40,390 bases of DNA from a virus (IMGVR_UViG_3300034980_000623:1-40390); one strand, 5' to 3'; counted from the first letter of the stretch, positions 1 to 40,390 are shown. Made by a program: numbers and translations. Notes: generated from the sequence alone by a model not told the origin.

Positions 1-1
1 C

Positions 2-166
2 ACATTTGATATGTGGAAGGGCAAACCTGCGTTATACTTGGGTGAAGATATTATCGAGCGATCCGATGGCGTTACCATCACAAACCATGCATTTATGCTG
101 GGAGGTGAGCGACGAATCACGGATCGCTCATTCTTAAAGATGTTAGATCCCTTGACAATCTCTTGA
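2..166 (+). CDS. 3' end of a small hypothetical protein (partial)
   Basis: An open frame enters from the left edge and gives 54 residues ending in LDPLTIS. No start is visible. I do not recognise the protein. Its size, position and beta-rich look would suit another member of the small V-G-D-L-V family that follows, but the diagnostic N-terminus lies outside the window. Its TGA stop lies inside the second TTGAC hexamer of the promoter for the next gene, an arrangement that recurs across this region and supports the frame being real. Confidence 0.5.
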   Translation, partial: TFDMWKGKPALYLGEDIIERSDGVTITNHAFMLGGERRITDRSFLKMLDPLTIS

Positions 167-205
167 CGGGAAAAACTTGCGCTAACCGCTGCGCGGTGTT
201 ATAAT
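152..205 (+). promoter_or_regulatory. Tripartite sigma70-like promoter P1
   Basis: TTGACA (152-157), TTGACG (163-168) and TTGCGC (177-182, used as -35) precede TATAAT (200-205) with a 17 bp spacer. The hexamer steps are 11 and 14 bp. The spacer holds a perfect dyad, ACCGC-TGC-GCGGT (185-197). The -10 ends only 6 bases before the ATG at 212, so the transcript is probably leaderless or nearly so. Confidence 0.7.
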
Positions 206-211
206 ATATAT

Positions 212-409
212 ATGAAAGTTGGTGATTTGGTACACATGCCCGGTTCGCTGGGCAACCCGATTGGCGTTCTCACGCGGATCAAGCCTGATGGCATCCATCG
301 AGGCACGAACCTTAAACGGGTCCGTGTGATGTGGCTCACCGACACACCCGGCGAAGTATCATGGGAACCCGTCAAGTGGCTGGAGGTTATAAGTGATCAA
401 AGCAGGTAG
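212..409 (+). CDS. Small V-G-D-L-V family protein (65 aa), copy a
   Basis: Starts MKVGDLV, the signature of a paralogous set of small proteins spread through this window. The pattern of short beta strands (GVLTRI, VRVMW, WLEVIS) suggests a small SH3/KOW-like barrel. That is inferred from the pattern alone, and the function is unknown. There is no Shine-Dalgarno because the ATG lies 6 bases after the P1 -10 box, so initiation may be leaderless. The C-terminal codons for W-L-E-V contain GGAGG, which serves as the ribosome site of the next gene; that gene starts 17 bases before this stop. The protein ends in SR, a tail imposed by the overlapping downstream start. Confidence 0.75.
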   Translation: MKVGDLVHMPGSLGNPIGVLTRIKPDGIHRGTNLKRVRVMWLTDTPGEVSWEPVKWLEVISDQSR

Positions 410-563
410 TTTAGTTAGATTCAGAGGATCGATTGGTCTTGTTTGGGGTCCGTGCAAAAAGCGATGGGCAAAGCCTGCCGATGTGTGGGTGATGTGGACA
501 GATGAACGCAAGCCCAAGATCGAGTCTGGTCTATTGTTGGAGGTGCTTAGTGCAAGTAGGTGA
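393..563 (+). CDS. Small V-G-D-L-V family protein (56 aa, GTG start), copy b
   Basis: Frame VIKAGSLVRFRG... carries the family N-terminus in divergent form (A-G-S-L-V). The GTG start is chosen because GGAGG at 382-386 sits 6 bases upstream and the family motif begins there. It contains the family's central hydrophobic strand ending in M-W (VWVMW) and ends L-L-E-V-L-S-A-S-R. The L-E-V codons again encode the GGAGG that serves the next gene. It overlaps both neighbours (17 and 14 nt), so translation is probably coupled. Function unknown. Confidence 0.7.
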   Translation: MIKAGSLVRFRGSIGLVWGPCKKRWAKPADVWVMWTDERKPKIESGLLLEVLSASR

Positions 564-711
564 TCTGGTTGTATGTGCGTCCGTGCCGGGTAGACCGGTG
601 GGCTTGATTAAAGAAAAGTATAATGCGTTCTTCATCGTTTTGATTTCTGGCGTCAATAAGTCTGCATGCTTCCAGCCGCAACACTTGGAGTTGATCAATG
701 CGCGTCGGTGA
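550..711 (+). CDS. Small V-G-D-L-V family protein (53 aa, GTG start), copy c
   Basis: Starts VQVGDLV at a GTG 14 bases inside the preceding gene, with GGAGG 6 bases upstream. An upstream in-frame ATG at 502 is possible but lacks a ribosome site and breaks the family alignment. The body (PVGLIKEKY, FFIVLISG) is beta-like, and the end HLELINARR mirrors the L-E-V-I-S-x-R ending of its paralogues. GGAG inside the L-E codons leads to the next gene. Role unknown. Confidence 0.7.
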   Translation: MQVGDLVVCASVPGRPVGLIKEKYNAFFIVLISGVNKSACFQPQHLELINARR

Positions 712-892
712 TTTGGTTAAACATTTCCTGACCGATCAGATCGGCATCGTTGTGGATATTTCGTGTAACCGAGATTCCCGCAACATCGCACCCGTCCAAG
801 TGATGTGGACTACGCAGGGCGAATCGCTTTTCGGTCCCGGCTATAAAGAATGGTGCGGCGAGAAAAGTTTAGAACACTTGACAACTGCTTGA
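698..892 (+). CDS. Small V-G-D-L-V family protein (64 aa), copy d
   Basis: Starts MRVGDLV, overlapping the previous gene by 14 nt, so the upstream TGA falls within this gene's G-D codons (GGTGAT). The family strands IGIVVDI and VQVMW are present. It is the last of four tandem overlapping copies and is the one whose end is not fused to another copy. Its TGA instead lies in the second hexamer of promoter P2. Function unknown. Confidence 0.75.
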   Translation: MRVGDLVKHFLTDQIGIVVDISCNRDSRNIAPVQVMWTTQGESLFGPGYKEWCGEKSLEHLTTA

Positions 893-932
893 CACAACTT
901 TGCTTGACGGCAACCCCTCAAGTGGTTATATT
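878..932 (+). promoter_or_regulatory. Tripartite sigma70-like promoter P2
   Basis: TTGACA 878, TTGACA 889 (+11), TTGACG 904 (+15, -35), then a 17 bp spacer and TATATT 927-932. The spacer has an imperfect dyad AACCCC-TCAA-GTGGTT. The leader holds AGAAAGGAG and the gene starts 27 nt after the -10. Confidence 0.85.
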
Positions 933-958
933 ATAAGTATAGAAAGGAGAAAAAATCT

Positions 959-1843
959 ATGTCATGGTCTGGAACCGTAACCTGCTCACACTGCTACCGT
1001 CAGGGACACAACAAACGCAAGTGCGAACAACTCACAGAGCAAATCAGCGATAAGTACACGGGTAACGTGTCGGCAGCAGCGTCAGAGCGAGAGCGTGGTA
1101 ACGAAAACGATGCCGTGTGGTATGACGAACGCGCCGAGAACTATCGCCAGCAGTACATCAAGCGCACCAAGATCGATCTTGCAACCGGTGAGACGGTTAA
1201 GAACAAGACGGCGAAAGCCGAGCGCATGAAGAACGTGACTTGTGGGTATTGCCAAAACACCGGACACACCCGCCGCGTGTGTGAGGTTGTCAAGCGCGAC
1301 AAGCTGGTATTCATCGAGGAATCTCGCCGTGTTCGCGCTGGCGCGCTTGAAGCTGCCCGCGAGACTGGCATCGGCGTGGGTTCAATGATCCCTATGCGCC
1401 TCAACGGTTACAACGCCGATGGTGAGTGGGGAACACACACAACACTCCGCTACGTTAAAAGTGTAGATTGGTACACGGTTACTGCTGCTCGCGCTGGTCT
1501 GTGGGTTTATCACGTTCATGCGACCAAGCTGGCGTCGGCTAACCAAAGTCGCTGGACTGCTCGCGACAAGATCCTGAAAATGGAGGAAAACTTTAAGGAA
1601 GCACGCGATGTCGCGGAACTCGCCGATGAGCGCGCTCCCTCTGCTTCGCTCATCCCATCGCTCGATCCGCCTGCTGGCTGGCTGGACTGCGAGCCGTCCA
1701 CCATCGACGTTGCCGCTGCTTTCCCTACCAAGGGCGGCAAGTACGAGAAGCAACGGGGTCACGACTACGCATGGCCGAGCGGTGTCACGGCAGAAGTGAT
1801 CCGCGATCTCGGACTTGAAGAACACTGGAAGGGTCGTTTTTAG
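959..1843 (+). CDS. Protein with two CCHC zinc knuckles (294 aa)
   Basis: Two perfect zinc knuckles of the form C-x2-C-x4-H-x4-C are visible: residues C9, C12, H17, C22 and C95, C98, H103, C108. In retroviral nucleocapsids and many RNA-binding proteins such knuckles bind single-stranded nucleic acid, so binding of RNA or ssDNA is the likely role (inference). A charged helical stretch links the knuckles. The remaining 180 residues match nothing I can name. It is the first gene behind P2, with AAGGAG at a good distance from the ATG, and is followed by P3. Reverse-strand frames here are long but look like shadows of its GC-rich codons. Confidence 0.85.
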   Translation: MSWSGTVTCSHCYRQGHNKRKCEQLTEQISDKYTGNVSAAASERERGNENDAVWYDERAENYRQQYIKRTKIDLATGETVKNKTAKAERMKNVTCGYCQNTGHTRRVCEVVKRDKLVFIEESRRVRAGALEAARETGIGVGSMIPMRLNGYNADGEWGTHTTLRYVKSVDWYTVTAARAGLWVYHVHATKLASANQSRWTARDKILKMEENFKEARDVAELADERAPSASLIPSLDPPAGWLDCEPSTIDVAAAFPTKGGKYEKQRGHDYAWPSGVTAEVIRDLGLEEHWKGRF

Positions 1844-1845
1844 AC

Positions 1846-1899
1846 CTGACATTTACCTGACAACTCTCGCCTTGACTTATGGGCGAAAGCGGTTATATT
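1846..1899 (+). promoter_or_regulatory. Tripartite sigma70-like promoter P3
   Basis: CTGACA 1846, CTGACA 1857 (+11), TTGACT 1872 (+15, -35), a 16 bp spacer, TATATT 1894-1899. A CGCC/GGCG dyad brackets the -35. No full gene follows, only a TTG mini-frame and then P4 in tandem. Confidence 0.75.
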
Positions 1900-1925
1900 A
1901 TAAGGGTAAGAAAGAGAAACAAAAG

Positions 1926-1952
1926 TTGTCATCCGATAACAAAAACCTCTGA
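1926..1952 (+). other. Possible 8-codon leader or gene remnant between P3 and P4
   Basis: A TTG 27 nt after the P3 -10, exactly the distance used by real genes behind these promoters, opens an 8-codon frame (MSSDNKNL if initiated). Its TGA falls in the first hexamer of P4, as for the real genes. It may be a leader peptide or what is left after an internal deletion of a former cassette. The ribosome site is weak. Confidence 0.25.
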
Positions 1953-2003
1953 CATTTACCTGACACGAAAATACTTGACATAAAAGCCTTACTGTGTTAT
2001 ATT
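1949..2003 (+). promoter_or_regulatory. Tripartite sigma70-like promoter P4
   Basis: CTGACA 1949, CTGACA 1960 (+11), TTGACA 1975 (+15, -35), a 17 bp spacer, TATATT 1998-2003. A perfect 8 bp inverted repeat, GCCTTACT (1986-1993) and AGTAAGGC (2009-2016), flanks the -10 and looks like an operator. Confidence 0.85.
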
Positions 2004-2053
2004 TATAGAGTAAGGCAAAGAAACAACAACCCTCCCAACTTGGAGAAACCATC

Positions 2054-3145
2054 ATGGCTATCGATTTCGCAACATTTCTCGCGGTCGCCCCTCACGTACT
2101 CAACTCACGGCTTCCCGTGCTTATCCGTGGACGCCATGGCGTCGGCAAGTCCGAAGTGGTCTATCAGATTGCTGAAACTCGCAGCCTCCCGATTGTGGAG
2201 CGCCGAGCATCGCAGATGACTGAGGGTGACTTGCTTGGTTTGCCTGATACGGCAGACACATCTATCAATGGACGCAAGTGTACTACTTGGAACGCCCCTG
2301 ACTGGCTTGTGACAGCCTGTGAGCAACCTGTGTTGCTATTCCTCGATGAAGTGGACCGGGCGACTCAGGAAGTCCGTCAGGGACTCTTTGAGTTGACTGA
2401 TAGCCGCAAGATCAACGGATGGAATCTCCATCCTGAGACTCTGATCGTCGCTGCCGTCAATGGCGGGGAGCATGGCGCACAATACCAAGTCGGTGAAATG
2501 GATCCGGCCGAGCTTGACCGCTGGACCGTGTTTGATGTTGAGCCTTCTACCGAAGATTGGCTGAAGTGGGCAAATGGCCGCATCCCTACCGTTGTGTGGG
2601 ACTTTATTAACCACAACCGGAAGCACTTGGAGCATGAAGGCGATTTTGAGCCTAACAAGGTTTATCCTTCCCGTCGTAGCTGGGCGCGTTACAGCGAAAC
2701 CGCTACCTCTGTTGGAGTGTTCGACGAAGAAGGTGATCGCGATATGCTATTCAACCTTGCGACTGCGTTCCTTGGCTTTGAAGCGGCTGTGTCCCTTCGT
2801 GACTTTGTTGAAAAGTACGAATGGCAGGTAACCATCGAGGATATTCTTGATGCTGGGGAACTTTCTAAGTGTGCGAAGTGGGGTATCAACGATCACGCCG
2901 CGATGATCGAGAAGTTTGAATCTGCCGATGTGTTCAAAGAGGAACTGTCCGATGAACAGATTGTAAACCTTGCGGAATACTTTATCTCGCTTCCATCTGA
3001 GATTGCCATGAAGCTGTGGACCGTTCTCGGGGATTCTGACAACATTAACAATGTTGTAGCCTTGCACAAAGCTGAGACCTCCGAGGGTACTCGCGTGAGT
3101 GATCACCTTGTTGAAATCCTTGGTGGCAACGCTGATGCTTCATAG
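2054..3145 (+). CDS. MoxR-type AAA+ ATPase (363 aa)
   Basis: Walker A is GRHGVGKS (residues 26-33), Walker B LLFLDEVDRA with D98-E99, sensor-1 Asn at about 136 in VAAVN, and an Arg-finger candidate at R156. This is the order expected of MoxR/RavA-like ATPases, which act as chaperones or metal-insertion motors and usually work with a VWA-domain partner. The partner lies about 500 nt downstream (metallopeptidase/VWA gene at 3645), with only two small genes between. The C-terminal third is helical and unassigned. It is driven by the tandem promoters P3/P4. Assignment to the MoxR clade over other AAA families is based on the context and compact core. Confidence 0.88.
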   Translation: MAIDFATFLAVAPHVLNSRLPVLIRGRHGVGKSEVVYQIAETRSLPIVERRASQMTEGDLLGLPDTADTSINGRKCTTWNAPDWLVTACEQPVLLFLDEVDRATQEVRQGLFELTDSRKINGWNLHPETLIVAAVNGGEHGAQYQVGEMDPAELDRWTVFDVEPSTEDWLKWANGRIPTVVWDFINHNRKHLEHEGDFEPNKVYPSRRSWARYSETATSVGVFDEEGDRDMLFNLATAFLGFEAAVSLRDFVEKYEWQVTIEDILDAGELSKCAKWGINDHAAMIEKFESADVFKEELSDEQIVNLAEYFISLPSEIAMKLWTVLGDSDNINNVVALHKAETSEGTRVSDHLVEILGGNADAS

Positions 3146-3380
3146 GCTCCCGCCTATCGACAGAGATCCTGAAATCGGCGATCTCTGTCGGATCGGCGGT
3201 CCGGGCGCTATGCCACGCAAGTTTTTCAGGAAACATGGGCCCGGCTTGATCGTTAAAAAGCATCGAAAGGGGGGCGAGTTACCCTATCACTATGAGGTAA
3301 AATGGCTCAAAAGCGATGAACATATGCGATTTTTCAAAGAGGATATCATAGTATTATCAAATGTGGACCGACGAACTTAA
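3135..3380 (+). CDS. Small V-G-D-L-V-like protein (81 aa), copy e
   Basis: I start it at the ATG that overlaps the ATPase stop by 11 nt. An earlier in-frame start would only extend it into the ATPase gene. The family motif is internal and divergent (P-E-I-G-D-L-C-R), followed by GPGLIVKKH and YEVKWL strands, which parallels the G-I-V-x/V-x-V-x-W pattern of the paralogues. Ribosome site weak; translation probably coupled to the ATPase. It overlaps the next family member by 20 nt. Confidence 0.65.
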   Translation: MLHRLPPIDRDPEIGDLCRIGGPGAMPRKFFRKHGPGLIVKKHRKGGELPYHYEVKWLKSDEHMRFFKEDIIVLSNVDRRT

Positions 3381-3570
3381 AATAGGTGACCTTGTGTGGT
3401 CCCGCCGCGACAACAAGCCCGCTATCATTCTGGACAGCGAGGAAACCGCACGCGCCAAGTACGGCGACATAGCTAACAAAAGGTGGCGATTCAAGCTGCA
3501 CATTGATGGCGATCAGGGATGGCTGGATGAGGTTAAACTTAGAGCCTTGTATATGGGACCGGTTCCTTGA
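3361..3570 (+). CDS. Small V-G-D-L-V family protein (69 aa), copy f
   Basis: MWTDELKIGDLVWSRR carries the motif at residues 7-12, with AIILD and WRFKLHID as the following strands. It overlaps the preceding paralogue, and its TGA lies in the first hexamer of P5. It separates the MoxR ATPase from the VWA/peptidase gene, so members of this family sit between functional partners. Function unknown. Confidence 0.75.
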   Translation: MWTDELKIGDLVWSRRDNKPAIILDSEETARAKYGDIANKRWRFKLHIDGDQGWLDEVKLRALYMGPVP

Positions 3571-3620
3571 CATTTGCTTGACACAACTTTCCTTGACTAT
3601 TCCGCTCAAGCGGTTATATT
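3567..3620 (+). promoter_or_regulatory. Tripartite sigma70-like promoter P5
   Basis: TTGACA 3567, TTGACA 3578 (+11), TTGACT 3593 (+15, -35), a 16 bp spacer, TATATT 3615-3620. The spacer holds a perfect dyad CCGC-TCAA-GCGG (3602-3613). Confidence 0.85.
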
Positions 3621-3644
3621 ATAGGAGTAAGGAAAAGAACAATA

Positions 3645-4871
3645 ATGACTGACGATACCAAAAAGCCCTTCAATCTCAACATGCACACTGCTCGCCTGCT
3701 TATGCGTGAGCCGTTCTTCGCTGCGCTCTCGCGCCGCATCGACAAGATCGCCACAACTGCGATCCCTACTGCTGGTGTCCGTGTTAATCCTGACAGCGCA
3801 CAGTTTGAAATGCTGTATAACCCTGAGTTTTTCGCGCAGCTTAGTGATGATCACAAGCTGGGCATTTTGAAGCATGAGTTTTATCACCTGATTTTTGAGC
3901 ATGTAACCAATCGCAAGCCAGCCGATGGCTTGAAGCGGATTGACAACATCGCTATGGATCTGGCGATCAACTGCCATATCGTTAACGAGTTGCCGAGCGA
4001 GGCAAACCCCGGCCCGACCATCGGCAAAGAGTCAATGAAGGCTTGCATCCCCGGCGAAGGCATGTTTAAGGATCTGCCATCGTTCAAGTCCTATGAGTGG
4101 TATCTTGAAGCCCTTAAAAAGATGCAAGACGAGCAGAAAGAAAAGGGCGATGGTGAAGGCTCCGGGGATCCCTTCGGTGATGCTGATTCGCTCGATGATC
4201 ATGATGGTTTTGGTGAGGTTGATGGGACCACGCAAGAAATCGCCAGCGAGCGCATGAAAGAAACGCTCAAGAAAGCCGCCGAAGAAGCTGAGAAGGCTCG
4301 CAACTGGGGAACCGTATCCTCATCTATGCGTCAGGACATTCTTGATCGCATCCAGACTAAAATCGATTGGCGCAAGGTGCTGCGCTATTTTGTCAAGACA
4401 AGTCAACGCGCAGATAAGCGCAGCACTCCCCGCCGCCTTAACAAGCGTTATCCTCGCGTCCATCCGGGCAAGCGAGTCCGGCGCCAAGCTAAGATCGCGA
4501 TCAGCATCGATCAATCTGGATCGGTCGATGATCAGATGCTTGCCGCGTTCTTCTCCGAGTTGAACAAGTTGGCTGAGATAGCTGAGTTTACCGTGATCCC
4601 CTTTGATACGGTTGTGGCCGAGAGCAAAATATACACATGGAAAAAAGGACAGAGCAAAAAGACCGAGCGTGTGATGCGCGGAGGCACATGCTTCAACGCG
4701 CCAACCAAGTACGTTAATGAACACGGATTTGATGGTCACATCGTTTTGACAGACCTGTGTGCCCCGAAGCCCGTTGCATCCAAGTGCCAACGCATGTGGA
4801 TGACCACCGCGACCTATGCCGCTCGCCCCTACTTTTCAACAAACGAACGTATCATAGCGATCGACGCTTAG
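3645..4871 (+). CDS. VWA-like metallopeptidase, partner of the MoxR ATPase (408 aa)
   Basis: The N-terminal part has a zinc-peptidase motif H77-E-F-Y-H81 within LGILKHEFYHLIFEHV. A charged linker rich in Asp, Gly and Lys follows (about 160-220). The C-terminal part is a VWA-like domain with the metal-ion-dependent adhesion motif D289-Q-S291-G-S293 and a downstream LTD. This matches the DUF2201/VWA-like metallopeptidase architecture that is usually encoded beside MoxR ATPases in bacteria. Target and activity are unknown. It has its own promoter P5 and a separate transcription start from the ATPase, which could let the two subunits be made at different levels. Confidence 0.85.
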   Translation: MTDDTKKPFNLNMHTARLLMREPFFAALSRRIDKIATTAIPTAGVRVNPDSAQFEMLYNPEFFAQLSDDHKLGILKHEFYHLIFEHVTNRKPADGLKRIDNIAMDLAINCHIVNELPSEANPGPTIGKESMKACIPGEGMFKDLPSFKSYEWYLEALKKMQDEQKEKGDGEGSGDPFGDADSLDDHDGFGEVDGTTQEIASERMKETLKKAAEEAEKARNWGTVSSSMRQDILDRIQTKIDWRKVLRYFVKTSQRADKRSTPRRLNKRYPRVHPGKRVRRQAKIAISIDQSGSVDDQMLAAFFSELNKLAEIAEFTVIPFDTVVAESKIYTWKKGQSKKTERVMRGGTCFNAPTKYVNEHGFDGHIVLTDLCAPKPVASKCQRMWMTTATYAARPYFSTNERIIAIDA

Positions 4872-4906
4872 GGTACGTTAAACTTTCCCCGGACATGGAG
4901 TAAATA

Positions 4907-5233
4907 ATGTCAATCACAGGACCGAGACTAAACAACGATGGTGTTATCAAAGCATGGCAAAATGGGCTAAGTGCCCGAAATGGCAGGTATTCTCTGAGTA
5001 GCGTATCATACCCGAATGGTCGCGCTGAGTTATATAGCTATGAGCTAAAGATCGGAGAGCGAACCCCGGCAGGAGTTTACGTTATCGCTGACTTTACCGC
5101 CCCAGCTAAAGGCTTTCGTTCTATGACAACATCTTGTCATGTGAACCTCGCCAAGTGTCAGACAGGCAACCCGGTGATCATGCATCCGTTGGTTTGGGAG
5201 TGCTCACCGATGAGCCAGACTAAGCCTTTTTAA
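4907..5233 (+). CDS. Hypothetical protein (108 aa)
   Basis: ATGGAG precedes the start ATG by about 9 bases. The sequence is Ser/Tyr-rich with alternating strands (RYSLSSVSY, AELYSYELKIG, AGVYVIADF), suggesting an all-beta fold, and has two cysteines near the C-terminus (C-H-V-N-L-A-K-C). I recognise no family. The stop and the next start overlap as TAATG, so it is co-translated with the next gene. It is probably transcribed from P5. Confidence 0.65.
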   Translation: MSITGPRLNNDGVIKAWQNGLSARNGRYSLSSVSYPNGRAELYSYELKIGERTPAGVYVIADFTAPAKGFRSMTTSCHVNLAKCQTGNPVIMHPLVWECSPMSQTKPF

Positions 5234-5436
5234 TGGAAAAGTTTAAGACTGGCGATCTGGTGAAGATCCGCGATGGAACCCATGCGACTGAGATCCCTGA
5301 TCACCGGATCGGCATGATCATCGAGCGCGGCGAGGCTTCAGGAAACTATACCGAGTCTTACACCGTTGTCTTTCTCGGCACCGACGTACATCTAAAGTTT
5401 CACGAAATGTTCTTGGAACACTTTACATCCTCTTGA
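5233..5436 (+). CDS. Small V-G-D-L-V family protein (67 aa), copy g
   Basis: MEKFKTGDLVKIRDG carries the motif at residues 6-10, followed by RIGMIIERG and TVVFLG strands and a closing FLEHFTSS that parallels the L-E-H/L-E-V ends of the family. Coupled to the upstream gene through TAATG. The TGA stop lies in the second hexamer of P6. Function unknown. Confidence 0.78.
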   Translation: MEKFKTGDLVKIRDGTHATEIPDHRIGMIIERGEASGNYTESYTVVFLGTDVHLKFHEMFLEHFTSS

Positions 5437-5476
5437 CATTTTTTGCCTTGACGATCACCGCTTTCGGTGCTATATT
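5422..5476 (+). promoter_or_regulatory. Tripartite sigma70-like promoter P6
   Basis: TTTACA 5422, TTGACA 5433 (+11), TTGACG 5448 (+15, -35), a 17 bp spacer, TATATT 5471-5476. The spacer holds a perfect dyad CACCG-CTTT-CGGTG (5456-5469). From 5446 to 5493 it is identical to P7 except for one base. Confidence 0.87.
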
Positions 5477-5501
5477 ATAGGTATAGAAAGGAGAAAAATC
5501 T

Positions 5502-5696
5502 ATGCTTGCCATTCCACTCATTCGCACCGATGACGATTCTAACCTCACACCTATCGAGCGTACCGCTATCGGTTGCGAGCAGGTGATCACCGCTCTGATG
5601 ATGCAGGCAACGATGGACGATCCACAAGTGAGCGCACAGGAGCGTGAACTTTACACAACTTTGAGCGTTGCCGCCGTCATTCCGGCAGAGGCATAA
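5502..5696 (+). CDS. Hypothetical protein (64 aa)
   Basis: Good ribosome site (AGAAAGGAG) at the end of the P6 leader. The protein is helical and mildly acidic with no motif I can name. It is followed immediately by another short gene (TAA then ATG), so it is the first gene of a run reaching to about 6555. Confidence 0.65.
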   Translation: MLAIPLIRTDDDSNLTPIERTAIGCEQVITALMMQATMDDPQVSAQERELYTTLSVAAVIPAEA

Positions 5697-5867
5697 ATGA
5701 CAGCATTTGAGATCAAACAGTACGACGAAAAGACAAAGCGTTATCATTTTTTAGCGATGATCAGCGCGAGAACCCCCGAGGAAGCCAAACAAAAGTTTAT
5801 CGAACGGGTAAACTATAAGCCTCGCGCCGGGGTTGTACTTTTCGTGAAATCGCCGGGGTGCCTGTAA
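5697..5867 (+). CDS. Hypothetical protein (56 aa)
   Basis: ATG directly abuts the previous stop. The sequence MTAFEIKQYDEKTKRYHFLAM reads as a strand-turn-strand, followed by a helix (TPEEAKQKFIERV) and a final strand (GVVLFVKSPG), a plausible small alpha/beta domain. No family recognised. Its TAA shares a base with the ATG of the next gene (TAATG). Confidence 0.6.
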   Translation: MTAFEIKQYDEKTKRYHFLAMISARTPEEAKQKFIERVNYKPRAGVVLFVKSPGCL

Positions 5868-6184
5868 TGGATCTGCCCATTATCGTTAGCATGAATCCGA
5901 TGCTCTACACTGATCGATCCGGCCAGAAGTGGGCTGTGTCCGGTCAGCATTGGGTGGAAGTGCCCGACACGCTGACGCTGGACGAGGTTGGGAAGTACAT
6001 GATCGTGGAGCATCGCGATACACCCGCTCAATCGACTGACGTTGTATCCTATGAGGTTCAAGGCAGCAAGGGGAACACCTACATCGTGAGCGACAACGGA
6101 GGAACGTGGACCTGCACGTGTCCCGGTTTCGGTTGGCGACGGAAGTGTAAGCATGTGGAGGCTCAGAAAAATGAAAGTCGGTGA
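5867..6184 (+). CDS. SWIM-type zinc finger protein (105 aa)
   Basis: The C-terminal end contains C-T-C-P-G-F-G-W-R-R-K-C-K-H, a C-x-C...C-x-H pattern typical of SWIM zinc fingers, which bind DNA or proteins. SWIM domains are usually appended to larger helicases or transposases, so a 105 aa protein of this kind is unusual. The ATG is preferred over an upstream GTG because it forms TAATG with the previous stop. The last five residues KNESR are written by the overlapping start of the next V-G-D-L-V gene, which begins 14 nt before this stop. Confidence 0.75.
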   Translation: MDLPIIVSMNPMLYTDRSGQKWAVSGQHWVEVPDTLTLDEVGKYMIVEHRDTPAQSTDVVSYEVQGSKGNTYIVSDNGGTWTCTCPGFGWRRKCKHVEAQKNESR

Positions 6185-6356
6185 TCTGGTGAGATTTAGG
6201 GGAGCCAGCAAAAACGCCCTTTTTCAAGTTATGCGTATGTATCGAGGTGGTAAAGGCGGGAACGCTCCACGGGTTGATGTTATGTATCTGTTTAGCGGAT
6301 ACCGGGCCTCCGAGGTGCGCCCATCTGTGTTGGAGGTGATCAGTGAAAGTAGGTGA
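6171..6356 (+). CDS. Small V-G-D-L-V family protein (61 aa), copy h
   Basis: Starts MKVGDLVRFRG, with GGAGG 9 bases upstream inside the coding end of the SWIM gene. Strands FQVMRMY and VDVMYLF follow, then the family ending V-L-E-V-I-S-E-S-R, whose codons include the GGAGG for the next copy. Overlaps both neighbours by 14 nt. Function unknown. Confidence 0.8.
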   Translation: MKVGDLVRFRGASKNALFQVMRMYRGGKGGNAPRVDVMYLFSGYRASEVRPSVLEVISESR

Positions 6357-6555
6357 TCTGGTGACATATGCCTTTCAAGCTGCGCGATGGCGAAAAGGTC
6401 AATCGGTCGATGTGGGTCTGGTTGTCGAAACTGGAAAGTACACAGGCAACGCCGACGTTAAAGTTTTGTGGATGGGTCCGGGAGCCGCAGCACCCTACGC
6501 GATCACACAGAAAATCGACCACCTTAGACTCGTTGACGATTCCTTGACAAAATAA
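6343..6555 (+). CDS. Small V-G-D-L-V family protein (70 aa, GTG start), copy i
   Basis: GTG start with GGAGG 6 bases before it; the frame begins VKVGDLVTYAF. VDVGLVVET and ADVKVLWMG are the family strands. The end runs through the first two hexamers of promoter P7, so its last residues D-D-S-L-T-K are coded by regulatory DNA. Function unknown. Confidence 0.8.
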   Translation: MKVGDLVTYAFQAARWRKGQSVDVGLVVETGKYTGNADVKVLWMGPGAAAPYAITQKIDHLRLVDDSLTK

Positions 6556-6587
6556 CCCTTGACGATCACCGCTTTCGGTGTTATATT
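6533..6587 (+). promoter_or_regulatory. Tripartite sigma70-like promoter P7
   Basis: TTGACG 6533, TTGACA 6544 (+11), TTGACG 6559 (+15, -35), a 17 bp spacer with the dyad CACCG-CTTT-CGGTG (6567-6580), TATATT 6582-6587. Near-duplicate of P6. Confidence 0.87.
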
Positions 6588-6610
6588 ATAGGTATAGAAA
6601 GGAGCAAAAA

Positions 6611-6724
6611 ATGCTTGAAAACCGAAACGGCATGTTTGCCGCACTTATTATCGCTGATCTTACCTGCTGGTCTGGTCTTATTTTCCTCGCCTTCAAGTGG
6701 GCAACCTGCGCGTGTGGGGTATAA
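6611..6724 (+). CDS. Small single-pass membrane protein (37 aa)
   Basis: A short frame placed exactly where P7 would drive a gene (24 nt after the -10, with AAAGGAG). Residues about 8-30 (MFAALIIADLTCWSGLIFLAF) form one hydrophobic segment; the end is Cys-rich (W-A-T-C-A-C-G). Stop and next ATG are adjacent. Likely an inner-membrane peptide of unknown role. Confidence 0.6.
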   Translation: MLENRNGMFAALIIADLTCWSGLIFLAFKWATCACGV

Positions 6725-7126
6725 ATGTCTGACGAAGTTTTGACTATCAAACTGACAGAGCGAGAAATCGATCTGCTTCACCAATGCATTAGCACCAACA
6801 TCGAAACCGTTAAACGGCGGCATCCGATGACCGGATCGGCTGCCGATCTGATTCAAGAACTTGGTGAGCTTTCTGATGATCTTCTGGAGCAAAAAGATCG
6901 CGCTGATGACCCGGTTGATTTTGCTGCGAAGCATGATCGCGAGGGCAAGGTTTTCATGGTCGCAGAAGATGATTTTATTCAGCGAGGCATCGACGCACGC
7001 GAGAAGGCGAAAGCTAACAGTCGAGCGGCAACGCGGAGAAGCCTTAACCTGAAAGACAAAGATCGGAAGCTATCAGCGCAGCAGCAGCATGATGTGTGGG
7101 ATGCCAATGACCCGAGGAACTGGTAA
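6725..7126 (+). CDS. Hypothetical charged helical protein (133 aa)
   Basis: Begins immediately after the upstream stop. The first 60 residues look like a helical domain (LTEREIDLLHQCISTNIETV, IQELGELSDDLLEQ); the C-terminus is basic and hydrophilic, ending D-P-R-N-W. No motif recognised. Co-transcribed with the membrane peptide from P7. Confidence 0.7.
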   Translation: MSDEVLTIKLTEREIDLLHQCISTNIETVKRRHPMTGSAADLIQELGELSDDLLEQKDRADDPVDFAAKHDREGKVFMVAEDDFIQRGIDAREKAKANSRAATRRSLNLKDKDRKLSAQQQHDVWDANDPRNW

Positions 7127-7130
7127 GTAT

Positions 7131-7262
7131 ATGAAACTATTGACTTTATTGGCTATGCTTTCCGCTCCCGGATCTGGCACCGTCTTTGACGAAACAACGA
7201 TCCGCGTGACTGTTCCCATCGTCCTTGACGATTCCTTGACAACTCAAACCGCCCGAGGATAG
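7131..7262 (+). CDS. Possible short exported peptide (43 aa)
   Basis: Starts MKLLTLLAMLSAPGSG, which resembles a short signal peptide, followed by about 27 polar residues. The ribosome site is weak. The last third is coded by DNA that also contains two TTGAC hexamers (P8). It could instead be a chance frame over a leader, so confidence is low. Confidence 0.4.
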   Translation: MKLLTLLAMLSAPGSGTVFDETTIRVTVPIVLDDSLTTQTARG

Positions 7263-7265
7263 AAT
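7225..7265 (+). promoter_or_regulatory. Degenerate copy of the tripartite promoter (P8)
   Basis: TTGACG 7225 and TTGACA 7236 keep the 11 bp step, but the third hexamer expected at 7251 is GCCCGA and no TATATT follows. A weak TTGACA-18 bp-TAGAAT alternative exists, with its -10 overlapping the next ATG. Probably a decayed or alternative site. Confidence 0.35.
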
Positions 7266-7434
7266 GAAAGTCGGCGATCTGGTTCAGATAAACACCTATG
7301 GAGTCCAGCACGGACCAGTGGGGATCATTGTCAGCGCCGCCCTATCGCTACCGAGCGACTGGTGGATCGTGGAATGGGCTGGAACCGGTGAGCGCGAGAC
7401 TATAAGAGAAAATCACATAAGACTCGTCTATTGA
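7264..7434 (+). CDS. Small V-G-D-L-V family protein (56 aa), copy j
   Basis: Starts MKVGDLVQINTYG one base after the previous stop. Strands PVGIIVSA and WWIVEWAG match the family pattern, and IRLVY closes it. The upstream sequence CCCGAGGATAG gives GAGG 7 bases before the ATG. Its TGA lies in the first hexamer of P9. Function unknown. Confidence 0.75.
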   Translation: MKVGDLVQINTYGVQHGPVGIIVSAALSLPSDWWIVEWAGTGERETIRENHIRLVY

Positions 7435-7484
7435 CATTCTCTTGACACGATCTTCCTTGCTTTTCCCTCTCAGTGGGTTATATT
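7431..7484 (+). promoter_or_regulatory. Tripartite sigma70-like promoter P9
   Basis: TTGACA 7431, TTGACA 7442 (+11), TTGCTT 7457 (+15, weak -35), a 16 bp spacer, TATATT 7479-7484. Confidence 0.78.
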
Positions 7485-7509
7485 ATATGTATAGAAAGGA
7501 AAGAACACT

Positions 7510-7638
7510 ATGCGCCTCAAACAGAAAAAACTCAGCCCCATCGCCCTCTACTTAGTTTCGCCTGAGTTTGTTCGTATCATGCTCAAGGTTGATATTATCA
7601 TGCTCGCGTGCCTCGTCCTCTTGTGTCAGACTGTCTGA
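7510..7638 (+). CDS. Small single-pass membrane protein (42 aa)
   Basis: Basic start MRLKQKKLSP, then a hydrophobic segment VDIIMLACLVLLC near the end. Placed 26 nt after the P9 -10 with AAAGGAAAG before it. Its TGA lies in the first hexamer of P10. Role unknown; a single-gene cassette. Confidence 0.6.
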   Translation: MRLKQKKLSPIALYLVSPEFVRIMLKVDIIMLACLVLLCQTV

Positions 7639-7689
7639 CATTCACTTGACAACTTAACCCTTGTCACCACCCTGTTTCGTGCCTATATT
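7635..7689 (+). promoter_or_regulatory. Tripartite sigma70-like promoter P10
   Basis: CTGACA 7635, TTGACA 7646 (+11), TTGTCA 7661 (+15, -35), a 17 bp spacer, TATATT 7684-7689. Confidence 0.82.
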
Positions 7690-7714
7690 ATAGGTGTAGA
7701 AAGGGAAGAACACT

Positions 7715-7897
7715 ATGACTTATGAAGATTTCGCTCGACTCAACACCCAACTCGCGACACTCAACACGCAGGCTGACACAGCTTTGAGTAACGGGGATCG
7801 CGAGGCTTACGATACTCTGGTTGATCAGATGATCGATCTTGAAAATGCCCACCTTGATGCTGGTGGCGAACTTCCTCCACCAGCCTACAAGTGCTGA
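7715..7897 (+). CDS. Hypothetical helical protein (60 aa)
   Basis: Single-gene cassette 26 nt after the P10 -10, with AAAGGGAAG as ribosome site. Almost entirely helical (YEDFARLNTQLATLNTQAD, REAYDTLVDQMIDLENAHLD), suggesting a helical hairpin or coiled coil. The end P-P-P-A-Y-K-C carries one cysteine. The TGA stop lies in the first hexamer of P11. No family recognised. Confidence 0.65.
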   Translation: MTYEDFARLNTQLATLNTQADTALSNGDREAYDTLVDQMIDLENAHLDAGGELPPPAYKC

Positions 7898-7949
7898 CAT
7901 TCACTTGACAACTTAGTTGTTGACAACACCCCACTTTTAATGGTATAAT
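7894..7949 (+). promoter_or_regulatory. Tripartite sigma70-like promoter P11 with operator-like dyad
   Basis: CTGACA 7894, TTGACA 7905 (+11), TTGACA 7920 (+15, -35), an 18 bp spacer, TATAAT 7944-7949. A perfect 8 bp inverted repeat TGGTATAA-TGG-TTATACCA (7941-7959) covers the -10. Confidence 0.85.
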
Positions 7950-7974
7950 GGTTATACCAAGTAAGGAGAAATAC

Positions 7975-8211
7975 ATGGCTTCAAACCTCGACACCGTTAT
8001 ACTTTTCGCAGATGCCTGCGATACCTTCACCACTGAGATCCTTCCGATGATCCAAGAGCAATATGAGCAGGACGGTATTCCTGACATTCCCGCACGTTGC
8101 GAGGCTTGGAACAACTGGACCGACGCGCTCTGCACCGATGAGCAGATCAGCGACTGGCAGTATAGCAACTGGAGTCATGTCACAGACGTTTCACCCGCGT
8201 TGCAACGCTGA
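7975..8211 (+). CDS. Hypothetical acidic protein (78 aa)
   Basis: The ATG is chosen because TAAGGAG sits 6 bases upstream; an earlier frame start would begin inside the -10. Acidic, with C/W-rich helices (RCEAWNNWTDALC, SDWQYSNWSH). I believe similar small proteins occur in other marine phages but cannot name a function. Single-gene cassette; its TGA lies in the first hexamer of P12. Confidence 0.68.
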   Translation: MASNLDTVILFADACDTFTTEILPMIQEQYEQDGIPDIPARCEAWNNWTDALCTDEQISDWQYSNWSHVTDVSPALQR

Positions 8212-8262
8212 CATTCACTTGACAACTTTGTTGTTGACTTTCCCCCATTTTTAGTGTATAAT
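8208..8262 (+). promoter_or_regulatory. Tripartite sigma70-like promoter P12
   Basis: CTGACA 8208, TTGACA 8219 (+11), TTGACT 8234 (+15, -35), a 17 bp spacer, TATAAT 8257-8262. The leader resembles that of P11 (TCAAGTAAGGAGA). Confidence 0.85.
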
Positions 8263-8290
8263 ATAGTATATCAAGTAAGGAGATATATCA

Positions 8291-8692
8291 ATGCCCACAG
8301 CTTTCACCCTCGATCAACTCACCGACTCTAACGACGATTTTTGCTATCGTGCCGATCCGATGATTAACAACATCGAGATTATCTCAAACCGCAAAAAGGT
8401 CTATCGGCCTGTGGCAGCGCCACCAACGCGCAAACAACTCACCGGCTGGACCGTTGAGCAAGTAGGCCCGAAGATGTGGCGCGTGTTCCGCAACTCGACA
8501 ACGATGGGCAAGCAAGCGGTCATTGACTACAATACGCCCGAAGGCGCTCAGTCATTCGCTGACGGTTGCAACGGGGAGCATAAGAACCCTACCAAGATGA
8601 GCGCGGCGAGCCTTCGCAACAAAGCCAAGGAGCATCTGAGCGACGAAGAAAAGGCCGATCTTGCTGCGCTTGCTGCTGGCGAGGGTATCTAA
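8291..8692 (+). CDS. Hypothetical protein (133 aa)
   Basis: Strong ribosome site (TAAGGAG). The middle (WTVEQVGPKMWRVFRN...AVIDYNTPEGAQSFADGCNG) reads as a compact alpha/beta unit; the C-terminus is helical and charged (LSDEEKADLAALAAGEGI). No family assigned. Last cassette of the GC-rich block before a hairpin and a run with no typical promoter. Confidence 0.68.
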   Translation: MPTAFTLDQLTDSNDDFCYRADPMINNIEIISNRKKVYRPVAAPPTRKQLTGWTVEQVGPKMWRVFRNSTTMGKQAVIDYNTPEGAQSFADGCNGEHKNPTKMSAASLRNKAKEHLSDEEKADLAALAAGEGI

Positions 8693-8802
8693 TCAAACCC
8701 GGAACCCGTAAAGCGCAGAGCGCGAGAGGTCAAGAAAATGAAAACCCCTGATCACCGGCTATAAGAGGTTTAGCCACCCTCATAACATAAACTGAGCCGT
8801 CA

Positions 8803-8840
8803 GAGAGCGCGGATAAAAATAAGGCTCTCACCCTTTTATT
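8803..8840 (+). terminator. Hairpin with T-rich tail (terminator or attenuator candidate)
   Basis: GAGAGC (8803-8808) pairs with GCTCTC (8824-8829) across a 15 nt loop and is followed by ACCCTTTTATT. The tail runs straight into the ATG at 8841. The loop is long and the stem only 6 bp, so a weak terminator or a leader structure is equally possible. Confidence 0.35.
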
Positions 8841-9149
8841 ATGAAATACTACATCTCCCAGACCATTGTTGAACTCGTTGATGGTCGCCTGACTGGTCGA
8901 GAAGTAGTGTTGACCCGCGCCGATGCCCGAGTGGACAAGGATGGTGCGAGGTATGGAAATGTTAAGATGTTCATGCACAAGCTGACAGCGTTGGGCATTG
9001 AGAACCTTCACATAAACAAGTACGAAAAGAAGCGTTACAATAAACTTGTGCGAGAACAAAACAAAAGACACAAAAACAGAAAGCTGACTGTCGCCGATCT
9101 TGCCAAAATGACCGAGCAAGCTGAAGAACTTGGCGCTGTGAATGTTTAA
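8841..9149 (+). CDS. Hypothetical basic protein (102 aa)
   Basis: N-terminal strands (KYYISQTIVELVDG, REVVLTRADARVD) lead to a basic helical tail (YEKKRYNKLVREQNKRHKNRK) and a short closing helix. The basic tail would suit nucleic-acid contact (inference). There is no Shine-Dalgarno; the start follows a hairpin with a T-rich tail. The stop overlaps the next ATG by 8 nt. Confidence 0.65.
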   Translation: MKYYISQTIVELVDGRLTGREVVLTRADARVDKDGARYGNVKMFMHKLTALGIENLHINKYEKKRYNKLVREQNKRHKNRKLTVADLAKMTEQAEELGAVNV

Positions 9150-9321
9150 GGTCGGAGAGTTAATAAAAAGAAAAGCTATATCTCCGAGAGGTAGGGCTGT
9201 CTGTGTAGTAGTAGATAAGAATGAGAATAACTATACAGTATATAATAACTCTCTTAAACGTATACGTGTTGTAGCTATTCCAGTTATAAATGGTTTATAT
9301 GATAGAGTATGTGTGTATTAG
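9142..9321 (+). CDS. Small V-G-D-L-V-like protein (59 aa), copy k
   Basis: MFKVGELIKRKA is a divergent form of the family start. Strands RAVCVVVDK and KRIRVVAIPVI follow. Codon use is clearly more AT-rich than in the copies before 9 kb, so this copy sits at the compositional border. Overlaps the upstream gene by 8 nt. Function unknown. Confidence 0.55.
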   Translation: MFKVGELIKRKAISPRGRAVCVVVDKNENNYTVYNNSLKRIRVVAIPVINGLYDRVCVY

Positions 9322-9333
9322 TGTAGTTATTGT

Positions 9334-9570
9334 TTGTTTGTGTGTTTAGGTGTATATGTTTTCATTCGTGTATGCGATTTAATACGCCTGTGGCTCTTGG
9401 TGCGTATGTTTTTATATACGTTTGTGCTTTGGGCCTTAGTACATAGTCACTCTGTCGCCTTTTGTCAAGGCGTGAGTTTAATGCGACAAGCAAACCGAGC
9501 AATATCATATACTTACACTGCCATGTATCACCAACAATATCAACCACTTACGCGCTTTACAATCTTTTGA
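9334..9570 (+). CDS. Doubtful hydrophobic ORF in a 316-base gene-poor stretch
   Basis: Between 9322 and 9636 no confident gene is seen. The first half is GT-rich and low in complexity. One TTG-started frame of 78 codons crosses it, with hydrophobic runs (YVFIRVCDLIRLWLLVRMF) that would make one or two membrane spans. It lacks a ribosome site and a good start. In favour, its TGA lies in the second hexamer of P13, as for the real genes. A 6 bp hairpin CGCCTT-TTGTC-AAGGCG lies at 9456-9472 without a T-tract. Confidence 0.25.
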   Translation: MFVCLGVYVFIRVCDLIRLWLLVRMFLYTFVLWALVHSHSVAFCQGVSLMRQANRAISYTYTAMYHQQYQPLTRFTIF

Positions 9571-9610
9571 CATTTGACCGGTTGACAGCCGCCGCTGGGC
9601 ATGGTATACT
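9556..9610 (+). promoter_or_regulatory. Tripartite sigma70-like promoter P13
   Basis: TTTACA 9556, TTGACA 9567 (+11), TTGACA 9582 (+15, -35), a 17 bp spacer, TATACT 9605-9610. Last copy of this layout in the window. Confidence 0.85.
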
Positions 9611-9636
9611 ATATGCATAGAACGGAGAACAAATCT

Positions 9637-9723
9637 ATGACAAACCAGACAGAAGCAAAAATCTACGATCTTATCGGTGCCCTCATGTGGACGGCTATGC
9701 TTTTCCTCTTGATGGCAGTCTAA
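9637..9723 (+). CDS. Very small membrane peptide (28 aa)
   Basis: Placed 27 nt after the P13 -10 with AACGGAG before it. The frame MTNQTEAKIYDLIGALMW continues into a hydrophobic end (MLFLLMAV), one membrane segment. Promoter, ribosome site and spacing are those of the other cassettes, which argues for a real gene despite its length. A palindrome (9731-9740) and a 6 bp hairpin ACACTA-CCCG-TAGTGT (9738-9753) follow it. Confidence 0.55.
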   Translation: MTNQTEAKIYDLIGALMWTAMLFLLMAV

Positions 9724-9809
9724 CACTATATGTGTACACACTACCCGTAGTGTCTGCCTTCCTCAATCATTAGCTAAAACCCGTGTATCTAAAAGGAGAC
9801 ACACTATAT

Positions 9810-10148
9810 ATGGAATCCATCTACACAATCGACACAGCCAAACTAAACAAGTCCGAGATTGATATGGTACAGTTTATTGAAAGCTGGCTACCAACATTTG
9901 ATCGCTGGTCTACAAAGGAGTTGTCATATAAATGTCAACTGTCTGAGGATGATGGCAACGCTGCCGCTGACATGCTTATCCTGCATGGCTTGATAGAGAA
10001 CGCGCCAGACGATCACGTGATGGGCCGACAGGTATCCGTCACCGCTGACGGTGCACTGTGGATGCGCGAGAACATGGAAGCAATAAACAGTCTTAAACTA
10101 ATGTTAGACACGGATCTATATGATGACACAGAGATTGCCGAGAGTTAA
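9810..10148 (+). CDS. Hypothetical protein, possibly winged-helix-like (112 aa)
   Basis: The start is set at the ATG behind AAAGGAGA rather than an upstream in-frame start. The core (RWSTKELSYKCQLSEDDGNAAADML then LHGLIE... and RQVSVTADGALWMREN) has the helix-helix-helix-hairpin order of a winged helix, so DNA binding is possible but unproven. The next small gene overlaps its end by 26 nt. Confidence 0.65.
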   Translation: MESIYTIDTAKLNKSEIDMVQFIESWLPTFDRWSTKELSYKCQLSEDDGNAAADMLILHGLIENAPDDHVMGRQVSVTADGALWMRENMEAINSLKLMLDTDLYDDTEIAES

Positions 10149-10278
10149 GAGACTACTAAATAAGGTAGGTTCTAAGGTGCTTATCCTCGGCTGCTATTCA
10201 CCTGTCATCCTATACATATATGGTTATGTCATATATAAAGGTATTAAATCACACAGTAAACATATGACAAAGAGTTGA
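10123..10278 (+). CDS. Small single-pass membrane protein (51 aa)
   Basis: Frame MTQRLPRVKRLLNKVGSK continues into a hydrophobic span (VLILGCYSPVILYIYGYVIY) and a basic tail. The many basic residues before the span predict the N-terminus in the cytoplasm. No clear ribosome site; coupling to the overlapping upstream gene is possible. Its TGA lies in the first hexamer of the TTGACA array that follows, the same arrangement as upstream genes. Confidence 0.5.
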   Translation: MTQRLPRVKRLLNKVGSKVLILGCYSPVILYIYGYVIYKGIKSHSKHMTKS

Positions 10279-10327
10279 CAGCATTGTTTGACATTCTTTT
10301 GACATATTGTTTGACAATGATTTGACA
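10275..10327 (+). repeat. Array of five TTGACA hexamers without a -10
   Basis: Exact TTGACA hexamers start at 10275, 10288, 10299, 10311 and 10322, steps 13, 11, 12 and 11 bp, all in one orientation. No TATAAT-like box sits at promoter distance from the last. They are followed by a C-rich run (10336-10357) and about 130 bases with no gene that I can see. Likely a protein-binding array related to the upstream elements of P1-P13. Confidence 0.7.
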
Positions 10328-10488
10328 ACATGGTGGTACCCCCCACCCCCCTACCCCGGGATGTATGTCGCTGTATGCCGGCGTATGGCGATCTGCAAGC
10401 TAAGCCCGTTTTCGATACCGATAAAAAATTATGAGATATGAGTTCCAATTAATAATTGCGCCTAAAAATATTCCCAGATATATACAAT

Positions 10489-10749
10489 GTGGGATATATC
10501 GAACGGGTGAAAGACTTCTTCAAGAAAGCACCGGAGCATGCGCTATCCGTCGGGGATCTGGTTACATGCACGTGCCATGGGGGAGTTGCAATCATAGTCG
10601 AGTTATATGATACAGAGACCAATGGGGCGCCCTCGATGAATATGGCACAAATCTATTGGGTAAAATACCCGCATGATGGGGTAAAAGAAAGATTATGGAT
10701 GCATACAATCGAAAGATTGTATATGTTTAGAAGTTTATATAGGAGGTAA
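10489..10749 (+). CDS. V-G-D-L-V family protein (86 aa, GTG start), copy l
   Basis: The motif S-V-G-D-L-V lies about 20 residues in, followed by GVAIIVELY and MAQIYWVKY strands and a basic end. The GTG is chosen because two other genes here (11504, 12291) begin at GTG in the same ATGTGGG context. GTG 10507 or an upstream TTG are alternatives. No Shine-Dalgarno is visible. Ends just before an AGGAGG that serves the next gene. Confidence 0.6.
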   Translation: MGYIERVKDFFKKAPEHALSVGDLVTCTCHGGVAIIVELYDTETNGAPSMNMAQIYWVKYPHDGVKERLWMHTIERLYMFRSLYRR

Positions 10750-10750
10750 A

Positions 10751-10861
10751 GTGAAAGTAGCAAAATACAAATATACATGTTGGCATTGTGGTACGGGAAT
10801 GGTAATCAAGCTGCCGGCATTGTGTCCGGAATGCGAAAGACTGTTAACAAAAGAAGTGTAA
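10751..10861 (+). CDS. Small zinc-ribbon protein (36 aa)
   Basis: GTG start with AGGAGG 4 bases upstream. Two Cys pairs, C-W-H-C and C-P-E-C about 16 residues apart, make a minimal zinc ribbon or rubredoxin-like knuckle. At 36 residues it would be one metal-binding unit, perhaps an adaptor or RNA/DNA binder (inference). About 85 bases with no gene follow. Confidence 0.6.
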   Translation: MKVAKYKYTCWHCGTGMVIKLPALCPECERLLTKEV

Positions 10862-10945
10862 TACCACAGAAGCAACACAAGAGTATCTTAGATTGGTAGT
10901 TAAGGAAACAATAGACTAATTATAAGGACATGGTGAGCGCAACGC

Positions 10946-11209
10946 ATGAAAATTAAACATGAACGACTTAAAGAATTAATATACGAAGAACTTAGCAAAG
11001 CAGATGTTAAGAAAATCGTTGCGGATGAAGTGAAAAAGCAATTATCAAGCCGCAAGGTCAGGAAAATTCTAGAAGACGAGCTGGTCATTGCACTAGGTAA
11101 ATCTAAAAGTAAGGATGAGATCGCAAATATTACGAAGAAAGTACTTAAAAGGCTTTATAAAGATATGGCAGTTCACCACCCATATATGATCGATAGGATT
11201 AAAGTATAG
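10946..11209 (+). CDS. Coiled-coil basic protein (87 aa)
   Basis: Strongly helical, Lys/Glu-rich sequence (MKIKHERLKELIYEELSKAD, VKKIVADEVKKQL) with heptad character, and a C-terminal helix ending near HHPYMIDR. The opening K-x-x-R-L-K-E-L-I-x-E-E is common at the start of small marine-phage proteins in my experience. No function known. Confidence 0.7.
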   Translation: MKIKHERLKELIYEELSKADVKKIVADEVKKQLSSRKVRKILEDELVIALGKSKSKDEIANITKKVLKRLYKDMAVHHPYMIDRIKV

Positions 11210-11214
11210 TTTAT

Positions 11215-11493
11215 ATGAAAAATTTGAATGTAGCCCCCATAGTAGGGGCATTAGTTATTCTATGTGCAATGTATACGCAGCTGGCCCTCGGCGCTGATGC
11301 CCGAGCAAGTAGGAGCACTAGTGTATCATATGAGGTACCTCCAGTAATCAACAAAATTGTTGGGGACTTTGTGCCGTTAACAGCGCCTGACTGGTTTTTA
11401 CCGAAGCATATGTGTATAGTGAATCCCAACTTAGCTGTGTTGCAACAATTACAGGAATGTAAGAAACAACGCAAAGGTTGGCGCGCACTGTAA
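11215..11493 (+). CDS. Exported protein with signal peptide (92 aa)
   Basis: MKNLNVAPIVGALVILCAMY then TQLALGADA gives a signal peptide with a likely cleavage after A-L-G-A-D-A or A-L-G-A. The mature part is about 65 residues with two cysteines (H-M-C-I-V, L-Q-E-C-K-K), which could form a disulphide in the periplasm. No family recognised. No good ribosome site, but it lies 5 bases after the upstream stop. Confidence 0.65.
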   Translation: MKNLNVAPIVGALVILCAMYTQLALGADARASRSTSVSYEVPPVINKIVGDFVPLTAPDWFLPKHMCIVNPNLAVLQQLQECKKQRKGWRAL

Positions 11494-11503
11494 TATATAC
11501 TAT

Positions 11504-11734
11504 GTGGGTATATCGGTCAATTTATGTGTTGGCGACTTCTTGCTTGATACGGTAACGCGTGACAAGGGTTTGCTGCTTCGACGTTGTGTCGAGGGCGCCA
11601 TACATGGTCAGAGTAACTTTGAATTGCTCGTCTGGGAGATTTTCTGGAATGACGAAAAGCATACTTATTATACGGAAGAAGCAATTGTTAATATGATCGT
11701 TGATGGTCGTTTGCAATTGTTCAAAAATAATTAG
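11504..11734 (+). CDS. V-G-D-L-V-like protein (76 aa, GTG start), copy m
   Basis: Divergent motif C-V-G-D-F-L-L-D, then DKGLLLRR, LLVWEIFW and a final helix (EEAIVNMIVDGR), the same layout as the family with a longer end. Starts at GTG in the ATGTGGG context. A competing 17-codon ATG frame begins two bases earlier and is rejected. Function unknown. Confidence 0.58.
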   Translation: MGISVNLCVGDFLLDTVTRDKGLLLRRCVEGAIHGQSNFELLVWEIFWNDEKHTYYTEEAIVNMIVDGRLQLFKNN

Positions 11735-11737
11735 CAT

Positions 11738-12013
11738 ATGTTACATGACGACTGGCACCAACAAGCCGAACATGTTAAGTTATCTCCCGGAGATCTAGTT
11801 ATCGATATAATTTCGAATCAATACGGAGTATTGGTTGAAAGGGAACGGAAAATTTCCCCTATTCATGATGATTTATATTTTTGGAAAGTCAATTGGTCTT
11901 GCAATTTGGAAGAGTCTGATGTTTTAAATGCACCGAGTCCAACTTGGGTTGAAGAGCAAGGTTTAAAGCTATCTATCTTAATTGGTTTTTATGATTTGTA
12001 TCAAATCGATTAA
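11738..12013 (+). CDS. V-G-D-L-V family protein (91 aa), copy n
   Basis: The motif S-P-G-D-L-V at residues 16-21 precedes the strands QYGVLVERE and FWKVNWSC, then a W-V-E-E-Q-G-L-K-L end like other copies. The ATG at 11738 follows the previous stop by 3 bases. Overlaps copy o by 23 nt. Function unknown. Confidence 0.65.
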   Translation: MLHDDWHQQAEHVKLSPGDLVIDIISNQYGVLVERERKISPIHDDLYFWKVNWSCNLEESDVLNAPSPTWVEEQGLKLSILIGFYDLYQID

Positions 12014-12278
12014 AAATAAAAAAATTTCTACGGAGAAAAAATTGGGAAAAAAAATCGAAATTTCTGAGCGACCTTGGGTCCGTGGAGATCTGGTACAAAT
12101 CGATGTTACTGCTGATGGCTATGGTGCTAAGCATGACGGCCTCGGGGTTATACTGGTTTGTGCTCATGAGTCAGACCGACAGGGCACTTTATTCCCTTCC
12201 TTCTATGTTTATAATTTAAAGCTGGGACAAGCAATAAAATATTATTCATATGATCTTGAGATGATTTCTGCAATCTGA
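11991..12278 (+). CDS. V-G-D-L-V family protein (95 aa), copy o
   Basis: The family part begins at W-V-R-G-D-L-V-Q-I, preceded by a Lys-rich leader if the ATG at 11991 is used. A TTG at 12042 has a much better ribosome site (ACGGAG 6-7 bases upstream) and would remove that leader, so the true start may be there (78 aa). Strands GLGVILVC and FYVYNLKLG follow. Third of three consecutive AT-rich copies. Confidence 0.6.
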   Translation: MICIKSIKNKKISTEKKLGKKIEISERPWVRGDLVQIDVTADGYGAKHDGLGVILVCAHESDRQGTLFPSFYVYNLKLGQAIKYYSYDLEMISAI

Positions 12279-12290
12279 CATACCTATTAT

Positions 12291-12455
12291 GTGGGCAAGT
12301 TTTGGAATATTTTAAAACCGATTGTGATTGCCGCGGCATTTGTAAATGTATTTTTGTTTTTATTCGGCGCCGAAATTAATAACTACGAATTACAAGTTTT
12401 AGCTATAGGGAATATGATTTTACTAAGTTTTGCTTTATTACGTGACGAAAAGTAA
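12291..12455 (+). CDS. Small two-span membrane protein (54 aa, GTG start)
   Basis: VGKFWNILKP leads to a first span (IVIAAAFVNVFLFLFG), a short polar loop (AEINNYE) and a second span (LQVLAIGNMILLSFALL) ending R-D-E-K. GTG is used in the same ATGTGGG context as two other genes. A helical hairpin in the membrane; holin-like size, but nothing else links it to lysis. Confidence 0.55.
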   Translation: MGKFWNILKPIVIAAAFVNVFLFLFGAEINNYELQVLAIGNMILLSFALLRDEK

Positions 12456-12488
12456 TTTTGAAGCATAGTTATTGTTAGGTATACAACA

Positions 12489-13517
12489 ATGATTTTAGCA
12501 TTCATCTCAATTTTAATGAGTTGCGGGCCAGACTATGCGATTGTCATGCCCGGCGAACCGGAAACGATCGTTATCACAGAAACAATAACTGAAACTGTCA
12601 CTGTCGTAGAAGAAGTAGAGGTTCCAGTCTACATTGAAGTAGAAATCCCAGTATATATAGGCGACACAGCAGAAGATGATCCCGGTCTCATCTGGGTAGA
12701 TTCTTTTACACAACATATGTCGACTGATGGGATTGATATCTTGTGGGTTATTGATCGTTCGGGTTCGATGAATCGATATAATGCGGAACTGTTGTCCGGT
12801 GTGGAAGCAATGTTGCACGCGCTGCCGGTATCAGATTGGAGGCTCGTGATGATCAGCGCCGATCCTACTAGATCTGTAACGAGCACAGAGTTTCCTTTGG
12901 TACCGGGAGATGATGTGGACGATGCCGCGGCCATGTTAGCTACACTGAGCATGGCACCATGGGAAGAGGGATTTAATTCTGTTTATGAATATATCAACCA
13001 TAATCCATATTCTTCGACTTGGATGAGGCCAGAAGCTGGCTTGCTGGTAGTTTTTGTTTCAGATGAAGAAGAACAGAGTGAACTTGAATACCCAATGCCG
13101 GCAGATTTTTTAGGCTGGTATGGCTCTCTAAGAATGGGCTCTGTTTTCATGGCCAGTATTGTAAATGTGGCTGCAACAGTTTCCGAGTGCTCTCATTTTG
13201 TAAGTCCTATTGATATCGGGGACAGGTATATGGACGCGACATGGATGTTAGGCGGAGTGGTGGTGGATATATGCTCTGAGGACTGGTCTCCAGGCGTTAC
13301 CGATGCCACCCACTCGATCGAGCCCGTTGAAGAGGTTGTCTTAACACATAAAGCGGTAGCTGACTCAATTAGAGTGTTTATTAACGGAGCCTTAAGTACC
13401 TATACATGGTATTACCAAGAATCCGACAACACGGTATATTTTGTAACCGTACCTTCAGCGGGCGAATTAGTTGAAATTGGATATAGATATATAGAATCGC
13501 CGGATACCGGCTCATAA
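12489..13517 (+). CDS. Secreted lipoprotein with von Willebrand factor A domain (342 aa)
   Basis: A short signal with lipobox-like L-M-S-C (Cys12) predicts a lipid-anchored protein. Residues 24-60 form a Thr/Glu/Val-rich stalk with repeated V-P-V-Y-I-E units. The VWA domain carries a MIDAS D89-R-S91-G-S93 and later VSDEEEQS. The last 60 residues are a beta-rich module (SIRVFINGALSTYTWYY). VWA lipoproteins of this plan bind proteins or metal at the cell surface; in a phage genome one could alter the host envelope (inference). The style recalls Deltaproteobacteria/Myxococcota lipoproteins. The upstream ribosome site is poor. Confidence 0.8.
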   Translation: MILAFISILMSCGPDYAIVMPGEPETIVITETITETVTVVEEVEVPVYIEVEIPVYIGDTAEDDPGLIWVDSFTQHMSTDGIDILWVIDRSGSMNRYNAELLSGVEAMLHALPVSDWRLVMISADPTRSVTSTEFPLVPGDDVDDAAAMLATLSMAPWEEGFNSVYEYINHNPYSSTWMRPEAGLLVVFVSDEEEQSELEYPMPADFLGWYGSLRMGSVFMASIVNVAATVSECSHFVSPIDIGDRYMDATWMLGGVVVDICSEDWSPGVTDATHSIEPVEEVVLTHKAVADSIRVFINGALSTYTWYYQESDNTVYFVTVPSAGELVEIGYRYIESPDTGS

Positions 13518-13528
13518 AGGATGTTAAT

Positions 13529-14269
13529 ATGAATAAAATTTTTAAATATTTTGCTATAGGTATAGTATGTTTTGCGGCGTGCATGTACTCTCGCTCAAGC
13601 ACCGCAGAAACCTATAAACCAGAGTTGCCTGTTGAAAAGGTCAATAAGTCTTTGTCCGTTGTTGAAAAAAAAGTGAGGGATGCTGCAGTAAAGGTCATGA
13701 CCAGCAGTGGGCATGGTAGCGGAACAGTTGTACAGTACAAAGATTTGGTGTTGGTTCTAACGGCTAAACATGTAGCCGACGGGCCTTTGGGTTCTGAATA
13801 TCTTATTTCTCAAAAATCGGAACAAAGAACTGGCACGCTAATTTATCAAAGCGCCAACCATGATATCGCAGTGCTGGTGGTTTCTAAGTCGTTTCATCAT
13901 TTAAAACCAATGTCTTGGAAGCCGACAGGGAATTATGATATTGGTGCTGATATAATATATTCCGGACACCCTTCTTGGCACAAACTGATGTCTTTCGAAG
14001 GGAGAATTGTGGGTTATGAGGAGATACCGGGAACTGGTACACATTTGATTATTAATACATATGGTTGGTTTGGGTGTTCTGGCGCCGGAGTTTACAATAC
14101 AAATGGTGAATTAGTTGGTATACTATACGGTATAGATGTTCAATATACTTATGGAACACAAATTCAAGAAAATATGATTTGGGTTGCTCCCATAAAGAAT
14201 ATTGACATTAAGGAAGCCCTTAAACCGTTCTGCCGTGGCACGGTACAGAATTATAAAGCATGTCGTTAA
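13529..14269 (+). CDS. Exported trypsin-like serine protease (246 aa)
   Basis: N-terminal hydrophobic segment (IFKYFAIGIVCFAACMY) followed by S-S-T-A-E gives a signal peptide. The catalytic triad is legible: H81 in LTAKHVAD, D112 in HDIAVLVV and S184 in F-G-C-S-G-A-G-V. The G-C-S-G-A-G site differs from the usual G-N-S-G-G-P, placing it with HtrA/S1-like trypsin folds without a PDZ domain. Probably periplasmic; target unknown. Lies 11 nt after the VWA lipoprotein gene and may act with it. Overlaps the Nudix gene by 10 nt. Confidence 0.85.
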   Translation: MNKIFKYFAIGIVCFAACMYSRSSTAETYKPELPVEKVNKSLSVVEKKVRDAAVKVMTSSGHGSGTVVQYKDLVLVLTAKHVADGPLGSEYLISQKSEQRTGTLIYQSANHDIAVLVVSKSFHHLKPMSWKPTGNYDIGADIIYSGHPSWHKLMSFEGRIVGYEEIPGTGTHLIINTYGWFGCSGAGVYNTNGELVGILYGIDVQYTYGTQIQENMIWVAPIKNIDIKEALKPFCRGTVQNYKACR

Positions 14270-14715
14270 ACAAATGGAATTCTTTTCTCACCGAAAGTGA
14301 ATTAAAGACTGTGGGTATAGTTGTTTGTCTAAACGACAACCAACAGTTTCTTATTATTAAACGCTCAGGTATCGACGGCCGTGGGGGACAATGGACCGTT
14401 CCTGGAGGCCACATTGATGAAAAGGATTGTACAATTGAGCACGGTGCGGTGAGAGAACTCAAAGAGGAAACAAACTTGAATTGTGAGGTTTGTGATCTGG
14501 TATACCTAGGCCAACCAAAGCCAGAAAAGTTCTATTTTTACGCTAAAAGTTGGGATGGCAGTGTTGATGTAGGTATTCCCAACCCCGAAACTGATGAAAT
14601 TGAGCACGATGATTACAAATGGGCGACAATTGATGATATAAAAGACTTAGCCAATACCGAAATTCCGATCTATTTACTGGAGAAAGCCCTGGATATGTCT
14701 AAAAATGCTAAATGA
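14260..14715 (+). CDS. Nudix hydrolase (151 aa)
   Basis: Nudix box region PGGHIDEKDCTIEHGAVRELKEET with R-E-L-K-E-E intact. The acidic residue after G-x5 is Asp and there is one extra residue before R-E, a mild deviation. Such enzymes hydrolyse nucleoside diphosphates linked to X (nucleotide sugars, NADH, capped RNA ends or damaged dNTPs); substrate cannot be read here. The first 14 residues, with W6-N-S-F-L-T-E12, precede the domain and match a tag shared with two other proteins nearby. Overlaps neighbours on both sides by 10-11 nt. Confidence 0.88.
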   Translation: MSLNKWNSFLTESELKTVGIVVCLNDNQQFLIIKRSGIDGRGGQWTVPGGHIDEKDCTIEHGAVRELKEETNLNCEVCDLVYLGQPKPEKFYFYAKSWDGSVDVGIPNPETDEIEHDDYKWATIDDIKDLANTEIPIYLLEKALDMSKNAK

Positions 14716-17095
14716 CGAGCAAATTCTGCTAAAAACAGCAAAATTATTGGAAAATTTGAATATTTCCGAACAAAAACCTGATAAATTGCTTCGGGAACTC
14801 GATGAGATTGAGTTAGAAGCCTTAGATGGTATATTAGATGATATGAAAGGCGAAGATATTGCCTTTAATACCCTTTTTGACGACGAAATGCGCAAAGTTA
14901 TCGACTTTCCGACGATGGACCCCTCCACAGAACTTGGGCAGTTCGGTAATTTCTTTAAAAATCAAGATTTTGACGTAGATTGGGAAAAAGCATTGGTTTC
15001 AGCCGTACGCGATGTTTCTAATCCCAGTACTGAGGAACTGGTGAATAGTTTGATGAGTGGGACAGAAATAAGGCCAAAAAAGAAGAAAATTCAGATGAAA
15101 ATCGGCAAATTCTTCGCAAAAGTGGCAGATCTGAGTTCAAAAAGGGACAATTTGTATCAAAAAGCATATGATCACGCAGAAAAGATAAATTATACCGGTG
15201 CACACGGTAAAATAGATGCTCCATGGAAAGTAAGCGGGAAAATGATCAGAGCGGCGCTTGATGAAAAAGAACTAGAAGATTATAACCGAATAAATACTCA
15301 AATCGGCTTATATATCCCAAATCCGGGCGTTGCTGGGCCTGCGGGCTACGCTTTGACCAATTTAGCGACTAAAATGGCGAAATATTGGCAAACAAACGCC
15401 GGATACATCAAAAAAGAGATAAATAAGCTCGATAATGACAAATATTCCATTATTATCACTCGACATCCCATAGATGTGATGAGAATGAGTGATTTTGAGA
15501 ATATCACCTCTTGTCACTCTCCACCAAGCCGATCTGGAGGCACAAATGAGTATTATAAGTGTGCTGTCGCTGAAGCACAGGGCCATGGTGCACTTGCGTA
15601 CGTCGTAGAGACCGAAGATCTACTAGCAGAGACAAATACGAGCAATATTGATAGCGCAGAACAAGAAATTCAAGAAGGTGAGATTTTTTACGATGATGAA
15701 AGACCAGATTCAACCAGCGGTGTTTCATTAGAGCCCATAAGTCGCACCAGACTGCGCCAAATGCGATACTACGATACTGACAAGCCTAAGCGCTGGGACG
15801 ACGGCACAGAGCTAGCAGTACCCGAAAAACGGGTGTATGGTGCCGATATCCCCGGCTTTGTGGATAGAATTGTTCAATGGGCTAGAGAAAATCAGCAAGA
15901 AGTGTTGGAAAAGATGCCGACTGACAAAGAAGGTACTTATGATTTATCTAAATTTATGATTTTTGGTGGTTCTTATGAAGATACCCAAGGTGTCCTCGGA
16001 CGAGAGGCATTAATGGTACAATTGACTGGATTTCCCGAATCATTATTTGATGGCGCCGTTCGCCAAAACAAAGAAACCGAAAATGCTTTAGATGCAAATG
16101 CCATATCTGGGCTTCTTGGAAGATATAGAGCCGAAGTAGAACGAATTGAAGACGAGTGGAATCGGCATTATGCCGCTGTCGGTGTAAGCGCTAGTGTTGA
16201 AGGTGATGATGAGGGCGGTGTTTATATCGAAGCAGAGGCTCGGATTACCTTCAAATACGATATTGGTGAGTTTTCAGGTTTGCCGAATTCTTATCCAACC
16301 GGGATGCATGCTTTTGATAGCATAAATGATATATGGGGTGATATCTTTGATAGCAGTTCTGGGTTCGTTAATAAATTCTCGAATACAACCGTTCATGTTG
16401 GTTGTAATTTCAATTTGGAGCATCCGGATATTGGAGAATCGGCGCTGATGTATGATCCCGATGGATTTAACGCGCTTTGTGAAATACTTGATAAGCTCGA
16501 CGACAGGCGCGATGGTTTCAAAGCAACTATTGATGAGTTTTTGAAACAAGAAGGTTATCTGGAAGGCGGAGAATACATCAAATTAGCATATGAGATAGAA
16601 GACAGCCCATTCGAATCCTATGAGTGGGATGTGCGATATGACGGAGAACATCCTCCGGAGTCATATGAGGCGACTGCTGCGATATCACATGACTTTGATC
16701 CGGGCGCTCTTGAACTAAATCCTAAAGTCTTGTTTGACATCTTGGATTCTCGCGATTGGCGGCTAGCGATACGGACTGCATTGCTGGCATCTGCGCAAGA
16801 AGCGTTAGGAACCGAATATCAACTTGATATAGAGAATTCTCAAGCAGTTGATTCCGGTGGGGACGTCCAGTATACCCTTACTTTTCAAATCACAGCAGAC
16901 GACCCTGACGAGCGCGTAAAGCTATTCCGTGAGCTTACGACTGGCGAGGATAGCGATATGGATGACGAAGACAACATAAAAATAGCCTTTAATAATGTTA
17001 TGGCCCAGTTTTTGAACTCTCGACAGCCATCACATATGCAACAAAATTTAGACGAGCGTTTAGTTCGTACTTGGAAAGGATTTTTAAGCGCATGA
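14705..17095 (+). CDS. Large phage protein with R-H-P...S-C-H region (796 aa)
   Basis: Acidic helical N-terminus (1-120), then a conserved-looking segment at about 250-302 with TRHPIDVMRMSD, S-C270-H and C-A-V-A-E-A, followed by AYVV. I recall phage proteins with a similar R-H-P-Y-D...T-S-C layout of unknown function; the buried Cys and His could be catalytic (inference). The C-terminal half contains a duplicated-looking acidic beta region (SVEGDDEGGVYIEAEARITF and YEIEDSPFESYEWDVRY). Size and position suggest a virion or injected protein. Overlaps the Nudix gene and the next gene. Confidence 0.75.
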   Translation: MLNDEQILLKTAKLLENLNISEQKPDKLLRELDEIELEALDGILDDMKGEDIAFNTLFDDEMRKVIDFPTMDPSTELGQFGNFFKNQDFDVDWEKALVSAVRDVSNPSTEELVNSLMSGTEIRPKKKKIQMKIGKFFAKVADLSSKRDNLYQKAYDHAEKINYTGAHGKIDAPWKVSGKMIRAALDEKELEDYNRINTQIGLYIPNPGVAGPAGYALTNLATKMAKYWQTNAGYIKKEINKLDNDKYSIIITRHPIDVMRMSDFENITSCHSPPSRSGGTNEYYKCAVAEAQGHGALAYVVETEDLLAETNTSNIDSAEQEIQEGEIFYDDERPDSTSGVSLEPISRTRLRQMRYYDTDKPKRWDDGTELAVPEKRVYGADIPGFVDRIVQWARENQQEVLEKMPTDKEGTYDLSKFMIFGGSYEDTQGVLGREALMVQLTGFPESLFDGAVRQNKETENALDANAISGLLGRYRAEVERIEDEWNRHYAAVGVSASVEGDDEGGVYIEAEARITFKYDIGEFSGLPNSYPTGMHAFDSINDIWGDIFDSSSGFVNKFSNTTVHVGCNFNLEHPDIGESALMYDPDGFNALCEILDKLDDRRDGFKATIDEFLKQEGYLEGGEYIKLAYEIEDSPFESYEWDVRYDGEHPPESYEATAAISHDFDPGALELNPKVLFDILDSRDWRLAIRTALLASAQEALGTEYQLDIENSQAVDSGGDVQYTLTFQITADDPDERVKLFRELTTGEDSDMDDEDNIKIAFNNVMAQFLNSRQPSHMQQNLDERLVRTWKGFLSA

Positions 17096-17340
17096 GCAAA
17101 TATTTACAAGATCCGGAATATCTCTTTAGTATCCTAACCGTCTTGGTTAAGAAAAACGGCGGAATGATAACCCTCACCGAAAAAGAAATGAAAGATGTTT
17201 CTACTGGCGATTTAATTGGGATGTATTTTGAGCCAAAAACAGGAAATATTGTTCTTAAAGAAGTTGATCCCCAAGATATGCTGCAGGCCACAACAATTAT
17301 TAGAGATAAAAAGGAAACCGATAAGGTTTATGATAACTAA
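17092..17340 (+). CDS. Hypothetical protein (82 aa)
   Basis: Starts at an ATGA overlap with the 796 aa gene. A helix (PEYLFSILTVLVKKNGG) leads to strands (MITLTEKEM, NIVLKEV) and a helix. No family recognised. TAATG links it to the next gene. Confidence 0.7.
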   Translation: MSKYLQDPEYLFSILTVLVKKNGGMITLTEKEMKDVSTGDLIGMYFEPKTGNIVLKEVDPQDMLQATTIIRDKKETDKVYDN

Positions 17341-17579
17341 TGAAAAATATATTTACCAAACATCCCCACGAGCAAAACGAAACCTATCTGCAACACATGT
17401 TGGCAGCATGGAAAATTTGTGTTATACTTAAGATACTGCTGTTTAAATGTTTTATCCATTCTATCTTTCCGGTTCTATTTACCTCTGCAGTATCTAGTAA
17501 AATTGAATGTCTTCAAAGGATGACTAAAAGAAAGAAGTCCGATGATGATGATCTTTATGAAATATTTGGAGGAGATTAA
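17340..17579 (+). CDS. DUF6356-like membrane protein (79 aa)
   Basis: MKNIFTKHPHEQNETYLQHM followed by AAWKICVILKILLFKCFIH and S-I-F-P-V-L-F-T-S resembles a family of short proteins (to my recollection DUF6356) with one amphipathic or membrane helix, found in marine bacteria and their phages. The tail is basic then acidic (MTKRKKSDDDDLYEIF). Function unknown. Coupled upstream by TAATG. Confidence 0.7.
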   Translation: MKNIFTKHPHEQNETYLQHMLAAWKICVILKILLFKCFIHSIFPVLFTSAVSSKIECLQRMTKRKKSDDDDLYEIFGGD

Positions 17580-17580
17580 A

Positions 17581-17679
17581 ATGAATTATTTAGATGAGGC
17601 TTTATCCGAACTAGACATGAACGATATCGAGGCTTACGAAGATGCCATCGAATTGTGGATTACTTACGGAGGATCCTAA
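17581..17679 (+). CDS. Small acidic protein (32 aa)
   Basis: GGAGG 7 bases upstream and a clean frame MNYLDEALSELDMNDIEAYE then DAIELWITYGGS. Acidic, helical. The final codons for Y-G-G-S contain GGAGG, which serves the next gene. Too short to assign. Confidence 0.5.
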   Translation: MNYLDEALSELDMNDIEAYEDAIELWITYGGS

Positions 17680-17680
17680 A

Positions 17681-17926
17681 ATGAAATATTTAGTATTATT
17701 TATGTTTTCGGGCGTTGCATATGCCGATGACACAAAAGAGGAGCCCAAGGTAGTTTATAAACAAAAGACTGAAATCGATTTTGAAAGCGTAGATGTGGTT
17801 GGAGAACTTGTTAAACCACAAGGCTCTTTGATCCTTGATAGAAAGAGGGCAAAGTTTAATTCAATGGTTTGGATCAGATCTGACTTTGACGATGAGATGG
17901 ATAAATCTATTGACGAAGTAAAATGA
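17681..17926 (+). CDS. Exported small protein (81 aa)
   Basis: Start set at the ATG behind GGAGG; an earlier in-frame ATG lacks a site and would bury the signal. MKYLVLFMFSGVAYA then DD is a signal peptide with A-Y-A cleavage. The mature part contains K-T-E-I-D-F-E-S-V-D-V-V-G-E-L-V-K-P-Q-G, which recalls a conserved stretch in exported proteins of Myxococcota and relatives, near motility or TonB-type genes as I remember it (unverified). Overlaps the HAD gene by 4 nt. Confidence 0.7.
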   Translation: MKYLVLFMFSGVAYADDTKEEPKVVYKQKTEIDFESVDVVGELVKPQGSLILDRKRAKFNSMVWIRSDFDDEMDKSIDEVK

Positions 17927-18621
17927 AACTCCTACTTGAAAATTGGCGAAAATATATAAACGAAGAGCACGAACCCATCACAACCCTTCGCATCTTCGAC
18001 TTCGATGAAACAATAGCCCATACGAGGTCAGAAACGCGTGTTAAAGCGCCCGATGGCTCGGAGGCGACCCTGAGTGACCAGCAGGAGTTTGAAGAGTATA
18101 TGAACGCAGCTGCAGCCCGAGAAGGAATAGAAGCTTTTGACGCTGTGGATGCTTTGATGGAGTTGGGTTATGAAATTGATTTGAGTGATTTCTCAATTGT
18201 TAAAGATCCTGATGAGATTACGATCATCACCGATATCATGCGTGAGTTTCCGCCGGACTCGAAGACTTATATTATGACCGCTCGGCGAGGCAACTCTCTT
18301 GGGCCCATTATGGATTATCTTGAGGATATCGGAATTGATTCTAACCAAGTACGCCCAATGGCCACCCAAGGAGAATCCAAGGGAGATGTAATCGCTCATA
18401 TGATTGGACAGAAGATTATGGAAGATGGGAAATCTAATATTAATCGCATTGAATATTATGAAGATTCTCAAAAGAACATCGATGACGTCTTACGAAAAGT
18501 GTGCGAGAACCCAAATTTAGATGACATCAAACCATTAGATTTTGAACTAATCATCAACAAAGTTATTAATAATGAAGGCCAATATAATGTCCAACAGATC
18601 GAATGTTCTTCCGTTGACTAA
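17923..18621 (+). CDS. HAD-superfamily phosphatase (232 aa)
   Basis: HAD motif I is D26-F-D28-E-T within RIFDFDETIAHT; motif II T lies in YIMTARRGN and a motif-IV-like acidic pair in EYYEDSQKN. This group in phages resembles the phosphatase part of polynucleotide kinase, so removal of phosphates from nucleic acid ends is possible but not shown. The N-terminal 15 residues (MKLLLENWRKYINEE) carry the shared W-x-x-[FY]-[LI]-x-E tag. The cap insert at 40-90 is helical and acidic. Confidence 0.85.
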   Translation: MKLLLENWRKYINEEHEPITTLRIFDFDETIAHTRSETRVKAPDGSEATLSDQQEFEEYMNAAAAREGIEAFDAVDALMELGYEIDLSDFSIVKDPDEITIITDIMREFPPDSKTYIMTARRGNSLGPIMDYLEDIGIDSNQVRPMATQGESKGDVIAHMIGQKIMEDGKSNINRIEYYEDSQKNIDDVLRKVCENPNLDDIKPLDFELIINKVINNEGQYNVQQIECSSVD

Positions 18622-18642
18622 TTAAAACTGGGAGAACAGAAG

Positions 18643-18966
18643 ATGTCTAACGAGAACAATGGTTGGGAAACATATTCAAAGCTAGTGCTGCAACAGTTAG
18701 AGACGCTTTCGGGCGGCATTGAGGCCTTGCGCGGTGAATTACAACATGTAAAAGAACAGCTTACTGCATTAAAAGCGAAAGAAGATAGAGTGCAGGATTT
18801 AAAAGCCTGGAAAGAAAAAATGGACGACGTAGCCTCGCCTCCGCAGATAAGAGCAGCTATAGACGATCTTGAAGAATTGAAAGAATTTAAAACAAAAGCA
18901 GTTACAATGTTTATGGTGATACAGACCATTATGGGTGTGGCCATGGCATGGTCAAAGATAATATAA
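18643..18966 (+). CDS. Coiled-coil protein with C-terminal membrane anchor (107 aa)
   Basis: Residues 10-60 form a coiled coil (LVLQQLETLSGGIEALRGEL, LQHVKEQLTALKAKEDRVQ), then a W-K-E-K-M-D-D helix and a C-terminal hydrophobic segment (AVTMFMVIQTIMGVAMAW). AGAACAGAAG precedes the ATG. Similar proteins are common in marine phages to my recollection. The topology would suit a membrane-tethered scaffold or a lysis accessory; no evidence decides. Confidence 0.78.
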   Translation: MSNENNGWETYSKLVLQQLETLSGGIEALRGELQHVKEQLTALKAKEDRVQDLKAWKEKMDDVASPPQIRAAIDDLEELKEFKTKAVTMFMVIQTIMGVAMAWSKII

Positions 18967-18973
18967 AATTGAC

Positions 18974-19297
18974 ATGGGCAACAACGATTCCGACGATATA
19001 GGTGATTTGAAAAACCGTATAAAGTTGGCGGTCGAACAATTAAATGGTAAAATACCATACAAAACTCAAGAAGAAATTGATAAAATAGTTTTATTACCCG
19101 AAGTCGCGATTAAGGGCGACGGGTATATTTTCTGTTTTAATCCCAGTAAAAGAAGTTTTATAAAAATCATTCGTGGCCAGAAAGCTTATATAATAGACGA
19201 TATGCCAGATAATCCAGACAAGTGTTTTATATATACATGGGATGGATATTTGGTAGAGATAGAACAGAAAGAATTACTATCTACAGGATTTGATTGA
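18974..19297 (+). CDS. Hypothetical protein (107 aa)
   Basis: Acidic N-terminus, a helix (DLKNRIKLAVEQLNGKIP), then a beta-rich part (GYIFCFNPSKRSFIKIIRG, KAYIIDDM, CFIYTWDGYLVEIE). No family recognised. TGA overlaps the next ATG. Confidence 0.68.
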   Translation: MGNNDSDDIGDLKNRIKLAVEQLNGKIPYKTQEEIDKIVLLPEVAIKGDGYIFCFNPSKRSFIKIIRGQKAYIIDDMPDNPDKCFIYTWDGYLVEIEQKELLSTGFD

Positions 19298-19449
19298 TGT
19301 TATTTAAATTTGGATTATTTTGGAAATTAATTCTAGCAAATTTAATTTCATGGATATTTTATATTTTATTTGGTTATGAGTTTACAATAATCTCTATGGT
19401 TGCAATAATTATAGTGATTTTAACTAAAGATAAACATTTTTTAGTATAA
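19297..19449 (+). CDS. Small two-span membrane protein (50 aa)
   Basis: MLFKFGLFWKL leads into a first hydrophobic span (ILANLISWIFYILFGY) and a second (FTIISMVAIIIVILT), then K-D-K-H-F-L-V. Overlaps the upstream stop by 1 nt (TGATG). A small helical hairpin; similar in plan to the protein at 12291. Confidence 0.6.
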   Translation: MLFKFGLFWKLILANLISWIFYILFGYEFTIISMVAIIIVILTKDKHFLV

Positions 19450-19467
19450 AATCACCTATTTAGGTTG

Positions 19468-19674
19468 GTGTCAACTAAAAAAAAGAAATATTTTAAATCC
19501 AATGGGGAGGGTGTGTCTGCACCTGCGTGTGGGTTTTTATTAAAATGGTATGATGGTGTCAATTGTGTCGTTAAGTGTGATGGCCCATTTTCTAATAAAA
19601 AAGATGCAGACGAACTTCTTCGAACTTACTTAAAAAATGGTGTTTGTAGCTGGCTTGTAGAGTATGATGACTGA
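19468..19674 (+). CDS. Hypothetical protein (68 aa, GTG start)
   Basis: GTG chosen over the adjoining TTG. Lys-rich start, then GFLLKWYDGVNCVVKC and a helix (NKKDADELLRTYLKNG) closing with W-L-V-E-Y. Alpha/beta in character with three cysteines. No family recognised. Overlaps the next gene by 11 nt. Confidence 0.6.
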   Translation: MSTKKKKYFKSNGEGVSAPACGFLLKWYDGVNCVVKCDGPFSNKKDADELLRTYLKNGVCSWLVEYDD

Positions 19675-19930
19675 GAAAGAATATTTTGGCTCTATTTCCT
19701 CAAAACAATTTAGTATTGGTGATATAGTAGAATGGACCAAATGGAATTCCGAAGATGAGTCTTGGGAATTGAACTATGGTATACTAATAAAAATAGAAAA
19801 CAAAATAAGATCCAATCGAATTATATCAATCTCAACAGTGCGACCAATCAATCAGCCTCAGACAGAAGTAGAATTATTTACATTAAGTCTTAGGTCTGTG
19901 GAAAAAGCTTCTGTTAATAAACCTGAATAA
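19664..19930 (+). CDS. V-G-D-L-V-like protein (88 aa), copy p
   Basis: F-S-I-G-D-I-V-E-W is the family motif in divergent form, followed by YGILIKIEN, RIISISTV and a closing L-R-S-V-E. It is far from the main cluster and has the AT-rich codon use of its neighbours, so it is not a recent copy. Function unknown. Confidence 0.6.
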   Translation: MMTEKEYFGSISSKQFSIGDIVEWTKWNSEDESWELNYGILIKIENKIRSNRIISISTVRPINQPQTEVELFTLSLRSVEKASVNKPE

Positions 19931-19991
19931 TTTGTGAAAGACCGTTTTAAATACTATTTATATCTGTATTTATATACCAAAGGTATTCTAA

Positions 19992-20960
19992 ATGATTGAT
20001 ATTATCAGTCCAATGATAAAAAAATTCCTACCTTTTGCCAAAGAAAGAATGGGGTTTGAAAATCCTCCTAGACTTTTTTTAAAAGGCGATTCTACAAATG
20101 CTGAAAATCCATTAGGAAAAACCGCATTCTATAATCCTGGCGAAAAGGCGATTACGGTATATATAACAGGCCGACATCCAAAAGACGTAATGCGGTCCTT
20201 ATCTCATGAGCTGGTTCACCATACTCAGAACTGCCGCGGCGATTTTCGAAATGTCGGGGAAATGGGAGAGGGTTATGCACAAAATGATGAGCATTTGCGT
20301 GAAATGGAACGAGAAGCTTATGAAGTAGGCAATTTATGTTTTCGAGATTGGGAAGACAGCATAAAGAGTACTATTTACTTTGAACATCTACAAAAAGGAG
20401 ACAAAAAGATGTCTATTAAAGATTGGAAAAACAATGAAGTGAAATCACTTCTTAGCGAAGCTTGGGGATTTAAAATGAATCTTGACAAGCTTAATGAAAA
20501 TAATGAAAGGCCGGACGATGCTGAATTAAAGGAAGATGAGGCTTTTGCCCCGAATCACTACTGTGTACATCATGGCGGCGTTAGCCACAATGGCAAAATT
20601 GAGATGGCTGAAGCAGTAAACCACAACTACAATAAAAAGCTTGGACAGGTAACCCATTATGATATGAAACTTTCTGACGGCACTATTTTAGAAAATGTGG
20701 CGGCCGAGGACATTCAGGTTACTGACGCATCTTTAGCCGAGAAACACAACCATGAGTGCCCACCCGACGAGAAAGATCTTGATGAACAATCAAGGACTAA
20801 TCGACCTGATAGGGCTCGCCCAGAAGGTGGCCGACGTTTGGATGAAGAAGATGATGAACCGTCGACCGAAGAAGGCGAAACAGAAGATAAGACACCGGCA
20901 TTTCTAAAGAAAAAAGAACTTAAAGAAGCCATGATTAAAATCCTTCGCAAGCGGCTCTAA
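19992..20960 (+). CDS. Zincin-type metallopeptidase fused to an acidic tail (322 aa)
   Basis: Zinc motif H72-E-L-V-H76 within SLSHELVHHTQNC, with a conserved-looking G-E-M-G-E-G-Y and E-R-E-A-Y downstream. The first 135 residues match a peptidase family common in marine T4-like phages (recollection). A linker with an internal MSIKDWKNNEVKSLLSEAWG segment follows, then a small domain with H-x-H-x-C residues (NHYCVHHGGV, KHNHEC) and a long acidic, Arg-spotted tail. Possibly a virion-maturation protease; the target is unknown. Confidence 0.82.
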   Translation: MIDIISPMIKKFLPFAKERMGFENPPRLFLKGDSTNAENPLGKTAFYNPGEKAITVYITGRHPKDVMRSLSHELVHHTQNCRGDFRNVGEMGEGYAQNDEHLREMEREAYEVGNLCFRDWEDSIKSTIYFEHLQKGDKKMSIKDWKNNEVKSLLSEAWGFKMNLDKLNENNERPDDAELKEDEAFAPNHYCVHHGGVSHNGKIEMAEAVNHNYNKKLGQVTHYDMKLSDGTILENVAAEDIQVTDASLAEKHNHECPPDEKDLDEQSRTNRPDRARPEGGRRLDEEDDEPSTEEGETEDKTPAFLKKKELKEAMIKILRKRL

Positions 20961-21058
20961 GGTGAGTGTCATGAACGGTAAGTATAAAAATTGAACTCAA
21001 ATTATCACGAAAACGCTTTATACAAAAGCTGTTATTACAACAAAAAGAGGAACACAAC

Positions 21059-21310
21059 ATGTCTTTAAATTCTGAATGGCAAACTTTTCTTAATGAAAGT
21101 CTGGATGAAAAAAACATCTTTACTTATATTCAAGGTCTCCAAGAAATAATTTCCAATCTTAAACCTAGAACTATTACTGAAAAGCGCAGGCTACAAATTG
21201 CTAAAACGCATCTGCGTGAGGTAAAAAGATTTGCCAGAAGGATGGAAAATGATATGTCTATTCTGCAAGAAAAGCTTAATATTATAGAAGAGTCAAAAGG
21301 AGAACAGTAA
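21059..21310 (+). CDS. Coiled-coil protein with shared N-terminal tag (83 aa)
   Basis: MSLNSEWQTFLNESLDEKN opens with the W-x-x-F-L-x-E tag also found on the Nudix and HAD proteins. The rest is a basic helical stretch (RLQIAKTHLREVKRFARRM and NDMSILQEKLNIIEES). AAAGAGG precedes the ATG. TAATG couples it to the next large gene. Function unknown; possibly an internal virion protein. Confidence 0.75.
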   Translation: MSLNSEWQTFLNESLDEKNIFTYIQGLQEIISNLKPRTITEKRRLQIAKTHLREVKRFARRMENDMSILQEKLNIIEESKGEQ

Positions 21311-23463
21311 TGGGAGGCGTTGCCGGGCACATGGCCCACTTGTCGGAAGATACTGACTTAAGATTTAGCGAAATTGTAGATATCCTCAGTAAAGTTGCAA
21401 ACGCTGAGATTACCAACGCTACTGAAAAAGTCGACGGACAAAACTTGTTTTTAAGTTGGACTATTACTCCGGATGGTGAAGTTGAAGTGGCCACCGCTGG
21501 AAATGCGCGCACTGCGCGTAATGCAGGCGATATTAAGAAGGGTGGTATGACCACCGATGAATATATTAGTAAATGGGCCGGGCATCCCGCCGAGAGCGCC
21601 TTTACAAACGGATTTAAAGCTGTTTCTACGGCTTTGCGCGGATTAAGCCCAGATGACCTCGAGGCAATTTTTGCAAACGGCCAGAGGTATGTTAATATGG
21701 AAATAATGTACCCCGGGAATCCTAATATCATTTTGTATTCTTCTCCCAATGTGGTCTTACACGGATTGCAAGATTTTGGAGAGGGAGAAATCACTCCGGA
21801 GATGAGGCAATTAACAAAACAAAAATTTACGAAGCTCGTTAGCTTGATAGATGGTGCTACTGAAAAAGTAGGCAATGAAAATTGGAACATCCATGGGCCG
21901 AAGCTTGTTGCCCTCAAAAAATTAGCAGATGGTTCTGCACTAGAAGAAGTAACCTCTAAAATTCAATCATTCGCGGACCCCGTTGGTATGGACGCCACAG
22001 TGGGCGATTATGTTGAATTGGTTGTTAGAAAATATGCTAAACAAGTAAGTCTACCGGAGGATATTACCGAAAAGCTTGTCACGCTGATGCTGAATCCGGA
22101 TGTGGCCAAGGAACAAGGTATTACTGTTGTTAAGCTTAAGAAGGGTCTTCCGAAAGAACTACAATCTACTGTTTCCACTCTCGGATCTAAAACTAAATCT
22201 AGAAAATATATTGCCAGTGTTTTAAAACCGCTTGAAGTAGCTATTAGCGATTTTGCTATCGAAGTACTTCGCGGAGTTAAGAGTTATTTTGTTAGTGATA
22301 ATGATGAAGAGGTAACACGCATGCGGGCTGAACTTGAACAGTCGATTGCTTACCTTAAGAATTTACAAGCTTCCGGCGACGAGAAAATGGGTGAGCTTGT
22401 CGACCAACAACTCGCAAAACTTGGCGATGTTGAGAACCTTGCTTCTTCTATGGAAGGCGTGGTATTCGAATATCCACCCGGGTCAGACAAAATTTATAAA
22501 TTGACTGGTGCTTTTGCCATGGCCAACCAAATTATTGGACGAGCCAGACGTTCTGGTATGACGGAGGAAGAGGCACTTGAAGAAGATTTCGAAATTGAGA
22601 TCACCGAAGATGATTACGATTCAGAAGCCGACGAATGGTATGAACTAAGACACCAAATGGATCAGGAACTCGGAGAACCCACAGATGACGAATCAGATGA
22701 TCCAGTAGTGGACACTGATTACCCTAAGACCGTCGCGATCGTTCCGGGCGCATTTAAACCACCTCACAAGGGGCATCTTGATATGGTGCGAAAATATGCC
22801 AATATGGCTGATGAAGTGGTGGTAATTATTTCTAAACCAACCAAGCAAGGTAGATATCTCCCTGATGGGCGAGAAATCACTTCCGAAGATTCTCTTAAAA
22901 TATGGAAAATATTAGCCGGTGATATACCCAATGTTAGAATTGAAGCTTCCAAAGACCATGCGTCACCGGTAACTGCTGCATATGATTTTATTGGTGAGGA
23001 GGGGCCCCTAAATGTAGGTGACGAAGTAATTTTAGGCTGCAGTGAAAAGGATTGCGATTGGCAACGTTGGACAGAGGCAGAGAAATATGTTAAAGATGGT
23101 GTAGATCTTGTTCCACCTCGTGGATCCGCAGTCGTTCCAACGTCGCGAGATTCTGGAGAGCCATATAGCGCAACAGATTTTCGCAATGCGTTAGGGGATG
23201 CGGTTAAAAATCGACGCGAAATAGCCGAATTTGTTGGAGAGGAGAATGTAGATGCTGTATTGGATATATTAGACCTTTCAACAGTTGATGAGAATTCTGC
23301 AATGGGCGGTGGGGGGGTAGCTATAAGCAGCGCCCCTTTGGCATCTGGGTCGGATAAGCCGGCCAAAAGAGATACAAAAAAGAAAAAACAAAAGCAATAT
23401 ATAGATTTAGGTCTACTTGCTGAAGTTATGGAACTAATTATAGAGAAAGGATATAGAAAATGA
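21310..23463 (+). CDS. Fusion of a ligase-like nucleotidyltransferase with an HxGH nucleotidylyltransferase (717 aa)
   Basis: N-terminal domain: E-K40-V-D-G-Q-N fits motif I (K-x-D-G) of covalent nucleotidyltransferases such as RNA/DNA ligases; N-M-E131 fits motif III, E382-G-V-V-F motif IV and Y-K398-L-T-G motif V, with a helical insert (165-370). C-terminal domain (about 472-640): P-G-A-F-K-P-P-H486-K-G-H489 and Y-S-A-T-D-F-R match HxGH adenylyl/cytidylyltransferases of the NMNAT/CoaD kind. The tail is Lys-rich. Such an enzyme could repair RNA and handle NAD-type cofactors, but substrates are not readable. ATGA couples it to the next gene. Confidence 0.8.
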   Translation: MGGVAGHMAHLSEDTDLRFSEIVDILSKVANAEITNATEKVDGQNLFLSWTITPDGEVEVATAGNARTARNAGDIKKGGMTTDEYISKWAGHPAESAFTNGFKAVSTALRGLSPDDLEAIFANGQRYVNMEIMYPGNPNIILYSSPNVVLHGLQDFGEGEITPEMRQLTKQKFTKLVSLIDGATEKVGNENWNIHGPKLVALKKLADGSALEEVTSKIQSFADPVGMDATVGDYVELVVRKYAKQVSLPEDITEKLVTLMLNPDVAKEQGITVVKLKKGLPKELQSTVSTLGSKTKSRKYIASVLKPLEVAISDFAIEVLRGVKSYFVSDNDEEVTRMRAELEQSIAYLKNLQASGDEKMGELVDQQLAKLGDVENLASSMEGVVFEYPPGSDKIYKLTGAFAMANQIIGRARRSGMTEEEALEEDFEIEITEDDYDSEADEWYELRHQMDQELGEPTDDESDDPVVDTDYPKTVAIVPGAFKPPHKGHLDMVRKYANMADEVVVIISKPTKQGRYLPDGREITSEDSLKIWKILAGDIPNVRIEASKDHASPVTAAYDFIGEEGPLNVGDEVILGCSEKDCDWQRWTEAEKYVKDGVDLVPPRGSAVVPTSRDSGEPYSATDFRNALGDAVKNRREIAEFVGEENVDAVLDILDLSTVDENSAMGGGGVAISSAPLASGSDKPAKRDTKKKKQKQYIDLGLLAEVMELIIEKGYRK

Positions 23464-24260
23464 ATCACAATGAAGAGAAAACCCTTAGAGAGAGTATAAG
23501 ACATATGATAAGACATGTCAAGCAAAAAAGGGTCGACGAAGAAGAAAATGTTCGGTCCCTAATCCGCGGATTTATGGACATTGAACTTAGACAACTTTCA
23601 GAAGGTGGCACGCCTGACGTTGATCCTACACCAAACAGGTCAACAGGAATAAATGTTTTGGAAGACCTGTTGAAAAAAATTGTACCTGTCTTAGAAACAG
23701 ATTATAAATCACTTACGACCAGTGACAGCCAAAGAGAGTCGTTCAGATCTCATATTGTAAATGCTGTCCAAAACTCTCTAACGCCAGCAAAAATTAATAG
23801 CGCGGCCGGTGGAGAAGAAATCAATGAAGATTTAGAAGAAGAGATTGAAATCAATGTCGGCGATTCTGCTGACGATGACAAATTTATCGATATCCGTACT
23901 GATGCTGAGAAATCCGCTGACGAAGAAGACGAAGAAGAGGAAGATCCTCGCGATGAATTTGGTGCCGACGTCGAAGGTGATGAAACAGGTAGAAATATGG
24001 CCTATCAATCATTCAAAAAAATAGAAACAAGCGTTATTGACTCATACGAGTTGTTAGCGGATCCTGAAGATCAAGAATTATTCTTTGATTATTTGGTGGC
24101 AAATCTTAAGCTTTATTTTGAGAAATTTGAACAAGAATTGGCGCCGTCTGTAGAAGAACCTACAAACCAAGCCTATGATATGGCAAAATCAGAACAAGAA
24201 CCAGTCGCCGGCGAAGAAGATATGGTTGGCGGCGAAGAAGATTTAGAGTTGGAGCTATAA
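23460..24260 (+). CDS. Acidic helical protein (266 aa)
   Basis: Basic N-terminal helix (RESIRHMIRHVKQKR), then long acidic stretches (EDLEEEIEINVGD, DEEDEEEEDPRDEFG) and a helical C-terminal third (QELFFDYLVANLKLYFEKFE). The charge pattern suits a scaffold or prohead-core protein, which would fit between the fusion enzyme and other phage genes, but this is inference. Overlaps the upstream gene by 4 nt. Confidence 0.7.
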   Translation: MNHNEEKTLRESIRHMIRHVKQKRVDEEENVRSLIRGFMDIELRQLSEGGTPDVDPTPNRSTGINVLEDLLKKIVPVLETDYKSLTTSDSQRESFRSHIVNAVQNSLTPAKINSAAGGEEINEDLEEEIEINVGDSADDDKFIDIRTDAEKSADEEDEEEEDPRDEFGADVEGDETGRNMAYQSFKKIETSVIDSYELLADPEDQELFFDYLVANLKLYFEKFEQELAPSVEEPTNQAYDMAKSEQEPVAGEEDMVGGEEDLELEL

Positions 24261-24647
24261 ATGTCCGAGGGATATTTAATGTCCGAGACGCATGCTGAAC
24301 TCGCGGCCCTCTTCGGTGCGGGATCGGGGGGCTCCCCATATGAGATACCCGGCGAAGAACTGGTCGGTGCACTGGCCCTCATCGATGGATTGGCAGATTC
24401 CATCGCTTCGATTCACGATGCTCACGACCAGATGATCAATGGCGTGTCTGCCTTTACAAAACCGGCCGCGAAAAAGGGACTAACTGCGGCCGCGTACAGA
24501 GACCTCCAGATAGCTAAAATAGAAGAACGAACGATAGCGAAGGCGAATGTTATATGGTCTGTAATTGTAACCGAAATCCAATCGGCGGTCACGAAACACA
24601 TGGGCGATGCCGATGCTGGTCATGGTGGATCTGACTCTGACGATTAA
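24261..24647 (+). CDS. Hypothetical protein, GC-richer codons (128 aa)
   Basis: Directly abuts the previous stop; an ATG at 24291 is an alternative start. Ala/Gly-rich, with a helical hairpin core (LVGALALIDGLADSIASIHDAH and AAYRDLQIAKIEERTIAKAN) and a Gly/Asp tail. Codon use is visibly GC-richer than the genes on either side, which may point to separate acquisition or to a structural protein under different selection. The reverse-strand frames here are shadows. Confidence 0.68.
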   Translation: MSEGYLMSETHAELAALFGAGSGGSPYEIPGEELVGALALIDGLADSIASIHDAHDQMINGVSAFTKPAAKKGLTAAAYRDLQIAKIEERTIAKANVIWSVIVTEIQSAVTKHMGDADAGHGGSDSDD

Positions 24648-24667
24648 ATTTTATTTTCACTTTTTAC

Positions 24668-24696
24668 TTGACAAGATTTGAAAACAATACTATACT
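24668..24696 (+). promoter_or_regulatory. Consensus sigma70-like promoter before the Fis-type gene
   Basis: TTGACA (24668-24673), a 17 bp spacer and TATACT (24691-24696). It lacks the two upstream hexamers of the P1-P13 set. Predicted start of transcription is near 24703, giving a leader of roughly 115 nt that contains the repeats listed next. Confidence 0.7.
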
Positions 24697-24702
24697 GACA
24701 TT

Positions 24703-24815
24703 GTGTTCTGCATGCGATTGAATGTGTTCTGAATGTTTCTTAATAAATATAAAATGTGTTTGCAACCGCATGTGTTTGTTATATGATCTTAATGCGTTCC
24801 GCATGCGATCTTAAT
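24703..24815 (+). repeat. Iteron-like repeats in the leader of the HTH gene
   Basis: Related units starting at 24703 (GTGTTCTGCATGCGATT), 24724 (GTGTTCTGAATG), 24756 (GTGTTTGCAACCGCATG), 24772 (GTGTTTG) and 24794 (GCGTTCCGCATGCGATC). Steps are 21, 32, 16 and 22 bp. Two copies contain the palindrome GCATGC. They lie between a promoter and a DNA-binding protein gene, so an autoregulatory site is likely. Confidence 0.5.
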
Positions 24816-24820
24816 ATAAT

Positions 24821-25168
24821 ATGAAAAACAAAAATATCACAACTTCAAGCCAAAGCATAATAAAAATTTTAAAAAATCAGAATAAAATCTCTGATGAAAT
24901 ATTGGTCAACATAAACTCTTTATCTATAGAAGACCTGATCGCAATAAAGCTAGAATTATGCGCAAATAGTATAAATAACCGACTTTATGGGTTTGATATT
25001 TGGAGAAAAACTAGTTATATTGTAAGAGATGCTGTATTGAAATTTGCTATTTCAACCACTAAATCTAAAAAAGATGCCGCAAGATTTTTGGGTCTAACAC
25101 CCCAAGCCTTTTACAAGGCATGCCAACAATTTAAAATAAACGAATATTTTCAGGAAAAATCAAAATGA
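24821..25168 (+). CDS. Fis-type helix-turn-helix regulator (115 aa)
   Basis: The C-terminal part (about 65-110), VLKFAISTTKSKKDAARFLG followed by L-T-P-Q-A-F-Y-K-A, is a Fis/NtrC-type HTH: a helix ahead of A-A-R-F-L-G-L-T and a recognition helix. The N-terminal part is helical (SIIKILKNQNKISDE, SIEDLIAIKLELCANSINN) and may dimerise. Probably a transcription regulator of phage genes that binds the repeats in its own leader (inference). Has its own promoter. Ends 4 nt into the next gene. Confidence 0.8.
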   Translation: MKNKNITTSSQSIIKILKNQNKISDEILVNINSLSIEDLIAIKLELCANSINNRLYGFDIWRKTSYIVRDAVLKFAISTTKSKKDAARFLGLTPQAFYKACQQFKINEYFQEKSK

Positions 25169-25758
25169 AATTGACCTTACTATTACTATCACTCATAGGG
25201 TGCCATCCGGCAGAGGTGGATTACGATGGCTCTGATACTGTGGTACCAGAAGAAGAAGAATTTATTCCAACAGAGTTCGGAGTTATTGAAGCCGCCGACT
25301 GTGATCAAAAAGCAATTGGTTCTAGTGTTTGTGACGTTATATTATATGATCAGAATAACGATGTTTGGAGATTGTATGATTTAAAAGGAAAGGTTGTGAT
25401 ATTAGACTTTTCCACAGCTTGGTGTGGTCCGTGCCAGAATGCAGGAATGCACACACAAAAAATACAAGATGATTATGGCGATGATATTGTTTTTGCTACC
25501 TTCTTGATAGAAGGATTAACATATGGAATATCTCCCACAGAAGAAGAGATAAATTCATGGGTTATAGATCACGGTATTACGACAGCACCAATTTTATACG
25601 CGTCACGTGAATATGTTATGGATCAAGAAGGAATTACAGGCTACTTAGTTGGTGGGTTTCCAACTTACGTTTTCTTGGATAAAGAACTTAAAATATACAC
25701 GGGAGCGGTTGGATTTAATGAACAGTATGTTAGAGATACAATAGATGGATTATTATAA
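25165..25758 (+). CDS. Thioredoxin-like lipoprotein (197 aa)
   Basis: Signal MKLTLLLLSLIGC has a lipobox L-I-G-C13, so the protein should be lipid-anchored. After an acidic linker the thioredoxin/TlpA fold carries W-C87-G-P-C90 in DFSTAWCGPCQNAG, and G-G-F-P-T-Y has the cis-Pro. A second Cys pair (C46 and C56, in AADCDQKAIGSSVCD) precedes the domain. It should exchange disulphides outside the cytoplasm. The D-C-D-Q...V-C-D lead-in recalls redox lipoproteins of Deltaproteobacteria/Myxococcota. Overlaps the upstream gene by 4 nt and the next by 1 nt. Confidence 0.87.
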   Translation: MKLTLLLLSLIGCHPAEVDYDGSDTVVPEEEEFIPTEFGVIEAADCDQKAIGSSVCDVILYDQNNDVWRLYDLKGKVVILDFSTAWCGPCQNAGMHTQKIQDDYGDDIVFATFLIEGLTYGISPTEEEINSWVIDHGITTAPILYASREYVMDQEGITGYLVGGFPTYVFLDKELKIYTGAVGFNEQYVRDTIDGLL

Positions 25759-26012
25759 TGTGGAAAGTATATAAATGGAACGGAAAGTATATCCAAGGGG
25801 ATTTTATAAGTCAACATTCCACAGAAAAAGTTGCCCTCGCAAAAGCAAAAAAGAAGATTAATTATTCAAGAGCCACAAAGAGCAAGCTGCCGACATTTAA
25901 ATCTCGCGGCGAAACGGTAATCTGGCTAGATAAAGAAGATGGAACACCAATAGGGATGATCATCAATAAAACAAGAAAGAAAAAAGGGGATGCAATGGTT
26001 TCGACAGGGTGA
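25758..26012 (+). CDS. Small basic protein ending inside the tmRNA gene (84 aa)
   Basis: MWKVYKWNGKYIQGDF opens a basic protein with an FKSRGETVIWLDKEDG strand pair and a Lys-rich end. The last 9 codons, including TGA, lie in the 5' end of the tmRNA gene; the residues D-A-M-V-S-T-G come from tmRNA sequence. The frame could therefore have lost its original end when the tmRNA gene arrived. No family recognised. Confidence 0.6.
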   Translation: MWKVYKWNGKYIQGDFISQHSTEKVALAKAKKKINYSRATKSKLPTFKSRGETVIWLDKEDGTPIGMIINKTRKKKGDAMVSTG

Positions 26013-26329
26013 GAAAGAGGAATAGTGCAAGCAGTCAAACGTACCAGCAGACTCTAAACGCAGATACAAAACATAATTGCTAATAACAATAATCACTTCG
26101 AATCTGTCCGCTTAGCGGCTTAATCGGGAGGCTGATTAGGGCCTTCTTTCCAATCTAATCAAAACAACAGATAAGTTGTAAAAATCAAACCATCTAAAGC
26201 AACAGGACGGTAAGCTTTAGATTATAGCCGCCTACCCATGCAGTGAGGGGATATAAAAACTGATAAGCTTGTGAATGACTACAATTAGACTTATTCTGGA
26301 CGCGGGTTCGACTCCCGCCGTCTCCACCA
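25986..26329 (+). ncRNA. ssrA: Transfer-messenger RNA (tmRNA)
   Basis: The 5' end GGGGATG pairs with CGTCTCC next to the 3' ACCA, making a 7 bp acceptor that includes G3-U70, the alanine identity pair, plus a U6-G67 wobble. ATGGTTTCGACAGGGT follows as in bacterial tmRNAs, and the T arm is GCGGG-TTCGACT-CCCGC. CCA is encoded. The middle holds a tag frame ending in L-A-A. tmRNA rescues stalled ribosomes with SmpB and tags the product for proteolysis. No smpB gene is seen here, so host SmpB would be needed. Length is 344 nt, in the normal range. Confidence 0.95.
26079..26123 (+). other. tmRNA tag reading frame, ANNNNHFESVRLAA
   Basis: Resume codon GCT at 26079 begins 14 codons ending at TAA (26121-26123). 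The tag begins with Ala and ends L-A-A, as required for ClpXP/ClpAP-type recognition. A stem CCGCTTAGCGG (26107-26117) covers the end of the frame, where bacterial tmRNAs also fold. Confidence 0.88.
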
Positions 26330-26339
26330 TTTAAAAAAT

Positions 26340-26540
26340 ATGTTCATATTCGACTGGTTAAATAAGAAAAACAAAACTCCACCAGAAAAGCCCTCAATTG
26401 AACTTGAGGACTCTCTAGAAATTGCTCTTTGGGATATCAAAGAACGATATGATCTCGAGACTGAAGAGGTAGTAAGAGCTGTTTTCGAAAAAAGAAATAA
26501 TTTAAATTATATGCACACAAAAAGCAAAAAAGTAGAATAA
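26340..26540 (+). CDS. Hypothetical small protein (66 aa)
   Basis: Begins 11 nt after the tmRNA. MFIFDWLNKKNKTPPEKP then acidic helices (IELEDSLEIALWDIKERYD, ETEEVVRAVFEKRNN). No ribosome site, which leaves some doubt; it may be translated from a transcript that also carries the tmRNA. No family recognised. Confidence 0.55.
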   Translation: MFIFDWLNKKNKTPPEKPSIELEDSLEIALWDIKERYDLETEEVVRAVFEKRNNLNYMHTKSKKVE

Positions 26541-26547
26541 GTATTGT

Positions 26548-27045
26548 ATGAACATCTGGATCGCTTTATATAAAGGAAAAGGCAATCTGATTAATCATGT
26601 TGTTAGAAAATGGACCAAAAGCCAGTATAGTCATGCTGAATTAATATTAGAAGATAAAAAAACATGGATTGGAATCAGCCCTTTTATAAAAGCGGAAATT
26701 GTTAAGAGAGAAGTGAATATTCATAATTCAGATAGTTGGGATTTCTTTAAAATAGGTGTTACACGAGAACAATATAAAACAATTATAGATTTTTATGATC
26801 TAACCAGGGGGGCTAAATATGACTGGTTTGGGATGCTACTTTCGCAATTTCTGCCTTTTCACATAAAACAGAAAAACAAATGGTATTGTAGTGAATGGAT
26901 ACTGTATGCTTTGAGAATTTCTAGTGTAATTGATTGGAAGATTATTAAAATATTTGATCAATCGGACCTATCTCCTTCAAAATTACACCATATGCTGTTA
27001 TTATGTGACTTAGAAAAAACAAACTTGGAGTTTATTGATGAGTAA
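26548..27045 (+). CDS. Permuted NlpC/P60-like (YiiX-type) cysteine hydrolase (165 aa)
   Basis: Catalytic His in S-Q-Y-S-H29-A-E-L-I and Cys in K-W-Y-C114-S-E-W, in the His-before-Cys order of the permuted papain-like YiiX/YebB group. Members cleave amide or thioester bonds in peptidoglycan, lipids or protein adducts; the substrate here is unknown. No signal peptide, so cytoplasmic or virion use. No good ribosome site; the start lies 7 nt after the preceding stop. Overlaps the cytidylyltransferase gene by 8 nt. Confidence 0.8.
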   Translation: MNIWIALYKGKGNLINHVVRKWTKSQYSHAELILEDKKTWIGISPFIKAEIVKREVNIHNSDSWDFFKIGVTREQYKTIIDFYDLTRGAKYDWFGMLLSQFLPFHIKQKNKWYCSEWILYALRISSVIDWKIIKIFDQSDLSPSKLHHMLLLCDLEKTNLEFIDE

Positions 27046-27505
27046 GAATGAAAACAAAACTATAATGGTTTCGGGTGGATTTGATCCTGTGCACGCCGGC
27101 CATATTAGAATGATAAGAGAGGCCGCACAATACGGAGATGTAATAGTCATTGCAAATTCAGATGATTGGTTGTATAAAAAGAAAGGTTTTGTATTTATGG
27201 AATTTGAAAGAAGAGTAGAAATACTCAATGCGATCAAGGGTGTTATCCTCGTTGATTCTGTAGATGATACCGACGGCACCGTTTGCGAAGCAATACGGCG
27301 CCTTAAACCGACATATTTTGCTAATGGAGGGGACCGCAGCCGTTCAAATACCCCAGAACAAAATGTTTGTGAGGAAATTGGAGTTGAGCTATTGTGGGCT
27401 ATCGGTGGTGATGAAAAGCTAGAAAGTTCATCAGAATTAGCCAAAAAGGTGAGAGATTTTGATATGCCCCCGCTCCGTACGACCAAAAAACTTTCCGGTA
27501 GATAA
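27038..27505 (+). CDS. Cytidylyltransferase-like (HxGH) enzyme (155 aa)
   Basis: G-G-F-D-P-V-H19-A-G-H22 is the nucleotide-binding HxGH motif. NSDDWLYKKKG and FERRVEILNAIKGV follow as in the RfaE/HldE C-terminal domain and glycerol-3-phosphate cytidylyltransferases. A product would be a CDP- or ADP-activated alcohol or sugar, which could feed the glycan genes further downstream (inference). ATG preferred over the TTG just upstream. The last 15 residues are basic. Confidence 0.82.
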   Translation: MSKNENKTIMVSGGFDPVHAGHIRMIREAAQYGDVIVIANSDDWLYKKKGFVFMEFERRVEILNAIKGVILVDSVDDTDGTVCEAIRRLKPTYFANGGDRSRSNTPEQNVCEEIGVELLWAIGGDEKLESSSELAKKVRDFDMPPLRTTKKLSGR

Positions 27506-27568
27506 AGCAAGAACAGTCAAAAAAGCGGAAATTAATCCCATTTAGGAAGGTTATCTCTGGATTCAGCC

Positions 27569-27597
27569 TTGACAACCTTGTGTTAAGATGTTAAGAT
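27569..27597 (+). promoter_or_regulatory. Consensus sigma70-like promoter
   Basis: TTGACA (27569-27574), a 17 bp spacer, TAAGAT (27592-27597). The next ATG lies 5 bases after the -10, so this transcript would be leaderless for that gene, or the promoter may serve the tRNA-like element and the genes behind it. Confidence 0.55.
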
Positions 27598-27602
27598 AAG
27601 TT

Positions 27603-27878
27603 ATGGGAAATCCTAAATATACAAAGTGTTATTTATCAGAGGCCGGTCACAATAATTTTATATATCCCTCAACCTCTGCAGCACTATTATCATCAGATTG
27701 CGAGTTTACTACTCTTTCATGGCTCGGCGGCAACGCTGAAGGTCTTAAGGCAGTGAAAGTACTCAAATCGTGCGTGGTACCGGCTCAAATAGATGAAAAC
27801 ACACAAAAAAATAGTCCTCCTCCATCAAAGGGCGAGTATATTGTTGTTTGGGTTTCCAATAAATATATTGCCCCGTAG
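27603..27878 (+). CDS. Hypothetical protein ending inside a tRNA-like element (91 aa)
   Basis: MGNPKYTKCYLSEAGHNNFI begins an alpha/beta sequence with LGGNAEGLKAVKVLKSCVV and a final strand YIVVWVSNKYIAP. The TAG stop is the T-A-G that follows the acceptor strand of the tRNA-Asn-like remnant, so the 3' end overlaps it by 10 nt. No Shine-Dalgarno; a leaderless start is possible. No family recognised. Confidence 0.65.
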   Translation: MGNPKYTKCYLSEAGHNNFIYPSTSAALLSSDCEFTTLSWLGGNAEGLKAVKVLKSCVVPAQIDENTQKNSPPPSKGEYIVVWVSNKYIAP

Positions 27879-27929
27879 CTCAGTGGTAGGACAGGTGACT
27901 GTTAACCATCTTGGCCGCGAGGGGCAGTC
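27869..27929 (+). pseudogene. tRNA-Asn(GTT)-like remnant without a T arm
   Basis: TGCCCC (27869-27874) pairs with GGGGCA (27921-27926). Between them are GTAGCTCAGTGGTAG, as in a tRNA D arm, and an anticodon loop CTGTTAA giving GTT. The usual GTTCRA T loop and its stem are missing, and the D stem and anticodon stem have mismatches. The element is about 16 nt too short. Probably a deletion product of a tRNA-Asn; a short CC-GCGA-GG hairpin replaces the T arm. A standard tRNA search would probably miss it. Confidence 0.6.
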
Positions 27930-27953
27930 ATCTTGACTAAAAAGGAGAAAAAA

Positions 27954-28430
27954 ATGTCAATTGCAAAAAGACTAAGAAGTCTAAAGGTGCCACCAGATAC
28001 CATGGTAGCATTAATTTATTCCGATGGAGCAGACTGCTTCATGCACACGGAAGATCAGGTTGAAACAGCAATATCCAACACTGATGTACTAGAAAAATTT
28101 TCTAGTCTTATCGCTACTAGTGGTATACATGCCCAAACAAAGTGGGGTAGTGATGTTCTAGAAGTATTCCGCGAGAACAACCTTCTAGATGACTATGAGC
28201 GCGGAACTCATATGTTTGAAGAACATGTATTTGAAGCGTTATCAGAAAATTATTATGATCTAGATTTGGTTGAACACTCAACTGAAGCTTACGATTACAA
28301 GAGAGGGTTTTGTACTCTCCGTGCGGAAGTCTTGATCCCTGCTGTCGAACTAATTAATACCGGTGTTTATTTGGGAGGCTGGACAGCTTCCTTGGCTACA
28401 GATAGTGGTACCTTATCATTTGATATATAA
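27954..28430 (+). CDS. Conserved phage protein of unknown function (158 aa)
   Basis: Start set at the ATG behind AAGGAGA. MSIAKRLRSLKVPPDTMVAL, then acidic helices and strands, ending G-W-T-A-S-L-A-T-D-S-G-T-L-S-F-D-I. I recall similar proteins in marine T4-like phages without an assigned function. Lies between the tRNA-like remnant and the intact tRNA-Asn. Confidence 0.75.
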   Translation: MSIAKRLRSLKVPPDTMVALIYSDGADCFMHTEDQVETAISNTDVLEKFSSLIATSGIHAQTKWGSDVLEVFRENNLLDDYERGTHMFEEHVFEALSENYYDLDLVEHSTEAYDYKRGFCTLRAEVLIPAVELINTGVYLGGWTASLATDSGTLSFDI

Positions 28431-28484
28431 ATAATGTTCGACAGATAGGTTGACGACTTACCTAATTATAGAAAGTCGCAACAT

Positions 28485-28560
28485 TGGGGTGTAGTTCAAT
28501 TGGCAGAACGTCGGACTGTTAATCCGGAAGTTATTGGTTCAAGTCCAGTCGCCCCAGCCA
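28485..28560 (+). tRNA. tRNA-Asn (GTT)
   Basis: Acceptor TGGGGTG pairs with CGCCCCA (one G-U). The anticodon arm CGGAC-TGTTAAT-CCGGA presents GTT. The T arm has GGTTCAAGTCC, the discriminator is G and CCA is encoded. Length 76 nt. Supplies Asn decoding for AAC/AAU, common codons in the AT-rich part of this genome. Confidence 0.93.
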
Positions 28561-28583
28561 TTACTCAAACAAAGGTTAAAATT

Positions 28584-29078
28584 ATGAACATTTTTGTATT
28601 AGATAAAAATCCCCAAATTGCGGCTGCTATGGCATGCGATAAACATGTGGTCAAGATGATCTTAGAAACCGCTCAAATGATGTGTACAGTAGTAGCCGCC
28701 CACGACATCCATCCGCCGTATCGCGCCACGCATGCCAAACATCCGTGTACCATTTGGGCTTCCGAATCACAAGCCAACTGGCAATGGCTCATCGACTACG
28801 GGATAGCACTCTCAGTCGAGTATACCGAGCGATATGGTAAAGTCCATAAAAGTCAGGGCGTCATTGAATGGTGTCGTGATCAGAATATTAACCTTCCCTC
28901 ATGCGGATTGACCCCTTTCGCACAAGCTATGCCTCCTCAATATAGAAATGTGTGTGTAGTAACAGCATACCGTGATTATTACATGGGAGAAAAAGAACGT
29001 ATTGCGACATGGAAATATAGCCACCGCCCGGATTGGTGGAACCCAGGAATGAAAAATGCGGGAGTAGCTCAGCGGTAG
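28584..29078 (+). CDS. Conserved phage protein, pyrimidine-dimer glycosylase-like annotation in relatives (164 aa)
   Basis: Start moved to the ATG behind AAAGG; a frame start at 28500 would lie in the tRNA. MNIFVLDKNPQIAAAMACDK then H-V-V-K-M-I-L-E-T-A-Q-M-M matches a family widespread in marine phages. Some relatives are annotated as pyrimidine-dimer DNA glycosylases (recollection, unverified). T4 endonuclease V uses an N-terminal Thr, and this protein has Asn2, so that function is not supported by the visible residues. W/H/P-rich centre. The stop lies in the D arm of tRNA-Gly, a 21 nt overlap. Confidence 0.8.
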   Translation: MNIFVLDKNPQIAAAMACDKHVVKMILETAQMMCTVVAAHDIHPPYRATHAKHPCTIWASESQANWQWLIDYGIALSVEYTERYGKVHKSQGVIEWCRDQNINLPSCGLTPFAQAMPPQYRNVCVVTAYRDYYMGEKERIATWKYSHRPDWWNPGMKNAGVAQR

Positions 29079-29132
29079 AGCCCCACGTTGCCAACGTGGA
29101 TGTCGCGGGTTCGAATCCCGTTTCCCGCTCCA
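29058..29132 (+). tRNA. tRNA-Gly (GCC)
   Basis: Acceptor GCGGGAG pairs with TTCCCGC (one G-U), D arm TAGCTCAGCGGTAGAGC, anticodon stem CCACG/CGTGG with loop TTGCCAA giving GCC, T arm CGGGTTCGAATCCCG, discriminator T and encoded CCA. 75 nt. The TAG in the D arm is the stop codon of the preceding gene. Confidence 0.94.
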
Positions 29133-29161
29133 TTTTTTATATAAGACATATAGTTACTTAT

Positions 29162-29308
29162 ATGGAAACAGTAGCAGAATTGACGGTTTTAGCAATGGCA
29201 ATGTTCTTAGCGGCATTTTTCTGTTTGCGAGTTTTGTTCATACCACAGAATTCTCAGAGTGCTATAGAAAAAATTTATGAAGTCGAAGAGAAAATATCGG
29301 AAAAATGA
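29162..29308 (+). CDS. Small membrane protein (48 aa)
   Basis: The ATG at 29162 is the first in-frame start that lies outside the tRNA. METVAELTVLAMAMFLAAFF then CLRVLFI forms one span, followed by a charged tail (SAIEKIYEVEEKISEK). No ribosome site is obvious. Overlaps the next gene by 32 nt. Confidence 0.55.
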   Translation: METVAELTVLAMAMFLAAFFCLRVLFIPQNSQSAIEKIYEVEEKISEK

Positions 29309-29540
29309 CAGAGTACTCGTTAAGACATTTTGCGGATATAACATTTGTGTAACTTTAAAAAAAAGATACATTGCCAATAATTCAGAATATAAATTAGGCG
29401 TTGACGGCTGGGAAGCACAAATTACTAATCAAAAAGAAGTTAACAAATTGCGCGCATCTGGGGTACCATATGAAAAAGGTGAAAAACCAATAGTTTTTGT
29501 AGCTGATTGGGAAATCATCAAAAAGTGTGCCACGAAGTAG
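29277..29540 (+). CDS. Small basic beta-rich protein, possibly KOW-like (87 aa)
   Basis: MKSKRKYRKNDRVLVKTFCG has the N-D-R-V-L-V strand of an SH3/KOW-like opening, which may be a distant relative of the V-G-D-L-V set. The remainder alternates strands (NICVTLKKRYI, YKLGVDGWEAQI) and closes FVADWEIIKKC. Function unknown. About 100 bases with no gene follow, starting with a GGGCGCCC palindrome. Confidence 0.65.
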   Translation: MKSKRKYRKNDRVLVKTFCGYNICVTLKKRYIANNSEYKLGVDGWEAQITNQKEVNKLRASGVPYEKGEKPIVFVADWEIIKKCATK

Positions 29541-29640
29541 GGCGCCCAGAAACCTTATATAGCTAAATATTGTAAGAAAGCATAGTGTTTTGTGGCAAAG
29601 TAATCATATAGACTATTTACATTGACACTATAGGAGAAGA

Positions 29641-30975
29641 ATGGCTAAAAAAAATTATGTCTTAGACACTAGCGTTTGTTTGACTGACGCGGAAGCTATA
29701 TACAAGTTTGAAAATCATGATATTTTTATCCCACTTAAGGTTTTAGAAGAAATTGATGGCCACAAGAAGAGACAAGACTCGGTAGGCTCAAATGCGAGAC
29801 AATTTATAAGAACTCTTGATGAGTTAAGAGGAAAAGCCAATCTTGAAAAAGGGGTTAGGATTGGGAAAGGCTATGGCATTTTAAAAGTAATATCGTATTC
29901 TGTATTGAAAGAGGTAATATTTCCGCCAGATTTAGATATAAGGCACCCCGACCACACGATAATAGCAACAGCGATGGCCATACAAATACATGCAGAGAAC
30001 AGAAAGACCATATTGGTCTCCCGCGATATAAATATGAGGGTTATTTGCGATTCTATTGGGATTGCAGCCGAGGATTATGACTCAGAAAAGGCAATTGCTT
30101 CCTTTGAGGAACTTTATAATGGGTTTATTGTACAATCTTTTGATGATGAAATTATTGAGAGATTCTATTCTGGCGAGGATATCACAATGAGAGAAGATGA
30201 GGCAGAAACTATAATGTTTCCAAATCAATATATTATGATGGTATCGAATGCAAATGACAAAAAATCAGCGCTAGCAAAGTTTAAAAATCATCATGAACCT
30301 CTTCAGAAGGTAATACACAAAAATCTTCCTGATTGGAATATTGATGCCAGGAACAAAGAACAAGCGTTTGCTATTGACATGTTGATGAATCCAAATATTA
30401 AAATTGTTTCGCTTGTTGGAAGAGCCGGCTCCGGCAAAACGTTGTTGGCGATTGCTGCAGGTCTGCAACAAACAATTGGCCTCCGCGCCGAAAACAACCA
30501 CTATTCCCGTTTGATTGTTTCTAGACCTGTACAACCTCTAGGCAAGGATATAGGTTTTTTGCCGGGTTCCATGGAAGAAAAAATGCTTCCTTGGTTAATG
30601 CCAATCCAAGATAATTTAAAGTTTTTAATGGGAGATAGAACCTCATTAGAAATGTATATGGAGAAAGGTAAAATTGAGATTGAAGCACTTACTTATATTC
30701 GTGGCCGCTCCATTTCAAATGCATTTATTGTTATTGATGAAGCACAGAATCTTACTAGGCACGAAATCAAGACAATAATTACCCGCATCGGCGAGGGAAC
30801 CAAAATTATATTAACCGGCGACGTCGAACAAATTGATAATGTATATGTTAATGAGACTTCAAATGGGTTAGCCCATGCGGTAGAAAATTTTAAAGAGTAC
30901 CCGATTGCAGGGCATATGACCTTTAAGAAGGGCGAGAGATCTGAATTAGCGACTCTTGCATCAAAAGTCTTATAG
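29641..30975 (+). CDS. phoH: PIN-PhoH fusion protein, PhoH2/YlaK type (444 aa)
   Basis: N-terminal PIN nuclease domain (1-150) with Y-V-L-D9-T-S, E36/E37 in KVLEEIDG, and R-D129 in VSRDINMR. C-terminal PhoH ATPase: Walker A G260-R-A-G-S-G-K-T267, Walker B in AFIVIDEAQN, and LTGDVEQIDN. In bacteria the PhoH2 type acts as an RNA helicase and ribonuclease. phoH is a common auxiliary gene in marine phages; most phage copies lack the PIN domain, so the full-length form is notable. AGGAGAAG precedes the ATG. Confidence 0.92.
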   Translation: MAKKNYVLDTSVCLTDAEAIYKFENHDIFIPLKVLEEIDGHKKRQDSVGSNARQFIRTLDELRGKANLEKGVRIGKGYGILKVISYSVLKEVIFPPDLDIRHPDHTIIATAMAIQIHAENRKTILVSRDINMRVICDSIGIAAEDYDSEKAIASFEELYNGFIVQSFDDEIIERFYSGEDITMREDEAETIMFPNQYIMMVSNANDKKSALAKFKNHHEPLQKVIHKNLPDWNIDARNKEQAFAIDMLMNPNIKIVSLVGRAGSGKTLLAIAAGLQQTIGLRAENNHYSRLIVSRPVQPLGKDIGFLPGSMEEKMLPWLMPIQDNLKFLMGDRTSLEMYMEKGKIEIEALTYIRGRSISNAFIVIDEAQNLTRHEIKTIITRIGEGTKIILTGDVEQIDNVYVNETSNGLAHAVENFKEYPIAGHMTFKKGERSELATLASKVL

Positions 30976-31027
30976 AACCTAAACAATCAAAAAAATATGT
31001 GTTATATTATATAAAAGGAAGGTTATT

Positions 31028-31333
31028 ATGACAACTGAAAAAGATATTGAGAACTTGATTAACGAAGAAGAGGCAACTAGAAATGACGTGTTAGCCATGG
31101 CAGTTTTGCCCGATAATGAATTAAAAAACATGTTAGTTGAATATGTAGGGACGAAATTTGACAAGGAAGAGGTCACGGTTCAAATGATTGTGGATGCTCT
31201 GGCTCATGAATTCCCAGAATTTGTCTTCTCATTTGCAGAAGAAAACTTTATACGTGGTTACCAATTAGGATTAGACGATGCTTATAAAACAGTTGCAGGA
31301 AATGCACAAGAAAAGATTGCAGAAAAACTCTGA
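31028..31333 (+). CDS. Hypothetical acidic protein (101 aa)
   Basis: AAGGAAGG precedes the ATG and a TATATT box lies 15-20 nt further up without a clear -35. Helical throughout (KDIENLINEEEATRNDV, EEVTVQMIVDALAHEF, ENFIRGYQLGLDDAYKTV). No family recognised. Overlaps the zincin gene by 32 nt. Confidence 0.68.
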   Translation: MTTEKDIENLINEEEATRNDVLAMAVLPDNELKNMLVEYVGTKFDKEEVTVQMIVDALAHEFPEFVFSFAEENFIRGYQLGLDDAYKTVAGNAQEKIAEKL

Positions 31334-31976
31334 CTTTTATACACCCTCGGGAATACATGTTTATTTCAAAGACGAAATTATAAACGATGTAGACGCCGAA
31401 GTAGTGATATCGAAAGTGGAATCAAAGATCCCGCTCCATTTATTGTCAGAGATAGAGATGATAATTGTTGGCTGGTTTGACGAATTTGAAAAAAGATCAG
31501 TAAACGCGTTTTATGATTCTGGAACAGTTTACATAACAAACATGCAAGATAGTGAAGAAGATATGTTTGATGATATAATTCATGAAATTTCACACTCTCT
31601 TGAAGAAGCTCATGGATATTTTATCTACGGTGATGAAAAAGTTAAAGATGAATTTTTAAAAAAGCGCGCCTTCCTTCACGATTTGCTCTGGAAACTAGAC
31701 TACAAAGTACCGAAAAGCCTCTTCGGCGATGTAGAGTTCAACACAGAATTTGACGACTTTCTACATAAGAAAATTGGATACTCAAAACTATCTCCAATAT
31801 GCCAAGGCCTGTTTGTGAACGCATATGCTGCTACCTCACTGAGAGAATATTTTGCTACGATGTTCACAGAATTTTACTTAGATTCAGATCACTCATACTT
31901 GAAAAAATTGTGCCCAATACTATATAAAAAGATTTTTCTACTCCAAGATCCGAATAAGCTTGACAACGAATATTAA
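31302..31976 (+). CDS. Zincin-like metallopeptidase (224 aa)
   Basis: Zinc motif D-I-I-H-E-I-S-H-S-L-E-E (HEISH) at about residues 94-98. A later R-E-Y-F-A-T-M-F-T-E-F segment could supply the third ligand (E). The ATG at 31302 is preferred (AGGA just upstream); ATG 31278 is an alternative. Similar putative peptidases occur in marine phages. It differs from the zincin at 19992 in everything but the motif. Its last codons contain the -35 of the next promoter. Confidence 0.78.
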   Translation: MHKKRLQKNSDFYTPSGIHVYFKDEIINDVDAEVVISKVESKIPLHLLSEIEMIIVGWFDEFEKRSVNAFYDSGTVYITNMQDSEEDMFDDIIHEISHSLEEAHGYFIYGDEKVKDEFLKKRAFLHDLLWKLDYKVPKSLFGDVEFNTEFDDFLHKKIGYSKLSPICQGLFVNAYAATSLREYFATMFTEFYLDSDHSYLKKLCPILYKKIFLLQDPNKLDNEY

Positions 31977-31988
31977 GTCGGTTATACT
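31960..31988 (+). promoter_or_regulatory. Consensus promoter of the nuclease-glycan operon
   Basis: TTGACA (31960-31965), a 17 bp spacer, TATACT (31983-31988), then TAAGGAG before the ATG at 32010. All genes from there to the window end overlap or nearly overlap, so it may drive the whole block. Confidence 0.8.
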
Positions 31989-32009
31989 AATGGTAAGGAG
32001 AGGCACAAC

Positions 32010-32780
32010 ATGGCACACATATCATATTCAGAACTAAAGGATTGGGATTTTTGTCCCTTTTATCACAAACTTACACGCGTCGAAAAAATCGATGGATTTA
32101 CCGGGAATGAATATACGGCATTTGGATCGGCTTTACACTCTGTGTGTGAAAAAAAGTTGCTTCAAAAAGAAATAGAGGATGATTTTTTTGTCAAAGAGCT
32201 AAAAAAGAACATTGCGTCTTTAGACGAAGACCATGAAATAAATAAAAAGCTCGTTCTTGATATGATTGGTCAAGGCAAAAGAATTATTCCTGAAATTGAA
32301 GATGCATTGAACGAGTATTTTGAAGAATATGAAGTACTTGCTGTTGAGATGCCTTTAATGGAAGATATTCCGGACGAAGAAGATTATAAATTTAAAGGCT
32401 TTATAGATGCCATTGTAGCCACTCCAGACGGAAAGATACATATCTTTGACTGGAAGACTTGTTCTTGGGGCTGGGACACCAAGAAACGCAGCGAACCTAT
32501 GATTACCTATCAACTTACCTTATATAAAAACTATTTTTGTCAAAAGACAGGCGCCGACCCAAAAATGGTAGAAACCCACTTTGCATTACTCAAAAGAACC
32601 GCCAAGAAAAATCCGGTAGAGTTTTTTAGAGTAACGAGCGGCCCGAAAAAAACTGAAAATGCGCTTAAATTATTGAGTAAAGCACTATACAATATAAAAA
32701 ACAAGCGATACATTAAAAATCGGTTGTCTTGTACAGGTGGCTACGGCTGCAAATTTTTTAACACGGAACATTGCCCATGA
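32010..32780 (+). CDS. Cas4/RecB-like PD-(D/E)XK nuclease with Fe-S cysteines (256 aa)
   Basis: RecB-family motifs: G-S-A-L-H43, G-F-I-D133, I-F-D147-W-K149 and Y-Q-L-T-L-Y. Cys15 near the N-terminus with C241, C247 and C255 at the end form the four-cysteine arrangement of the Cas4/AddB iron-sulfur cluster. Such enzymes are 5'-3' ssDNA exonucleases in repair and recombination. There is no CRISPR array nearby, so a general DNA-processing role is likely. It heads the operon that continues with glycosyltransferases. Confidence 0.86.
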   Translation: MAHISYSELKDWDFCPFYHKLTRVEKIDGFTGNEYTAFGSALHSVCEKKLLQKEIEDDFFVKELKKNIASLDEDHEINKKLVLDMIGQGKRIIPEIEDALNEYFEEYEVLAVEMPLMEDIPDEEDYKFKGFIDAIVATPDGKIHIFDWKTCSWGWDTKKRSEPMITYQLTLYKNYFCQKTGADPKMVETHFALLKRTAKKNPVEFFRVTSGPKKTENALKLLSKALYNIKNKRYIKNRLSCTGGYGCKFFNTEHCP

Positions 32781-32787
32781 GGAACAA

Positions 32788-34071
32788 ATGAAAAAGAAAA
32801 AGATACTAGTAATATCAGATCACCCCCTATCTCCCTCGGGGGTTGGAACCCAAACAAAATATTTTATTGAAGCTCTATTAAAAACAGGGAGATATAAATT
32901 TGTATGTTTAGGGGGCGCCATAAAACATAATAACTATAACCCTATAAAAGTAGAACCATGGATGGATGATTGGGTTATCTATCCAATCGATGGATACGGA
33001 AACCACGAAACCATAAGATCGGTTCTCCAAAAAGAGAAGCCTGATCTTTTGTGGTTTATGACCGATCCAAGATTCTATGAATGGTTGTGGGAGATTGAGA
33101 ACGAAGTACGGGCCCATATCCCAATGGTTTATTACCATGTTTGGGATAATAAGCCTGTCCCATATTTTAATAAAGCTTGGTATGACTCAAACGACGAAGT
33201 CGTAACCATTTCGAAGGTTACAGATGATATTGTCCGAGCAGCCTCTCCAGAAGCTTACGGCCGCAGGATCCCACATGCAGTCAACTCGTCTGTATTTTAC
33301 CAATTTAAAGATGCTGAGTCGAAGAAAAGAGCAGCCGATCTCAGAAAACAAGTTTTAGATGTTTCAAAAAATCATAATAGCCCAAATAAGAAAATCTTTT
33401 TCTGGAATAACCGGAATGCCCGTCGGAAACAATCGGGTACTCTTATTTGGTGGTTTAAGGAATGGTTGGACAAGGTCGGCCAAGATAAAGCAACTTTGTT
33501 AATGCACACCGATGCAAAAGACCCCCATGGACAAGATCTCCCTCATCTTATTGAACACCTCGGCCTCACCGACGGCCAAGTTTTAATTTCTACAAACAAG
33601 ATAGCCCCAGAGGAATTGGCCAATATGTATAATGCAGCAGACTATACAATTAATATATCTGATGCAGAAGGGTTTGGTTTGGCAACCCTTGAATCTTTGT
33701 CATGCGGAACTCCAATAATTGTTAATATGACCGGGGGCTTACAAGAGCAGGTTACTAATGGAAAGGAGTGGTTTGGGTGGGGAATTCAACCATCCTCGAG
33801 AACCGTCATTGGTTCTCTTCAGGTCCCTTATATTTATGAGGATAGGATGAATCAAGGAGACTTTGAAGAAGTCCTCAACAAAGCAATTAAAAACAGTAAG
33901 AAATCATATGAGAAAATGTCCAAAGGCGGCCTCAATCATGTAAAAGAGAATTATAGTTTTGAAACCTTTGAAAGACAATGGGTTGAATTTATTGATGAAA
34001 CAATGGAGAAACACGGCTCATGGGAAACAAGAAAAAACTATGCTCGATGGACACTTAAGGAGATAGCATGA
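32788..34071 (+). CDS. GT4-family glycosyltransferase (427 aa)
   Basis: Start set at the ATG behind GAGGAA. N-terminal VISDHPLSPSGVGTQTKYF is a GT-B nucleotide-sugar glycosyltransferase opening (G-V-G-x-Q), and the C-terminal half has D-A-E-G-F-G-L-A-T-L-E-S-L-S-C-G-T-P, the E-x7-E of GT4 enzymes. A retaining transferase using a nucleotide sugar; acceptor unknown. Overlaps the next glycosyltransferase by 4 nt. Confidence 0.88.
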   Translation: MKKKKILVISDHPLSPSGVGTQTKYFIEALLKTGRYKFVCLGGAIKHNNYNPIKVEPWMDDWVIYPIDGYGNHETIRSVLQKEKPDLLWFMTDPRFYEWLWEIENEVRAHIPMVYYHVWDNKPVPYFNKAWYDSNDEVVTISKVTDDIVRAASPEAYGRRIPHAVNSSVFYQFKDAESKKRAADLRKQVLDVSKNHNSPNKKIFFWNNRNARRKQSGTLIWWFKEWLDKVGQDKATLLMHTDAKDPHGQDLPHLIEHLGLTDGQVLISTNKIAPEELANMYNAADYTINISDAEGFGLATLESLSCGTPIIVNMTGGLQEQVTNGKEWFGWGIQPSSRTVIGSLQVPYIYEDRMNQGDFEEVLNKAIKNSKKSYEKMSKGGLNHVKENYSFETFERQWVEFIDETMEKHGSWETRKNYARWTLKEIA

Positions 34072-35297
34072 AAAAGAAAATTCTTTTAAGAGGCCCCCTA
34101 CTAACAAGAAGCGGGTACGGAGAACAAGCGCGCTTTGCCCTCAGAGCGCTGCGCGCACATGAAGATAAATTTGATATCTTTATCCAACCCTTGGAATGGG
34201 GCAAAACTTCCTGGGTTAATGATTTAAATGAAGAGAGAGAATGGATTGATCAGATAATAGAGAAGAGCATTTTCTTCATTCAACAAGGTGGCAAATTTGA
34301 TTATAGTCTACAAGTCACCGTTCCTAACGAATTTGAAAATATTGCAACAACTAATATCGGGTATACCGCCGGCATCGAAACTACGAAAGTGGCGCCCCAA
34401 TGGTTAGAAAAGAGCAATATTATGGACAGACTTATTGTTGTATCCAACCACTCGAAAGATATATTCGAAAAGAGTGTGTATACGGCGGTTAACCAAACGA
34501 CCAAAGAAGAAATACCTTATATTCTTCAAACACCCATCGATGTGGTTAACTATCCTGTTAAAAAGTATGAAAATCTACCAGAAGTAGAGTTGGAATTAGA
34601 GTACGACTTTAACTTCCTCTGTGTTTCTCAGATGGGTCCCCGCAAAAACATACCAAACTTGATTAAATGGTTTATAAGAGAATTCAAAGATGATGAAGTC
34701 GGATTGGTAATCAAAACAAATATAATGAAAAATTCTTTAATAGACAGGCTGTCTACAGAAAATACAATTAAACAAATTATAAATTCCGAAACAAAAGATA
34801 AGAAATGCAAAATATACCTTTTGCACGGAGATATGACCGATGAAGAGGTTCACTCTTTATATCTTCACGAGAAGATTAAGTCTTTTGTTTCTTTGACACA
34901 CGGCGAAGGCTTTGGTCTTCCGTTGTTTGAGGCGGCCTACTCTGGACTACCGGTTGTTACAGTTGGGTGGTCAGGTCAGTGCGATTTCTTATTTGATGAA
35001 AAGAGAAAGCCGCGGTTCTATGATGTATCATTTGATATACAACCTGTCCAAGAAGAAGCTGTCTGGGATGGAGTTGTTCAGAAAGATAGTATGTGGTCTT
35101 TTGCAAGAGAAGACTCTGCTAAAAGCCAGATGAGAAAATGTTATGATGATGTAACTGCCGGCAATGACTCTGCATGTGAATATGTTTCGGAGTTAAACGA
35201 AAGATTTAACAAACATAAATTATATGATCAGTTTGTTGATTCAGTTTTGCAAGCCGGCCAATCCAACACCGGCGAATCAAAAGTTGTTGTGCTGTGA
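34068..35297 (+). CDS. GT4-family glycosyltransferase (409 aa)
   Basis: Opens LLRGPLLTRSGYGEQARFAL, the Gly-rich N-terminal loop of GT-B enzymes, and carries T-H-G-E-G-F-G-L-P-L-F-E-A-A-Y-S-G-L-P with the paired acidic residues. Middle strand FNFLCVSQMGPRKN starts the nucleotide-binding half. Distinct from its neighbours in detail, so the three transferases probably add different sugars or linkages. ATGA overlaps on both sides. Confidence 0.88.
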   Translation: MKKKILLRGPLLTRSGYGEQARFALRALRAHEDKFDIFIQPLEWGKTSWVNDLNEEREWIDQIIEKSIFFIQQGGKFDYSLQVTVPNEFENIATTNIGYTAGIETTKVAPQWLEKSNIMDRLIVVSNHSKDIFEKSVYTAVNQTTKEEIPYILQTPIDVVNYPVKKYENLPEVELELEYDFNFLCVSQMGPRKNIPNLIKWFIREFKDDEVGLVIKTNIMKNSLIDRLSTENTIKQIINSETKDKKCKIYLLHGDMTDEEVHSLYLHEKIKSFVSLTHGEGFGLPLFEAAYSGLPVVTVGWSGQCDFLFDEKRKPRFYDVSFDIQPVQEEAVWDGVVQKDSMWSFAREDSAKSQMRKCYDDVTAGNDSACEYVSELNERFNKHKLYDQFVDSVLQAGQSNTGESKVVVL

Positions 35298-37267
35298 AAA
35301 AAATAGTTTACTGCGGTCAATTTCATGACCTGACTGGTTACGGAATTGCCGCTAGAAGCTATTTAAAATCAATAGATTCACATATATCTAATAATGATGA
35401 TGTCGAATTAAAATTATATTCGACAGTAATACAGCCAGACGAAAACCTGAATTCAGAAGATGCTGAACTGATAAACAAATACATCTTCTCAAATCAAAGC
35501 GAACTAGAAGAATACGTCTCAAGCAACGATTATATTTGTTTGTGGCATATGCCGACTCCCCTCCCGCTGTTCGCAGATGAGAGATTCAAAACAACAGCAG
35601 GATTAAGCAACTCGTTGAGAATGATTATAGATTCGTCATCATCCAATTATCATTTAATAGTTTGGGAGACAACAGATATTTGTACAGAATGGAAAGAAAC
35701 TCTTAAGTATTTTAAGCCGGATGGAATTATAACGGCCTGTCAATTTAACAAAGAGGTATTTGACAACTACAACGATAATGTCACGGTCATCCCGCATCCG
35801 ATCGTAGAAGATCACGACACCCATACTCCACAGAAAATAGATATTCCATTTTCGTTAGATGACAAATTTACAATTTTAACTATGTCTCAATGGACCCACA
35901 GAAAGGGGTTTGATAAAATTGTTTCTGCATTTTTAATGGAATTCGAATTTGATGCTGATGTTGCGTTAATTGTAAAGACCTATCCGAGCCCAACACACCC
36001 GACACCTGAACATATTATAAAAGATATTCAGATTGCTAAATCAAAAACCGATGATCCAAAAGCAAATAGTAATATTGTATTAATAACCGAATTCCTGAAA
36101 AAAGAACAAATTAAATGGCTATTTGATAAATCAAATGTATACGCGTCTGCAACAAGAGGCGAAGGTTTTGGGCTCACTCTGTTCGAATCTGTCATAAACA
36201 AAAAGCCGGTTATAGCACCCATACATGGCGGCCACGTCGATTATCTAAGTGAAGAATATAGCTATTTGGTCGAAGGTTATTATGACTGTTGCAACACTAG
36301 TGATCCAACTTATTCTCAAAATAGTCTTTGGTTTGAATGCAGCGTAGTATCTCTTAGAAAACAGCTCCGAGCAGCCTATAGCGATTGGAAAGAGAAGAAA
36401 ATTGAAGCCAAGGGGGCCGCGGCCTATAAACACCTGCAAAACTTAAAAGACTTTCAATTAGAAAATGTTGGAGAGAAATTAGTTAATTTCTTAGAAATGA
36501 ATAGAAGCAAGACAATCAATAATATTTTGTCTTCAAAACCTATGTTATCGGACAAGCTAGAATATCTCAAGGATATCCACAAAGGAGAAACCTTATATAT
36601 TTTAAACTGTGGACCATCACTAAATGAGTATAAAGCAGAATACTTAAAAGATTTATTGAAAGATAAGCCTGTTTTTGCAATCAAGCAAGCATATAACTAT
36701 TTTCCAGAGGTAACCGATTACCACTTCTTCAATTGTAGCAATCTTCCAGTAGAAGAAAACAATAAGAAAATCACGCAACATTATTCATATGAAGCCCACA
36801 GACCGGTCACAATAGCAAGCAGTAATTATGAAATAGGAGCGCGCTGGTCGTACATACAGAAGAATGATATTTTCTTTAAAATTCCAATTCGGACCGAAAT
36901 AAACAACGAATTTGTCACAGTTACAAAGAAATTTGAGGATTTTTTAATCGACAAGAACTTGACAAGGCCGTGTGGACCGGGTATAATGTATGAAACAGTG
37001 TTTTATATGGCTGTTCATTTGGGGTTTAAAGAGATAATTTGTATTGGATGGGATTTGCGTCAAGAAGACGCCAACGAAAACAACTATGAACACTTCTATA
37101 AGAACGATAAAAAGCTTATAAATAAGGGTGACGTCCTAGACTGGGAGATAAAAACCACCAGAGACGCGTCAAAAGAATTATATTATTGGTTAAAAGAAAA
37201 GAATATAAATATTAAAGTTGCTTCATCGAGCGCTGTTTACGAAAAAATAGAAAGAGTTAAAATATGA
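35294..37267 (+). CDS. Glycosyltransferase GT4 fused to a DUF115-like domain (657 aa)
   Basis: Residues 1-400: G-Y-G-I-A-A-R-S loop, FTILTMSQWTHRKGF and R-G-E-G-F-G-L-T-L-F-E-S-V mark a GT4 transferase. Residues about 430-650: LYILNCGPSLNEY, FAIKQAYNYFPEVTDYHFFN and IICIGWDLRQED resemble the DUF115/MptE-like Rossmann domain found in motility-accessory (Maf) and sugar-attachment proteins. Maf proteins attach nonulosonic acids to flagellins, which fits the NeuB-like neighbours. Fusion confirmed by one open frame without a break. Confidence 0.82.
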   Translation: MKKIVYCGQFHDLTGYGIAARSYLKSIDSHISNNDDVELKLYSTVIQPDENLNSEDAELINKYIFSNQSELEEYVSSNDYICLWHMPTPLPLFADERFKTTAGLSNSLRMIIDSSSSNYHLIVWETTDICTEWKETLKYFKPDGIITACQFNKEVFDNYNDNVTVIPHPIVEDHDTHTPQKIDIPFSLDDKFTILTMSQWTHRKGFDKIVSAFLMEFEFDADVALIVKTYPSPTHPTPEHIIKDIQIAKSKTDDPKANSNIVLITEFLKKEQIKWLFDKSNVYASATRGEGFGLTLFESVINKKPVIAPIHGGHVDYLSEEYSYLVEGYYDCCNTSDPTYSQNSLWFECSVVSLRKQLRAAYSDWKEKKIEAKGAAAYKHLQNLKDFQLENVGEKLVNFLEMNRSKTINNILSSKPMLSDKLEYLKDIHKGETLYILNCGPSLNEYKAEYLKDLLKDKPVFAIKQAYNYFPEVTDYHFFNCSNLPVEENNKKITQHYSYEAHRPVTIASSNYEIGARWSYIQKNDIFFKIPIRTEINNEFVTVTKKFEDFLIDKNLTRPCGPGIMYETVFYMAVHLGFKEIICIGWDLRQEDANENNYEHFYKNDKKLINKGDVLDWEIKTTRDASKELYYWLKEKNINIKVASSSAVYEKIERVKI

Positions 37268-38094
37268 AAACATATATAATTGCCGAGATAGGGATCAATC
37301 ATAACGGCAGCCTGGAAGTAGCAAAGAAGCTTATTGATATTGCGGCCGTTGCCGGATGCGATGCTGTCAAATTCCAGAAGAGAAATCCCGACGTATGTGT
37401 ACCCGAGCACCAAAAGACTGTGCAACGTGAGACTCCGTGGGGAACAATGTCATATTTGGACTACAAATACCGTATGGAATTTGGCAAAGAGGAATACGAT
37501 TTAATTGATGCTTATTGTAAAGAAAAGGGGATCGAATGGTCCGCATCTCCATGGGATATGGACAGTCTAGAGTTTCTGCAACAATATGACATACCATTTA
37601 TTAAAATACCATCAGCTATGATAACGAATGAAGAATTGATGAGAGCTTCTGCCCGGACTGGAAAAGAGGTTATTTTTTCCACAGGCATGAGTACCTTAGA
37701 AGAAGCTGACAAAGCAGTTGAATGGATGAGAGAGGAGAGTGCTGACTTTTCATTGCTTCACTGCAATTCGACATATCCCGCTCCGCTAGAAGACTTAAAT
37801 TTGAAGTGTATTCAAACATTGAAAGACCGTTATAACTGCGATGTTGGATATAGCGGCCATGAATTTCGTTTGGGAACAACTGTAGCCAGTGTTTATTTGG
37901 GCGCCACAATTATCGAGCGGCATATAACACTAGACCGCACCATGTGGGGTTCTGACCACCTAGCATCAGTTGAGCCACAAGGTCTCATTAAGCTTGTTAA
38001 GGGAATTAGAGAATTAGAGATAGCTTTAGGTGACGGTATTAAACGCGTTACAAAAGGTGAAGAACCAGTTAGAAAGAAATTAAGAGGCAATTAG
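37264..38094 (+). CDS. neuB: NeuB-family nonulosonate synthase, core barrel only (276 aa)
   Basis: AEIGINHNGSLEVAKKLIDI and AGCDAVKFQKR are the opening of the NeuB TIM barrel. W-S-A-S-P-W-D, F-I-K-I-P-S-A, IFSTGMST, LLHCNSTYPAP and VGYSGHE follow in order. It condenses phosphoenolpyruvate with a hexosamine to form a sialic-type acid. The usual C-terminal antifreeze-like (SAF) domain is missing: the frame ends after E-E-P-V-R-K-K-L-R. Which acid (neuraminic, legionaminic or pseudaminic) cannot be told. Overlaps both neighbours. Confidence 0.87.
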   Translation: MKTYIIAEIGINHNGSLEVAKKLIDIAAVAGCDAVKFQKRNPDVCVPEHQKTVQRETPWGTMSYLDYKYRMEFGKEEYDLIDAYCKEKGIEWSASPWDMDSLEFLQQYDIPFIKIPSAMITNEELMRASARTGKEVIFSTGMSTLEEADKAVEWMREESADFSLLHCNSTYPAPLEDLNLKCIQTLKDRYNCDVGYSGHEFRLGTTVASVYLGATIIERHITLDRTMWGSDHLASVEPQGLIKLVKGIRELEIALGDGIKRVTKGEEPVRKKLRGN

Positions 38095-38819
38095 TGAACG
38101 TTTTTGAACACCACCGCGCTCGGAATACGTTCCAAGAATGGTCGACTGCGGACTGTAAAACCTTTTTTCCTAGTTTTAGCAACAACCTAGTTGTTACACC
38201 AGATATAACCTACCAGAACAAAGAAGGATTCTCTGATTATAAAGGAAAGACACTTATGTTAGTCGGTGGTGGGCCATCCGCTAACAATGATTGGGATTCC
38301 AGAGAGTATGACTATCTCTGGTCTATAAATCATTTTTTTAAAAACGAAAAATTAAAAAATATGCAGGTACATTTAGCAATGATCATGGGAGAACCAGACA
38401 TAACGTCAGAAGATTTTCTTTCATATCGTGATCTACATCAGACTTATGTTGGATTTGAGATTCATGATCGGTGGTTACAACATTCCTTTGATAATTATAG
38501 TAATTATTTCTGCATGCATACCAGATTTTATGGAAGGCTAGGAGCAGGTGCCCGAATGAAGATATTTGCTGCCCAGCTTGGGTTTGACAAAGTATTGTTT
38601 ACGGGATTTGATGGACCAGAAGCTATTTTTGATGGCGACCATGCGTTTGAGCCGGGAAAGACAACCCTACCGGGCGTTTTTCAAAACTTACGTGTTGACA
38701 ACGTAAGCTACTTTTGGAAAAATCAATATGACTATTTATGGGAGTACCTCCACACCTTATATCCGAATACAAAATTTGTAAATATTGGCGGAGGAGAAAA
38801 ATATCATGAAAAAGCTTGA
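38094..38819 (+). CDS. DUF115/MptE-like or sialyltransferase-like protein (241 aa, GTG start)
   Basis: GTG shares a base with the previous stop (TAGTG). GKTLMLVGGGPSANNDW is a Rossmann-like G-G-G-P-S loop as in DUF115-type proteins, and RLGAGARMKIFAAQLGFDKV with FTGFDGPEA continues the same pattern seen in the fused domain of the 35294 gene. Probably handles or transfers the sugar made by the neighbours. Ends inside the start of the next gene (14 nt). Confidence 0.72.
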   Translation: MNVFEHHRARNTFQEWSTADCKTFFPSFSNNLVVTPDITYQNKEGFSDYKGKTLMLVGGGPSANNDWDSREYDYLWSINHFFKNEKLKNMQVHLAMIMGEPDITSEDFLSYRDLHQTYVGFEIHDRWLQHSFDNYSNYFCMHTRFYGRLGAGARMKIFAAQLGFDKVLFTGFDGPEAIFDGDHAFEPGKTTLPGVFQNLRVDNVSYFWKNQYDYLWEYLHTLYPNTKFVNIGGGEKYHEKA

Positions 38820-39495
38820 TGAAATATGTGTTATTGTACAAGCAAGACTCGGCTCTCAAAGGGTTCCACAAAAAATGATAAGAACCTTTTCAGGGACAAC
38901 TCTTATGGACATATGCTTAGAAAAGTTATCAGCGTCCTCATATATACCAAATAAGAATATTTATGCATCAGTATATGAACCAGAATTGATAGAGATTTCG
39001 AAAAAGTACCCAGTAGAGATTTTTACTCGCTCCGAGGCCTCCGCAAATTCTGAAGGCACCCCGATGTCTGAAATGTACGAATGGTGGGACAAGCTTCCTT
39101 TTAAATATTGCGTACTGGTTAATGCGTGCGCCCCATTCTTAAAACTTGAAACAGTGGAAAAGTTCGTTGAGTATTATGCCGGCCAAAAATCCGACGGACT
39201 ATTTGGAGTGGTTGAGAAAAAAAACTATTATTGGGACTCTAATTTTAATTTGGTCACCCCATGGCCCCAGGGCCAGGCAGTCATGAACACAAAATTTGTT
39301 GATACTACTTATGAGGCCGCCCATTGTCTTTATGCCGGCAGAATGTCAAAAATAGAAAAAAGCGTCTGGATGGGCGATTTTATGATCCCCGGGGATATTG
39401 AGTTGTATCCGATGAACGAAAGAGAGGTTTTTGATATCGACTATGAGTGGCAATTTGAGTATTATGAAAATTTATACAATTCAGGAGTAAGATAA
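38806..39495 (+). CDS. CMP-sugar cytidylyltransferase, NeuA/SpsF-like (229 aa)
   Basis: VIVQARLGSQRVPQKMI is the CTP-binding loop of cytidylyltransferases (R-x-G-S-x-R-x-P), and VLVNACAPFLKLETVEKF and F-D-I-D-Y-E-W-Q-F the later motifs. It would activate the nonulosonic acid made by the NeuB-like enzymes to its CMP form. ATG preferred behind GGAGGAG. The product then serves the glycosyltransferases upstream. Confidence 0.82.
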   Translation: MKKLDEICVIVQARLGSQRVPQKMIRTFSGTTLMDICLEKLSASSYIPNKNIYASVYEPELIEISKKYPVEIFTRSEASANSEGTPMSEMYEWWDKLPFKYCVLVNACAPFLKLETVEKFVEYYAGQKSDGLFGVVEKKNYYWDSNFNLVTPWPQGQAVMNTKFVDTTYEAAHCLYAGRMSKIEKSVWMGDFMIPGDIELYPMNEREVFDIDYEWQFEYYENLYNSGVR

Positions 39496-39497
39496 TA

Positions 39498-40390
39498 ATG
39501 TTTTATATATTTGAGATGGCAAATAACCATCAAGGCAGTGTTGAACACGCCAAAACAATAATTAATGAATTTGCCAAAGTAGCAAACGAGACAGGAGTAA
39601 ACGCGGCTATTAAATTACAATTTAGACAGCTAGATACGTTTGTTCATGAAGATTTTAAAAGCTCTGATTTGAAGTTTGTGAAGAGGTTTAATTCTACAAG
39701 ATTGTCAAAAGAGCAGTTTAGTGAAATAATAGGACACATACGAGCTTCTGGTCTGACTGTCATAGCAACCCCCTTTGATAACGAGTCTCTACCGTGGCTT
39801 AAAGATCTGGGAGTCTCTATCGTTAAGGTCGCCAGTTGTTCTATCGATGATTGGCCACTATTGAACGATATCTGCAAGATAAACAAAAAGATTATTATAT
39901 CCACCGGCGGAGCAGAGATGGAAACCCTTAGAAAAGTATATTCGCTATTCAAACATAATAATCGCGATTTCGCGTTTATGCACTGTGTTGGTGAATATCC
40001 AACCCCTATCGAATGTTCGAACTTGGCAAGAATTACAAAGCTAAAAGAAGAATTCCCAGATATTGAAATTGGTTTCTCGACCCATGAATCTCCGGCCGTT
40101 GATTCTGTCGCTCCGCTAGCGACCGCCATGGGCTGTACAATCGTCGAGAAACATGTTGGGGTACCTACAGACACAATCTCCCTCAACGCGTATTCTAACA
40201 CCCCTGAGCAGATGAAAAAGGCTATTGTAGAAATACAAAGAACCGAGGCTGCACTCTCTGGGGTATCAACTACCGAAAAACAAGCCCTTGGCGCCCTTAA
40301 GCGGGGCGTTTACCTAAAAACGAAAGTCGAAGAAGGACATGTTTTCTGCGAAGATGATTTCTATTATGCGATGCCGTGTCAAAACAATCA
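39498..40390 (+). CDS. Second NeuB-like synthase, cut by the window end (297+ aa)
   Basis: Begins MFYIFEMANNHQGSVEHAKT, then AAIKLQFRQLDTF, IATPFDNES, VKVASCS, IISTGGAEM, FMHCVGEYPTP and IGFSTHES, the NeuB order in a version clearly different from the first copy. Residues after about 255 (T-T-E-K-Q-A-L-G-A-L-K-R-G-V-Y-L-K) begin a SAF-like end that the first copy lacks. No stop inside the window. Two synthases may make two acids, or one may use another acceptor. Confidence 0.85.
   Translation, partial: MFYIFEMANNHQGSVEHAKTIINEFAKVANETGVNAAIKLQFRQLDTFVHEDFKSSDLKFVKRFNSTRLSKEQFSEIIGHIRASGLTVIATPFDNESLPWLKDLGVSIVKVASCSIDDWPLLNDICKINKKIIISTGGAEMETLRKVYSLFKHNNRDFAFMHCVGEYPTPIECSNLARITKLKEEFPDIEIGFSTHESPAVDSVAPLATAMGCTIVEKHVGVPTDTISLNAYSNTPEQMKKAIVEIQRTEAALSGVSTTEKQALGALKRGVYLKTKVEEGHVFCEDDFYYAMPCQNN

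Follow-up and report, generated by a model that had tools for sequence, protein, structure and literature searches.

Direct repeats beside the -35 of phage promoters are known from lambda, in which the activator CII uses the repeats TTGC-N6-TTGC, which have a 10-bp period and straddle the -35. The middle promoters of phage T4 form a phage regulon in which a short sequence set at a constant distance from the -10 (the MotA box, used with AsiA) takes the place of the -35 as a single site centered at -30, and the T4 early promoters are strong sigma70 promoters with an extended -10 and an A/T-rich upstream (UP) element, clustered over small takeover-type genes. In mycobacteriophages of the L5 type, operators and stoperators are single 13-bp sites, some of them between genes, that are bound by a monomeric repressor. 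These repeated sites are asymmetric and follow the direction of transcription (PMC9283540). Among the sites of the OmpR/PhoB family, the Pho box consists of two 11-bp direct repeats (PMC3978041) and the PhoP box of hexamers 5 nt apart (PMC3098285). UP elements are located at -60 to -40 (PMC2613000). For a phage promoter architecture matching the one described below, open-license PubMed Central papers yielded either nothing or known systems only.

The stretch of DNA analyzed here (the window), a linear 40,390-base IMG/VR record, carries twelve promoters between positions 152 and 9610 with the architecture TTGACA-11-TTGACA-15-TTGAC(-35)-16/18-TATA(A/T)T. The original prediction had listed these promoters as P1 to P7 and P9 to P13, with two TTGACA-like hexamers (boxes) upstream of each -35. 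All twelve were found where predicted on the + strand. Each has 16 to 18 bp between its -35 and -10, and the start-to-start steps are, as predicted, 11 and then 15 bp in all but P1 (11 and 14 bp). P1 (152 to 205) has boxes at 152 and 163, a -35-like TTGCGC at 177, and the -10 TATAAT at 200 to 205; P2 (878 to 932) has boxes at 878 and 889, a -35 at 904, and the -10 TATATT at 927 to 932. The second box is CTGACA in P3 (1846 to 1899; boxes at 1846 and 1857, -35 at 1872, -10 at 1894 to 1899) and in P4 (1949 to 2003; boxes at 1949 and 1960, -35 at 1975, -10 at 1998 to 2003). P4 lies upstream of the gene for a MoxR-like ATPase, and P5 (3567 to 3620; boxes at 3567 and 3578, -35 at 3593, -10 at 3615 to 3620) lies upstream of the VWA/DUF2201 gene. 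The first box is TTTACA in P6 (5422 to 5476; boxes at 5422 and 5433, -35 at 5448, -10 at 5471 to 5476) and TTGACG in P7 (6533 to 6587; boxes at 6533 and 6544, -35 at 6559, -10 at 6582 to 6587), and P9 (7431 to 7484; boxes at 7431 and 7442, -10 at 7479 to 7484) has the -35 TTGCTT at 7457. CTGACA is the first box of P10 (7635 to 7689; boxes at 7635 and 7646, -35 TTGTCA at 7661, -10 at 7684 to 7689), P11 (7894 to 7949; boxes at 7894 and 7905, -35 at 7920, -10 TATAAT at 7944 to 7949, spacer of 18 bp), and P12 (8208 to 8262; boxes at 8208 and 8219, -35 at 8234, -10 at 8257 to 8262). P13 (9556 to 9610) combines boxes at 9556 (TTTACA) and 9567 with a -35 at 9582 and the -10 TATACT at 9605 to 9610. 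The number skipped in the earlier list corresponds to a decayed copy at 7225 to 7241 (+ strand), which has lost its -35 and -10 and has kept the box pair (TTGACG/TTGACA, step of 11 bp) and the following ACTCAAACC spacer; its counterpart in relatives is intact. As predicted, the sigma70 promoters at 24668, 27569, and 31960 lack upstream hexamers.

To estimate chance occurrence, we scanned the window with a position matrix, training it only on relatives with a VWA protein identity of about 80% or less and applying a cut-off score of at least 15. Eleven of the twelve sites were recovered, compared with 0.00 sites per window in 100 dinucleotide-preserving shuffles, and P1 was missed because of its 14-bp step. 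The sole reverse-strand match in the window, at 9938, is a box pair without a -35 and lies within a gene. A search with the VWA/DUF2201 protein gathered 80 related viral loci, of which about 50 carry the composite, in no case on the reverse strand. When 273 core promoters of the relatives were aligned on the -35 without presetting the steps, a TTGACA-like hexamer was present at -26/-25 in 249 and at -15/-14 in 251. Exact TTGACA pairs with a spacing of 11 occurred 227 times on the coding strand versus 4 times on the other strand. The twin-box promoter is therefore real and group-wide.

The motif is wider than the hexamers alone. Across 258 distinct sites, it reads C-TTGACA-TTYN-C-TTGACA-ACTTA-nncc-TTGAC-N16/18-TGnTATATTATA, with a repeat unit of 7 + 4 bp occurring twice and a ribosome-binding site close downstream. 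Because these sites were chosen for box and -35 similarity, the choice itself accounts for part of the conservation at the bases used; this applies to the almost invariant TTGAC of the -35, which is accompanied by an extended -10 (TGn) with G in 83%. The sixth-base A is conserved in both boxes and not in the -35.

In complete relatives of 195 to 203 kb, the sites are confined to one block of 20 to 30 kb per genome, and sigma70-like promoters outside the block lack the boxes. All sites fall within a single stretch of about 20 kb in both a 195,459-bp relative (127-bp end overlap) and a 203,204-bp relative (119-bp end overlap), and a third genome (G019; 203,859 bp) has 12 sites at 186.8 to 197.9 kb on a single strand. 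Besides the MoxR-like ATPase and the VWA protein, the block codes for many small proteins, among them a family starting M-K-V-G-D-L-V, and it resembles an early host-takeover region, so that it may be expressed early. A chimeric origin of the window at its 10-kb GC step is not supported, because the GC content of the block exceeds that of the rest of the genome in several complete relatives. Among 84,980 bacterial and archaeal genomes (GTDB), the composite with a -10 had one match, on a contig carrying genes of this phage group; in IMG/VR it matched 115 stretches, and each of the 74 newly retrieved loci tested codes for proteins of this group. The composite is thus exclusive to this phage group within the collections searched. 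Confinement to one block per genome and to one strand, together with this exclusivity, strongly supports the dedicated phage regulon that was originally proposed.

The phasing of the boxes is strict within lineages and differs between them. By best-fit count over 51 loci, the step from the second box to the -35 is 15 bp in 353 of 406 sites and 14 bp in 50 of 406, and the shift to 14 bp is lineage-wide (10/10 sites in L050 and 13/14 in L230). Depending on the lineage, the pair lies at -26/-15, -25/-14, -25/-15, or -15/-5 relative to the -35; L032 and L055 have a 10-bp step with TGACA at -25/-15, and L052 has its pair at -15/-5. The offsets of these lineages differ by about one helical turn. In a tree of the VWA protein, for which some row labels were assigned by hand from site lists, 53 of the 54 rows of the -26/-15 type fall in one fully supported set of 62 rows, the exception being L054.

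Some lineages carry A/T tracts where others carry boxes. Within the main clade, boxes at -26/-15 are present in 231 of 321 core promoters, and A5/T5 tracts just upstream of the -35 are present in 19 of 321. L231, which groups with box-bearing phages in the VWA tree, has boxes in 0/29 and A5/T5 tracts in 28/29 core promoters, and the outgroups have boxes in 0/122 and A5/T5 tracts in 66/122, a count that may include terminator T-runs. The boxes occupy the same zone as UP elements (-60 to -40; PMC2613000). We assign the boxes a positive role chiefly because A/T tracts take their place in L231 and the outgroups. These lineages amount to a natural experiment in which the same gene block is preceded either by A/T-tract, UP-like elements or by a sequence-specific twin box, and they make turnover from a UP element to an activator site testable.

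Several observations indicate that recognition of the boxes is separate from that of the -35. In three lineages (L043, L053, and L201), TAGACA stands at almost all -35 positions, followed by a TGTGGTATAAT-type extended -10, and the boxes keep the TTGACA sequence, or one close to it, with the 11-bp step. Pairs and arrays of up to five boxes without a promoter, in either orientation, adjoin a C-rich element downstream of the block. In the window, such a stand-alone array lies on the + strand at 10265 to 10327, in a noncoding stretch past the block, with boxes at 10275, 10288, 10299, 10311, and 10322 (steps of 13, 11, 12, and 11 bp) and no -10; next to it is the C-rich element CCCCCCACCCCCCTACCCCGGGATGTATGTC (10339 to 10369, + strand). 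This element is found group-wide, including in box-less phages, whereas the flanking arrays are found in box-bearing lineages only. The boxes are probably not RNA polymerase sites, because the TAGACA lineages keep both boxes, because promoter-less pairs occur beside the C-rich element, and because other lineages have moved the pair about one turn of the helix or show A/T tracts instead. The modified sigma contact that the original prediction also suggested is disfavored, since the -35 changes lineage-wide while the TTGACA boxes stay and since pairs occur without a promoter.

The geometry of the pair resembles that of an OmpR-family tandem site, and it may work in a similar way. As in the Pho and PhoP boxes, there are two head-to-tail repeats with an 11-bp period (7 + 4 bp), and periods of 10 to 11 bp prevail (227 exact pairs at 11, with sister lineages at 10). 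The opposite strand of the phage repeat reads TGTCA(A), and TGTCA is also part of the Escherichia coli Pho box consensus. However, the phage pair has the reversed orientation to the promoter, with an intact -35 15 bp downstream, and it appears to govern a whole block, and an OmpR/PhoB domain was not found in the phages. Like T4 early promoters, the promoters described here combine a strong sigma70 core, an extended -10, and an upstream element, and in these large, T4-like phages they cluster over small genes of takeover type; the consensus -35 with TGn recurs here, at sites picked on -35 similarity, but a sequence-specific TTGACA repeat stands upstream in place of an A/T-rich UP element at -60 to -40, as the few main-clade tracts (19/321) attest. 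T4 middle promoters are likewise a phage regulon marked by a short box whose distance from the -10 is constant, but here two sites lie upstream of a -35 that is retained in the window and in the main clade. The L5-type site, GGTGGMTGTCAAG, contains TGTCAAG, the complement of CTTGACA; the flanks here are C-TTGACA-WYTW and not C-TTGACA-KCCACC, and in place of single sites there are paired 11-bp repeats at fixed promoter positions. Lambda CII repeats differ in straddling the -35, whereas both repeats of this phage group lie upstream of it.

Overall, we consider it fairly probable that the boxes are an upstream activating site for a putative dimeric activator acting in place of the UP element. The upstream hexamers would form one activating sequence of two head-to-tail 11-bp repeats (CTTGACA plus 4 bp) that span about -62 to -41, face the same side of the helix, and keep a rigid phase relative to the -35. 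A DNA-binding protein, probably dimeric, that recognizes this sequence would sit on the repeats and contact sigma70 RNA polymerase (region 4 or the alpha-CTD) as a stand-in for the A/T-tract UP elements of related phages. Since it would do the job of a UP element, it would boost the near-consensus -35/extended -10 promoters of the block and thereby the small host-takeover-type genes. This agrees with the earlier suggestion of an activator binding two direct repeats beside polymerase, which is the best-supported mechanism; the repeats are observed, and binding and activation are what we infer from their arrangement. Core promoters already near consensus are unusual for activator-dependent promoters and would suit repression too. 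Such promoters need no activator, and the one-directional sites recall the asymmetric, repeated, transcription-oriented sites of the L5 type (PMC9283540), so the pair might be the operator of a phage repressor that shuts the block off later or holds it silent. This is unlikely, however, given that the pair sits upstream of the -35 (-61 to -45) instead of covering the core promoter, that strict helical phasing would be superfluous for a repressor, and that UP-like tracts occupy the same place in other lineages. In addition, an integrase or lysogeny cassette was not noticed in non-exhaustive family scans of the conserved proteins of one complete relative.

Activation by a bound protein also has to be weighed against direct reading of the boxes by the host RNA polymerase, through an unusual alpha-CTD or after modification by the phage, with the 11-bp repeats acting as a sequence-specific UP element. 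The boxes lie in the UP-element zone with its two subsites (-45 to -37 and -58 to -45; PMC2613000), and T4, whose early promoters have the order UP/-35/TGn/-10, modifies alpha (PMC2988021). We nevertheless find this quite unlikely, as pairs are also found off promoters, where they point either way and form arrays of up to five boxes, as UP elements are A/T-rich whereas TTGACA forms the most conserved bases here, and as the composite was absent from the sampled bacterial genomes save one phage contig. A stand-alone phage protein resembling sigma70 region 4 might instead recognize the additional TTGACA boxes in the way that sigma region 4 recognizes a -35. A protein of about 86 aa with a Cys-rich N terminus and a helix-turn-helix (HTH) matches PF04545 in G001, G002, G004, G005, G008, G009, G010, and most further records and is among the very few recognized HTH proteins in the conserved G001 set; yet it is present in the box-less G009 and G010 and was not found in G003, which has 13 sites. 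Its recognition helix has F-A where sigma70 has R-E, which also counts against this idea, and we judge it very improbable. The view that the boxes arose as copies of the -35 hexamer and are either selectively neutral or mere landing sites for polymerase draws on the match of each box to the -35 consensus but is hardly credible, given that the sixth-base A is kept in the boxes and not in the -35, that L043-type lineages alter the -35 and not the boxes, and that the spacing is conserved across hundreds of sites.

The twin box defines a concrete search for its reader protein. At E <= 0.01, neither the window nor any of eight relatives had a match to PF00486, the OmpR/PhoB winged-helix domain. In three Pfam batches covering 68 conserved G001 proteins, the only HTH candidates were the sigma70-region-4-like and a winged-HTH match, which are probably the same protein; the former was rejected as box reader because its distribution does not follow the boxes. 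A MerR-like HTH protein, also rejected, is confined to L238. The best distribution among candidates is that of a 90-aa block protein (G001, 118337 to 118609), which is present in box-bearing G001 to G004, G008, and G019, as well as in G005, L052, L230, and the L032 contig; it was not found in G009, G010, the partial G012, or the window. Its AlphaFold model has a mean pLDDT of 75.5 and a pTM of 0.42, and profile and structure searches gave no relative and no recognized fold. By distribution, it is a candidate box reader that tracks the boxes better than the sigma-region-4-like protein does. A phage-encoded activator is plausible, and a host factor may also bind the boxes. We further speculate, as a rather unlikely scenario, that a phage-encoded dimeric activator of an undescribed family (e.g., the 90-aa protein), carried in the virion or made first, would drive the takeover block via the 11-bp twin boxes and also act at the C-rich element, possibly a replication origin; such action would couple takeover transcription to replication.

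The twin box provides a signature of a dedicated regulon for uncultivated large phages from many metagenomes that is absent elsewhere in the collections searched. A host search with the MoxR-like protein against GTDB returned no relative. The contig with the lone GTDB match is binned in a Neomarinimicrobiota MAG, in which perfect box pairs occur on that contig only, and it is a weak host hint because binning of phage contigs into MAGs is unreliable. Relatives among named phages are remote, with terminase identities of 48% to Flavobacterium phage immuto and 44% to Microcystis phage Mel-JY01.

Among the candidate DNA-binding proteins, one encoded at positions 1593 to 1853 of the related viral contig L091 resembles sigma70 region 4 on its own, has an N-terminus rich in Cys, and is present almost throughout this group of uncultivated large phages. 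A MerR/excisionase-like HTH protein is encoded at L238:3753-3974, in the promoter-rich block of small genes of the phage contig from the Neomarinimicrobiota MAG, and was found in none of the other loci.

One pair of TTGACA-like hexamers (boxes), TTGACATTTATATGACA, lies at 9938 on the minus strand within the ORF at 9810 to 10148 and lacks a -35 element, and in two related contigs (L005:10017 and L010:15845) a single promoter is preceded by two stacked tandem pairs. Block promoters of the related phage G005 (L139-L140, 36 to 55 kb) carry different upstream elements (AAAGATCGTAGC, AAAAAAGATAAC, and CTTTCC-11-CTTTCC), with TTACATTACA as their -10 boxes. A family of small proteins beginning M-K-V-G-D-L-V (212 to 9321) is multicopy in the block, both in the window and in relatives.

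GC content falls sharply, from about 50% to 40%, at 9100 to 10400. Several complete relatives also have the high-GC block, so this step is probably not a chimeric junction. The C-rich element CCCCCC.CCCCCCTACCCCGGGATGTATGTC (10339 to 10369; G-rich on the opposite strand) is kept throughout the phage group, including box-less lineages, and is a candidate replication origin or another cis element.

The conserved proteins of the related genome G001 include a ribosomal protein S21 match, of which a small basic protein (L093:12063-12323) is the likely source. A DnaE-type (Pol III alpha) replicative polymerase is encoded at L091:5801-9232, in a phage whose terminase, tail tube, and baseplate proteins are T4-like.
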